IMG/VR virus record: IMGVR_UViG_3300025131_000069
Span: 1-48,707 of that record
Source: a virus
Reading direction: 5' to 3' (one strand)
Length of the DNA: 48,707 nt
Of this stretch, positions 1-48,707 are shown in pieces. The notes beneath the pieces are model-generated. The model did no database searches, had not been told where the DNA came from, and worked only from the letters and a program-made list of their open reading frames with translations. Position numbers and translations under genes: made by a program. Position 1 is the stretch's first letter. Each line of letters begins with the position of its first letter.

Positions 1-2
1 GG

Positions 3-2942
3 TTAAATAAAGGTAGTAAAAAAGATAGAGCATTAAAATTAAAGATAAGTAAATTATATTCTAAAGCTTTAAAAATGATGCCAGGTTCGCCAGTACAAAA
101 TAAGATAAAAAAAGAAATAGAAAAATTAAGAAATCAATTGAGTGAGGGAGTTGATTTACCAATAGAAATAGGTGATACTGTCAAAATGGGTAAATTTAAA
201 AACAAAAAAGTTGTTGTTAAAACTATTGATTGGAATGAAAAAGGTGATTTACTTATCAATGGAAGACCTGCATTAAAATTTAGAATTATGAAAGAATACA
301 TAGAAGACTTTTTAGTTGAAAATGATATTCAAACTATAATTAATGAAGCTTCAACTACAGTTACAAATGGTGCAAGTGCAATTGATGATGGACCAAGATT
401 TTTCTTTGGTGATAAAAAGAGTTATATAAGTTGGAATGAAGAACAAGCAGGAAAACTTGGTATGACAGTAGTTAATCATATACTTAAACCTACTAACTAT
501 GATATGGTAGGTCATGAAACAGATTATCCTAACGGCCCTACAGGAGCAGTAACTTATTTTCCAGCTGGCTCAGTTGGTAAACGAGCAGGAACAAATGTGT
601 TTGGTGATGAAAAAGGAATAAAGGCTTTTAATCTGTGGGATAAACACATGCAAAATATCGTAAAAACGATAGGATGGGAATTTGTAGATTATCTGAGTAG
701 CAAACTATCAATATATTCTTCAAAAGATGAACCGATGGCACCCGGTGAACAAGGTGATGAATCAGCAGGACATATTAATTCCAAAAGAACAGATATTCAA
801 CAACATAGTAATGATACTGACGGTGATGGTATGGTAGAAGAAAACACATTCAGTAAAGAGTGGTGGGAAGATTTATTGTTTGAAGAACAAATGTTATTAG
901 ATGAAGGTGTTAAGTTTAATAATTTCTTAAAAGATTGGTCCAAAAAATCAAAGCAGCCATTTGATAAAGTTAATCAATCAATGAATAATAAAAATACTTT
1001 TGCTATAGCTAAATTAAATGATTTTAGTGTAGATAAAGTATTTGATTCAGCTAAAAAAGGATTTAAAACATTTCAAAAAGTAATGAATTATGTACCAAAT
1101 AAAGTGGCTAAAGGTTTAGAAAAAACAAAATTTGGAAAAGGTAAAGAAAAAGTTTTAGGTAAATTAGATGATTATTTACAAAAACATCCTAAGCTAAAAA
1201 GAGTAATGGGAGTAGCTGCAGGTGCTGCAATTACTTATGCTTGGACAAAAATGACCTTTGTTGGTGACCCTGAATATGACTTAGATTTGTCTGCTGCAGC
1301 TGCTGCAGCGGCCGCTGGTGATTATACAATGACAGATTTATTTTCTGGTGAACTTGGAACTAAATTCTTGGTATTAACTGCAGTAGGAGCTACTACTGGT
1401 TTAACAATGCCATATACAAAAGTTCTTGGTACTGCTGGAACATTCGCAGCTGGTATCAGTTTCGGTGCTTATAGAGCTTATAAAAAAAGAAAAGATAAAA
1501 AACAAAAACCTAGTAAATCAGATACCAGATTACCAGATAAAGTAAAAAATCCAAATCCAAAAGGAAGACGAAAAGAAGTAGGTTTGCAAGGAGCTGTTAA
1601 TTGGATTTCAAAAAATAAAGGTAATAAAGCTGCTAAGAAATTTGTTCAAAAATTAAAAACCAAGAATATAAAAGAAGTTTATGATATATCCGAAGAAGTC
1701 AGTTTATTATCAGAAGGTGGAGCATATGGACATATGGCACATCCTTTTGATGACAAAGATTTAACTTTTGGTGATTTGAAAAAAATCATCACAAACGGAT
1801 TAGGTGGACAATTAAGTCGTGAAGATAATGTCACAGAAAAACTTGATGGACAAAACATTATGATAAGTTGGAAAGACGGAAAACTTATAGCAGCTAGAAA
1901 TAAAGGACACATTAAGAATGGTGGTAAGACAGCTCTAACTACAAGTGGTATTGCGAGTAAATTTAAAGGCAGAGGTGATATACGGAACGCATTCGTATAT
2001 GCTATGAAAGATTTAGAAAAATCAATTAAAGGATTATCAGATAAACAAAAAGAAAAAATATTCAATAATGGATATAACTTTATGAATCTTGAAGTAATGT
2101 GGCCGAAATCAGCAAATGTAATTGATTATGATGTTGCTACACTTATATTTCATGGAGCTTTAATATATGATGACAAAGGAAATGTAAAAGGTGAAGTAAA
2201 AGGTAGTGGAAGAATACTTGCTGGAATGATTCAACAAATCAATCAACATATACAAAAGAAATATTCAATCGGAAAACCACAATTTTTAACAGTTCCAAAA
2301 CATCAAGATTTTGGTAAGATGAAAGGTAAGTTTTTGGGTAGATTGTCAAGATTACAATCACAATTTGGATTAAAAGATAATGATACATTAGCTTTATATC
2401 ATCAAATGTGGTGGGAAGTATTTATATCAAACAATTATAAGAAAAAATTAAGTGGAAAAGTTGTAGAAGGATTAGTTAAAAGATGGGCATTCTTTGATAA
2501 ATCATATTCAATACCAATGATAAAGGCTGATATGAAAAAAACATCTTTCTTTGATGAAAAAGTTTTACAAGCAATATTAGATTTTGATAAAAAAGACCAC
2601 GCAGCACAAGTTAAAGAAAATATGAAACCATTTGAAACATTATTCTTTGAAGTTGGTGCAGAAATATTAAAGAATGTAAAAGGATTTATGGCTGCTAATC
2701 CTGATAAAGCAGTTCAAGGAATTAGAAAAAGATTAAACGCGGCTATCTCAAATGTTAAAGCCGGTGGTGATAAGAAAAAATTAAACACATTAAAATTACA
2801 ATTAGACAAGTTAAATAAGATTGGTGGGGTAGATTCTATCGTTCCAAGTGAAGGAATTGTTTTTAAATATCAAGGAAAGACATATAAATTCACAGGAGCC
2901 TTTGCTCCAATCAATCAAATTACAGGTTTAATTTCGTTTTAA
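3..2942 (+). CDS. Large modular protein with C-terminal ATP-dependent ligase-like (nucleotidyltransferase) domain, 5' partial
   Basis: The frame is open to the window edge, so the gene begins upstream. Residues below are numbered from the in-frame ATG at 75. The C-terminal third looks like the covalent nucleotidyltransferase (DNA/RNA ligase) fold: motif I is K589-L-D-G, preceded by T-E and followed by Q-N-I, and a motif IV-like E926-G-I-V-F-K lies near the end. The central part (about 380-480) has hydrophobic, Ala-rich segments that could span or insert into a membrane. L/I-x-E motifs of the prohead-protease type occur at LSE24, INE91|AST and LLSE547|G, the last just before the ligase-like domain. 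I infer a modular, possibly processed virion protein carrying a ligase-like enzyme. The ligase assignment rests on two motifs only; activity is unproven. Confidence 0.6.
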   Translation, partial: LNKGSKKDRALKLKISKLYSKALKMMPGSPVQNKIKKEIEKLRNQLSEGVDLPIEIGDTVKMGKFKNKKVVVKTIDWNEKGDLLINGRPALKFRIMKEYIEDFLVENDIQTIINEASTTVTNGASAIDDGPRFFFGDKKSYISWNEEQAGKLGMTVVNHILKPTNYDMVGHETDYPNGPTGAVTYFPAGSVGKRAGTNVFGDEKGIKAFNLWDKHMQNIVKTIGWEFVDYLSSKLSIYSSKDEPMAPGEQGDESAGHINSKRTDIQQHSNDTDGDGMVEENTFSKEWWEDLLFEEQMLLDEGVKFNNFLKDWSKKSKQPFDKVNQSMNNKNTFAIAKLNDFSVDKVFDSAKKGFKTFQKVMNYVPNKVAKGLEKTKFGKGKEKVLGKLDDYLQKHPKLKRVMGVAAGAAITYAWTKMTFVGDPEYDLDLSAAAAAAAAGDYTMTDLFSGELGTKFLVLTAVGATTGLTMPYTKVLGTAGTFAAGISFGAYRAYKKRKDKKQKPSKSDTRLPDKVKNPNPKGRRKEVGLQGAVNWISKNKGNKAAKKFVQKLKTKNIKEVYDISEEVSLLSEGGAYGHMAHPFDDKDLTFGDLKKIITNGLGGQLSREDNVTEKLDGQNIMISWKDGKLIAARNKGHIKNGGKTALTTSGIASKFKGRGDIRNAFVYAMKDLEKSIKGLSDKQKEKIFNNGYNFMNLEVMWPKSANVIDYDVATLIFHGALIYDDKGNVKGEVKGSGRILAGMIQQINQHIQKKYSIGKPQFLTVPKHQDFGKMKGKFLGRLSRLQSQFGLKDNDTLALYHQMWWEVFISNNYKKKLSGKVVEGLVKRWAFFDKSYSIPMIKADMKKTSFFDEKVLQAILDFDKKDHAAQVKENMKPFETLFFEVGAEILKNVKGFMAANPDKAVQGIRKRLNAAISNVKAGGDKKKLNTLKLQLDKLNKIGGVDSIVPSEGIVFKYQGKTYKFTGAFAPINQITGLISF

Positions 2943-2944
2943 TA

Positions 2945-2957
2945 TATTTATATATGA
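2945..2957 (+). promoter_or_regulatory. Recurrent promoter-like motif TATTTATATATGA
   Basis: Exact copy of the motif found ahead of many genes here. It ends 16 bases before the ATG of the Zn-ribbon gene at 2974 and lies in the gap after the preceding stop codon. Confidence 0.5.
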
Positions 2958-2973
2958 ATAAACAGAGGTAAAT

Positions 2974-3498
2974 ATGGGTAAAAATTTAGCAAAAGTTCAA
3001 TCTATGATAGATGGAGATTATGCAAGTAAAGTCCAAGTTGGATATGGTGACCAAGAAATCGAAAGACATGAAATTGGTGAAAGATGGACAGATTCGGATG
3101 GTAGAGAATGGGAACAAAAAAAAGGATATCGTGTTAAGATAAAAACTACACCTGATGTCGGACTTTTTTCAAAAGTATGTAAAGATTGTAAAGCACCATG
3201 TTTAAAGTCATTTGATATAGATACTTGGGTAAGAATGAATAGATGTTATGGTTGCCAAACAACATTTGAACTTGATTTAAAATTTATGAGAATTGGCGAG
3301 ACCAATAATAAACACTTTTTTTGGATAAAATTACAAAAATTACAAAGATGGGATGCTATAGATAAGGAAATTGAACATTATATGAAAGACCTTTGGGTAC
3401 GGAATGATAAGAATCCATTTGATAAAACAATTGCAAATGCTATAGCAAATCATGAATTAGAAAATACATTTAAAGTTAATAAAAATTTAACTAAGTAA
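2974..3498 (+). CDS. Zn-ribbon-like conserved phage protein
   Basis: A 174-residue protein with two CxxC knuckles, C-K-D-C (plus a nearby P-C) and C-Y-G-C about 25 residues later, the spacing expected of a zinc ribbon. The rest is mixed polar sequence rich in Lys and Trp with no recognised catalytic motif. It has its own promoter-like motif upstream and an AGAGG ribosome site. It sits at the head of the small-gene group preceding the terminase. A nucleic-acid-binding or structural Zn role is possible; I do not recognise a specific family. Confidence 0.6.
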   Translation: MGKNLAKVQSMIDGDYASKVQVGYGDQEIERHEIGERWTDSDGREWEQKKGYRVKIKTTPDVGLFSKVCKDCKAPCLKSFDIDTWVRMNRCYGCQTTFELDLKFMRIGETNNKHFFWIKLQKLQRWDAIDKEIEHYMKDLWVRNDKNPFDKTIANAIANHELENTFKVNKNLTK

Positions 3499-3511
3499 CA
3501 GGAGAAAAATT

Positions 3512-3703
3512 ATGAATTTAGGAAGTAAAAAATTATTATGTGCAGGTATTTGTTTTATAGCAGCAACTGTATTTGTATTGGCTGGTAAAGCTGACTTTTA
3601 TGGTTGGGCTGAATTTACAAAATGGATATTTGGTATTTATGCTGCTGGTAATGTTGGAGAACATGCTGCTAATAAAGTTAATGTAACACCTGCAGGTGAG
3701 TAA
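3512..3703 (+). CDS. Small membrane protein, possible holin
   Basis: 63 residues with one clear hydrophobic helix (about residues 8-25, LLCAGICFIAATVFVLAG) and a second weaker one (about 35-50). An AGGAG site lies 7 bases before the ATG. Size and topology fit a small holin or other inner-membrane protein, and spanin-like genes lie nearby, but no family is recognised. Confidence 0.55.
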   Translation: MNLGSKKLLCAGICFIAATVFVLAGKADFYGWAEFTKWIFGIYAAGNVGEHAANKVNVTPAGE

Positions 3704-3704
3704 A

Positions 3705-4010
3705 ATGAAATCCGATTGGTATGATAAAATATTTGATATCATTCAAGAATGTGACGAATTAGTATCTGAAGTTAGTAAACGAAAAGTTATTCGTAAAGGT
3801 AAACTGGTAAGAAAAACATTCTGCCCAGCAGGCCAAAAAGCTAAAAATGGTAGATGTGTTACCATGAAAGGTACTGAAAAAGCTAAAAGAAAAAGAGTTG
3901 CTAAAAGAAGTGCAATGAAAAGAAAAGCAAAAATGTCAAGAATCTTGAAAAAACGAAAAAAAGCAATGAAAAAAAGACATACTATGGGATTAAGGAAAAA
4001 AAGAAAATGA
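3705..4010 (+). CDS. Very basic protein with CPxGQ...GxCV motif
   Basis: 101 residues from the ATG at 3705. A GTG at 3696 is in frame, but AGGTGAG at 3694-3700 is better placed as the ribosome site for the ATG. The N-terminus is acidic-polar (DWYDKIFDIIQECDELV). Then comes a Cys pair in CPAGQKAKNGRCV, and the last 50 residues are almost all Lys, Arg, Met and Ala. It ends in an ATGA overlap with the next gene. The charge suggests nucleic-acid binding, for example DNA condensation in the head. A similar Cys motif occurs in the protein at 4312. Confidence 0.6.
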   Translation: MKSDWYDKIFDIIQECDELVSEVSKRKVIRKGKLVRKTFCPAGQKAKNGRCVTMKGTEKAKRKRVAKRSAMKRKAKMSRILKKRKKAMKKRHTMGLRKKRK

Positions 4011-4309
4011 AGATAATAAAATGGTTAATTGGATTAATTGCGGCAATTGGTAGTATAGCAGCTATAATGCTAGTCCCAGGATGGGGTAGTAACAGAAATA
4101 AAAGAATAAAAGAGATAAACAAAGAGTCTAAAAAAATTAATGCAAATATTAAAAAAAGAGAAAAGGCACAAAAAAATATTGAAAAATCTCTTAAAAATAA
4201 AAAAAAGGCAGTTAAAGAAATAAAAAAACAAGGTAAATATAAATCTAAAAAAGTAAGTGGCAAAAAAGCAGCAAATTTTTTAAAGAAATATGCTAAAAAA
4301 GATAAGTAA
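4007..4309 (+). CDS. N-anchored membrane protein with Lys-rich helix, inner-membrane-spanin-like
   Basis: 100 residues. Residues 5-24 form a hydrophobic helix (IKWLIGLIAAIGSIAAIMLV). The remaining 75 are Lys/Glu/Asn-rich with a heptad-like pattern, predicting a long helix or coiled coil. One N-terminal anchor plus a helical tail fits an i-spanin, although the strong positive charge is also compatible with a DNA- or membrane-binding role. The start overlaps the previous stop (ATGA). Confidence 0.5.
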   Translation: MKIIKWLIGLIAAIGSIAAIMLVPGWGSNRNKRIKEINKESKKINANIKKREKAQKNIEKSLKNKKKAVKEIKKQGKYKSKKVSGKKAANFLKKYAKKDK

Positions 4310-4311
4310 AT

Positions 4312-4929
4312 ATGTCTTATCACGATAGTAATGTACAAACAAATTTATATACAAGTGGAGGCGAGTTTGTATGCGATACAAATAGTTTCCAAGGATGTGG
4401 AGAGGGAACAAATAATACTTATATAGGGTATTATCATATTCATCCAGAAAAAGGAGCAATGGCTGGAGCAGAACATTCTAATCAATCACATCCATTATTA
4501 ACAACGGTAGCCAATAGGAGAAAAAAAATGCCAAATCGTAAAAGAAATGTAAGAAGACCCTCTCGAAGACGAGCAAGACAGATGAGTTGTCCACCAGGTC
4601 AAATAATGAGTGATGGTCAATGTGTCCCAGCTGGAAATGGTAGGGGTGGTTATAGAAAAAGTACTAGTAGAAAGGCTCCACGGAGAGTTAAAAGAACTAC
4701 CGTTAGAGGTACATCCAATAGAAAAAGTAGAATATTGAATAGAGCAGCTACTCGTAGACGGGTAGCCACAAAAGCAAATTCAAGAAGTAGTATAAATAGA
4801 CAACGAAATATAAGAAGAAGAGCTAAACAAGCAGGAAATAATCCAATTTATAGTGGTAATGTTTTATATCATTGTCCACCTGGAATTACGACAATTACTT
4901 CTGATTGTGTAGCACAGAGAAGAAAATAA
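4312..4929 (+). CDS. Arg-rich basic protein with N-terminal His-rich segment and CPPGQ...GQCV motif
   Basis: 205 residues. The N-terminal 70 contain a His-rich stretch, YYHIHPEKGAMAGAEHS followed by SHPLL, of a type I associate with marine phage proteins. It resembles half of a JAMM metal site but lacks the S-x-x-D, so I make no protease call. From residue 70 on it is extremely Arg-rich and protamine-like, with Cys motifs CPPGQIMSDGQCV and CPPGITTITSDC. An internal in-frame ATG at 4528 follows AGGAG, so a shorter basic form starting there is possible. Confidence 0.55.
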   Translation: MSYHDSNVQTNLYTSGGEFVCDTNSFQGCGEGTNNTYIGYYHIHPEKGAMAGAEHSNQSHPLLTTVANRRKKMPNRKRNVRRPSRRRARQMSCPPGQIMSDGQCVPAGNGRGGYRKSTSRKAPRRVKRTTVRGTSNRKSRILNRAATRRRVATKANSRSSINRQRNIRRRAKQAGNNPIYSGNVLYHCPPGITTITSDCVAQRRK

Positions 4930-4939
4930 GGATATTAAT

Positions 4940-5308
4940 ATGTTTAAAAAAAGTTCTTGGATAATTGCATTATTTGTCTTAAATTGTTTTAGTTATATTT
5001 ATGGACAAACCACTTTTGAATTTACAGAAGAAGAAGTGCAAAATATATATAATTCTATTAATGAGTTAGAATATGCAGATAGTTTAAATAAAGTAATAAT
5101 TTTGAATTTAGAAAGTCAAATAATAGACTATGATAAACTAATTGTAAATAATAAATTAACTATTGAGGATTATAAACAACAAATAATATTAAAAGATGAA
5201 ATGATTGAGCTAGTAAAACCGAGATGGTACGAAAACAAATATTTATGGTTTGGTCTCGGTGTAGTATTTACTACAAGTTCAGTTCATTTAGCAGGACAAC
5301 TTAAATAA
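4940..5308 (+). CDS. Signal peptide - coiled coil - C-terminal TM protein, u-spanin-like
   Basis: 122 residues. Residues 1-22 form a secretion signal (Lys-rich start, hydrophobic core, cut near YGQ). Residues 25-95 are acidic and helical. Residues 101-118 (YLWFGLGVVFTTSSVHL) are a transmembrane helix. An envelope-spanning order of this kind is typical of phage unimolecular spanins or lysis accessory proteins. It overlaps the terminase start by one base (TAATG). Family not recognised; function inferred from topology. Confidence 0.5.
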   Translation: MFKKSSWIIALFVLNCFSYIYGQTTFEFTEEEVQNIYNSINELEYADSLNKVIILNLESQIIDYDKLIVNNKLTIEDYKQQIILKDEMIELVKPRWYENKYLWFGLGVVFTTSSVHLAGQLK

Positions 5309-6924
5309 TGAGTAAAGACTTAAAAAAAGTGATAAAAAGAGAATATTTAAATTGTTCTCAAGACCCAATACATTTTATGAGAAAATACTGCACGATTCAA
5401 CATCCTACCAAAGGTAAAATTAAATTTGATTTATATAATTTTCAAGAGAATTGTTTAAGAGATTTTAAAGATAATGAATATAATATAATACTTAAATCTC
5501 GTCAATTAGGTATTTCTACACTTACTGCTGGTTATTCACTCTGGATGATGTTATTCAATTCAGATAAAAATATTCTTGTAATTGCAAAAGATAAAGATAC
5601 TGCAAAAAATCTTGTTACAAAAGTAAGAGTTATGTACGCAGGGTTACCATCTTGGTTAAAAACAACAGTTGATGAGGATAACAAACTTTCTCTCAGATTT
5701 AAAAATGGTTCACAGATTAAAGCAGTAGCTGCGACACAAGAAGCAGGTCGTTCTGAAGCATTATCACTTCTCGTTCTTGATGAGGCTGCATTTATTGATA
5801 AAATTGATGATATATGGACAGCTGCTCAACAAACATTGGCAACTGGTGGTAACTGTATAGCACTATCAACTCCTAATGGTGTGGGTAATTGGTTTCACAA
5901 ACAATGGATGGATGCAAACTCTGGAAGTAATAGATTTAATACCATTAGACTTCATTGGACAGACCACCCAGATAGAGGAGAGGATTGGAGAAAAGAACAG
6001 GATGTCATTTTGGGTCCATCTAAAGCTGCACAAGAATGTGATGCTGACTTTCTTACTTCTGGTGAATCTGTAGTTGACTCTGTGATTTTACAATGGTATA
6101 AAGAGCATATGATTAAGGCTCCAATTGAAGAGGCTGGTATAGATAGAAATCTATGGATTTGGAAACAACCTGATTATTCTAAAAAATATATAGTGGTTGC
6201 TGATGTGGCTCGTGGTGACGGGAGTGATTATTCAGCTACTCAAGTATTTGAATTGGAAAGTATGGAACAGGTTGCAGAATATAAAGGACAATTGTCTACT
6301 ACGGATTATGGAAACTTCTTAATTGAATTAGCCACAAAATACAATGATGCTCTACTTGTAGTTGAAAACAACAATATCGGATGGGCTACAATACAAACCA
6401 TCATAGATAGAAATTATAAAAATTTATTTTACCAATCAAAAGATTTACAAGTTGTTGATGTTGAACATAATATGAGTAATAAATATAGAGCACAAGATAG
6501 AAGTATGGTGCCTGGCTTTTCAACAACTGCAAAAACTCGACCATTGATTATAGCAAAAATGGAAGAATATACAAGAGAAAAATTAGTAAAAGTAAATTCT
6601 AGTAGACTTATAGATGAGTTATTTGTATTTATTTATAAAACTGGAATGGTAAATATGCGAGCGGAAGCTATGCAAGGTTATAACGATGACTTAGTTATGT
6701 CTTATTCAATCGCTTTGTGGGTTAGAGATACGGCTCTAAGATTACAAAGTGAAAAGAATGACCAGCAATGGGCAATGATGAATTCCTTACTTGATAAAAA
6801 CGGTAATAGACCCGATTATAGTAAAGGATTTCAAAAAGGCCAATCTGGTATGCCTTCAAAAAATCCATATGAAATGGAAATAAATGAAAAAGAAAAAGAA
6901 GATTTAACTTGGTTAATTAAATAA
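5308..6924 (+). CDS. Terminase large subunit (gp17-like)
   Basis: 538 residues, the usual size. The N-terminal ATPase has a Walker A-like S-R-Q-L-G-I-S-T (about 64-71) and Walker B L-L-V-L-D-E-A (154-160). A C-terminal RNase H-like nuclease follows, with D299 in VVADVARGDGSDYS, a second acidic strand VVENNN (about 351-356) and a late N-D-D-L-V-M-S motif. It packages DNA into the prohead through the portal, whose gene follows 10 bases later. No obvious small terminase gene is seen adjacent. Identification is confident. Confidence 0.95.
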   Translation: MSKDLKKVIKREYLNCSQDPIHFMRKYCTIQHPTKGKIKFDLYNFQENCLRDFKDNEYNIILKSRQLGISTLTAGYSLWMMLFNSDKNILVIAKDKDTAKNLVTKVRVMYAGLPSWLKTTVDEDNKLSLRFKNGSQIKAVAATQEAGRSEALSLLVLDEAAFIDKIDDIWTAAQQTLATGGNCIALSTPNGVGNWFHKQWMDANSGSNRFNTIRLHWTDHPDRGEDWRKEQDVILGPSKAAQECDADFLTSGESVVDSVILQWYKEHMIKAPIEEAGIDRNLWIWKQPDYSKKYIVVADVARGDGSDYSATQVFELESMEQVAEYKGQLSTTDYGNFLIELATKYNDALLVVENNNIGWATIQTIIDRNYKNLFYQSKDLQVVDVEHNMSNKYRAQDRSMVPGFSTTAKTRPLIIAKMEEYTREKLVKVNSSRLIDELFVFIYKTGMVNMRAEAMQGYNDDLVMSYSIALWVRDTALRLQSEKNDQQWAMMNSLLDKNGNRPDYSKGFQKGQSGMPSKNPYEMEINEKEKEDLTWLIK

Positions 6925-6934
6925 GAGGTAAACA

Positions 6935-8713
6935 ATGGCAGAAGAAAAAAGAGACAATATATTTGGTAGATTAGGAAAATTATTTCAAAGTAATCTAGTT
7001 ATCAGAAAAAAAGATAATGATAGATTAATAGTGAAGGATGTTGATTTTTCTCAAACTAAATTAGATTCTAATTTTATCGACAGATATAATAGATTACACG
7101 GGATGCATACACATACTTGGGGGGCAGGATATGCTGGAAGACAAAACCAGAAAAATGCATATGATGTGGCTAGAAGAGAATTATTTAGAGACTATGAATT
7201 AATGGATTCTGACCCTATTATAGCATCAGCTTTAGATATATATTCTGATGAATCTACAGTCTCAAATGTTGAAAATCAAATTTTAGAAATTAAAACTGAA
7301 AATGTAGAAGTAAAGAAGATATTACATAACTTGTTTTATGATGTATTGAATATAGAATTTAATTTATGGTCATGGATTAGAAATATGACTAAATATGGTG
7401 ATTTCTTTTTAAAACTAGAAATATTAGATAAATATGGTGTTGTTAATGTCAAACCTGTTTCTCCATATGAAGTATCTCGTTTAGAAGACCATGACCCTGC
7501 AAGACCACAATTGATACAATATGAAATTGAAGGTGATAATGAAGAAGTTTTAGAAAATTATGAAATAGCTCATTTTAGATTAGCATCAGACTCAAATTAC
7601 TTACCATATGGTAAATCGTCATTAGAAGGTGCTAGAAAAGTATGGAAACAATTAACTCTTATGGAAGATGCTATGTTGATTCACAGAATTATGAGAGCAC
7701 CAGAGAAAAGAGTATTTAGAATTGATATCGGAAATATTCCACCAAATGAAGTTGATAACTTTATGGAAAGAGTTATTGGAAAAATGAAAAAAATACCTGT
7801 TATTGACCAAAAAACAGGTGATTATAATCTAAGATATAATGTGGAATCAGTAACAGAAGATTATTATCTACCTGTTCGTGGTTCTGATAGTGGAACAAAT
7901 ATAGAATCTCTACCAGGACTGACTAATGATGGTGCAATTGATGATATTGAATATTTAAAGAATAAAATGATGGCTGCTCTTAAAGTTCCAAAAGCTTTTC
8001 TTGGTTATGATGAACAAATAGGTAGTAAAGCGACATTAGCGGCTGAAGATGTTCGATTTGCAAGGACTATCGAAAGACTTCAAAAAACTATATTATCTGA
8101 ACTCTCTAAAATAGCAATTGTTCATTTATATACACAAGGATTCGAAGATGCCGAACTATTGGAGTTTGACTTAAAATTAACAAATCCATCAATGATTCAC
8201 GAACAAGAAAAACTTGAATTATTAACTCAAAAAACAGAATTAGCAAACAATATGTTAGAAAATAAGATATTATCTCGTGAGTGGGTTTGGGATAATATAT
8301 TTGATTTTACAGAGGACGATAAACAAAGAGTATTTAAAGATATTGTTGAAGATACAAAACAAAAATACAGATTTACACAAATTGAAGAAGAAGGTAATGA
8401 CCCTGTAGAAACTGGTAAGGCAGCAGGTGATGGAGAGGAACAGACCGGTGAAGATTGGGGCGGTGACAGACGAAGTGGTACGGAAGAAAAAGAATATGGT
8501 AATGAGTATGATAGTGATGACTTAAAAGATGCAAGAAAATATGAAAAACCCAGAAATGGGAAGAGAAATTTTAAACATGGAAGTCCGTTACATCCTGGAA
8601 AAGGTTCTACTCTTGTTGCAGCAGAAAGCTTTTTATCACAACTGAAGAAAACTTACGGGAAGACTTCAAAAAAATTAGGTATTTTAAACGAAAAAGTAAT
8701 TATTGATGAATAA
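6935..8713 (+). CDS. Portal protein (gp20-like)
   Basis: 592 residues with typical T4-type portal features: an early RDYELMDSDPIIASALDIYSD segment, a WIRNMTKYGDFFLKLEI segment, and the conserved core around MRAPEKRVFRIDIGN and MMAALKVPKAFLGYDEQ. The C-terminal 110 residues are acidic and Gly-rich, then basic, ending near GILNEKVIIDE, where an L-N-E matches the prohead-protease cleavage pattern. It forms the DNA-entry vertex; position directly after the terminase is standard. The start has an AGAGG site. Confidence 0.93.
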   Translation: MAEEKRDNIFGRLGKLFQSNLVIRKKDNDRLIVKDVDFSQTKLDSNFIDRYNRLHGMHTHTWGAGYAGRQNQKNAYDVARRELFRDYELMDSDPIIASALDIYSDESTVSNVENQILEIKTENVEVKKILHNLFYDVLNIEFNLWSWIRNMTKYGDFFLKLEILDKYGVVNVKPVSPYEVSRLEDHDPARPQLIQYEIEGDNEEVLENYEIAHFRLASDSNYLPYGKSSLEGARKVWKQLTLMEDAMLIHRIMRAPEKRVFRIDIGNIPPNEVDNFMERVIGKMKKIPVIDQKTGDYNLRYNVESVTEDYYLPVRGSDSGTNIESLPGLTNDGAIDDIEYLKNKMMAALKVPKAFLGYDEQIGSKATLAAEDVRFARTIERLQKTILSELSKIAIVHLYTQGFEDAELLEFDLKLTNPSMIHEQEKLELLTQKTELANNMLENKILSREWVWDNIFDFTEDDKQRVFKDIVEDTKQKYRFTQIEEEGNDPVETGKAAGDGEEQTGEDWGGDRRSGTEEKEYGNEYDSDDLKDARKYEKPRNGKRNFKHGSPLHPGKGSTLVAAESFLSQLKKTYGKTSKKLGILNEKVIIDE

Positions 8714-8739
8714 AATGTATGTAAATATAAAAAAATATA

Positions 8740-8752
8740 TATTTATTAATGA
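8740..8752 (+). promoter_or_regulatory. Promoter-like motif, variant TATTTATTAATGA
   Basis: Variant of the recurrent motif, in the 66-base gap between the portal and the next gene and ending 27 bases before its ATG. Confidence 0.4.
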
Positions 8753-8779
8753 AAAACTACATATATTTGGAGACACTTT

Positions 8780-9646
8780 ATGGACATGAAGCGCTTAAGG
8801 CATTCTAAAATCCGTAACACGGGTTTATTGTTTGAATTTATACTCAGACAATTGACTGCAGATGTTTTGGATAAAAAGAATAAGACAAATGCAGTAAACA
8901 TATTAAAAGCTAGATTTAATGAACACACAGAACTTGGTAAGGAACTAGCTTTATATAATATTCTTACTAGTAAAAAGTTTAAGTCAGACAAGAAAGCTAA
9001 TTATTTTGTTAACGAGGTTGTTAAACAACGCAACAAGTTAAATAATTCAGTATTAAGACGCGAAAAATATAATTTAATAAAAGAATTAAAGGGACAATAT
9101 GATTTACAAAAATTTCTTTCGTCAAAAATTAATAATTATAAAGTTTACGCTTCAATTTATCAATTATTTGAAAATACAGAAAAACTGTCTCCGTCATTGA
9201 AAACAGAATCCTTTTTTAATTTAGTTGAACATATTACAACTGATAAAAACAATATAAATTTAAGTGAAACTATCGGTGGTACATCATTACCAAAAGATAG
9301 TGATTTGAGATTATTAACTTATAGAACTTTACTCGAAAAATTCAATGAAAAATATTCTAAATTAAATACACAACAAAAATCTTTATTACGAGCCTATATT
9401 AATAATGTTTCAGGTACAAACTCTTTAAAAGAATATATAGATTCTATTAAACCTGAACTTAAAAAAGAATTAAAGAAATATTCAAGTAAGTTGCAGGATA
9501 AAATAGTACAGATTAAATTAACAGAAGTAATAAAATCTATTGATAAATTTTGCAATACAAGTAAGTCAAATACAGTAAATGATGCAACTGTTATTCAGGC
9601 TATGCGGTATATGGAAGTGTTAAAAGAATTAAAGAAAAATGGATAG
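8780..9646 (+). CDS. Conserved head-region protein, function unknown
   Basis: 288 residues, Lys-rich and largely helical. The N-terminus (MKRLRHSKIRNTGLLFEFIL) resembles a protein I associate with the portal-protease interval of marine T4-like phages. No catalytic motifs or membrane segments are seen. TTGGAG lies 7 bases before the ATG. It overlaps the following gene by 8 bases. A role in prohead assembly is plausible from position only. Confidence 0.6.
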   Translation: MDMKRLRHSKIRNTGLLFEFILRQLTADVLDKKNKTNAVNILKARFNEHTELGKELALYNILTSKKFKSDKKANYFVNEVVKQRNKLNNSVLRREKYNLIKELKGQYDLQKFLSSKINNYKVYASIYQLFENTEKLSPSLKTESFFNLVEHITTDKNNINLSETIGGTSLPKDSDLRLLTYRTLLEKFNEKYSKLNTQQKSLLRAYINNVSGTNSLKEYIDSIKPELKKELKKYSSKLQDKIVQIKLTEVIKSIDKFCNTSKSNTVNDATVIQAMRYMEVLKELKKNG

Positions 9647-9941
9647 AGCCTCATTTAAAGAGTATTTAAAACCCATTGTTCGGGAAATACTTGATGAAGA
9701 TGATATAGATGAAGCTACAGCAACTGATAGTGTAGATGGGTATAATACACCATTTGCATTTTCAGGTAAGAGTGCTAAAAGTAAAAAGAAGAGAAAGAAA
9801 ATAGCAACTAATAGTACTCATTACAGTGTTGTTAATGAAGATTTAAACAATAAAGATTTAAAAACTATAAAGAAACTTATACGCGCCGTTATTGCAGATG
9901 TTTTAAGAGACATTTGGATTAAACGACATAGTTGGAGATAA
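9639..9941 (+). CDS. Small conserved head protein with possible cleavable leader
   Basis: 100 residues. The N-terminus is an amphipathic helix (FKEYLKPIVREILDEDDIDE) ending in I-D-E|A-T-A, close to the apparent capsid-protein cut site L-I-D-E|A-S-K. A Lys-rich patch and a C-terminal helix (KLIRAVIADVLRDIWIKRH) follow. It is translated from inside the end of the previous gene. I infer a head-associated protein processed by the prohead protease; no database family is recognised. Confidence 0.55.
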   Translation: MDRASFKEYLKPIVREILDEDDIDEATATDSVDGYNTPFAFSGKSAKSKKKRKKIATNSTHYSVVNEDLNNKDLKTIKKLIRAVIADVLRDIWIKRHSWR

Positions 9942-9944
9942 TAA

Positions 9945-10307
9945 ATGGCAGGATATAAACAAGACCCAAATGATTCGACAAAACAAGTTCCTAGTAGCCC
10001 TTTTCGTAGTGCTTATCAAAATGTAACAACAACTACATTGCCGGCAGAAGCTACTATTCAAAAAAGACCTAGTTCTATTATAATAGGTAAAGATGGTACA
10101 TATGCTTTTTTGTATGAAACAACTGCTTCAGCAGGTAATTCATCTACATTACCAGATTTCAGTAAATACATTACGGGTTCAAAATTATTCGAGACAGACC
10201 AAGGTCCAGTTGAATTACCTATACAACCTGTAGCTTGGAGATTGACAGATGAAGGTTCTAATGGTGCTGTTGGTGACATAACATTTATCTATAGAGGAGG
10301 AGCTTAG
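9945..10307 (+). CDS. Small structural protein, unknown
   Basis: 120 residues, beta-rich and Thr/Ser/Pro-rich, with no Cys and no membrane segment. The composition and the C-terminal AVGDITFIYRGGA suggest a compact beta fold such as a head decoration or connector subunit. It lies 3 bases after the preceding gene and directly before the prohead protease. Function is not recognised. Confidence 0.5.
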   Translation: MAGYKQDPNDSTKQVPSSPFRSAYQNVTTTTLPAEATIQKRPSSIIIGKDGTYAFLYETTASAGNSSTLPDFSKYITGSKLFETDQGPVELPIQPVAWRLTDEGSNGAVGDITFIYRGGA

Positions 10308-10308
10308 A

Positions 10309-10947
10309 ATGACGACTAAAAACTTACTAGTAGATTACATGACATTTGATGTGACTCCAAGTCAAATCAATGAATCCATTAAAAGAAATGATGGTAGATT
10401 AGTTGTGAATGGAGTACTTCAAAGAGCAGAAGCTAAAAACCAGAACGGTAGGGTATACCCAAGAGATACTCTTATGAGGGAAGCTAAGAAATATGCTGAA
10501 ACTAATATTAAAGAGCGAAGAGCTCTTGGTGAACTTGACCATCCTGATTCTTCTGTTGTTAATTTAAACAATGTATCTCATAATATACTTGAAATGCATT
10601 GGAAAGGTGATGATTTACTTGGTACTGTTGAAGTTCTTGGAACACCTGCTGGAAACATTTTAAAAGAATTATTTAAAAGTGGTATAAAATTAGGTATTTC
10701 GTCTCGTGGTATGGGTTCTGTAAAAGAATTAACAAATGAAGAAGACGGAGATACAACTGTACAAGTTCAACCTGATTTTGAACTCATCGCATTTGATTTC
10801 GTATCAAATCCATCTACACACGGAGCTTTCCTATCACCTCAAAACGAAGGTAGATTAAATGAAAGTGTTGGAACAAGAAAAGATGGAGTTTGTTGTCATG
10901 ATTGTAAGGTTGAATCAATTTTAAATGATATTATTCAAGGAGTGTAA
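10309..10947 (+). CDS. Prohead core protease (gp21-like)
   Basis: 212 residues. It shows the herpes/T4-type prohead serine protease pattern: NQNGRVYPRDTL, then H78 in G-E-L-D-H-P-D-S-S, and the catalytic Ser in L-G-I-S131-S-R-G. The family cuts head proteins after Glu in L/I-x-E during maturation, which matters because such sites abound in genes downstream. The C-terminus has an unusual Cys cluster (GVCCHDC). The start has a strong GAGGAGG site. Identification is confident. Confidence 0.92.
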   Translation: MTTKNLLVDYMTFDVTPSQINESIKRNDGRLVVNGVLQRAEAKNQNGRVYPRDTLMREAKKYAETNIKERRALGELDHPDSSVVNLNNVSHNILEMHWKGDDLLGTVEVLGTPAGNILKELFKSGIKLGISSRGMGSVKELTNEEDGDTTVQVQPDFELIAFDFVSNPSTHGAFLSPQNEGRLNESVGTRKDGVCCHDCKVESILNDIIQGV

Positions 10948-10948
10948 T

Positions 10949-11374
10949 ATGGATTATAAAACAATGATGGGATATTCAAAAAAGAAAAAGGTAATAAAAG
11001 AAAAAGTAAAAAAATCTAAGCATTCAGTAATTGAAGGGATAAAAACAGAACTTAACGAATGGAATGATACTACATATAAAAGTTTACCAAAAAGATGGTC
11101 AAAAAAAGCTTTTGATGACTCTGGATTAACTGATTATGAAAAACAAAAAGTTAATGAAGTTGGTGTAACCCCTCAACACAAAAAATTTATAACCAAAATT
11201 AATAAAGCTGAAGAAAATTTACATAAACATATTCATTTATATAAAAATTTCCTTATCAGTCAAGGCCAAAAAGATGCAGGAATGGAACTTAGTAGTAAAT
11301 ATGTTACTATTGTAGGTGGTTTTACACATTATTTAAAAACTACTTGGGTTAAAATGTTGAGAAAGATGATATAA
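10949..11374 (+). CDS. Hypothetical Lys-rich protein
   Basis: 141 residues from the ATG at 10949, chosen because AAGGAG (10937-10942) sits 6 bases upstream; a longer frame from 10925 lacks such a site. The first 30 residues are very basic; the rest is helical, with a His pair (HKHIHLYKN) and a C-terminal amphipathic stretch. No family is recognised. It is the first gene after the protease and ends in a one-base overlap with the polyprotein-like gene, so it may belong to the same head-cargo group. Confidence 0.55.
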   Translation: MDYKTMMGYSKKKKVIKEKVKKSKHSVIEGIKTELNEWNDTTYKSLPKRWSKKAFDDSGLTDYEKQKVNEVGVTPQHKKFITKINKAEENLHKHIHLYKNFLISQGQKDAGMELSSKYVTIVGGFTHYLKTTWVKMLRKMI

Positions 11375-13470
11375 TGCCAGCAAAGTCAAAATCACAACAA
11401 AGATTTTTTGGTGTCGTAAAAGGTATCCAAAAAGGTACGGGTAAGGGTACTGGTAAAGCTAAAAAAGCTGCTAAAGATATGAGTGCTTCTGATGTAGATG
11501 ATTTTGCGTCTACGAAACATAAAGGCCTACCTAATAAAGTTAAAAGAGAAAGTCGTGTTAGAAGTTTAATTAGAAAGATGGTCCGTGAAATTATGAAAGA
11601 AGATTTTGCAGGGTCTCTGAAACAAGAAGATAGAAAAGAATTTGATAATACTCGAAAGAAACAATCAGAAGTTCTTGGGTATAAATTAACTGGTACTCCC
11701 GATGTAAAAACAGAAATTGATGATGCTACAGTTAAAGAAGGAAAACTATCAAAATCTCAAATCAAAAAGATGAGAGATAAATTTGATAAGACTGGTAAAT
11801 TACCACCTCATTTACAAAAGTTAGCTGATTTGATGGATAAACATAAAGGTGTTAAAGATATAGTTGTTCCTGGTTTAGAATGGATGGCAGATATAAAAGA
11901 AGCTAAAAAAAGAGATTATAAAGCAGAATACAAGAAATATGGTTCTTCTAAAAAGGCTAAAAAATATAGAGCTGAATTAAATGCTTACAATAGAAAAAAA
12001 GGAACTTATGGAAATGGTGATGGTAAAGACGCATCACATAAAGGTGGAAAGATTGCAGGATTTGAAAAAGAATCAGTAAATCGTGGAAGAGCGGAGAAAA
12101 GTAGATTGAAGAAAGAAGGAAAACTTAATGAAGTTAACAAAAAACATTTCTTGAAATTGATTCATGATGAATTAAAAAGTATTATAGGTCAAAAAAAATA
12201 TGTAAAAAAAGCTTTATCAAAGAAAAATTTAGAAAATTGGGAAAGAAAAGAATTTAACGCTATTTGGCCGGGACTTGTAAAGAGAGAAAAAGAATTAATG
12301 AAGCATCAGAGAAATGTAGCTGTGATGAAAGAAGGAAAACTTACAGAAGATTACAAAAACAACAAATGGGAAGTATATGTTGCAGATGAAAAAGGTAAAG
12401 AAAAAATTGTGAAAGTGGCTAAATCTAAAAGAGCTGGAGTTATTCTCTATAATAAATTGATTAATACGGATAAATATCACGAAGTTGGAATGAGAGTAAT
12501 TAAAGAAGGAAAACTTACAGAAGCTTCAAATGATACATTTATTAATATCTTAACAAAATTTGGATTTACAAAAGGTACTAGAGACTGGGGTGGACATCAC
12601 TTCTTTGTTCACAAAGGTAAAAAATTATACGCAACATATCATCCGACTGGTAGAAGTATAGTTATTGAACCAAAACGAGGTGGTAAACCTGTATTTGATT
12701 CGGCTAGAAGTAATTTTTCTATTAAGGCTTTATTAAATTATTTACAATCACCATCTAATAAATTTGTAAGTACAGAAGGAAAACTTACAGAAGCAGAAAT
12801 TTGGTTTAATCCAAAAGTATTAGAACCATATCTTAAAAAGATAGGTCTTAAATTTCCAAAATATCCAAAACAGGGTGATGTATTATATAAGGGTAAAAAG
12901 GTTGGACATATGTCAAATTTTAATGGATTTCAAGTTTATAGTAAATCACTACTTAAACAACTACAAAAAGTTGAAAGGAAATATAAACTTGGTATTTGGA
13001 ATCCAACTTCTGGTTTGACTATGGAAGGAAAACTTACAGAAGGTAAAAGAAGAGAATTAGAAATCCATGTTATGGATAAACTAAAAGTTGATAAAATTTT
13101 AAAAAAATTAAGACTTAAATCTGGTAAGGATTATGATATCGGGTATGGTAGCAGTAGGTCATTTGTGTTAGATATTGATGTTAAACATTTAGATAAAATT
13201 GTTGCTCTTTTAAGAAGCGTAAGGGTACGAGTGAAAGAAGAAAAACTTTCAGAAGTAAGTGGTGTAGAAAAAGTCTTAGCTATGGCAGATGGTGGTTATG
13301 GAAAACTTGGTGGTAAACTCGTAGATGGTATGAGTGCTAATCTATTCAAAGCTGTTTATGAAAAAGCCAATGATAAAACTAAAGAAAAAATTAACAAAAT
13401 GAACGAAAAACAATTATATGTGTTTATGACTAAATTGTGGAGTAAGTTCGGCAGACAGGTGAAAATATAA
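11374..13470 (+). CDS. Modular head-internal polyprotein candidate with repeated K-L-x-E sites
   Basis: 698 residues. The N-terminus (PAKSKSQQRFFGVVKGIQKG, then DDFASTKHKGLP) resembles a small conserved phage protein. The rest is a string of unrelated short basic modules separated by near-identical linkers: LNE253|V, LTE325|D, LTE383|A, LTE473|A, LTE556|G and LSE627|V, plus MKE76|D. The modules between them are 72, 58, 90, 83 and 71 residues, with a 71-residue tail. Each linker fits the L/I-x-E cut rule of T4-type prohead proteases, encoded just upstream. I infer a precursor packaged in the prohead and cut into six or more small proteins. No module has a recognised enzymatic motif. Cleavage is not shown. 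Confidence 0.65.
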   Translation: MPAKSKSQQRFFGVVKGIQKGTGKGTGKAKKAAKDMSASDVDDFASTKHKGLPNKVKRESRVRSLIRKMVREIMKEDFAGSLKQEDRKEFDNTRKKQSEVLGYKLTGTPDVKTEIDDATVKEGKLSKSQIKKMRDKFDKTGKLPPHLQKLADLMDKHKGVKDIVVPGLEWMADIKEAKKRDYKAEYKKYGSSKKAKKYRAELNAYNRKKGTYGNGDGKDASHKGGKIAGFEKESVNRGRAEKSRLKKEGKLNEVNKKHFLKLIHDELKSIIGQKKYVKKALSKKNLENWERKEFNAIWPGLVKREKELMKHQRNVAVMKEGKLTEDYKNNKWEVYVADEKGKEKIVKVAKSKRAGVILYNKLINTDKYHEVGMRVIKEGKLTEASNDTFINILTKFGFTKGTRDWGGHHFFVHKGKKLYATYHPTGRSIVIEPKRGGKPVFDSARSNFSIKALLNYLQSPSNKFVSTEGKLTEAEIWFNPKVLEPYLKKIGLKFPKYPKQGDVLYKGKKVGHMSNFNGFQVYSKSLLKQLQKVERKYKLGIWNPTSGLTMEGKLTEGKRRELEIHVMDKLKVDKILKKLRLKSGKDYDIGYGSSRSFVLDIDVKHLDKIVALLRSVRVRVKEEKLSEVSGVEKVLAMADGGYGKLGGKLVDGMSANLFKAVYEKANDKTKEKINKMNEKQLYVFMTKLWSKFGRQVKI
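12331..12348 (+). repeat. 18-base repeat GAAGGAAAACTTACAGAA, copy 1
   Basis: Encodes E-G-K-L-T-E before residue 326 of the polyprotein candidate. The identical 18 bases recur at 12505, 12775, 13024 and 16583; degenerate relatives lie at 11737, 12115 and 13237. Confidence 0.9.
12505..12522 (+). repeat. 18-base repeat GAAGGAAAACTTACAGAA, copy 2
   Basis: Identical to copy 1; encodes E-G-K-L-T-E before Ala384. Confidence 0.9.
12775..12792 (+). repeat. 18-base repeat GAAGGAAAACTTACAGAA, copy 3
   Basis: Identical to copy 1; encodes E-G-K-L-T-E before Ala474. The identity with the copy at 16583 extends by a few bases on both sides. Confidence 0.9.
13024..13041 (+). repeat. 18-base repeat GAAGGAAAACTTACAGAA, copy 4
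   Basis: Identical to copy 1; encodes E-G-K-L-T-E before Gly557. Confidence 0.9.
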
Positions 13471-13724
13471 TGAAAATATCAAAGTCAAGAATAAAAGAAA
13501 TGATTAAAGAAGAATTAGAATCTTATATGAAAGAACAAGATTTAGAGAAAGTTGCTATACCTAGTAATGTAAAACGATTTATGAACAGATTTATTGATGT
13601 AGTAGATGATGGTAAATTGAATAGACAGAAACAGAAAGCAATTTTATATAAAGTTGTAAAAGGATTGGGTATTTCACCACAAGAATTACAAATGTATGTT
13701 CAGAAAGTTAAAAAAGGACTATAG
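13470..13724 (+). CDS. Small basic head-cluster protein
   Basis: 84 residues. The N-terminal amphipathic helix (SRIKEMIKEELESYMKE) resembles the leader-like helices of neighbours and contains I-K-E candidates for prohead-protease cutting. The rest is a small helical domain ending KVKKGL. It begins in a TAATG overlap with the polyprotein gene, indicating translational coupling. Function unknown. Confidence 0.55.
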   Translation: MKISKSRIKEMIKEELESYMKEQDLEKVAIPSNVKRFMNRFIDVVDDGKLNRQKQKAILYKVVKGLGISPQELQMYVQKVKKGL

Positions 13725-14074
13725 TGATTAAACTAAAAGACTTATTAAACGAAGCATCAACAAGTGAATCATTTAAACAAATGAGAAATTTGATGAAAAA
13801 TGGAATACCTATGATTTTTAGAAAAGAAGAAGGTGGACTTCAGGCTAAATATTATTATAAAATAATGCAAAATGGAGATGTGGGTTCATTTATTCAAGCA
13901 CTTTCTGTAGGTGACCCTAAAGCTATAAAACTATGGCCAAAGGTTAGTAAAGTAATTAAAAAGAGTATGGATAATTTTTATAAAGAAGATATTAAACAAA
14001 AACAACAAACAAATACTGAAAGAAACAAATTATGGATGTTGTTGGGTAAATATGGTAAGAAATTAAAGGTATGA
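13724..14074 (+). CDS. Head-internal protein candidate with 10-residue L-x-E leader
   Basis: 116 residues, GTG start in a TAGTG overlap with the previous stop. The first ten residues, MIKLKDLLNE, followed by A-S-T, match the length and cut-site pattern of the T4 internal-protein capsid targeting sequence (short leader cut after L/I-x-E). The mature part is a basic helical domain without recognised motifs. I infer targeting to the prohead core and cleavage after E10. Confidence 0.6.
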   Translation: MIKLKDLLNEASTSESFKQMRNLMKNGIPMIFRKEEGGLQAKYYYKIMQNGDVGSFIQALSVGDPKAIKLWPKVSKVIKKSMDNFYKEDIKQKQQTNTERNKLWMLLGKYGKKLKV

Positions 14075-14652
14075 TTAAGTTAAAATCATTATTAAAAGAA
14101 AAGGGAATTGAATTAGGTAAAGTTTATACCTTAAAAGATAGACCACCTTTTAAAGTCAATGAAGATGATAAAGAAGGTAAGATGGCTAAGTTTGACGCAA
14201 AAGAAGCGTACGAAGATGCTATTGATGTCTTTAAAATGATTGATGAATATGATGATTTACCAGAATGGCTAGAAGCTAAAATAACAAAGGCTTCTGATTA
14301 CTTAAATGATGTGAAAGATTATTTAACACATTATCATAATGATAAAGTAGATGAGAGTTGGAAGTCAGGACCTGGATATTCATCTAAAGAGGCTAAAGTA
14401 GCCGTTGATGGTGCATTGAGGGAATATTCAAAGCAACTAAAAAAATTACAATATAGAGTAATAAAAGATTGGATGACAAAAGCTAAAGCAGGAGTAATTG
14501 ATTATTTTGACTTAGTTAGAGGATTTAAAACTGGTGATGCTAGAAGAGCAAACCCATATGAGGTTGATTTTTTAATGTCAGTATTATCAAAAGATAAAAT
14601 TATCGACAGATTTAGAACATACTTTGGCGGTAAGAAAGGGAAAAAAAGATAA
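14071..14652 (+). CDS. Head-internal protein candidate, helical, with 10-residue leader
   Basis: 193 residues. It starts MIKLKSLLKE|K, nearly the same leader as the gene before it. The middle (LPEWLEAKITKASDYLNDVKDYL) is a helical domain of a kind I associate with marine phage proteins, and the C-terminus is basic (FGGKKGKKR). It overlaps the previous gene by 4 bases. Proposed as packaged cargo or core protein; no enzymatic motif is seen. Confidence 0.58.
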   Translation: MIKLKSLLKEKGIELGKVYTLKDRPPFKVNEDDKEGKMAKFDAKEAYEDAIDVFKMIDEYDDLPEWLEAKITKASDYLNDVKDYLTHYHNDKVDESWKSGPGYSSKEAKVAVDGALREYSKQLKKLQYRVIKDWMTKAKAGVIDYFDLVRGFKTGDARRANPYEVDFLMSVLSKDKIIDRFRTYFGGKKGKKR

Positions 14653-14939
14653 TGGCTACCACAAACAAGGAGATTATAGAAAAGTTAAATTGTTTAGAAG
14701 ATAGAGTATCTGGCAATGAACTGAAAGAAATACACCAGACAGTGAACGAAATTAAAGAAATTTTATTAGACCCTGAAGATGGTTTAATTGTTCGTGTGAA
14801 CAAAAATACATATTGGAGACGGGAAATAAACGTAGATGAATTTAAATTGTTATTAAGATGGAAACAAACAGTTACACATGCTATGTGGGTAGCATACACA
14901 GCACTAGCGGGAATAATAGTAAAACTAATTTTTTGGTAG
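14652..14939 (+). CDS. Small coiled-coil protein with C-terminal transmembrane helix
   Basis: 95 residues: an N-terminal polar helical region with a heptad pattern (about 5-40) and one hydrophobic helix at residues 74-94 (THAMWVAYTALAGIIVKLIFW). The layout resembles XhlA-type haemolysin/holin accessory proteins. It is an isolated membrane gene within head-cluster genes, overlapping the previous stop by one base (TAATG). A lysis role is possible but not shown. Confidence 0.5.
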   Translation: MATTNKEIIEKLNCLEDRVSGNELKEIHQTVNEIKEILLDPEDGLIVRVNKNTYWRREINVDEFKLLLRWKQTVTHAMWVAYTALAGIIVKLIFW

Positions 14940-14949
14940 GAGAAAAAAA

Positions 14950-15150
14950 ATGGCATTAAAAGATATGATATCTCAACTAGCTAGAGAAGTCGGCATAAAT
15001 AAAAGTCAAATTAGTGGACGGTATGACCAGCCAGTTGAGTCTAACAAAAAAAACATAGACAAGAATAAATTACAGTCTGCAGGTTTGAATAATCTAAAAA
15101 GCGATATTAAGCCTATAAAGATAGGTGATGGGTTAGCAAAAGGAAAATAG
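14950..15150 (+). CDS. Small hypothetical protein
   Basis: 66 residues, polar, with no membrane segment or Cys. The N-terminus (MALKDMISQLAREVGINKS) is an amphipathic helix; the rest is Lys/Asn-rich and probably disordered. AGGAG lies 7 bases before the ATG, and an identical GGAGAAAAAAA-type site precedes the next gene. Family and function not recognised. Confidence 0.5.
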   Translation: MALKDMISQLAREVGINKSQISGRYDQPVESNKKNIDKNKLQSAGLNNLKSDIKPIKIGDGLAKGK

Positions 15151-15161
15151 GAGAAAAAAAA

Positions 15162-15800
15162 ATGGCAAAACTAAAAAACTTATTACAAGAAGTTTTTGAA
15201 GACCAAGAATCAAAAGTAAACAAGTATGAAGTGTCAGAAGGTGTTAGAAATTATGCTGTCGTTGGAAAACAACTTTATAATAATACTAATATTATAGAGA
15301 TAGCAAAACAACTATCTCATGTAGCAGAATCTGCACATTCTCATATACTTGGTGAAAATGAAGACTGGTTTGATAAAGTTTCAGTAAATAGAAATATGAA
15401 ATCACTCAAAACAAATGTTGCTGAATTTAAGAAAGCAGCAGTAGAGGCTAATTCTTTAAATCAAAGATTAACTGCTTTATATGAAGATATTGGTCAGGTA
15501 TTGAATCGTTATTATGATATCGATGAAGTTGTTGACGAAGCTTTAGATAAAGTAGATACCTCTAAAGTAGAACCTGAAGATGACTTTAAAGATAGAGAAG
15601 ACAAAGACATCGATAACGATGGTGACTCTGATGAAGAAGATAAATATATTCATAATAAAAGACAAGCTATAACTAAAGCCGTGAAACAAACGAAAGAAAG
15701 TATGGACGCCAAACCAAAGAAAAGATTGAAAGACCTTGAAATGGGAAGAGTAATTGGTATACCATCATTAGGTGCTATTGCTAGAAAAATTGGAAAGTAA
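15162..15800 (+). CDS. Head-internal protein candidate with leader and Asp-rich calcium-loop-like segment
   Basis: 212 residues. The leader MAKLKNLLQE|V is the third 10-residue L-x-E leader in the cluster. A long helical region follows (about 40-125), then an acidic segment with DIDNDGDSDEED, which fits the D-x-D-x-D-G start of an EF-hand/dockerin calcium loop, then a basic tail. I associate similar DxDNDGD...KYIHNKR segments with marine phage proteins. Proposed to be packaged in the head; function unknown. Confidence 0.58.
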   Translation: MAKLKNLLQEVFEDQESKVNKYEVSEGVRNYAVVGKQLYNNTNIIEIAKQLSHVAESAHSHILGENEDWFDKVSVNRNMKSLKTNVAEFKKAAVEANSLNQRLTALYEDIGQVLNRYYDIDEVVDEALDKVDTSKVEPEDDFKDREDKDIDNDGDSDEEDKYIHNKRQAITKAVKQTKESMDAKPKKRLKDLEMGRVIGIPSLGAIARKIGK

Positions 15801-16136
15801 ATGAAAGAGATGTTTGAACATCATCTTTATCATTTAGCAATATATAGTTTTGTTATTTGGCAGGGTGTATTAGGTATTTGGATATTATTGAGATGGGTTT
15901 CTAAAAATATAAAGTTTCACAAGTCTCCTATTCTTGGTATCGGAGAAACAATTCAAAAGAATGTTTCTGTGATTGAAGAAACTAAAGTAAAAAAAGATAT
16001 GGGGCCCATTGAAGTAGGTGTTAAAAAGAATGTAATTATGGATACTAAGTCTGATGAATCAAGTGTCAAACTTGATGAAAAAATAAAGGGTAAAGTAAAA
16101 ACCCAAAAAGACAAACTGAGGAGTTTGAGGAAATGA
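15801..16136 (+). CDS. N-terminal membrane-anchored protein
   Basis: 111 residues. A hydrophobic helix spans about residues 12-32 (AIYSFVIWQGVLGIWILLRW), followed by a polar tail ending KVKTQKDKLRSLRK. That basic tail resembles the end of the protein at 23642 (KVMNKKDKLKALRRR), which may be a shared docking element. Starts one base after the previous stop. Function not recognised. Confidence 0.5.
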   Translation: MKEMFEHHLYHLAIYSFVIWQGVLGIWILLRWVSKNIKFHKSPILGIGETIQKNVSVIEETKVKKDMGPIEVGVKKNVIMDTKSDESSVKLDEKIKGKVKTQKDKLRSLRK

Positions 16137-16867
16137 AATTAAAAGAATCTGAAATAAAAGAAATTATTAAAGAAATAATATCTGAATTAAAGATAGTAAA
16201 ATTTTCATCTGAAGATATGAAAACATTACATTCAAATGGACAGGTAGAGAAAGAAGGGATTTTTTATCAATATCACAACCCCACAGAAGAAGGTGGTAAA
16301 GGGAGTGGTCCACAAAAAGGTGGTAAAAAGAAAAAACCAACATACCATTATAAAGGCGATGATAAATTAGTTAGTTTAAAAGTTAGAGAAGTAAAACTTA
16401 CAGAAAAAAGTTTTGCAAAAGATAATCCATATCAAATAGTATCTGATACTTGGAAACAATTATATCATATGATAAATGTTCAAAAAAAGAAAGGTAAGTT
16501 GGGACCAAAAGGATACAAAGAGATGATGAAGATTTCTAAAGGACTCCAAAAAATGCAACAATATTTTTATCAGAGAAAAACAGAAGGAAAACTTACAGAA
16601 GCTTGGAAAACGAGTAAAGGTAGTGGAAGAGGTAGAAGTTGGATGAATTATGATAAAGGTAACATTCGTTTACAAGTAACTAAAGATGGTAGTAAGTATA
16701 GTGCTTGGTTAGCAAAAATACCTAATTCAAGTGGTAAATATATGTTTGATTTAACTGGATTAAACAAATCACATATAGAAACACTTAAAGTTCTTGTTCA
16801 AAATACAGATAATTTATCTAAAGCAGCAAAATTAGTAAGTTCAAAATTTAAAAAATATAAGAGGTAA
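16133..16867 (+). CDS. Second modular head-cargo candidate with K-L-T-E sites
   Basis: 244 residues. The N-terminal helix (LKESEIKEIIKEIISELK) is leader-like. Two L-T-E sites split the rest: VKLTE91|K and EGKLTE156|A, leaving modules of 65 and 88 residues. The second site is encoded by the same 18 bases found four times in the polyprotein candidate at 11374. Both modules are basic with no recognised motif. ATGA overlap with the previous gene. The same DNA repeat in a separate gene argues for module exchange between the two. Confidence 0.6.
   Translation: MKLKESEIKEIIKEIISELKIVKFSSEDMKTLHSNGQVEKEGIFYQYHNPTEEGGKGSGPQKGGKKKKPTYHYKGDDKLVSLKVREVKLTEKSFAKDNPYQIVSDTWKQLYHMINVQKKKGKLGPKGYKEMMKISKGLQKMQQYFYQRKTEGKLTEAWKTSKGSGRGRSWMNYDKGNIRLQVTKDGSKYSAWLAKIPNSSGKYMFDLTGLNKSHIETLKVLVQNTDNLSKAAKLVSSKFKKYKR
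16583..16600 (+). repeat. 18-base repeat GAAGGAAAACTTACAGAA, copy 5
   Basis: Identical to the four copies in the gene at 11374 but located in a different gene about 3.5 kb away. Confidence 0.9.
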
Positions 16868-16869
16868 TT

Positions 16870-17904
16870 ATGGCTAAAGGATTAGATTGTGGCACAAGTT
16901 ATTATATAACAGCCACAGAAAATAGTATAAAAAAACAAAGAAATGTATTCTTGACAGTTGATGGTGATGCTGCTCAAGTAAAACGAATGTTGAAGAGACA
17001 GAAGATACCATTTGTTGAAAAAGCGGGTAAAGTTCACATCGTTGGACAACACGCTTTTAATTATGCTCAAATATTTAGTACGACAGAATTAAGACGGCCA
17101 ATGGCACAAGGTATGTTGAATCCAAAAGAAAAAGATTCTCTACCTATTTTAAATGCAATCATTGGTGAGTTGATTGGTAAAGCTAAGAAGGGTGAAACTT
17201 GTGTTTATTGTATACCAGCAAAACCAATCGACCAAACACGAGAAGTTTCTTATCACGAAGATGTGTTGAAACAGATTATTGGAACTTATGGATATAATGT
17301 TAAAGTGATTGAAGAGTCAGTTGCTTTGGCTTATGAGGGTTTAGTAGATAATGACTTAACAGGTATCGCTATCTCAATGGGTGCTGGTATGTGTAATGTA
17401 TGTGTAATGTATCAAGGCATGAGTGCACTCTCCTTTTCTGTAGCAAGAGGTGGAGATTGGATAGATGAAAATGTAGCATCGGATTGTGGTGTTACAAAGG
17501 CAAAAGTAATTTCAATAAAAGAGAGTTCAAGTAATCTAGATTTAACAAAGAGTGCAATAAACGATATTTATCAAGAGGGAAGTGATGAGTACAATATCAT
17601 AAATGCTATTCGTTCTTATTACGGAGCATTAATCAACTATCTGTTGACAAACTTAAAACATCAGTTTGAAAATGCTGAAAGTGTACCAAACTTCCCAGAA
17701 TCAATTCCAATTGTATTTGGTGGTGGAACATCATTAGTTAAAGGTTTTATGGATGTTGTAAGTGAACAATTTAATCAGGATGAGTTCCCTATACCAGTTA
17801 AAGAATTTACATTAGTCGAAGATGCTCACACAGCAGTTGCTAGAGGTTGTTTGAGTGAAGCTCAATTAATTGAGGAGGAAGAAGGTGAAGAAAACGACAG
17901 TTAA
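16870..17904 (+). CDS. Actin-like ATPase (actin/Hsp70/ParM superfamily)
   Basis: 344 residues with the actin-fold nucleotide motifs in order: phosphate 1 GLDCGTSYY (4-12), phosphate 2 IAISMGAGMCNV (about 166-177) with GGDWID after it, and adenosine motif IPIVFGGGTSLVKGF (about 279-293). The C-terminus is very acidic. Phage actins can form filaments that move or segregate DNA or particles; Hsp70-like chaperone action is the alternative. Its place inside the head operon suggests a link to head assembly or particle positioning. The 3' end overlaps the next gene. Confidence 0.75.
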   Translation: MAKGLDCGTSYYITATENSIKKQRNVFLTVDGDAAQVKRMLKRQKIPFVEKAGKVHIVGQHAFNYAQIFSTTELRRPMAQGMLNPKEKDSLPILNAIIGELIGKAKKGETCVYCIPAKPIDQTREVSYHEDVLKQIIGTYGYNVKVIEESVALAYEGLVDNDLTGIAISMGAGMCNVCVMYQGMSALSFSVARGGDWIDENVASDCGVTKAKVISIKESSSNLDLTKSAINDIYQEGSDEYNIINAIRSYYGALINYLLTNLKHQFENAESVPNFPESIPIVFGGGTSLVKGFMDVVSEQFNQDEFPIPVKEFTLVEDAHTAVARGCLSEAQLIEEEEGEENDS

Positions 17905-18151
17905 AGAAGTAAAACTTTGGATGAAAACACTTGAAGAAAACAGATATAAGAAAACTTATAATTCTGATGCAAGGAGAGTAGCCTATTTTATAAATATGGG
18001 TGAGGGGAATGAACTACCTTCAAGTTTAAGAAGAAAAACAGAAGGTTCAAAGTATTCGAGAGAAAAATTTTTAGCAAGAGAGTTTTTGAAATGGAAAACA
18101 GAACAGAGACTAAGGGAATCAATCAGAAGAACAATTAAGAGGTTAATATGA
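17885..18151 (+). CDS. Small basic hypothetical protein
   Basis: 88 residues from GTG at 17885, chosen because AGGAGG (17873-17878) lies 6 bases upstream; a TTG at 17870 would give five more residues but overlaps that site. It is Arg/Lys-rich and helical, with a C-terminus FLKWKTEQRLRESIRRTIKRLI. It begins inside the actin-like gene and ends in an ATGA overlap with the S21 gene, so all three look translationally coupled. Function unknown. Confidence 0.55.
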   Translation: MKKTTVKEVKLWMKTLEENRYKKTYNSDARRVAYFINMGEGNELPSSLRRKTEGSKYSREKFLAREFLKWKTEQRLRESIRRTIKRLI

Positions 18152-18399
18152 AAAAAAGAAAGAACTTTAGGAAGAAAAGACCTAAAGACGATGCAGTAGG
18201 TTTATCAGTTACAGTTTTTAATAACAATGTAGAAGGAGCTTTAAAAGTTCTTAAACGAAAAGTTAAAGATAGTAACTTGATGTTAGAATTAAGAAAAAAA
18301 GCTTATTATGAAAAACCTTCTAAACTTCGTAGAGAAAAAAAGAATCTAGCCAAATTAAGAAATAAATATAAATTAGAAAAAATTGAAAAAAATTATTAA
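18148..18399 (+). CDS. rpsU: Ribosomal protein bS21 homologue
   Basis: 83 residues. The bS21 pattern is clear: a beta strand GLSVTVFNN, N-V-E-G-A-L-K-V-L-K-R-K-V, then L-E-L-R-K-K-A-Y-Y-E-K-P-S-K-L-R-R-E-K followed by a basic helix. An extra basic N-terminal extension (KKRKNFRKKRPKDD) precedes it. bS21 binds the 30S platform near the anti-Shine-Dalgarno sequence; phage copies are thought to redirect host ribosomes to phage mRNA. Location next to head genes is unusual. Last gene before the leader at 18400. Confidence 0.85.
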   Translation: MKKRKNFRKKRPKDDAVGLSVTVFNNNVEGALKVLKRKVKDSNLMLELRKKAYYEKPSKLRREKKNLAKLRNKYKLEKIEKNY

Positions 18400-18416
18400 T
18401 TTTTCATAAATTTTAA

Positions 18417-18429
18417 TATTTATATACAT
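18417..18429 (+). promoter_or_regulatory. Promoter-like motif, variant TATTTATATACAT
   Basis: Variant of the recurrent motif, about 112 bases before the scaffold gene, so the scaffold-capsid transcript would have a long structured leader. Confidence 0.45.
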
Positions 18430-18440
18430 AAAACTACAAT

Positions 18441-18508
18441 ACACCGTCTGTAACCATTTACGGTGTCTAAATATAACTTAACAAATATTAAGTTTCCTAA
18501 TAAACTTA
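18441..18508 (+). promoter_or_regulatory. Structured leader of the scaffold-capsid operon
   Basis: Hairpin 1 is ACACCGT (18441-18447) with ACGGTGT (18460-18466), 7 bp. Next come two mutually exclusive 7-bp stems: AACTTAA (18475-18481) with TTAAGTT (18488-18494), or TAAGTTT (18489-18495) with AAACTTA (18502-18508). No T-run follows hairpin 1, so it is not an obvious terminator. The competing stems may regulate translation or RNA stability. Confidence 0.45.
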
Positions 18509-18541
18509 TTCCAAAATACAAAATTAATGGGAGAAAATCAA

Positions 18542-19624
18542 ATGAGTGATATTCTTAAAGAAGCCATTGCAGATGCTAAAGCAGTTAGAGAAACAGCTTT
18601 ACAGAACGCTAAAATGGCATTAGAAGAAGCATTCACACCTCAACTTAAATCTATGCTTTCTGCAAAATTAAAGGAAGATGAATTTGAAGACGAAGAAGAT
18701 GTCGTATCAGATGAACCTGAATTTGAAGATGAAGAAGGTGGAGAAGAAGAGTTTGGTGATGAAGAACCTGAAGTTCCTGCTGAGGATGCTGAAGTTGGTG
18801 ACGAAGAAGTCCCAGCTGATGACGAATTTTCTGATGAAGAACCTGAAGAAGGTGCTTATGAAGATGAGGAATTTGGTGATGAAGAAGATGAAGAAGAAGA
18901 GTCTAGTCTTGATTTAGAAGCTATTATCCGCGAATTAGAAGCAGAAATAGCAGAAGAATTAGAAGGAGCACTAGGTGAATCTGAAGAATCTAATGAAGAA
19001 CCTGTTTCTGAACAAGAAGAAGATGCAGTTGAAGAGTCAGCAGATGACGACACAGTTGAAGAAGAGTATGAAATCGATGAAACAGTCCTTGACGAAGATG
19101 AAGACGAAGACGAGGATAAAGAAGAAGTCGATGAAGAAGTAGATGAACCTTCTGGTATCGGTAAAGGTACAGGAAGAGGAAATACTGACAGGTCTTCTGC
19201 AATTGGAGGTAGTGGACAAGAAAAAGCTAAAGCTTTTGAATCAGTACAAGCTGAGTTAAAAGAGTACAAAGAAGCTGTAGTTTTCTTGAAAGACAAACTT
19301 CACGAGGTTAACATATTGAATGCTAAACTTTTATTTACAAATAAATTGTTTAAAGAATTTGTTCTTAATAACAATCAAAAACTGAAAATTGTTGAGAATT
19401 TTGATAGAGCACAGACAGTTAGAGAAATCAAACTAGTTTATGCAACTCTATGTGAAAGTTTTTCAGACAATTCAAATGTTTCAAAAACAAGTACTATAAA
19501 AGAATCTAAATCAATCGGTGGTTCTTCAAAATCTACAGGTTCAACAAAACCTGAAAAGAAAATCATAAATGAAGAAGAAGAAGTAGCCGCTAGATTTAGA
19601 AAATTAGCTGGACTCATAAAATAA
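18542..19624 (+). CDS. Acidic prohead scaffold/core protein (gp22-like)
   Basis: 360 residues from ATG 18542, preceded by GGGAGA at 18529-18534; an in-frame ATG at 18527 overlaps that site. The N-terminal helix (ILKEAIADAKAVRETALQNA) and C-terminal helical region flank a very long Glu/Asp run (about residues 40-200). A low-complexity acidic middle with coiled ends, immediately before the capsid gene, fits the T4 gp22 scaffold, removed by the prohead protease. A K-I-I-N-E site sits near the C-terminus. Confidence 0.75.
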   Translation: MSDILKEAIADAKAVRETALQNAKMALEEAFTPQLKSMLSAKLKEDEFEDEEDVVSDEPEFEDEEGGEEEFGDEEPEVPAEDAEVGDEEVPADDEFSDEEPEEGAYEDEEFGDEEDEEEESSLDLEAIIRELEAEIAEELEGALGESEESNEEPVSEQEEDAVEESADDDTVEEEYEIDETVLDEDEDEDEDKEEVDEEVDEPSGIGKGTGRGNTDRSSAIGGSGQEKAKAFESVQAELKEYKEAVVFLKDKLHEVNILNAKLLFTNKLFKEFVLNNNQKLKIVENFDRAQTVREIKLVYATLCESFSDNSNVSKTSTIKESKSIGGSSKSTGSTKPEKKIINEEEEVAARFRKLAGLIK

Positions 19625-19650
19625 TAAATGACTAAATTAGGAGAAAATAA

Positions 19651-21273
19651 ATGTCAGATTATATAAATGACGCCTTACTGCAGACAAATAACCACAAGAA
19701 GCTAAAAGAAGAGTCTAAGCATCTCGTTGACAAATGGGATAAAACAGGACTTCTTGACGGACTTGACGGTGATTATGACCGTTCTGGTATGGCTATAATA
19801 TTAGAAAACCAAGCAAAACAACTTATTGACGAAGCCTCAAAAACAGGAACGGCTTCTGATTCTGAACAATGGTCAGGTGTTGCTTTGCCTTTAGTACGAA
19901 GAATCTTTGCTGAAATTGCAGCACAAGATTTTGTTTCTGTTCAACCAATGAATCTACCTTCAGGTCTAGTATTTTATCTAGATTTTAAATATGGTAGTAA
20001 CGATTCAAGTTTAGGTGCAGTAAATGACCAATCATTATTTGGTAAATCTGGACCTAACACACCATCTGGTGCTGCTGCTCCGTACGGAGAACAAGGATTA
20101 TATGGTACAGGTCGTTATGGATATTCAATAAAGACTGGCTCAGACGCAGTATCATTTACTTGGCCAGCTGGTTCTGCAGTAAATGCAACTTGGAAAGATG
20201 TTAATTTTGATACACAACTTTCATCATCTGCAAACGCAGGGAATCTGTGGAAAATTACAGGAACTATGACAAGTGGTGTAAATGCAGATGTTAAATCTGT
20301 GAGAGCATGGAACTTTGATGATGCTAGTGCTGGAAGTTCTGTAGTTCTTCCTGAATTTTCAAGTGCAACAGATGTTGCTGCTCCAGTTGTTACTTTGATT
20401 GTATCACAATCAACAGTTGCTGACGCTACTGGTTCTTACAATATCGGATATCATAAACAACCAACAGATTCAACTAGAGGTGATATGGAAGATTCAGTAA
20501 CAGAACCAACTGCTACTTCAATTCCAATTCCTGAAGTTAATCTTGAACTGAAATCTAAAACTATTGTTGCTAAAACTCGTAAGTTAAAAGCTGTCTGGAC
20601 TCCAGAACTAGCTCAAGACTTAAATGCTTATCATTCAGTTGATGCAGAAGCAGAGTTAACTTCAATGTTATCAGAATACATTTCAATGGAAATCGATTTA
20701 GAAATCCTTGATATGTTGATTTCAGACGCAACTACAACTGATTACTGGTCAACAAAAGTTGGTGAAGAGTATGATGGTGTAAGTGATTTCCAAGTTAATA
20801 CAGCAGGTTTAGCATACACTAAATTTGATTGGTATCAAACATTGGGTCAGAAGATACAGAAAGTATCTAATGAAATCCATAAATTGACACTAAGAGGTGG
20901 TGCTAACTTTATCGTTTGTGGTCCAACTGTAGCTACAATCATTGAATCTATTCCAGGATTTGGTGCAGCTACTGATGGTAACAAAGCTAGTTTCGCTATG
21001 GGTGTTAATCAAGTAGGAACTTTACAAAATAGATGGACAGTTTATAAGAATCCTTATATGTCTGAAAATACTATCTTGGTAGGTTTCAGAGGTTCAAACT
21101 TCCTTGAAACAGGTGCAGTATATGCTCCGTATGTTCCATTGATTATGACTCCTCTTGTTTACGACCCAGTGAACTTCACTCCAAGAAAAGGTGTGATGAC
21201 AAGATACGCTAAGAAAATGGTAAGACCAGAGTTTTATGGTAAAATCCATGTTAAAGGTCTTGAACTCGTATAA
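19651..21273 (+). CDS. Major capsid protein (gp23-like)
   Basis: 540 residues, typical for T4-type capsid precursors. Strong family segments include GVALPLVRRIFAEIAAQDFV and the C-terminal MTPLVYDPVNFTPRKGVMT and GKIHVKGLELV. L-I-D-E61|A-S-K is the expected place for prohead-protease removal of the N-terminal delta domain; T4 gp23 is cut at a similar position (E65). This site sets the local cleavage rule used to read neighbouring genes. GGAG lies 9 bases before the ATG. Confidence 0.93.
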   Translation: MSDYINDALLQTNNHKKLKEESKHLVDKWDKTGLLDGLDGDYDRSGMAIILENQAKQLIDEASKTGTASDSEQWSGVALPLVRRIFAEIAAQDFVSVQPMNLPSGLVFYLDFKYGSNDSSLGAVNDQSLFGKSGPNTPSGAAAPYGEQGLYGTGRYGYSIKTGSDAVSFTWPAGSAVNATWKDVNFDTQLSSSANAGNLWKITGTMTSGVNADVKSVRAWNFDDASAGSSVVLPEFSSATDVAAPVVTLIVSQSTVADATGSYNIGYHKQPTDSTRGDMEDSVTEPTATSIPIPEVNLELKSKTIVAKTRKLKAVWTPELAQDLNAYHSVDAEAELTSMLSEYISMEIDLEILDMLISDATTTDYWSTKVGEEYDGVSDFQVNTAGLAYTKFDWYQTLGQKIQKVSNEIHKLTLRGGANFIVCGPTVATIIESIPGFGAATDGNKASFAMGVNQVGTLQNRWTVYKNPYMSENTILVGFRGSNFLETGAVYAPYVPLIMTPLVYDPVNFTPRKGVMTRYAKKMVRPEFYGKIHVKGLELV

Positions 21274-21286
21274 TGTAATGTAATTG

Positions 21287-21316
21287 TGTAAGGGCTGATT
21301 TATTTCAGCTCTTACA
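21287..21316 (+). terminator. Strong hairpin after the capsid gene
   Basis: TGTAAGGGCTGA pairs with TCAGCTCTTACA (12 bp, one G-U) around loop TTTATT. It lacks a U-run, so it may be a 3' stability or processing element or a partial terminator that lowers expression of the next gene. Confidence 0.55.
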
Positions 21317-21340
21317 CTTAACTTGTCAAGGAGAAATTAA

Positions 21341-21859
21341 ATGGCAATAAAAAAATCAATAACATTTGAGGGAAGCACCTATAATGTCGGTGAAGAGGAA
21401 AGATTATCTGCTGAGTTAGCACATCAATCAATTAATCCAAGCCCAGATGAAAATGGAATACAGAGAGTCACAGCAGATGCGGCTACTACAATTACTGGAA
21501 CTAATACTTTAGTAGATTTTGCAGTAGATGCAGCTAGTTCACGAGTTGTTACAATGCCTGCAGCTAAAGCTGGAAGACGAATTAGATGTGTTTGGTCAGT
21601 TGAACAAGCTACAGATGACCGCGTATTTACTAGAGCAGGTTCTGATACTTTCTATGGTAACATAACTACAAAAGTTGAAGGTAATGCAGCCGGTGATGGT
21701 GATGTTGTAGCTGTCGCTGGAACAACTGTAGCTATTACTGTTGTAGATGATGTTAATATCGGAAGTTATCTGGATTTCAATTGTGCAGTAGATGGCGCGT
21801 GGTTTGTAACTGGTGAGTTAGTTGTTGATGTAGTAGGTAGTGTACCAACATTGGCTTAA
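21341..21859 (+). CDS. Probable capsid decoration or head fibre protein
   Basis: 172 residues, rich in Ala, Val, Thr, Gly and Asp, predicting an all-beta protein, for example TTITGTNTLVDFAVDAASS followed by RVVTMPAAKAGRRIRCVWS. No Lys-rich or membrane region. It sits between the capsid gene and a terminator, a common place for abundant decoration proteins. AGGAG is 7 bases before the ATG. The exact family is not recognised. Confidence 0.6.
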   Translation: MAIKKSITFEGSTYNVGEEERLSAELAHQSINPSPDENGIQRVTADAATTITGTNTLVDFAVDAASSRVVTMPAAKAGRRIRCVWSVEQATDDRVFTRAGSDTFYGNITTKVEGNAAGDGDVVAVAGTTVAITVVDDVNIGSYLDFNCAVDGAWFVTGELVVDVVGSVPTLA

Positions 21860-21892
21860 TAACTAAACCTTAAAAATGTTAAAAAACAACTC

Positions 21893-21923
21893 AAAAGGGT
21901 GGGAATTTATCTCACCCTTTTTT
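21893..21923 (+). terminator. Rho-independent terminator
   Basis: AAAAGGGTGGGA (21893-21904) pairs with TCTCACCCTTTT (21910-21921) through 12 bp with one G-U, loop ATTTA, ending in a run of six T. A promoter-like motif follows 13 bases later. Confidence 0.88.
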
Positions 21924-21935
21924 GTTTATGCACGA

Positions 21936-21948
21936 TATTTATATATGA
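21936..21948 (+). promoter_or_regulatory. Recurrent promoter-like motif TATTTATATATGA
   Basis: Exact copy, immediately after the terminator and ending 25 bases before the next ATG; the best contextual support that the motif is a + strand promoter. Confidence 0.6.
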
Positions 21949-21973
21949 TAAAGTACATTTAGGAGAATAACAC

Positions 21974-23164
21974 ATGCCAAAAGCTGATTTCATATACGAA
22001 GACCCATTATCGGGAAGTCAAGTAACAGGGTCAACACCTTATGGTATTTATGATGATGATACAGATTTTGTTACTGATAGTCTTAATATAACAAAATGGG
22101 TTGCTAGAAGATTAGGGCATCCTGTAATGCAATTAGAAATACCAAGCGGCTCAATATATGCTTGTTATGAAGAAGCAGTATCAGAGTACTCACAACAAAT
22201 CAATCAATACAATATGAAAAACTGGTTTTGGAATGACTATGCAAATCAAGCAACAGGTTCAGCTTACTCAGGGTCAACACAGACAGAATTTAATAATCCT
22301 AAACATCCTGGTGGTGGAGCTTCTGTATTTCTTTCAGACCAATATGGTGAAGCTATTGCAATGGGTGGTGGTATTTCAATATATACTGGTTCTTTAGTAT
22401 TAACTTCAAGTAAACAAGAATATGACTTACAAAATGAATCTCGTTTAGAAGGTAGTGGTCACTCATCACAGAGATTAGAAATACAAAAAGTATTTAATTT
22501 CGGACCAGCTGCAATAACAAGATTTTATGACCCGTTTGCTGGTTCATTTGAACAAAGACAGATGTTAGATGCTTTTGGAATGGGTAATGTATCACCTGCA
22601 GTATCATTTATAATGAGACCTATTTCATATGATATAGCAAGGTCTCAAGCAATAGAAACAAATGATAAAATTAGAAAATCAAATTATTCTTTTGACATCG
22701 TAAATAATAAAATGAGAATATTCCCAGTTCCGAGGTCATCTGATGCCGGTGATAAAGTTTATTTTAATTATTTTGTAAGAGGAGAAAGTAAAGATACTTC
22801 AAGGTCATTTACTTCAGGTAAAGTTTCAGACCCAAGTAATGCTCCTTATAAGTTTATAAAATATAGAACTATAAATTCAGCGGGAAGGCAGTGGATACGA
22901 AAATACGCACTTGCTTTAGCTAAAGAGTTATTAGGAATAATACGGTCAAAATATGCTAGTATGCCGTTACCTAATGGTGAAGTAAGTATGGATGGTGAAG
23001 CATTAAAAGCAGAAGGTAGAGAAGAAAAAAATCAAATGTTAGATGAACTAAAAGAATTTTTAGAATCAGTTTCATTATCAGAAAGAACAAGACAGGAGCA
23101 AGAACAAGCTGAAGCTCAGCAACAAGTATTAAACAAAGCTCCATTAGGAATATACATAGGATAA
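21974..23164 (+). CDS. Neck/head-completion protein (gp13-like)
   Basis: 396 residues. The N-terminal region (ITKWVARRLGHPVMQLEIPS, then YACYEEAVSEYSQQINQYN) resembles the gp13-like neck protein of marine T4-like phages. The C-terminus is helical and Glu/Gln-rich and ends QQQVLNKAPLGIYIG. First gene of the neck-tail operon, after a terminator and promoter. These proteins seal the filled head at the portal; the gp13 label is from pattern and position. Confidence 0.6.
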   Translation: MPKADFIYEDPLSGSQVTGSTPYGIYDDDTDFVTDSLNITKWVARRLGHPVMQLEIPSGSIYACYEEAVSEYSQQINQYNMKNWFWNDYANQATGSAYSGSTQTEFNNPKHPGGGASVFLSDQYGEAIAMGGGISIYTGSLVLTSSKQEYDLQNESRLEGSGHSSQRLEIQKVFNFGPAAITRFYDPFAGSFEQRQMLDAFGMGNVSPAVSFIMRPISYDIARSQAIETNDKIRKSNYSFDIVNNKMRIFPVPRSSDAGDKVYFNYFVRGESKDTSRSFTSGKVSDPSNAPYKFIKYRTINSAGRQWIRKYALALAKELLGIIRSKYASMPLPNGEVSMDGEALKAEGREEKNQMLDELKEFLESVSLSERTRQEQEQAEAQQQVLNKAPLGIYIG

Positions 23165-23168
23165 AACA

Positions 23169-23642
23169 ATGTCAAGAACAAGTCCATTCTTTTTACCGAA
23201 AAAGGAAATCAATTTAATCGATTCAATGAATGAAGAATTGATTGATGAGATAGTAGGTCAATCAGTTGATATCTATAAAGTATCTGTAGAAAATACTGAT
23301 GAAAATGTATACGGTGAATCAACAACAAAATATTATAAAAATGGATTTAGAGTTAATTGTTTAATTCAGTTTAATGAACCTACTTATGAACAAGAAGAAT
23401 TTGGTGCAGATTATAATGCAGATATAGAAATGTATTTTCAGAGAAATAATCTTGCAAGTGGTTCACTTAATTTTTATCCAGAAATTGGTGATATAGTTGA
23501 TTGGAATGACCATTATTGGGAAATAAATTCAGTAACAGAACCACAATTAATAGCAGGTAATCCAAGTTATAGACATAGTGTACAAGCAAATGCTCATAGA
23601 GCAAGACTGTCATCATTACTTATAGAAGAGAGACCTAGATAA
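23169..23642 (+). CDS. Neck/connector protein (possibly gp14-like)
   Basis: 157 residues. The centre is beta-rich and Tyr/Asn-rich (VDIYKVSVENTDENVYGEST, later EIGDIVDWNDHYWEINSVTE), as in head-tail connector and tail-completion proteins. Located directly after the gp13-like gene and overlapping the next start (TAATG). I favour a neck protein; the gp14 assignment is from gene order only. Confidence 0.5.
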   Translation: MSRTSPFFLPKKEINLIDSMNEELIDEIVGQSVDIYKVSVENTDENVYGESTTKYYKNGFRVNCLIQFNEPTYEQEEFGADYNADIEMYFQRNNLASGSLNFYPEIGDIVDWNDHYWEINSVTEPQLIAGNPSYRHSVQANAHRARLSSLLIEERPR

Positions 23643-24025
23643 TGGCAGTTCAAAAAATAACACATAAACTAATTAAAAAATTTGATGTTACTGATGGTAA
23701 TTTTCAAGCCAAACCTCAACCTGTAAAAGAAGTAAATGGCAATAAGGTTGAAGAAGATATATATGGTGAAAAGAAACATACTTATCAACCAGATAATGGT
23801 AATCTTCAGGTGAATGAGATGATGACTGGTATATTGAATAAACTTGATGGACTGACTGTTAATCCAGATATAGTTCAAAAGAGTAGAGCTGTTGAGATAG
23901 ATATAAAAAGAGAAATAGCAATAGGTAAAGCTGATATGAGTGATATCAAATCAGAAGAATTTAAAGGTAAGGTAATGAATAAAAAAGATAAACTAAAAGC
24001 ACTGAGAAGAAGAAATGGCCGTTAA
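23642..24025 (+). CDS. Small hypothetical neck-region protein
   Basis: 127 residues, Lys-rich, mostly polar. The C-terminus (FKGKVMNKKDKLKALRRRNGR) resembles the tail of the membrane-anchored protein at 15801. It overlaps the next gene by 11 bases. No family recognised. Confidence 0.5.
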   Translation: MAVQKITHKLIKKFDVTDGNFQAKPQPVKEVNGNKVEEDIYGEKKHTYQPDNGNLQVNEMMTGILNKLDGLTVNPDIVQKSRAVEIDIKREIAIGKADMSDIKSEEFKGKVMNKKDKLKALRRRNGR

Positions 24026-24884
24026 ACAAATTACAAATAATCAAACTGTGAACAAAGAAACAATTGACCGTTCAAAACAAGTTTCTATGAAAAATGAAAC
24101 TTTAAATCAAGGTAATCCTCGTACATCTATTGCACCAGGTAAAGATTTTACAAAAGGTTTTTCTGTTACTTTAAAAGATATCGATACATCAGTTTTAAGT
24201 CATGTTAAGAATATAATTAAACCAAAAATTAAGGAAGCAAATGAAATTATACCTGTACCTATTTTATGGGCAAATGAAGAGAGATGGAAAAATTATAGAA
24301 AAAGAGGTGTATTAAGAGATAAAAATGGTAGTTTAATGTTACCATTAATAATGATAAAAAGGAATGATGTTGCATTTAATGATATGATGCCATTATCATT
24401 TGACCATGATATAAAGGGAGAATTTATTAAATTTGTTAGACAAAGTAAATGGTCAAAAGTAAATAGATACGATAGATTTGCAACTCAGTTTGGAAAAAAT
24501 CCAGTAACAGAGACAATAACAACAGGTATGCCAGATTTTGTTATTTGTAGTTATAGTATTGTTATGATAACAAATTTTATGGAACAAATGAATACTTTGA
24601 GTGAATTATTTTTAGAACACTTAGAAACTTATTGGGGAGACCAAACAAGCTATAAATTTTTATCAGGGCTAGATGGTAGTATTTCAAATGCCTCTGAAAT
24701 GACAGTTGATAGAGAAAGATTAATAAAGAATGAATTTGGTATTTCTATAAAAGGATATGTTATACCAGAATTTACATCTAATATATTTGGTACTACTGCT
24801 GAAATTCAAAAAAGTAGAACACCATCTAAAGTTAGCTTTGGATTTGAAGGTGACGCAACTGATACACAAGTACAAAAACTTTAG
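24015..24884 (+). CDS. Conserved tail/neck protein, possibly sheath terminator (gp15/gp3-like)
   Basis: 289 residues. The segment IIPVPILWANEERWKNYRKR, followed by LPLIMIKRNDVAFND and later PDFVICSYSIVMITNFMEQM, is a pattern I associate with a tail protein of marine myoviruses. Length is near that of T4 gp15 (272). Position before the sheath genes suits a tail-completion or sheath-stabilising role. Specific name uncertain. Confidence 0.5.
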   Translation: MAVKQITNNQTVNKETIDRSKQVSMKNETLNQGNPRTSIAPGKDFTKGFSVTLKDIDTSVLSHVKNIIKPKIKEANEIIPVPILWANEERWKNYRKRGVLRDKNGSLMLPLIMIKRNDVAFNDMMPLSFDHDIKGEFIKFVRQSKWSKVNRYDRFATQFGKNPVTETITTGMPDFVICSYSIVMITNFMEQMNTLSELFLEHLETYWGDQTSYKFLSGLDGSISNASEMTVDRERLIKNEFGISIKGYVIPEFTSNIFGTTAEIQKSRTPSKVSFGFEGDATDTQVQKL

Positions 24885-24903
24885 TGTTTTGTAAAAAAAT
24901 ATA

Positions 24904-24916
24904 TATTTATATACAA
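24904..24916 (+). promoter_or_regulatory. Promoter-like motif, variant TATTTATATACAA
   Basis: Variant of the recurrent motif in a 48-base gap, ending 16 bases before the next ATG. Confidence 0.45.
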
Positions 24917-24932
24917 ATAAACGGAGGTTATA

Positions 24933-25250
24933 ATGGCTGAAGAATCAAAATTAGCTGAAAAGTTAGAAGAAAAAACAACAGACACGAAGTTTACTCAGGA
25001 AGAGATGGATAAACTAAAAAGTTTTCAAGATAGATATCTTGGAGCACAAGCTTCATTTGGTAACATAGAGGTAGCAAAAATAAGAGTAAATCAAGAATTA
25101 GAAACTATTGAAGAAAGTAAAAAAAATTTAGAAAAAGAATTTAAAGAACTTCAAAAAGAAGAGTTACAGTTCATGGATGATATGACTAAAAAATATGGAG
25201 ACGGTCAGTTAAATCCATCCACTGGTGTTTTTACTGCTAATAATTCCTAA
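24933..25250 (+). CDS. Small coiled-coil protein
   Basis: 105 residues. Residues 1-85 are Glu/Lys-rich with a heptad pattern (for example KIRVNQELETIEESKKNLEK), predicting a coiled coil; the C-terminus DGQLNPSTGVFTANNS is polar. Strong CGGAGG ribosome site. Located just before the sheath genes; perhaps an assembly factor or small structural component. Function unknown. Confidence 0.55.
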   Translation: MAEESKLAEKLEEKTTDTKFTQEEMDKLKSFQDRYLGAQASFGNIEVAKIRVNQELETIEESKKNLEKEFKELQKEELQFMDDMTKKYGDGQLNPSTGVFTANNS

Positions 25251-25289
25251 TAAAAGATATAAATATATCTGTTTTGGAAAAATGTTACA

Positions 25290-25302
25290 TATTTATATAT
25301 GA
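25290..25302 (+). promoter_or_regulatory. Recurrent promoter-like motif TATTTATATATGA
   Basis: Exact copy, ending 32 bases before the first sheath gene. Confidence 0.55.
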
Positions 25303-25334
25303 ATTTAACTATTTGCACATCATAGGAGACATCA

Positions 25335-27176
25335 ATGGCTGAGAAAGTAATTTCCCCAGGAGTATTTACAAACGAGATAGACCAAGCATTTTTACCAGCA
25401 GCAATAGGAGAGATAGGAGCAGCACTAGTAGGCCCGACAGTAAAAGGTCCAGCTATGAGACCGACTGTTGTTTCTTCTTATTCTGAATTTCAACAAGTAT
25501 TTGGAAGTACATTTCAAAGTGGAAGTAGTTTTACACAATATCTAACTTCACATGCTGCAAAACAATATTTAAAACACGGTAATGCATTAACAGTTGTTAG
25601 AGTATTAGAGGGTAGTTACACAGTAGCAGCTGCTGCGGTGCATACCGGCTCAGGTAATAACTATACAGGTAGTAGAACTCCAGAGTTAGCTGATAATGCA
25701 GCTGATTCATCATTTAAATTACATACACTTTCACATGGTGCTATATTAAATAATAGAGGGAATACTGGTACTTGTGCAGTTCATACAGGTTCCAATAACA
25801 CATTAGCTTCAGGTTCAGTTGATAATCTCAGATGGGAAATACCAACTTTAAATCAGTCAAAAGGTACATTTACTTTACTAATTAGACAAGGTAGTGATAC
25901 TGAAAAAAGAAAACAAGTTTTAGAAACTTGGAATGACTTATCTCTTGACCCTAATGCTAATAATTATATAGCAAAAAGAATCGGTGATTCTAGTACAACA
26001 TTGGCTGGAACAGTGTCAGAACCATATGTAACAGAAAATGGAACTTTCCCTAATAAATCAAAATATGTAAGAGTAGAAGTATTAAAGAAAACTCCTACTT
26101 ATCTTGATACAAACGGAAATATTTCAGAAAATGCATTTTCAGCATCTTTACCAGGTCTAGGGAGTGGTTCTTTTCATGGTTCATTTAATGGTGGAGATAA
26201 TGGATATGGAGGATTTGATGGGCAAGGTAATTTACAAGGTACTAACACTACAGCGACTAATTACACATTTTACAATAATATAACCACTGAAACACAAGGA
26301 TTTGCAATGTCAGCTGATGGTGATGGAACTGATGCTTATACAAAAGCAGTTAACTTGTTAAAAAATCAAGATGCATATGATATCAATCTATTGTTTATGC
26401 CAGGAATTATAGCTAGTAGACACGGTGGAATAGTAAGTACAGCTATTGATGCAATGGAAGATAGAAATGACGCATTTTTTGTCATCGACCCTGTAACTTA
26501 TGGTAGTGGTATAACAGATGCAACAACAGAGGCAGAGTCAAGAGATACAAACTTTGCAGCAATGTATTGGCCTTGGGTTCAAATACCTGATGATGAGTTA
26601 GGTCTTAGTAGATTTGTTCCACCATCAGTTGTTATACCCGGAATATATGCTTTTAACGATAAAGTAGCTCAACCTTGGTTCGCTCCGGCCGGTTTAAATC
26701 GTGGTGGAATTGATGTAGCTATACAAGCTGAAAGAAAATTAACTCATGCTAACAGAGATACCTTGTATAACTCTAGTGTCAACCCAATTGCTACATTTCC
26801 TGGTCAAGGAGTATGTGTTTGGGGTCAAAAAACACTACAGAAAAAATCAAGTGCGTTGGATAGAGTTAATGTACGAAGACTATTAATCAAAGTTAAGAAG
26901 TTCATAGCTTCTTCTTCAAGATTCTTAGTATTTGAACAGAATAATGCTCAAACAAGAGGTAGATTTTTAAATATAGTTAATCCATTTTTAGAACAAGTTC
27001 AAGCACAAAGTGGATTAACAGCTTTTAAAGTAGTTATGGATGAAACAAACAATACACCAGATGTAGTTGATAGAAACATATTATATGGTCAGTTGTTTTT
27101 ACAACCTACACGAACTGCTGAATTTATTGTATTAGACTTTACAATACAACCTACAGGTGCTACATTCCCTGAATAA
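25335..27176 (+). CDS. Tail sheath protein 1 (gp18-like)
   Basis: 613 residues. The start (ISPGVFTNEIDQAFLPAAIG, then GPTVKGPAMRPTVVSSY) and end (RNILYGQLFLQPTRTAEFIV, then LDFTIQPTGATFPE) are diagnostic of contractile tail sheath subunits. The conserved handshake/core domains lie at both ends, with a variable middle. It forms the contractile sheath around the tube. A longer paralogue follows 13 bases later. Confidence 0.93.
   Translation: MAEKVISPGVFTNEIDQAFLPAAIGEIGAALVGPTVKGPAMRPTVVSSYSEFQQVFGSTFQSGSSFTQYLTSHAAKQYLKHGNALTVVRVLEGSYTVAAAAVHTGSGNNYTGSRTPELADNAADSSFKLHTLSHGAILNNRGNTGTCAVHTGSNNTLASGSVDNLRWEIPTLNQSKGTFTLLIRQGSDTEKRKQVLETWNDLSLDPNANNYIAKRIGDSSTTLAGTVSEPYVTENGTFPNKSKYVRVEVLKKTPTYLDTNGNISENAFSASLPGLGSGSFHGSFNGGDNGYGGFDGQGNLQGTNTTATNYTFYNNITTETQGFAMSADGDGTDAYTKAVNLLKNQDAYDINLLFMPGIIASRHGGIVSTAIDAMEDRNDAFFVIDPVTYGSGITDATTEAESRDTNFAAMYWPWVQIPDDELGLSRFVPPSVVIPGIYAFNDKVAQPWFAPAGLNRGGIDVAIQAERKLTHANRDTLYNSSVNPIATFPGQGVCVWGQKTLQKKSSALDRVNVRRLLIKVKKFIASSSRFLVFEQNNAQTRGRFLNIVNPFLEQVQAQSGLTAFKVVMDETNNTPDVVDRNILYGQLFLQPTRTAEFIVLDFTIQPTGATFPE
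25923..25985 (+). repeat. 63-base identical segment shared by the two sheath genes, copy 1
   Basis: Begins GAAACTTGGAATGACTTATC and ends AAAAGAATCGGT. By eye it matches 28219-28281 base for base although flanking sequence has diverged. Confidence 0.85.
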
Positions 27177-27189
27177 ACGGAGATAATAA

Positions 27190-29454
27190 TTGGCCGAGAA
27201 AATAATAAGTCCAGGAGTATTTACTAAAGAAATAGATGAAACATTTTTACCAGCAGCAATAGGTGATATAGGAGCCGCAGTTGTTGGACCAACTGTAAAA
27301 GGTCCTGTTTTAGTTCCAACAACAGTATCTTCTTATGCTGAATTTCAAAATCTTTTTGGCGACACTTTTAAATCTGGAAGTGATTATTATACTTATTTGA
27401 CTTCACAAACTGCAGAACAATATTTAAAAGACGGTAATAGACTTACTGTCGTTAGAGTTGCAGGTGATGGATACAGTAAAGCAACTTCAGATGTACCTAA
27501 CAGAACAGGCCAAAAATTAATTTTAGATTTTGCAGCTCCAGGCACTCCTAGTGCCACAGGCCCTAATGGTCCAACAATTTATGTTACAGGTCCTGTTGGA
27601 AATGCATCAACAAGTACTACAATTGGATTTAAAATTACAGGTTCTAGACATGCCACTGATTCAGGTCACAGTGCAGTAAATGCAATAACAGGTAGTACTG
27701 CCAATGAAATAGCTAAAAACTTTGCTGCATCAGCAAGTATGAAATTTAATCCAAATATTACTGGTAGTTCAGATACATCTGATGCATTTACAACTCTAGG
27801 TAAAAGAAATTTTTCCGGTGTTAAAGTTGAACTTGCTAGTGATATTGTAACTTTAACAACAGTCTCTTCTAGTAAATTTTATAATGATTTAAGTTCAAGC
27901 TTTGGAGAAATATCAGCTGACTCAGCTGATAGTGCTTCAATTACAACAAGATGGGGTACTTTAGAGGATACAGGAACAGCATTCACATTAAATACTAAAG
28001 TAGCTGGAGAAATATTTAACAATAGACCACCTTCATCAATTTTATCATCATATGATGATTTCACAGGTAGTTTTTCTTTAGCAGGTAATAAAAATATATT
28101 AACATCTGGTAGTGAAGATAATCTTAGATATGAAGTATCGAATGTAAATGTAAAAAAAGGTACATTTACTCTTTTAATAAGAAAAGGTACAGATATTGAC
28201 AATAGAAAAGAAATTTTCGAAACTTGGAATGACTTATCTCTTGACCCTAATGCTAATAATTATATAGCAAAAAGAATCGGTAATCAATATTATGATATTG
28301 CAGGTACTACAGCAGAACCATATATACAGGCTTATGGAGAATATCCTGTAAAAAGTAAATTTGTCTATGTATCAAATGTTACTGATACACCAAATTATTT
28401 AGATGAAAATGGAAATATAAGATTAAATGCTGCATCAGCATCATTACCAGCACTTGGTAGTGGTTCTTTCCATGGTGCATTCAATGGTGGTAGTAATGGA
28501 GCTATCCAACATCCACAAAAATTTAGTGAGAATATAAACATAAATTCACAAGGTTTATATTTACATGCATCAACGACAGATACAGGTTCTGCTTCATATG
28601 AAAAAGCAATAAATCTTTTGGCAAATCAAGATGAGTATGATATAAATTTATTATTCTTACCAGGTATAATTTCAGGTGAAGGTACTTCTAATTCATACCA
28701 TTCTTCTATAGCAGCAAAAGCAATAGATATGTGTGAATCCAGAGGAGATTGTTTTACAGTTATTGACCCTGTTGCTCATGGTTCGTCTGTTACAGATGCA
28801 AAAACAGAAGCTGAAACAAGAGATTCAAGTTATGCAGCAATGTATTGGCCTTGGGTCAAATTAGCAAACAATAGGTTAGGTAAAATGTCTTGGGTACCAC
28901 CGTCAGTAGCAACTGCAGGTGTTTATACTTTTAATGATAAAGTATCTGAAGAATGGTTCGCTCCAGCTGGCTTAAATAGAGGAACTATAACTACAGCACA
29001 ATCTGCAGAAAGAGTATTACTACAAAAAGATAGAGATGACTTATATGATTCAAGCGTTAATCCAGTAGCTACATTTCCTGGTCAAGGAGTATGTTTATTT
29101 GGACAAAAAACTTTACAAAGAAAAGCTTCAGCACTTGACAGGGTTAATGTAAGACGATTACTTATTAGATTAAAGAAATTTATTGCTAGCACATCTCGTT
29201 TCTTAGTATTTGAACAGAATAACACAAAAACTAGAAAAAGATTTTTATCAATAGTTAATCCGTTTTTAGAAGATGTGAGAGTTGGAAGTGGATTAAATGA
29301 ATTTAAAGTTGTGATGGATAGCTCAAACAATACACCAGATATCGTAGATAGAAATATCTTATATGGTCAAATATTTGTTCAACCAACAAGAACTGCTGAA
29401 TTTATTGTATTAGACTTTACAGTACAACCTACAGGAGCTTCATTTCCTGAATAG
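27190..29454 (+). CDS. Tail sheath protein 2 (gp18-like paralogue)
   Basis: 754 residues with a TTG start; the start is supported by CGGAGA upstream and by the match of AEKIISPGVFTKEID to sheath 1. Both termini are very similar to sheath 1, but the middle holds a longer insertion (about residues 95-280) rich in Ser, Thr, Gly and Ala, likely a surface-exposed domain. Tandem duplication is evident. The two may co-assemble, or one may form a specialised part of the sheath. Confidence 0.92.
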   Translation: MAEKIISPGVFTKEIDETFLPAAIGDIGAAVVGPTVKGPVLVPTTVSSYAEFQNLFGDTFKSGSDYYTYLTSQTAEQYLKDGNRLTVVRVAGDGYSKATSDVPNRTGQKLILDFAAPGTPSATGPNGPTIYVTGPVGNASTSTTIGFKITGSRHATDSGHSAVNAITGSTANEIAKNFAASASMKFNPNITGSSDTSDAFTTLGKRNFSGVKVELASDIVTLTTVSSSKFYNDLSSSFGEISADSADSASITTRWGTLEDTGTAFTLNTKVAGEIFNNRPPSSILSSYDDFTGSFSLAGNKNILTSGSEDNLRYEVSNVNVKKGTFTLLIRKGTDIDNRKEIFETWNDLSLDPNANNYIAKRIGNQYYDIAGTTAEPYIQAYGEYPVKSKFVYVSNVTDTPNYLDENGNIRLNAASASLPALGSGSFHGAFNGGSNGAIQHPQKFSENININSQGLYLHASTTDTGSASYEKAINLLANQDEYDINLLFLPGIISGEGTSNSYHSSIAAKAIDMCESRGDCFTVIDPVAHGSSVTDAKTEAETRDSSYAAMYWPWVKLANNRLGKMSWVPPSVATAGVYTFNDKVSEEWFAPAGLNRGTITTAQSAERVLLQKDRDDLYDSSVNPVATFPGQGVCLFGQKTLQRKASALDRVNVRRLLIRLKKFIASTSRFLVFEQNNTKTRKRFLSIVNPFLEDVRVGSGLNEFKVVMDSSNNTPDIVDRNILYGQIFVQPTRTAEFIVLDFTVQPTGASFPE
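28219..28281 (+). repeat. 63-base identical segment shared by the two sheath genes, copy 2
   Basis: Second copy of the segment at 25923-25985. Confidence 0.85.
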
Positions 29455-29494
29455 GTAATTTACAATATTTAACACTATTTTTTAATAAAGTTAA

Positions 29495-29507
29495 TATTTA
29501 TATAAGA
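29495..29507 (+). promoter_or_regulatory. Promoter-like motif, variant TATTTATATAAGA
   Basis: Variant of the recurrent motif, ending 31 bases before the tail tube ATG. Confidence 0.45.
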
Positions 29508-29538
29508 GAAGTTTTTATTATACAACAGGAGAAATATA

Positions 29539-30027
29539 ATGGCAGAATTAATTGATGCTAATGATGTGATGTTTACACCCTTTGAGCCAAAACTCAAAAA
29601 TAGATTTATAATGCAAATTGATGGTATACCTGCTTACACTATTAAAGCTGTAAACAGACCACAAATTGATTTTGATGAAGTTGTACTTGAGCATATGAAT
29701 GTAACAAGATATGTTAAAGGTAAGGGTAGATGGCAAACATTAGATATAACTTTATATGACCCAATTGTTCCTTCATCTGCACAAGCAGTGATGGAGTGGA
29801 TAAGATTATCTCACGAATCTGTAACTGGTAGAGATGGATATTCAGATTTTTATAAAAAAGATGTAACATTTAATGTTTTAGGTCCTGTAGGTGATATAGT
29901 AGAAGAATGGACTCTTAAAGGTGCATATATACAAGTAGCTAATTTCGGTGATATGGCCTTTGATTCATCTGACCCTGTGGAAATCACTGTAACATTGAGA
30001 TATGATTACGCAATACTACAATTCTAA
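29539..30027 (+). CDS. Tail tube protein (gp19-like)
   Basis: 162 residues, the usual size. Features include NRFIMQIDGIPAYTIKAVNR, then VTRYVKGKGRWQTLDITLYD and the C-terminal DPVEITVTLRYDYAILQF, all typical of T4-type tube subunits. It stacks as hexamers to form the DNA conduit. Own promoter-like motif upstream and a strong terminator downstream, as expected for a highly expressed gene. Confidence 0.92.
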   Translation: MAELIDANDVMFTPFEPKLKNRFIMQIDGIPAYTIKAVNRPQIDFDEVVLEHMNVTRYVKGKGRWQTLDITLYDPIVPSSAQAVMEWIRLSHESVTGRDGYSDFYKKDVTFNVLGPVGDIVEEWTLKGAYIQVANFGDMAFDSSDPVEITVTLRYDYAILQF

Positions 30028-30050
30028 TCAGCATATATAAAAAAATAACA

Positions 30051-30080
30051 AAATCCTCAACTTTTTGTTGGGGATTTTTT
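30051..30080 (+). terminator. Rho-independent terminator after tail tube
   Basis: AAATCCTCAAC (30051-30061) pairs with GTTGGGGATTT (30067-30077), 11 bp with one T-G, loop TTTTT, followed by more T. A promoter-like motif follows within about 10 bases. Confidence 0.88.
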
Positions 30081-30090
30081 ATTATATATA

Positions 30091-30103
30091 TATTTATATA
30101 TGA
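30091..30103 (+). promoter_or_regulatory. Recurrent promoter-like motif TATTTATATATGA
   Basis: Exact copy immediately after the terminator, ending 17 bases before the lysozyme ATG. Confidence 0.6.
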
Positions 30104-30120
30104 TTTAGAGAAAGGTTTTT

Positions 30121-30600
30121 ATGAAAACAACATTTAACGAAATAATAGAAGATGTTTTAAAACACGAAGGCGGTTATGTAAATGACCCACACGACAGGGG
30201 TGGTGAAACAAACTTTGGTATAACAAAGAAGTTTTATCCAGATGTCGACATTAAAAATCTCACAAAAGAACAGGCTAAAAAGATATATCATCAAGATTAT
30301 TGGAGACCTGCAAAATGTGATGAAATGCCACCACATTTACGACATATCTATTTCGATATGTGTGTAAACTTTGGTAGAGGTGGTGCTGTTAAAGTATTAC
30401 AGAGAGCTGCAAATGCTAAGAATAGAGATAAAATAGAAGTAGATGGTGGTGTGGGCCCAGCAACATTAAGAGCAGTACAAAATGTAGAATTAGATAGAGT
30501 AAGAGCTTATCGTGTATTACGATTTGCTAATTTAGTTATTAAGAAACCAGAACAAGAAAGATTTTGGTTCGGATGGTTCAAAAGAGCTACCGAAGTATAG
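30121..30600 (+). CDS. GH108-type lysozyme (N-acetylmuramidase)
   Basis: 159 residues. The N-terminal HEGGYVNDPHDRGGETNFGI carries the GH108 catalytic Glu (E16) in the E-G-G-Y motif; the C-terminal half (VDGGVGPATLRAVQ) fits the peptidoglycan-binding domain usually fused to it. It cleaves the glycan strands of the cell wall. No signal peptide is seen, so it would need a holin for lysis or act from the tail. Its place in the tail operon leaves endolysin versus tail lysozyme open. Confidence 0.88.
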   Translation: MKTTFNEIIEDVLKHEGGYVNDPHDRGGETNFGITKKFYPDVDIKNLTKEQAKKIYHQDYWRPAKCDEMPPHLRHIYFDMCVNFGRGGAVKVLQRAANAKNRDKIEVDGGVGPATLRAVQNVELDRVRAYRVLRFANLVIKKPEQERFWFGWFKRATEV

Positions 30601-30611
30601 GAGAAAAAGTT

Positions 30612-30791
30612 ATGTCAACAGACAAATTATATAATGATATAAAAGAACTTTTTACTGAATTTGAAGATAATCATTCAACATTCACAGAAAAAGGCAACAA
30701 AGCAGCTGGTAGTAGAGCAAGAAAAGCTATCGGTGAAATTAAAAAATTAGTTACTGGTTACAGAAAGGCATCAGTATCAGAGTCTAAGTAA
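30612..30791 (+). CDS. Small histone H1-like (Hc1-type) protein
   Basis: 59 residues from ATG 30612, chosen because AGGAG lies 10 bases upstream; a longer frame from 30564 runs inside the lysozyme gene. The sequence FTEKGNKAAGSRARKAIGEI, then KKLVTGYRKAS, closely follows the pattern of bacterial histone H1-like Hc1 domains. It is basic and helical. Such proteins are thought to bind DNA; in a phage the role is unknown. Confidence 0.65.
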   Translation: MSTDKLYNDIKELFTEFEDNHSTFTEKGNKAAGSRARKAIGEIKKLVTGYRKASVSESK

Positions 30792-30808
30792 CAACAGGAG
30801 GGTTATAA

Positions 30809-31582
30809 ATGTCAGAAGAAACAAACACTGAACGACCAGAAAACACTTACGGGTATCCATATGAAACTATTGATTTACCAAGTAAAGGTTTATTATATCC
30901 AGAAGAATCAGTTTTACGAAGTGGTAAATTAGATATTAAATATATGACGGCTAAAGAGGAGGATATTCTCACATCTACAAATTTACTGAAAAAGGGTGTG
31001 GCATTAGATAGATTAATTAATTCACTAATACTTACACCAGGAGTTAAAACAGATGATTTAATTTTAGGTGATAAAAATGCAGTTATGGTAGCAGCTAGAA
31101 TATTAGCTTATGGACCTGAGTATATTTGTGAAGTTCCTAACCCTAAAACAGGTGTTGAATTTACACATACATTTGATTTAACAAAATGTCCTTTTAAAGC
31201 ACCACCAGAAACTACTGAAAAAAATGAATTTGAAATGGAATTACCTATTTCAAAACAAAAATTAAAATTTAAAATATTGACAGGTGCAGATGAAAGAGCA
31301 ATTGAAAAAGAACTTAAAAATATTGAAAGTACTGGAGTAGAATATGCACCAGAACTCACAACGAGATTAAGATATGTTATTGTTTCTGTGGATGGTAAAG
31401 ATGATGCTGCTACAAAAAATGCATTAGCACAAAATATGTTGGCAAGAGACTCTTTATTTTTTAGACAAGAACTAGAAAGAATTTCACCTGATATAGTATT
31501 AAAACAACAAGTAGAAATAGAAGGAGATACGGTCGAGGTAGCTATACCAATGACCGTAGGGTTTTTTTGGCCTAAGGCCTAA
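30809..31582 (+). CDS. gp26-like baseplate protein (T4_baseplate family)
   Basis: 257 residues. The start (YPYETIDLPSKGLLYPEES) and the C-terminal PMTVGFFWP match what I know of the T4-type baseplate hub/chaperone protein gp26 family. A seven-T run (31562-31568) falls in the G-F-F-W codons five codons before the stop, and a conserved open frame without a start codon continues from there in +1. I infer programmed frameshifting yields a longer minor product. Confidence 0.72.
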   Translation: MSEETNTERPENTYGYPYETIDLPSKGLLYPEESVLRSGKLDIKYMTAKEEDILTSTNLLKKGVALDRLINSLILTPGVKTDDLILGDKNAVMVAARILAYGPEYICEVPNPKTGVEFTHTFDLTKCPFKAPPETTEKNEFEMELPISKQKLKFKILTGADERAIEKELKNIESTGVEYAPELTTRLRYVIVSVDGKDDAATKNALAQNMLARDSLFFRQELERISPDIVLKQQVEIEGDTVEVAIPMTVGFFWPKA

Positions 31583-31793
31583 ACATCAACAAGAAATTCA
31601 CAATGAAATATTTAATCTAGTGTTTTATGGAGCTGGATTTACTCATTCCGATGTATATAGAATGCCGGTCTATCTACGAAAATTTTATATGCGAAAACTT
31701 GTTAGTGTGAAGAAAAAAGAACAACAAGAAATAGATAAAATTCGAAGTAAAAAATCTAAAAAACCTAACATGCGTTCTATTAAACCAATCTAA
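31560..31793 (+). CDS. Frameshift-expressed C-terminal extension (gp51/tail-chaperone-like)
   Basis: Open frame in +1 (equivalently -2) relative to the gp26-like gene, bounded upstream by TAG at 31557 and running to TAA at 31791. It contains EIHNEIFNLVFYGAGFTHSD followed by VYRMPVYLRKFYMRKL, a pattern typical of phage tail-assembly/baseplate chaperone partners, then a Lys-rich tail. There is no ATG before this domain and no ribosome site, so expression by slippage on TTT-TTT-T is the simplest reading. A -1 shift would hit TAA at once. GGCC-TAA-GGCC just downstream can form a short hairpin. Confidence 0.65.
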   Translation, partial: GFFGLRPKHQQEIHNEIFNLVFYGAGFTHSDVYRMPVYLRKFYMRKLVSVKKKEQQEIDKIRSKKSKKPNMRSIKPI

Positions 31794-31819
31794 AGTAATA
31801 GTTTTTTTAACAAGCTAGA

Positions 31820-31832
31820 TATTTATATATGA
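31820..31832 (+). promoter_or_regulatory. Recurrent promoter-like motif TATTTATATATGA
   Basis: Exact copy, ending 25 bases before the ATG at 31858. Confidence 0.55.
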
Positions 31833-31857
31833 ATAACTGCATCTTTTGGAGTGTAAA

Positions 31858-32100
31858 ATGAAAAAGAAAAAATCATATATGAATGTATCAAATATCCTTT
31901 CTGAAGGTTTATTTGATAAATTAACAAAATATATAAAAACATCAAAACTTAAAAAGAATAAAACTTTATTAAGTAAACTTAACAAAATTAATAAAGATAC
32001 TAAAGATTTGGAAGCCAGCATGAACGCACGGCTCAAACAACTAGACCCTAAAGCAAAACCTTTTAAATTTAAAACAAATAAATTGTCAGACTTTTTTTAG
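31858..32100 (+). CDS. Small basic protein with LSEGLFDKL motif
   Basis: 80 residues from ATG 31858, preceded by GGAG at 31848-31851; a TTG at 31846 overlaps that site and is less likely. The N-terminus has N-I-L-S-E16|G-L-F-D-K-L, fitting the L-x-E cleavage rule and also a motif I associate with small marine phage proteins. The rest is a Lys-rich helix. Located before the tape measure gene; function unknown. Confidence 0.55.
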   Translation: MKKKKSYMNVSNILSEGLFDKLTKYIKTSKLKKNKTLLSKLNKINKDTKDLEASMNARLKQLDPKAKPFKFKTNKLSDFF

Positions 32101-32110
32101 GAGTGATTAA

Positions 32111-34090
32111 TTGGCCAACCTCAAACAAAAACAAATAGCACTTGAAAATATCAGAAAAGCTCTTGAGTCTAATAATCAATTAACTCAAGCCAGTGCTGTA
32201 TTGTTAGAAAAAGAAGTACAACAATCTGGTAAATTAACTGATTTAACCAAAGACAGAGTAAGAGCATTAGAACAATCTCTTAAAGCAGAAAATAGTGCAT
32301 TATCAGCTGCAGACCAACTAGCAGGAAAAAAAGACGCATTAAAAACAATAGAAGACGCTATTGCACAAACAAAAACCAAGTCAGGTGCAACAGATAAAAG
32401 AATTTTAAAAAATACAATTACAGATTTAGTCAACAAGAAAAAATCATTAACTGTTGATATAGACAAACTAGAATTACAAAAAAATATAACTGGTGAACTT
32501 GATAATCAAATGAGTAGTTTGTTTCCACAACTTGGTGTTCTTAAAAAAATTCAAGGGGTTTATGGTCAGATAGGTGCAAAAGCAGCAGCGACTACAGCTG
32601 GGCTAATGGCTGGATTTGCAATACTAAAAGGTTATTCTAAACGACTTGATGCAATAGGTAATTCATTTGGTGCAATGGGAGTTAAAGAATTTAAAGATGA
32701 CCTTATGGACGCAGATAATAATCTGAGAAAATTAGGTTTCGAAGCAGGTACGGCAGGAAAAATATCAGAGCAGATGGCAGTAAACTTTGGTATAGGATTT
32801 AAAGAGGCATCAGGTATGGCATTTGCAGTAGGTGAGGCCTCAAAAGCTATGGGAGTTAGTGCAGAAACAGGAGCAGCTGCTGTTGGTAACTTGATGACAT
32901 ATTCTAACTTATCATCTGAAGCTGCAATAAATCTTGCAAAAGGAGCAGAATATTTAGCAGTACAGGCTGGAGTAGCTCCTGGTGCTGTGATGGAAGATGT
33001 AGCAAAATCAGCTGAAGTTTTTGCAGCATTCTCAAAAGATGGTGGTAAAAATGTAATGAAAGCAGCCATACAGGCTAAAAAATTAGGAACAAATTTACAA
33101 ACCACTTCGAAAATTGCTAAAGGATTACTTGACTTTGAAACTTCTATTGAAAAAGAAATGGAAGCCTCATTGATGATTGGAAGACAATTAAACTTTCAAA
33201 AAGCAAGAGAATTATCACTAAACAATGACATCGAAGGTGCCATGACAGAAATTGTAGGTCAGTTAGGTGATGAAGAAGAATTTAATAAATTAAATGCACT
33301 CCAAAGGCAAGCACTAGCAGACTCTATTGGAGTTGGTGTTGAAGAGTTAGCTAAGTTTGTAGGTAAACAAGAAGAATCACAAGCGATAGAAGAAGAAATA
33401 GCTGAAACTCCTGGTATAGCCGAAATGTTAGGAGAAGACACAATCAGTAATTTACAATCAATAATTAATGGTTTTGCAACTTTAGCCTCCAATTTACAAA
33501 CTACTATTGGGCCTTATATGGATTCTATTATGGGAGCTATTAACTGGATGGTAGAAGGTATATTAAAATTTGAAAAATCAATGGGTGGTGTATCGAAAAT
33601 AATGGGGGTACTGATTGCTAGGTCCGTAATATTAGCAGGTAAACAGATGGCGTTAGCTATTTGGAGTATTATAGGGTCATTAGCAAAAATTCCTTTTGGG
33701 CTAGGTCTCGTAGGAGCAGGAGCTGCAATAGGTGGTATGGTTGCATTAGCAAATAGTTACAAAGTAGGTGATATGATGTCAGACCCATCAGGACCAGTCG
33801 TTGCATTACCACCATCAAGAGGTGGTGGACTCTATGAGGGAAGAGCAGATGATACTGCAATATTGACTACGGGTCCAAAAGGAAGTAAATCAGGAGGTAA
33901 TACTGAAAGTCAGAGCAGAATGGCTGCAAATCAACAAAAACAAACAGCGGCAATGGAAAAAATGGCTGAGAACCAAATTTCAAAAAAAGATATGCAAGAA
34001 GGTTTTATAACAGCACTACAAACAGTAGGACTAACACCAACAACGATAGGTGAATCTGTCGGTGAGGCGGTTGTTAGAACTGCATCTTAA
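32111..34090 (+). CDS. Tail tape measure protein
   Basis: 659 residues, TTG start with GGAG at 32100-32103. Residues 1-130 are a long helical, coiled-coil-like region. The centre is Ala/Gly-rich with hydrophobic stretches (GQIGAKAAATTAGLMAGFAI, later FGLGLVGAGAAIGGMVALA), and the C-terminus is Gln/Ser-rich and helical. This composition is typical of tape measure proteins that set tail length and exit with DNA. Short for the class, suggesting a modest tail length if the usual ratio holds. Confidence 0.72.
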   Translation: MANLKQKQIALENIRKALESNNQLTQASAVLLEKEVQQSGKLTDLTKDRVRALEQSLKAENSALSAADQLAGKKDALKTIEDAIAQTKTKSGATDKRILKNTITDLVNKKKSLTVDIDKLELQKNITGELDNQMSSLFPQLGVLKKIQGVYGQIGAKAAATTAGLMAGFAILKGYSKRLDAIGNSFGAMGVKEFKDDLMDADNNLRKLGFEAGTAGKISEQMAVNFGIGFKEASGMAFAVGEASKAMGVSAETGAAAVGNLMTYSNLSSEAAINLAKGAEYLAVQAGVAPGAVMEDVAKSAEVFAAFSKDGGKNVMKAAIQAKKLGTNLQTTSKIAKGLLDFETSIEKEMEASLMIGRQLNFQKARELSLNNDIEGAMTEIVGQLGDEEEFNKLNALQRQALADSIGVGVEELAKFVGKQEESQAIEEEIAETPGIAEMLGEDTISNLQSIINGFATLASNLQTTIGPYMDSIMGAINWMVEGILKFEKSMGGVSKIMGVLIARSVILAGKQMALAIWSIIGSLAKIPFGLGLVGAGAAIGGMVALANSYKVGDMMSDPSGPVVALPPSRGGGLYEGRADDTAILTTGPKGSKSGGNTESQSRMAANQQKQTAAMEKMAENQISKKDMQEGFITALQTVGLTPTTIGESVGEAVVRTAS

Positions 34091-34112
34091 AAAAGATAAA
34101 TGGGAGATTTAA

Positions 34113-36926
34113 ATGAGTAGCTCTGAAACAAGTGGATTGAGTAACTTATCAAGTATTTTTGCTCAAGGAGCAGGAACAAATCAATCACCTGTTCAAGGTA
34201 GGCACGAATCAGAAGTGTCACCGGGTGTTAGTATAGGTAGTAACTCTAATCTAGATTTTGATGCACCACAAAGTACATATGCATCAGATAATTTGAATTT
34301 AGACACTCCTGGACTACACAATCTTGCAGACAATGAAGGTTCACAAACACCATTTGAAGTAACAACAATAGGTGATAGTTTATTAACAAAAACTCCTACA
34401 TTAACACAGAATGCAACAAATCCTTTAAGAACAGGAGTAACAGGTTATTCATACTGGGGTACAGGTGATAGGATAGGTTTACCAGGAGACGGCCCAACAG
34501 ACCCTCAAAGTATAGATTTCTTTTCTGGTGAATATAATAATCAGAATTGGGGTACTGGACTTATTACATTTGCAAATGCCGCAGAAGAAGAATTTGCAAT
34601 ATCTGGCTTTACAAGAGGAATGCTTCCTTCCCCTACTAGTAATAATAGTAAAGGAGCATCAAAATATATTAAAAATATAGGTAGTGATGGATTAGGATAT
34701 ATGAAACAAAGCTCTTTACTTTGGAGTATGCCACTTGGATTTGGTGCGAATGGTACTAATCCAAGTTTAACTGATGACATCAGTACAGGTTTTGAGACTT
34801 CAATTCCATCTAAATATAATGGTAGTAATTTTATTCCAAATGAAACTGGTGATTATTTAGTCGGTAAAAACTTTCAATTTCCAGGCGTTTTGATGAAAGC
34901 AAGATATGAAAGTAATTATGGAACAAGTACTGTTATATCAGACGACAATAAATATAGTGCACAAGCAGGATATGATTCACCATTAAGTTATACATCTCAA
35001 TGGTATTACAGTTCAATAGGTGAGACTGTAGGTGGAACACCAGTTTTAGATGCAGATGAAAATGAAATAACTACAAATTCTCTTGCAAAAACAACACCAA
35101 ATCAAATACCAATATCTTCAGGTACTTATCCTAAAAATTTACATCATACCAATAAATTTGCTTTAGGTTCATATTACGGGCTGGGTTACAGGACAATAAG
35201 TCCTAATTTAGGTCTTCATACAGATGATGTAGGAGAAGATTCTGTATTAAGAAAAACATCTCTTGCTGATATGAATCAATATGATACTTTATATCAGTCT
35301 GTTGGTGGTGCAGGTAGTGATGGAATAATGAAATCGAGAGATGTAGGTTATTACTCTAATTTAGATTTATCAAATTTAAGTATTCGATACCAATCTAGTG
35401 CTTTTAGATATAATTATAATGGTGGGAATAGAAGTAGTGAAATAAACGAACCTTACACTATTGTTGGTGTCAATGATGCTGAAGGTGATTTTGCTAGTAG
35501 AAGTGAAATGAGCAGAGTAAGACAAAGTGATGCTAAAAAAAGAGATGCATCAAGACTTAAACTGTTTTTAGATAGTGATGCTGGTAAAAAGTGGAAAGTA
35601 GACGAAGCAAAAAGAGGTGTACTTGCCTATGTAAATCATATAGCTGGAGGAAGTTTAGACAATTTTGGAGGATTTCTTGCATTAGGTTTTGGTTCACAAC
35701 GATTTAATTATCTACCTCTGTTACCTGGTATCGTTATTGGTGGTGTGAATGTTAATATTGGTGCAAAAATAAGACTTGCAAAAGCATGGCCAACAACTTC
35801 AAGAGCTTTAGGTGTTGGTCGTTATGAAGATGTAGGACAGATTCCTGTGGCAAGTGCTATTCTCAATGTTAATAGACCTTTAACAAAAAATCCTATAGCA
35901 GATTTATTCTCATCTACCGCAATATTACACAAAGGTACGGGACACGACTTTGGTCAACCAGGAACTCGTTCACCTGGATATTTATCTACATTAGGAGGTA
36001 AACCTAAACAGAATGTCAATACTTCTATAAACCCGACTGGTGACCCTGGATTTTTCAGTTCAGTAACTAGTATGTTTGGTAGTCAAGATGGTCTTAAAGG
36101 AGATATATTTACGACAGCAGGTGTACCAGAAAATACAAACAGTATTAAACTATCATTTGATAAAGACAAAGATGATAAAAAAGCTAAAGCTTCTGACCCT
36201 AACGAAAATATTGAAACAAAAGATGAAGATTCAACAAACAAAGAACCTAAAGAAAATACACTTGATAAACTTAAAAAAGCAGCAAATTCATATGGTAAGG
36301 CCAAAGGTGCTACAGCAATTAAAAAAATAGAAGATGTCGAATCAAGTGAGCATGGTATGCCATTTTATTTTAAAGATTTAAGAGATAACACATATGTAAT
36401 ATTTAGAGCATATTTAGATTCTATTACAGAAGATGTATCTCCTGAATGGAATAGTGGTAATTATATAGGTAGAAGTGAACCAGTTTATACTTATAAAGGT
36501 GCAGAGAGATTAATTAATTTTAGTGTAAAATTATATGCATTCACAAAAGATGAATTAAAAGCTATTTATATAAAAATGGACAGATTGACATCAATGGCAT
36601 ATCCCAAATATAAAGCAGATAGATTATTTATAACTGAGGGGGTCAATAAAGTTGCCAAAACAAGAATGATACCACCATTAGCAAAATTAAGAATAGGAGA
36701 ATTATATGGTTCAAAAGGAAGAGAACTTCCAGGTTTTATAAAAAGTTTAAGTTACTCAGTTCCAGAAGAAGCCACTTGGGAACATGAACAAGGTAAAAGA
36801 GTTCCTAAATATATTACAGCAACAATAGGTTTTCAAGTGATACACGCTACTGTAGGTCCACCGGGGCTAGGTGATAGATTTTATGGTATCATGGAAGAAG
36901 GTATTGAAGAATTTGTATCATCATAA
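34113..36926 (+). CDS. Large baseplate/tail-tube-associated structural protein
   Basis: 937 residues. The N-terminal 600 are Ser/Asn/Gly/Tyr-rich and probably extended or disordered, with beta segments. The central part is Lys/Asp-rich. The C-terminal 200 (GMPFYFKDLRDNTYVIFRAY, later LPGFIKSLSYSVPEEATWE) look like the tube-like baseplate domain of gp48/gp54 proteins. It lies between the tape measure and a gp53-like gene, consistent with baseplate central proteins. Exact equivalent not certain. Confidence 0.55.
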   Translation: MSSSETSGLSNLSSIFAQGAGTNQSPVQGRHESEVSPGVSIGSNSNLDFDAPQSTYASDNLNLDTPGLHNLADNEGSQTPFEVTTIGDSLLTKTPTLTQNATNPLRTGVTGYSYWGTGDRIGLPGDGPTDPQSIDFFSGEYNNQNWGTGLITFANAAEEEFAISGFTRGMLPSPTSNNSKGASKYIKNIGSDGLGYMKQSSLLWSMPLGFGANGTNPSLTDDISTGFETSIPSKYNGSNFIPNETGDYLVGKNFQFPGVLMKARYESNYGTSTVISDDNKYSAQAGYDSPLSYTSQWYYSSIGETVGGTPVLDADENEITTNSLAKTTPNQIPISSGTYPKNLHHTNKFALGSYYGLGYRTISPNLGLHTDDVGEDSVLRKTSLADMNQYDTLYQSVGGAGSDGIMKSRDVGYYSNLDLSNLSIRYQSSAFRYNYNGGNRSSEINEPYTIVGVNDAEGDFASRSEMSRVRQSDAKKRDASRLKLFLDSDAGKKWKVDEAKRGVLAYVNHIAGGSLDNFGGFLALGFGSQRFNYLPLLPGIVIGGVNVNIGAKIRLAKAWPTTSRALGVGRYEDVGQIPVASAILNVNRPLTKNPIADLFSSTAILHKGTGHDFGQPGTRSPGYLSTLGGKPKQNVNTSINPTGDPGFFSSVTSMFGSQDGLKGDIFTTAGVPENTNSIKLSFDKDKDDKKAKASDPNENIETKDEDSTNKEPKENTLDKLKKAANSYGKAKGATAIKKIEDVESSEHGMPFYFKDLRDNTYVIFRAYLDSITEDVSPEWNSGNYIGRSEPVYTYKGAERLINFSVKLYAFTKDELKAIYIKMDRLTSMAYPKYKADRLFITEGVNKVAKTRMIPPLAKLRIGELYGSKGRELPGFIKSLSYSVPEEATWEHEQGKRVPKYITATIGFQVIHATVGPPGLGDRFYGIMEEGIEEFVSS

Positions 36927-36943
36927 TTAAAAGAGGAATAAAA

Positions 36944-37237
36944 ATGTCAAGATATAGAAATACTAGTATAAAAAGAATTAAAAATTCACCTGAATATAAT
37001 AAAAAAGGTAAAGATGCATATGGAACAACTTTGTACGAAAAAATTTCAGAAACAGATGATGATATTTTTATAATAACTACTGATGGTGATAGGTTAGATA
37101 CTTTATCACAGCAATTTTATGGTACTCCCAAATTATGGTGGTTTATAGCTCATACGAATAATATATCTACAAATAATTTAATACCAGGTACTTCATTAAG
37201 GATATCTATTAATACAGAATTAGCAAGAGGTTTATAA
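36944..37237 (+). CDS. LysM-like baseplate wedge protein (gp53-like)
   Basis: 97 residues. The core GDRLDTLSQQFYGTPKLWWF, followed by IAHTNNI and LIPGTSLRI, is a LysM-type fold as in T4 gp53 and tail protein X. In contractile tails it clamps baseplate wedges around the hub. AGAGGA ribosome site, and the next gene begins one base after the stop. Short compared with T4 gp53 (196), as is common in other phages. Confidence 0.72.
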   Translation: MSRYRNTSIKRIKNSPEYNKKGKDAYGTTLYEKISETDDDIFIITTDGDRLDTLSQQFYGTPKLWWFIAHTNNISTNNLIPGTSLRISINTELARGL

Positions 37238-37238
37238 T

Positions 37239-40200
37239 ATGTCAATCAACAGTAGAGTTTTTGGAGCTCCAATTGATAAAAAAATACAAGCAAAATTAAG
37301 GGCAAGACAAGACTTAGCTCACGATGGTTCAGGTAAGGTTGCTGTTAAACCAAATGAAACAAGAATAGGTAAATATTCTGGTGGGTTAGACCCTAGTTCA
37401 AAAAACACTTATGATGAAGTTTTAGGTAAAGAACATATGGCACAGTTTGGTGGCCAAATTGACCCGTCCACTCGAACACCATGGGTCAGAATGTGGACAG
37501 CAATAGAGGTTCGACAATATGCAGATGTACCAGGTGCAAAAGGACAAGTATCAAAGGCAGATTATGATAAAAAAGTACAAAAATATCGTGAACAAAAACA
37601 ATCTTTAGATTCCACAGCAAATAAAGCTACCAAAGAATTTCAGAAAGACCTTGAAGCATTAAATAATCTTCAAGAACAAATTTTAAAAATAGATACATCA
37701 AAAAAAGTTAGTTCTGGTGGTATTAAAAGGTATGCCGTTGAAAAACAAAATATGACATTTGAAGATGGTACTCAAGGTCCAGGTTGGCAAATAAGAGAAG
37801 CTAAATCAGCTGCAGTTCAGGTTTATGAGATAGGTAATCATGCTTTTAATAATTTTTGGAGTGAAAATGGAAAAAGAAGAACAACACCTAATAAAACAGT
37901 ACAAAAACAATCTGATATAATAGAAGAAAAATTTTTAGGTTTATATGTTCCTGAAGAAGGTGAAGTACAGGCATTACAAGGTGCTGGATTCAATGAATAT
38001 CTTAAACCACCAGCCGGTATAACAAATGTAAGGTCAACTACAATAGGGCCATTAGGTTTGATGAAAAAAACTGAAGTAACTTTTGTTGTACATAATTTTC
38101 ATGATTATGAAGCAATTTATTCAAGGTATTTTTTAACTCCTGGTGCACAAGTTTTTGTTGATTTCGGGTGGAGCAGTCTTCATACAGATTTGTATGACCC
38201 AAGATTCTTTTTTGATGTAGATGAAATCGACACACTTAAAACGAAATATGGTTCATCGAGAGTAGAAGAAGTGTTGTTTGGTAAAGATTGGGGCAGAGAT
38301 GGTGTTATTGGTGAAAATTATGGTGAGATGGAAGTTTTGATGGGCCAAGTTACAAAATTTGACACAAAATTTAAAGATGACGGTACTATTGAATGTTCAC
38401 TTACATTTGCTTCTAAGAATTATGCACTTTTAGACCATAAACCTGACGCTGTGCAAAAAAATAGGATATTGAAATACTTAGAATTAGATATTATTAAATA
38501 TGCTTCTAATTTTATCCAAGATACTTCAGAAGGAGCCACAATTATATCATCTGAAGATGATGATGGAACACCACAATCTAGAGACAATCAAAGACTGCTT
38601 GCTAATATTTTTGCCGACAGATATTTATCCGGAGGTACTACTCATGGTGTTGACGCAAATTCACCTGGTGTGTTGAGTGTTGTAACAGGAGTTTATTGGC
38701 AATCTGCACTTTCAACCGGTATGAAAACCGATTTTGATACTTACTATAAGAGCAATGAAGACGCGGACTTACTTGAAAAATCAATTAAGGGTCATGTAAA
38801 AACATTGTATGGTGCAGATGCAAAACAACTTTATGTTAGTTATGGATTTTTTGAGGATAAAATATTAAATTTAGAATTTGGTAATGCAATGAATGCTTCT
38901 GAACTTGCAGGAAAAGGTTCCGAAGAATCAAATTTTGCAACTAAATTTGATTCAAAAAAAACTTATATAAACTATACTGATAGTTTGTTTCTTAGACAAT
39001 CTTATGAAGACGCAGAAAAGGTTGGAAAAAATTTATCATATTTATATCCGAATTTATCAGATAATTCTAGTTTAGGTAAAGAAGTGATAGTAGGTTTATT
39101 ATCAGAAGAAAGTTATAACAATGTAGCAAATCCTAACTCACCTCTAAATATGTATAGTAAATTATTTAAAAATAATGAATTAACTAAAAACAGTTTAGAT
39201 AAAATTTATGGAGTTGAACAAAATTATTTTAATTCAAGGATTCTTGATGCGTCTGATACCGGGGCAGGTGATAAAGCAAGAGACCACTTGTTAAAAGTTT
39301 TTAAGAAAGATTTTTTAGCTAAAAATATATTTCCGTTAAGAGAAATGTTTATCAGTGTTGAATTGATTAAAAGTGCTGTTAAAAAAAGTGAAACAACTGA
39401 GAAGATATTAGAATACATTTTCAAGGAAATAAAAAAGGATTCTAACGATATAATTGATTTACAATTACTTTCAAATGAAGATGGTACAAAAATAGGTGTA
39501 GTTGATATAAATTGTTTACCTATTAAACATGTTAAATCTCAAAACAAAAATCTTAAAATTAAAAAATATGATTACGATGAAATTTTTACATTTAAACCGT
39601 TTTCAAAAAATTCAATCGTAACTAATTTTGATTTGTCATTAACCACGCCTAAAGGTGCAATGAACAGCATGATTGCAATACAATCTATGTCAGGTCAAAA
39701 AAAAATTACCGCAGGTGATGGTCATATAGATGCTATACTTGCACTTAAAATAGCAGAACAAGTTAAAACTGATTTAGTATCTACTATTAAAGACATCGAT
39801 GTAGTTTATTTACCAGAACAAGGCCAGGTTGCTTCTGATAGATTACTTTTAACAGGCTTAGAAAGAGACAAAAGAGTTCGTGAAAAATTTTCTGAAGGTG
39901 CAATTTTTAATACGAAAAAATTTAAACCTATAAAATTTGCAAAACCATCAGCAGGTCTACCTGTAAACACTGCTAAACATGTAATATCGACTGCTAAAAA
40001 CACTACTACAGTAGTTACAAATTATTATCAAGATGAAGAAGGAAGAACTAAAAGACTTGCAAAAGAAGAAAAAGAGGAACTAGAATTTGGATACAATTTA
40101 GTAAGTGGAGATGCAGCTGAAAAAATGGCAGAAGCCACAAGCGAATTTTTTGCTACTATGCATTCTACGATTATACCGTTAAAATGTAGTTTGAGTCTTA

Positions 40201-40535
40201 AAGGTATAGCAGGAATAACAAATGGTGATATATTTACAATAGACTATTTACCTGAAAAATATCAAGGAATTACATATTTTCAAGTTACAAAAATAACACA
40301 CAAATTTGGAAATGACTGGGAAACTTCTATAGAAGCACAATTTAGGATAAATGCAGAAGCAAAAGCAGACCTTTATAACGGAGTCATATCTGGTTATAGT
40401 AAAAAAATAAATTCTCAGATGGTAAGTGGTTTGACTAAAGAACATGCAGACCGTGGATTGAAAACCAAAGGAAGTAGGTTATCAAATAATTATAGTATGT
40501 ATGGTAAACCAATAAAAGTTATAGACTGGAATTAA
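37239..40535 (+). CDS. Baseplate hub-type protein (gp27-like domains)
   Basis: 1098 residues. The N-terminal 230 are Lys/Gln-rich with a coiled stretch. About 250-420 (ITNVRSTTIGPLGLMKKTEV, then FLTPGAQVFVDFGWSSL) looks like a hub domain. The C-terminal part (IPLKCSLSLKGIAGITNGDI, then YLPEKYQGITYFQVTKITHK and WETSIEAQFRI) is typical of phage hub proteins. Position after the gp53-like gene fits. The long central region is unassigned. Confidence 0.6.
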   Translation: MSINSRVFGAPIDKKIQAKLRARQDLAHDGSGKVAVKPNETRIGKYSGGLDPSSKNTYDEVLGKEHMAQFGGQIDPSTRTPWVRMWTAIEVRQYADVPGAKGQVSKADYDKKVQKYREQKQSLDSTANKATKEFQKDLEALNNLQEQILKIDTSKKVSSGGIKRYAVEKQNMTFEDGTQGPGWQIREAKSAAVQVYEIGNHAFNNFWSENGKRRTTPNKTVQKQSDIIEEKFLGLYVPEEGEVQALQGAGFNEYLKPPAGITNVRSTTIGPLGLMKKTEVTFVVHNFHDYEAIYSRYFLTPGAQVFVDFGWSSLHTDLYDPRFFFDVDEIDTLKTKYGSSRVEEVLFGKDWGRDGVIGENYGEMEVLMGQVTKFDTKFKDDGTIECSLTFASKNYALLDHKPDAVQKNRILKYLELDIIKYASNFIQDTSEGATIISSEDDDGTPQSRDNQRLLANIFADRYLSGGTTHGVDANSPGVLSVVTGVYWQSALSTGMKTDFDTYYKSNEDADLLEKSIKGHVKTLYGADAKQLYVSYGFFEDKILNLEFGNAMNASELAGKGSEESNFATKFDSKKTYINYTDSLFLRQSYEDAEKVGKNLSYLYPNLSDNSSLGKEVIVGLLSEESYNNVANPNSPLNMYSKLFKNNELTKNSLDKIYGVEQNYFNSRILDASDTGAGDKARDHLLKVFKKDFLAKNIFPLREMFISVELIKSAVKKSETTEKILEYIFKEIKKDSNDIIDLQLLSNEDGTKIGVVDINCLPIKHVKSQNKNLKIKKYDYDEIFTFKPFSKNSIVTNFDLSLTTPKGAMNSMIAIQSMSGQKKITAGDGHIDAILALKIAEQVKTDLVSTIKDIDVVYLPEQGQVASDRLLLTGLERDKRVREKFSEGAIFNTKKFKPIKFAKPSAGLPVNTAKHVISTAKNTTTVVTNYYQDEEGRTKRLAKEEKEELEFGYNLVSGDAAEKMAEATSEFFATMHSTIIPLKCSLSLKGIAGITNGDIFTIDYLPEKYQGITYFQVTKITHKFGNDWETSIEAQFRINAEAKADLYNGVISGYSKKINSQMVSGLTKEHADRGLKTKGSRLSNNYSMYGKPIKVIDWN

Positions 40536-40538
40536 AAA

Positions 40539-43163
40539 ATGGCAAAATTAACAGAAGCACAATTACAAAGTATAGCATGGGCAAAAAGTTTTAAAGCAAA
40601 AAGGGCTTATAATGATGACTATGTGGCCACAGATGGTAGTGGTGTATCAGCGATGTATGGGTATTGGATGGCTTTATTTATGACGAGTCCTAGACATAGT
40701 TCTGTTATGCCTGGTGATGGAGCTATTGGTTATAAAGCTCCAGATGGTTATGTTGAAGGTATACTAGAAGACATGGCAAAAGGTAAATATGGCGTAACAA
40801 ACAATGAGAGAGGTCAAGGAGGTAAGTATGACAATGTAGTTCAGAGAATTGATACTCATCATAGAGAATTAAAAAAGGTAGTTGATTACTATCAAGTGAT
40901 TAACAAAAAATTAGAAGAACTAACTTTAGAAGAACATAAATGGCATGCTCCTAGATTTGCACTCGGTTTAAAAGTAAATGCAGTTGTAAATTTGGATGAT
41001 GGATATGAAATGTATACTTTAACTGTTGCATTTTTACCAGGTAGTGGAGTCTCATCAAATGAACAAGATGTTGAACAGGCCTTTAATTTAAAACCACAGA
41101 ATTATTCAGTATTATTGGGACTAGCACAAGGTGGTGCACCCACAGGCCATAATTTCCCTACAGATAATAAGAATAACAACTACCCAATGGACCATGAAAC
41201 CGGTAACAGAGCTTTTACAGCTTTTCCTGATTTTACTACAGATACAAATACTGATGAAAGTGGTGTTTATATATTTGCAAATACATGGGGTTTACCTGGT
41301 CATATGGCAAAGATAGGCCAAGAATCATATTTTACTGACAAAGTTTTTGATATGAGTAGACCCTATCAAAATCACGAAATTTGGGGGCACCCAACCACAT
41401 GGGTGCCAGCAGAAGCATCGGGATTCACTCCGACAAATTATAATGGTCATTATATTGATGTAGTACCAGGTAAAACATACTATGAATTGGGAGTAAAAGT
41501 ACCATATGCTTTTAATCAGTCATCTCCCAACCCTGATGGAGCTGATACAATGGCTAAATCACCTTATATGCAATATTATGCCTCAGGCACATCACTTAGC
41601 GGAATTCCTACAATAGCTATTGCAAAAGAAGAAGATGTTTGGCATGACTCTGGTGTAGGAATAATTCATTTACAAGTTAATATGTGGACGGATATAACGA
41701 GAGTAGTAGGTTTAGTACTGGATGGTGTAAATTATTTTAATAAAAATGGTATAGTCTCAATTGATGCTGCAAATAAAACTATTCAACGAAAAATAGACAC
41801 AATACTACCATATGAATGGAAACCTGAACCTACTGAAGACGATTTGCATGATGCTTGTATACAATGTGTGAACTTATGGCCATGGGGCATGACAAGATTT
41901 GAAGAAAATTTAGCCTATCCTAGATATGGAACTGGTGGCCTAAATGATTTTAGTACTGCATATGCATTTAAAGACGACTATACATTCTTAAATCCTCTTT
42001 TTGAACAAGAATGGAGTAGTGGTGTTAGCACGGAACAATTTTCAAAAAACTGCAGAAGCATAGGCAGACACTTACCTAAATATAGAGATGAAAGTTTTAT
42101 TTATCATCCTTTTGCATATTTTTACGCATCCCAAGCCGCAGCTTGGCAATATCTTGAAGTGTTTCAATTACCAGCATCACATCTAACTCATAGCGGAAAA
42201 CAATTAAAGAATGCAGGAATGACGGCCGAGAATCCTGGTGAACCAAAAAAATGGGAAAAGTGGGTCTGGGAATGGACACCATCTGAAATCAAAACTCAAT
42301 TTCAAGATTATGCGTTAACAGAGACATGGGAAATAGCTTCAAAAGACTTGATGTGGGATAGTGTTAATCACGAAGGTGTAGTTTATGGTGGCCACAAAAC
42401 TGATTTTTCACCTTTTTCATTTTGTTCATATATTGATACTATGACTGGTTTAAATGAAAGTGATAATATGGACCCAGCACTCGTAATGGGTATAGGAGAA
42501 ATTGGAGCATGTGTACCCAATCCACAATATTGTCCATCATCTGTTTGGGAAACTTTAACTCAACTAGCCCCTGCATCTGAAAATAAAACTGAAACAAGTG
42601 CTATTTTTAAATCTCAATATTTTATAGATAATGGATACAACTATTGGATGAATCCGTTAAGTGGTAATACAGACAATGAAACATGGTGGAATGTGTGTGA
42701 AGGATTAAAAAGTATCGGGGCAGTAGATGACAATTGTAATCCTTTATATCGTGCTGATTCACTTCCGAGTACCGTTGGTACAAATGCAAACCCTGGCAGT
42801 GAAGACAATATTGGTTGCAACATTATTAGCGTAACGAGTCAATACCCACTAATACAAGGTACTCAAGTAATGGGTGCTTCAACTAATTCAGTTCTGCTCA
42901 ATTCTTATTATGATATACATAATTATGATACGGATGCTACGATGTGTAATAATTCCAATACAGGTGCTACTATGGAAGCAAAAAATATTTGTGAAGAGAA
43001 TTATGAAAATGAGCATGAATGGTATACATGGATAACCACACAAATGGGACTACCAAATGGTGACCCTGACGGTTCAGAAGGGATTGGATGTTGTTGTATG
43101 AAACCTGATGGTTGGAAAGAACCATATCTTGACGGTTATGGATATCCATTCGGTATAGAATAG
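40539..43163 (+). CDS. Large Cys- and Trp-rich protein, possible tail tip or receptor-binding protein
   Basis: 874 residues, not recognised. The N-terminal 160 are helical and include MYGYWMALFMTSPRHSSVMP. The rest is Trp-, Tyr- and Pro-rich, and Cys-rich after about residue 430 (for example DACIQCVNLWPWG and GIGCCCMKPDGW). The Cys density is far above its neighbours and could mean disulfides or metal sites. The end (KPDGWKEPYLDGYGYPFG) has a decayed copy after the stop. Being last in the baseplate operon, an adhesin role is plausible. Confidence 0.5.
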   Translation: MAKLTEAQLQSIAWAKSFKAKRAYNDDYVATDGSGVSAMYGYWMALFMTSPRHSSVMPGDGAIGYKAPDGYVEGILEDMAKGKYGVTNNERGQGGKYDNVVQRIDTHHRELKKVVDYYQVINKKLEELTLEEHKWHAPRFALGLKVNAVVNLDDGYEMYTLTVAFLPGSGVSSNEQDVEQAFNLKPQNYSVLLGLAQGGAPTGHNFPTDNKNNNYPMDHETGNRAFTAFPDFTTDTNTDESGVYIFANTWGLPGHMAKIGQESYFTDKVFDMSRPYQNHEIWGHPTTWVPAEASGFTPTNYNGHYIDVVPGKTYYELGVKVPYAFNQSSPNPDGADTMAKSPYMQYYASGTSLSGIPTIAIAKEEDVWHDSGVGIIHLQVNMWTDITRVVGLVLDGVNYFNKNGIVSIDAANKTIQRKIDTILPYEWKPEPTEDDLHDACIQCVNLWPWGMTRFEENLAYPRYGTGGLNDFSTAYAFKDDYTFLNPLFEQEWSSGVSTEQFSKNCRSIGRHLPKYRDESFIYHPFAYFYASQAAAWQYLEVFQLPASHLTHSGKQLKNAGMTAENPGEPKKWEKWVWEWTPSEIKTQFQDYALTETWEIASKDLMWDSVNHEGVVYGGHKTDFSPFSFCSYIDTMTGLNESDNMDPALVMGIGEIGACVPNPQYCPSSVWETLTQLAPASENKTETSAIFKSQYFIDNGYNYWMNPLSGNTDNETWWNVCEGLKSIGAVDDNCNPLYRADSLPSTVGTNANPGSEDNIGCNIISVTSQYPLIQGTQVMGASTNSVLLNSYYDIHNYDTDATMCNNSNTGATMEAKNICEENYENEHEWYTWITTQMGLPNGDPDGSEGIGCCCMKPDGWKEPYLDGYGYPFGIE

Positions 43164-43230
43164 AATCCTGATGGTTGGGAAGAACCCATATCTTGACGAA
43201 TTTGGACAACCATTCGATATACTTCCGTAA
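43164..43230 (+). pseudogene. Decayed tandem copy of the C-terminal repeat of the preceding gene
   Basis: The 67 bases after the TAG repeat the last ~60 coding bases. They read NPDGWEEP in frame, then one extra C shifts the frame; corrected for it, they continue PYLDEFGQPFDILP to a TAA at 43228. This looks like a broken repeat unit, or a sequencing error near the end of a longer protein. Confidence 0.65.
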
Positions 43231-43256
43231 TGTTATAATAAAAATAAAAAAACTTC

Positions 43257-43285
43257 TTGTTTTTTACATAAAAAGGTTATATATT
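43257..43285 (+). promoter_or_regulatory. Sigma70-like promoter ahead of the polymerase gene
   Basis: TTGTTT (43257-43262), 17-base spacer, TATATT (43280-43285), then ATG 6 bases later at 43291. No Shine-Dalgarno site is present. The transcript would start at or next to the ATG, suggesting a leaderless mRNA. An AT-only hairpin with a T-run (43247-43265) overlaps and may be a weak terminator. Confidence 0.45.
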
Positions 43286-43290
43286 ATACT

Positions 43291-44595
43291 ATGGTTTATA
43301 TTTTAATACCTATATATTCAGACCCATTCTTACATCCAATGCATAAGAATAACAAGTTATCTTTGCTCTATATTAATGAAATTGATACAAAAGAATGGAC
43401 TAAATTAAAGAGTTATATCTTACCTCAAAAACATCCAGATTCAAAAGAGTATATGGTTGACTACTCATTTTTAGAAGGTGATGGTCTTATATTCACACCT
43501 GATTCTAAAAAATTACAACCAATATTTAAAGAACATAGAAAAGTTGGTGATGTGAATATTGCTCATTGGTGGAAATATGGAAAACCTATAGACTTGGAAG
43601 TACGAAATAATGCAATAGATTTCCTGAGTAATAAGTACTACAATGTAAAAAAACTTAACGAAATAGTACCAATTATCAAACATAAAGAGTATTGCGATGA
43701 AGTATCAGAAAGAATACTAAACTTCTTGAAAGAAGATTTAAGTGAACTTATAAATGATATAGGTTGGTTTGATAATAATGGTTCAACTGAAGCTATTCAA
43801 GCTTTCCATAGTATAGAAAAGAATGGTGTGACAGTATCAGATGATGTATGTGATATATTTGATGTAAGAGTAAAGAAACATATATCAGATGGTAAATTAT
43901 ATAGTAATTACAATTTAACTACAACAACAGGTCGTCCAAGTAATTCATTTGGAACTGTTAACTTTGCTGCTCTACCACCTGAAAAACGAAGAGCTATCAT
44001 ACCAGAAAATGACTATCTCGTAGAGTTTGATTTTGATGCTTATCACTTGAGATTGATTGCTGACTTAGTTGATTATAAACATTTTGGTAAAGAATCAGTA
44101 CACGAACACTTATCAAATTTTTATAAATGTTCATATGATGAGTCAAAAGCTAGAACATTTAGACTATTATATGGTGGTATTGATAAAGAAACACGAGAAC
44201 AAGTACCATTTTTTAGAAGAGTTCATGAATATATAAATAAAAAATGGAATGAAATAAATACTCACAATTGCATTTATACTGATATTTATAGAAGGAAACT
44301 TATATACGATAATTATCAAGACTTGAATAGAAATAAACTATTTAATTATTTGATACAAGCACATGAAACGGAATCAAATATTAAGAAGATTTTGTTAATT
44401 CAAGACTATTTATTATCGAAACACACTAAATTGGTTTTATATGGATATGACAGTTTCCTATTTGACTTTTCTAACCAAGATGGAGTGGAAACTTTGAAAG
44501 ATATAAAATCGATTTTAGAAGAAGGTAAACATTACACCAAATCCAAAATGGGTTTAAATTACGGTGAAATAAAAGATATTACAAAGAGGTTATAA
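43291..44595 (+). CDS. Short family A DNA polymerase, exonuclease domain absent
   Basis: 434 residues. The palm/fingers motifs are clear. TTTTGRPSNS leads to motif A EFDFDAYHLRLIA, with D247 and R254 spaced as in Pol I D705 and R712. Motif B K286-x3-F290-x3-Y294-G matches Pol I K758-F762-Y766-G, but the usual first Arg is Tyr282. N352-x3-Q356 matches N845/Q849. Motif C is YGYD387S instead of VHDE. There is no 3'-5' exonuclease and only about 200 N-terminal residues. It should extend DNA; its specialised role in this late region is unknown. The start lacks a ribosome site. Confidence 0.8.
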   Translation: MVYILIPIYSDPFLHPMHKNNKLSLLYINEIDTKEWTKLKSYILPQKHPDSKEYMVDYSFLEGDGLIFTPDSKKLQPIFKEHRKVGDVNIAHWWKYGKPIDLEVRNNAIDFLSNKYYNVKKLNEIVPIIKHKEYCDEVSERILNFLKEDLSELINDIGWFDNNGSTEAIQAFHSIEKNGVTVSDDVCDIFDVRVKKHISDGKLYSNYNLTTTTGRPSNSFGTVNFAALPPEKRRAIIPENDYLVEFDFDAYHLRLIADLVDYKHFGKESVHEHLSNFYKCSYDESKARTFRLLYGGIDKETREQVPFFRRVHEYINKKWNEINTHNCIYTDIYRRKLIYDNYQDLNRNKLFNYLIQAHETESNIKKILLIQDYLLSKHTKLVLYGYDSFLFDFSNQDGVETLKDIKSILEEGKHYTKSKMGLNYGEIKDITKRL

Positions 44596-46596
44596 ATGAG
44601 TTTAATAGATAAAATAATTACAGAATGGTCATATCGCGTTCATGATGGAATTCCTAATAAAGAAAATCCACTACATATAGTTCAACTCCGAGAATCACTG
44701 GAAAAATTGGATATACCGATATCTATTGCAGAAGAACTAATTCAAAATTTAATTAATGAAGATGGAGGTCTCTCAGATAAAGAAAAAGAGAAAGCTGAAA
44801 AAATGGGATTAGTTTCTCTTGGGTATGGTAACTACGGAAAAGAAAAAGGTGGCGAAACTACACATAGAAATAAAGATGGTAAATTAGTAGCTGTAGGTGA
44901 TGAAACCCCTGAAAAAGATACTCAGCCAGGAATGACTATGGACCCAGATGGTGGTTTTGGAGCAGATGATGAAACAGAGAAAAAAGAAAAAATAGACACA
45001 AAAGTAGCTGTAGATAAACTTAATGATAAAAGATATGGTGTATCAAAGAAAATAGAAACACAATTAAACAAAGGATATATTACTAAACAAGATGCAAAAA
45101 CAGCTCAAGAATTTCATCAAGATATGAATGAATTTTTAAAAAATCCAACAAAAGAAGTAGCCGAAGCATTAGTTGAAAAATATAAATTATCACAAAATGC
45201 AAACGGTAAAAAATTATATTTAGGATTTATAGCAGGAGATGGTAGAAAGTTATTAGGTGAAGATAATTTGTTGATTAAAGAAGTCAGTAATGTAATAAAT
45301 CAATTTGTAGATTTAAAAGCAAAAGGTGATGTACAGAAAAAAGCAGCAGATAAATTACAAAGTGCATCAAAACCTGGCCTGACTACTGTAATTAAATCAG
45401 ATGATGAGGGTGTTAAAAGATTATTTAACACACCACCATATGACAGATTAGATGAAAAATTTCATCAAATATTTGGACCTACTGATGAAAATGGAAATTC
45501 TTTAAGACCGAGTAGTGAATATTCAAAAGAATATTTTCAACAATCTGTTAATGAAAATGAATCATTAGATAAAACAATTGAAGTACTTAAAGAATTAGAA
45601 GAACAAGGGACAGCAGCACCTGGAGTAAGAAAAGCATTAGAGAAACATAAAGTAAGAATGGCAAAAATAGCAAAAGATTTTGATAAGATGACACTAGAAC
45701 AGAGAAGAAAAGCAGTTGAAAAATCTTATTCAGATATGGCAAGAGAGATGCACGAAGCAGATTCAGATACAGCTAGAGGTATTATGAAAAATATGGCTGA
45801 GATGGCATTGTATGATTCAGAAATTGCAGGCGGAGAAGAGGCTTATCTACCATCTGCTGGTACATTTCCATCTGGAGATAAATTAAGAGTTGATAGAGAT
45901 GGTAACGGTGTAGTTGAAAAAATAGCGGCTGTTTCTGTTAAATTTGGCAAAAGTGGAGGTGTTTATGGTTTCCCAGGTGAGAGTACACAATATGTTAAAT
46001 TTCATCCAGATGAAGATAAGAGAACTTCAATGAGAAATAGGGTAGGTCATGCAGGACATTCTTTAGGTGTTAGAGATGATTTAATACAAGAGCCAGCAAA
46101 GTTTAACAAGATGTTGAAAGAAAGTGGTTTAGCAGGAGCCATAAAAGAACCTGAAAAACTTAGACAAAAATTTATGGAAATGCAAAAAAGAATAGATGAG
46201 CTAAGAGAATCAATTACAAATGATAAAGGAAAATATTCAAATAAAGATTTAGTAACTAAACGAAAAGAATTAGAGGCTATTGAGAAAGAGGCACAATCTA
46301 TATTGAAAGAAAGTGTTGATGAAGAAAAATTAGTAGAACTATTAGGAAAGAGTAATGCAAAATTATTTATGAGTGGTGGAGCAGCTGCAGTAAATATAAT
46401 ATGTATGGCTTCAGCGTTAAAAACATCTGATGGATTATCAGTTATTGAACATAATCATCAGATAATAGATAAAAATGGATTACATTCTGAAACAGACAGA
46501 GGTACACCAAATCTTAAAGACTGGAAATTTCAATTTAGAGCATATGATAAAAGAGGTGGTGGATTATTAGCTGGATTTGTAGGTGGTGACACATAA
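44596..46596 (+). CDS. Large hypothetical phage protein
   Basis: 666 residues. The N-terminus (MSLIDKIITE|W) is a 10-residue stretch ending in I-T-E, similar to the leaders in the head cluster, and a second N-L-I-N-E|D lies near residue 54. A Lys/Glu/Asp-rich linker follows (about 55-130), then a mostly helical body and a C-terminal domain with GGAAAVNIICMASALKTSDG and IEHNHQIIDKNG. No catalytic motif is certain. One base after the polymerase stop; ends in TAATG overlap. It may be a virion or DNA-delivered protein. Confidence 0.55.
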   Translation: MSLIDKIITEWSYRVHDGIPNKENPLHIVQLRESLEKLDIPISIAEELIQNLINEDGGLSDKEKEKAEKMGLVSLGYGNYGKEKGGETTHRNKDGKLVAVGDETPEKDTQPGMTMDPDGGFGADDETEKKEKIDTKVAVDKLNDKRYGVSKKIETQLNKGYITKQDAKTAQEFHQDMNEFLKNPTKEVAEALVEKYKLSQNANGKKLYLGFIAGDGRKLLGEDNLLIKEVSNVINQFVDLKAKGDVQKKAADKLQSASKPGLTTVIKSDDEGVKRLFNTPPYDRLDEKFHQIFGPTDENGNSLRPSSEYSKEYFQQSVNENESLDKTIEVLKELEEQGTAAPGVRKALEKHKVRMAKIAKDFDKMTLEQRRKAVEKSYSDMAREMHEADSDTARGIMKNMAEMALYDSEIAGGEEAYLPSAGTFPSGDKLRVDRDGNGVVEKIAAVSVKFGKSGGVYGFPGESTQYVKFHPDEDKRTSMRNRVGHAGHSLGVRDDLIQEPAKFNKMLKESGLAGAIKEPEKLRQKFMEMQKRIDELRESITNDKGKYSNKDLVTKRKELEAIEKEAQSILKESVDEEKLVELLGKSNAKLFMSGGAAAVNIICMASALKTSDGLSVIEHNHQIIDKNGLHSETDRGTPNLKDWKFQFRAYDKRGGGLLAGFVGGDT

Positions 46597-46997
46597 TGAG
46601 AACACAATTATTATGTACATTCACAACGAAAGAAAACTTAGATGATACAATTAAAAAAATAATTGATTCATATAGTATAGTGTTTAATAAAGTTTATGTA
46701 CTACAAAATGAAGATAACCCAACAGAATTGATATGTACTTACAATGTTGATTTAAGTGGTGGCATTGATTATAATTTAGTTTCAGGAACAATATCATTAC
46801 ATAGAAAGAAACATTCAAATACATTGTACACGATAAATGCATTAAACGAATGCATAAAGAATTTAAATAATGGTATACTGGATAAAAAATTTATGATACC
46901 ATGGGAAAATTTCAAAAATATGTTAATGGTAACAAATTCAGAAGGATTAAATAAAATTAATACGAGAATCTATAAAATAATTAATATAGAAAAATAA
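46596..46997 (+). CDS. Small hypothetical protein
   Basis: 133 residues, mixed alpha/beta (TQLLCTFTTKENLDDTIKKI, VFNKVYVLQNEDNPTELICT), no Cys motif or membrane segment. Translationally coupled to the gene before it (TAATG). A similar small protein follows large structural genes in other marine phages as far as I recall, but no function is assigned. Confidence 0.5.
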   Translation: MRTQLLCTFTTKENLDDTIKKIIDSYSIVFNKVYVLQNEDNPTELICTYNVDLSGGIDYNLVSGTISLHRKKHSNTLYTINALNECIKNLNNGILDKKFMIPWENFKNMLMVTNSEGLNKINTRIYKIINIEK

Positions 46998-47009
46998 TAG
47001 GTTTTCATA

Positions 47010-47022
47010 TATTTATATATAT
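47010..47022 (+). promoter_or_regulatory. Promoter-like motif, variant TATTTATATATAT
   Basis: Variant of the recurrent motif with a second ATTTATA immediately after it, ending 39 bases before the redox-gene group. Confidence 0.45.
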
Positions 47023-47061
47023 TTATAGATAGTTAAATTACAATTACAGGAGAAATAGGTT

Positions 47062-47757
47062 ATGTCAGATAAAGAGTCTAACAAGGTTACAACAGAAACT
47101 AATCAAGAATCTACTTTATATTATTTTTACTCAGAAGGATGTGGATGGTGCAAAAGAGCTAACCCACTAGTTGATGAGTTAATTAAAGAAGGTAAAGATA
47201 TACTTAAACTAGATTTAGGTGTTGCAGATAATAAAAAGCTTTTAGAAGAAGTTAAAAAAGAATATGATGTTAAATGTGGAACACCTTTGTTTATTAATGC
47301 AGAAACAGGTCATAAAATATGCGGTTTCAGAGAAAAAGATATTCTCGAAAAATGGGTACGCGGCGAAGAAATTCCAGAACCACCAAGACCAAAAGGTCCA
47401 CCACCACCACCACCTCAAGATTTTGAAGATAAAGGACAAATTGATGAGTGGACTAAAAAATATTCAGAATGGGTAGAAGAAAATAAGCATATGCCTAATA
47501 TACCTCCTGCAGACCAGATGTTGGCGAGATTAAAACAACAGAGAACTGCTATGTTACAACAACAACAAGGTGGTGATGCAAGGATTGCTAACATCGAAAG
47601 AAAATTAGATGCACTGATGAAACATTTAGGTGTACCACCAGTTATGCCTGTACCGCCTCAAGGTGTTCAACCACCACAACCGCAGGTTAAACCAAGTGTT
47701 AAAGATGTAACTCAAGACATAAAAAAAACAGGAAAGATAAATAAAAAAGGTAAGTAA
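47062..47757 (+). CDS. Thioredoxin-fold protein with CGWC active site and Pro-rich tail
   Basis: 231 residues. Residues 1-110 form a thioredoxin/glutaredoxin-like domain: YYFYSEGCGWCKRANPLVDE holds the C-x-x-C, and VKCGTPLFIN holds the cis-Pro loop. The tail has a run of Pro, a helical Gln-rich segment and a second Pro-rich stretch ending in Lys. It probably reduces or forms disulfides. The tail may dock it to another protein or to the virion. First of three Cys-active genes in a row. Confidence 0.8.
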   Translation: MSDKESNKVTTETNQESTLYYFYSEGCGWCKRANPLVDELIKEGKDILKLDLGVADNKKLLEEVKKEYDVKCGTPLFINAETGHKICGFREKDILEKWVRGEEIPEPPRPKGPPPPPPQDFEDKGQIDEWTKKYSEWVEENKHMPNIPPADQMLARLKQQRTAMLQQQQGGDARIANIERKLDALMKHLGVPPVMPVPPQGVQPPQPQVKPSVKDVTQDIKKTGKINKKGK

Positions 47758-47759
47758 CT

Positions 47760-48182
47760 TTGAAATTCAAGTTTAAACCTACTCCTACTGTAGACAGAGA
47801 GGCAACTGAAGAAGAAATAAAATGTATTGAAGAGACTGAAAAGATGTTGGAGGGAGAAAATAAACTTCCACCAGCATCTCAGATGGCTCGAGACATAGCA
47901 AAGACTCATTGGAAATCTCTCAAAGCATGGTTACGAGGTTCTCAAACAATCACAACAACAGAAGAAGCTGAACGAAGATGGGAAATTTGTAAACAATGCC
48001 CTCATCTTCTCTACGATGAAACTAATCCAGATACAGGTAAGAAAGATGGTAGATGTACACATTGTGGTTGTTTTATGAATGTGAAAGTACATTATGCTGT
48101 AGCCGAATGTCCTATAGATAAATGGAAAAAACATTGTGGTTGTCAATGTGATTGTAAACACACAGGAGATTGTGATGAATAA
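47760..48182 (+). CDS. Cys-rich putative Zn-binding phage protein
   Basis: 140 residues, TTG start after an AAAGGTAAG site. The second half holds C-K-Q-C-P, R-C-T-H-C-G-C-F and A-E-C-P-I-D-K-W, a pattern I associate with a common small phage Zn protein, then an extra Cys-rich tail, HCGCQCDCKHTGDC. The TAA stop overlaps the next start. Location between two thioredoxins raises the possibility that it is their redox partner or substrate. Confidence 0.62.
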   Translation: MKFKFKPTPTVDREATEEEIKCIEETEKMLEGENKLPPASQMARDIAKTHWKSLKAWLRGSQTITTTEEAERRWEICKQCPHLLYDETNPDTGKKDGRCTHCGCFMNVKVHYAVAECPIDKWKKHCGCQCDCKHTGDCDE

Positions 48183-48510
48183 ATTAACACTAGCAGAATT
48201 AAATAGTATTTATCCACTTGGAGAAAATAGAATAGGAAAACCAATATTTATAGATTTCTATGCTGATTGGTGAGGACCTTGTAAGATGTTTGAGCAGGTG
48301 CTCAACGAAGTAGTACCAGAATACCAAGACAAAATACAAATGTATAAAGTTAACATTGAAGATGAACCACAAGTAGCACGACAATTTGGTGCCAGAAGCA
48401 TTCCTTATATGGCATTTATATCAGAGACTGGTGAAAGACAAACACAAGTTGGTTCTATGAATAAAGAAACACTCAAATATTATTTTGAAGGATTAATTTC
48501 AAAAAAATAA
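48175..48510 (+). CDS. Thioredoxin with in-frame UGA at the first active-site Cys; candidate selenoprotein
   Basis: 111 residues if UGA at 48271-48273 is read through. It starts at ATG 48175, with AGGAG at 48164-48168. The sequence FIDFYADW-UGA-GPCKMF is the classic thioredoxin W-C-G-P-C-K site with UGA as codon 33. The rest is a full thioredoxin (VNIEDEPQVARQFGARSIPY with cis-Pro, then MAFISETGERQTQVGSM). A SECIS-like hairpin follows the UGA. I infer selenocysteine insertion. Without readthrough the product is a useless 32-residue peptide; a start at 48286 would lack the active site. A sequencing error is the main alternative. Confidence 0.8.
48290..48305 (+). promoter_or_regulatory. SECIS-like hairpin downstream of the UGA codon
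   Basis: UUGAGC pairs perfectly with GCUCAA around loop AGGU; 22 bases lie between the UGA and the loop. Bacterial SECIS elements have a short stem just after UGA with a G among the first loop bases; E. coli fdhF has GCAGGU at the apex and here it is GCAGGU too. A U at 48289 could be bulged with G48288-C48306 below it. Confidence 0.75.
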
Positions 48511-48707
48511 AAAAAAAGTGGTGGTTTCGGAAATTTTATTATATATATAATAATTGTCTGAGAATGACAAAGTTTTTTGAAAGTTTTACCGGTAAGGGTT
48601 GTCAGTATGAAAATGGCTGAACAATAGCTTCCAAAGGTTATAAGGTGACATCGAGGTCTGTGGTGGACAATACAAGGGTCGTAACTGACTGAGTATTATA
48701 GGAGTAA
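48511..48707 (+). promoter_or_regulatory. Probable structured leader of the next gene
   Basis: No convincing gene. It begins with A-runs, then a perfect 18-base palindrome, TTATTATATATATAATAA (48536-48553). From about 48558 the GC content rises to about 40% by hand count, above the phage background. TTGTC (48554-48558) can pair with GACAA (48566-48570), or TGACAA can pair with TTGTCA downstream, so alternative folds exist. AGGAG near 48700 should serve a gene starting just outside the window. Confidence 0.4.

Follow-up and report, generated by a model that had tools for sequence, protein, structure and literature searches.

A phage thioredoxin gene with a conserved in-frame UGA and downstream hairpin very likely encodes a selenoprotein

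Thioredoxins that carry selenocysteine (Sec) in a UxxC active site are a listed bacterial family (PMC9312934, PMC13188914, citing Kim et al. 2015), and neither of these papers mentions phages or viruses. A tRNA-Sec has been predicted in Basilisk-like Bacillus phages, where its significance is unknown (PMC6145125), and in huge wastewater phages (PMC10747093), but no selenoprotein gene is named in the relevant passages of these two reports. Phages are also unmentioned in an ocean survey (PMC2398784), and outside RNR II, plastocyanin and Cu-Zn SOD the families treated in PMC9402790 had no or very few viral sequences. The open-access literature that we searched contained no phage selenoprotein gene; most subscription papers and all preprints were beyond our reach, and priority is unproven. 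The gene described here is nevertheless likely to be the first well-supported phage selenoprotein, in marine viruses of bacteria, with the reservation that selenium incorporation has not been shown. The bacterial selenoprotein family and the bacterial-type SECIS were known before; what is probably new is a conserved phage gene of this kind and the presence of a tRNA-Sec in a relative.

The window, by which we mean the whole stretch of virus DNA analyzed, consists of positions 1 to 48,707 of IMG/VR record IMGVR_UViG_3300025131_000069 (48,707 bases, 32% G+C). The features under study are collected in Table 1. The frame begins at ATG 48175 and ends at TAA 48508-48510, and the TGA at 48271-48273 is its sole internal stop, occupying the codon of the nucleophilic cysteine of W-U-G-P-C (the first cysteine of WCGPC). 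The Pfam Thioredoxin match spans the TGA (E 1.8e-19, with one TGA inside). The read-through protein scores 74.2 bits with PF00085 against a cut-off of 23.5, and 88.3 bits with TIGR01068, slightly below the cut-off of 96.8. An AlphaFold2 model shows a confident thioredoxin fold (pLDDT 95.3), and solved thioredoxin structures match the window protein with E values down to 6e-27. This is the last complete gene of the window, and its start, from the ATG onwards, shares 8 bases with the 3' end of the Cys-rich gene. The stretch that follows it (48511-48707) and the corresponding stretches of relatives L056, L057 and L063, between thioredoxin and gp32, are conserved and possibly structured; the window stretch gave a weak, truncated match to the manA RNA (15.5 bits, E 0.12), and full-length relatives fell below the Rfam cut-off.

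Table 1. Coordinates of the thioredoxin locus in the window and of the tRNA-Sec gene in a syntenic relative
Feature	Position	Strand	Remarks
Second thioredoxin-domain protein gene, Cys type, C-G-W-C	47062..47757	+	PF00085 28 bits, phrog_22, synteny; conserved neighbour
Cys-rich protein gene	47760..48182	+	Conserved neighbour; weak DUF6171 match
AGGAG, likely ribosome-binding site	48164..48168	+	6 bases 5' of ATG 48175; sequence inspection
Sec-thioredoxin gene (Sec inferred)	48175..48510	+	111 residues, predicted Sec at position 33, then TAA
In-frame UGA, read as selenocysteine (inferred)	48271..48273	+	First residue of U-G-P-C active site
SECIS-like hairpin	Stem 48290-48295 / 48300-48305, loop AGGU 48296-48299	+	Family stem/loop position, codon invariance, synonymous null
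tRNA-Sec of relative G001	103633-103723 (of G001)		RF01852, 69.4 bits against a cut-off of 47

With the bacterial Sec-thioredoxin (UxxC, PF00085) the phage gene has in common the thioredoxin fold, the U-G-P-C active site, a UGA for the first cysteine, and a hairpin within the coding frame shortly after the UGA. It differs in encoding a single-domain protein next to gp32 and UvsX, and in belonging to a clade that contains only phage sequences and is most closely related to Cys-type phage thioredoxins. As a separate observation, thioredoxin-like genes with W-UGA-G-P-C were also seen in bacterial sequences, namely in Melainabacteria, Obscuribacterales and Cyanobacteria MAGs (L043, L044, L046, L049, L050, L053, the last-named of these with two such genes in tandem, and L054), in Planctomycetota (L048, L052) and in Marinimicrobia (L045, L051).

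Scans of viral contigs yielded 18 relatives, the pattern F-[Y/C]-A-x-W-U-G-P-C-[K/R] gave 24 matching stretches, and an alignment-based search gave 80 loci. After removal of duplicates, UGA was present at the active-site codon in 20 distinct viral sequences, the window included, with proteins that are 45-94% identical. A single contig could not have ruled out a dead or mis-sequenced thioredoxin, in which the UGA would be a read error or a nonsense mutation that arose by chance. This explanation is refuted by the family comparison and is all but excluded: the codon is shared by the 20 distinct sequences and by independent metagenomes, the protein remains constrained past the UGA, and the codons of the hairpin are near-invariant. 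A read error is very unlikely because the gene recurs at 99% identity, with the same TGA, on two contigs that stem from other metagenomes. It could also be argued that the UGA is a true, perhaps regulated, stop, so that two separate products would be made, a peptide of 32 residues and, from the internal ATG 48286, a protein of 74. An open reading frame of this length does exist (48286-48510), but its ATG is not conserved, being CAA in L012 and L014, the active site would be split between its W and its C, and a stop would not alternate with cysteine. We consider this reading very unlikely. The coding pattern of the codons after the hairpin matches that of the codons before the UGA.

The hairpin UUGAGC-AGGU-GCUCAA lies at 48290-48305, with 16 bases between the UGA and the stem and 22 between the UGA and the loop. 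When codons were redrawn synonymously from the codon usage of the window genome, 4.6% of draws contained an equally good hairpin somewhere within the range searched (P 0.046), and 0.03% contained one at the exact site (P 0.0003). The isolated 55-nt segment favours a different fold and its stability is unremarkable (z -1.08), and an Rfam search of the window and its relatives found no SECIS or other known RNA above threshold. The hairpin in the window sequence taken alone is thus only moderate evidence beyond chance; unlike that single-sequence argument, the family comparison is decisive for both the UGA and the hairpin. The initial annotation had described a complete thioredoxin interrupted only by a UGA at the nucleophilic cysteine, followed by a perfect 6-bp stem with an AGGU loop, and both of these claims held. 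Its placement of the hairpin 22 bases after the UGA is right for the loop only, and its treatment of the single hairpin as strong evidence was too strong. The alignment of homologues that it had suggested was run and came out in its favour, since the active-site column contains only UGA or UGU and the hairpin tracks the UGA except in one Cys member (L019).

Across the family, a stem of 4-9 bp with a loop beginning 22 nt after the UGA was found in 19 of the 20 UGA sequences, the exception being L010, which has one stem mismatch. The loop starts at nt 26 counted from the U of the UGA, and contains a G, in all of the AGGU, GGUC and GUG/GUA forms. The main type, seen in 15 phages, has an AGGU loop on a short stem of 4-6 bp. 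Its hairpin codons are nearly fixed (GAG 14/14, CAG 15/15, GTG 15/15, CTC 14/15), and these codons are rare in this genome, with shares of 0.138, 0.16, 0.073 and 0.033 of their respective synonymous codons. Differences at third positions amount to 0.031 in the hairpin codons, as against 0.358 before the UGA and 0.436 after. In L039, which has a GGUC loop, Gln-Val is replaced by Arg-Ser and yet a 4-bp stem is retained. At the same position, four sequences (L022, L030, L037, L040) form another stem, 9 bp long and capped by a GUG or GUA loop, from Ser-Ser-Val/Ile-Leu codons. There is so little sequence variation within the main type that its covariation is only modest: two pairs (3 cells) are changed on both sides, and 23 of 500 shuffles reach the score. 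Support for the hairpin therefore rests on codon invariance and on the occurrence of two stem types at one position, and the second stem type supports the stem more strongly than does the main-type covariation. Like the bacterial SECIS of the fdhF type, the phage element is a small in-frame hairpin with a G in the loop and 22 nt from UGA to loop; it differs in the short stem of its main type and in the 9-bp stem and GUG/GUA loop of its second type. Its AGGU loop, set on a G-C pair, is reminiscent of fdhF. We conclude that the hairpin is very likely a bacterial-type SECIS; binding of SelB is inferred.

A possible source of the decoding tRNA was found in G001 (113,475 bases), a syntenic relative that bears the Sec-thioredoxin, has a gene run collinear with the window and has a head protein 58% identical. 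Its tRNA-Sec has the anticodon UCA (tca in ARAGORN), an 8-bp acceptor, a 6-bp D stem and an encoded GCCA, and the stems are seen in its fold. G001 resembles the phages of the earlier reports (PMC6145125, PMC10747093) in carrying a tRNA-Sec gene, and differs in combining it with a conserved Sec gene on one record. It is the only record of the group in which a tRNA-Sec was found; none was detected in the window or in the shorter relatives, but these are fragments, so this proves nothing. No tRNA-Sec was found beside a neighbour gene in further relatives, and a 168-kb relative (G272) showed neither the thioredoxin nor a tRNA-Sec, the thioredoxin search there having had no positive control. SelB (TIGR00475) had no match in 13 phage records, mostly fragments. 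The initial annotation had implied, as one possibility, phage-supplied parts outside the window, and this held in part: the tRNA-Sec is there in a syntenic relative and SelB was not found in the 13 records. SelA, SelB and SelD are likely to be borrowed from the host, which is an inference. G001 also encodes a tRNA-Arg(tct) and a tmRNA with the tag GNEYQYMAVA (L132 15967-16387; G001 from 91967). Elsewhere, other virus contigs had a tRNA-Sec above the Rfam cut-off: L183 (592-683), L184 (9793-9884), L186, L190 (4455-4546), L209 (5113-5204), L195 (8121-8213, a 532-kb record) and L171 (8313-8407). Several of these genes adjoin a tRNA-Ala or tRNA-Thr, and in the group of L183, L184, L186, L190 and L209 no selenoprotein gene was recognised and no convincing conserved gene with an in-frame UGA was found.

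A further alternative is that the UGA is read as Trp, Cys or another amino acid through a suppressor tRNA or a changed code, and not as Sec. In its favour, decoding of UGA as Cys is conceivable in principle, and a related contig (L203, IMGVR_UViG_3300035698_018540) has a UCA tRNA that is matched by the general tRNA model but not by that of tRNA-Sec, adjoining an open reading frame with five in-frame UGA codons. This tRNA (6071-6163, minus strand) was called SeC by ARAGORN and an ordinary tRNA by Rfam (57.3 bits), and the reading frame preceding it is endonuclease-like, with its five TGA codons at Trp-looking places; the pair is likely a suppressor system and not a Sec system. Against this alternative for the thioredoxin, genes of both the window and G001 end in UGA (14 on the plus strand of G001), for the most part at stop-start overlaps, and a changed code for the whole phage was rejected on this ground. 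No other conserved in-frame UGA was found, either as conserved read-through in the window or among the inspected candidates in G001; the remaining candidates resemble upstream extensions, or mere shadows that a gene casts on the opposite strand or in another frame. These two results, gene termination by UGA and the lack of further conserved in-frame cases in that search, make a general reassignment unlikely. Moreover, the active-site column alternates with Cys only and never with Trp, the G001 tRNA fits RF01852 at 69.4 bits, and the conserved hairpin would be superfluous for a suppressor. We regard the suppressor reading as very unlikely.

The preferred reading is that the thioredoxin is a phage-encoded selenoprotein. 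We consider this very likely, and the initial interpretation as a Sec-thioredoxin is supported to that extent. The conserved UGA, the conserved hairpin, the coding constraint on both sides of the UGA, the synteny and the tRNA-Sec in a relative are shown; the insertion of selenium is inferred and was not measured, and the use of host SelA, SelB and SelD is likewise inferred. Several points weigh against it: the free window segment folds otherwise, L010 has a stem mismatch, main-type covariation is modest, tRNA-Sec was found in one record only, SelB was found in none of the 13 records, and L019 has the hairpin together with Cys. According to the proposed mechanism, when a host ribosome reaches the UGA at 48271, the hairpin would recruit SelB with Sec-tRNA-Sec, and selenocysteine would enter in place of the attacking cysteine of the thioredoxin. 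The host would supply SelA, SelB and SelD, and at least one relative would bring its own tRNA-Sec.

Six sequences of the syntenic locus have Cys at this position, and the hairpin is absent from five of them. These five (L017, L067, L069, L070, L071) have TGT and no hairpin at that place. L019 has TGT yet keeps a hairpin, UCAAGC-AGGU-GCUUGA, in which two stem pairs are changed on both sides relative to the window. The gene order (a conserved gene, the thioredoxin-domain gene, the Cys-rich gene, thioredoxin, gp32, UvsX) is identical in Sec and Cys members as far as the contigs reach. In the tree, all Sec genes cluster with the L017/L019 pair in a supported group (99/97), outside which L071, L067 and L070 fall. 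The simplest reading is that Sec was gained once from a Cys ancestor within phages and that the L017/L019 line reverted to Cys, in which case the L019 hairpin would be a relic of the Sec state. The placement of the pair is unresolved, and it remains possible that L017/L019 split off before Sec was gained.

Enzymes of the adenosylcobalamin-dependent ribonucleoside-triphosphate reductase (RTPR) class are reduced by thioredoxin via a C-terminal Cys pair, and with Sec as the nucleophile thiol exchange is usually faster and over-oxidation is resisted. An RTPR is encoded by G001 (TIGR02505, 355.9 bits against a cut-off of 340), with a Cys pair near its C-terminal end (CNNDTC), and some 6 kb downstream of the thioredoxin there are RTPR homologues in L056 and L057, which are contigs almost identical to the window, and in L059, L062, L066 and L039. 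Supply of dNTPs is the likeliest job for the protein because this thioredoxin-dependent class II ribonucleotide reductase lies about 6 kb downstream in relatives. The Sec-thioredoxin would then be a fast reductant recycling the phage RTPR. The proximity of the reductase in relatives is shown, but the electron acceptor is inferred, and whether the Sec-thioredoxin feeds the RTPR, and hence dNTP supply, is in our judgment evenly balanced. A competing view, to which we give a little less credence, is that Sec is inserted but serves mainly some other role, for example as a replication or recombination cofactor, as a reductant in oxidative stress, or as a partner of the Cys-rich and thioredoxin-domain proteins encoded beside it. 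In all members the gene stands directly 5' of gp32 and UvsX and 3' of two Cys-rich or thioredoxin-like genes, and phage T7 is known to use thioredoxin as a polymerase subunit. Against such a role, a catalytic Sec suggests redox chemistry, Sec members and Cys members both have an RTPR of the thioredoxin-dependent class close by, and the phage polymerase belongs to family B, unlike that of T7.

The window is of the far-T4 type, with terminase, portal, head protease, major head protein and tail sheath matching PHROGs. Among named phages its major head protein is nearest to those of Microcystis phage Mel-JY01, Flavobacterium phage immuto and Rhodothermus phage RM378 (identity 40-54%, covering 97-99% of the protein). 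Far-T4 and other annotated phages differ from it in their thioredoxins: the annotated collection held only distant ones, all matches were below 60% identity, and W-UGA-G-P-C was not found, though this was not checked residue by residue. Two other features of the genome were recorded. A volactin-family actin-like protein of the window (16870-17904; PF25216, 251.7 bits) shares 92% identity with its counterpart in G001, a conservation well above that of the structural genes, and two adjacent tail-sheath-like genes (25335-27176 and 27190-29454) with near-identical starts, both matched by a single G001 gene, are a tandem duplication. The best candidate for the host is Marinimicrobia (Fidelibacterota of NCBI, in the FCB group), but each line of evidence is weak, and this inferred assignment is tentative and unproven. 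SelB was above the cut-off in 136 of 199 Marinimicrobia genomes, a strong tRNA-Sec was present in 23 of 41, and one Marinimicrobia bin contains an 8.4-kb fragment of a related phage. The nearest of 68 compared tRNA-Secs to that of G001 was also from Marinimicrobia, but the margin was small, and tRNA-Sec likeness was rejected as a host marker.

It is possible to speculate further that a clade of viruses has fixed selenium-dependent catalysis in its own DNA-precursor route, with the Sec-thioredoxin driving the phage class II ribonucleotide reductase, the tRNA-Sec of some members raising UGA recoding during infection, and a side lineage having reverted to Cys with one relic hairpin. We put this bolder reading forward as one that may well prove wrong. 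Gene callers truncate such genes at the UGA, so phage selenoproteins have probably been missed routinely. The natural variants of this compact signal (its AGGU, GGUC and GUG loops, together with the hairpin kept by a Cys member) would be useful for tests of SelB recognition, and a Sec-thioredoxin offers a possible reason for the unexplained predictions of tRNA-Sec in phages. If the selenoprotein reading is true, this gene, with its RNA signal and, in one relative, a dedicated tRNA-Sec, would be the first case of a selenoprotein gene conserved among phages, and it would mean that viruses can rely on the 21st amino acid and on the selenium supply of their hosts.
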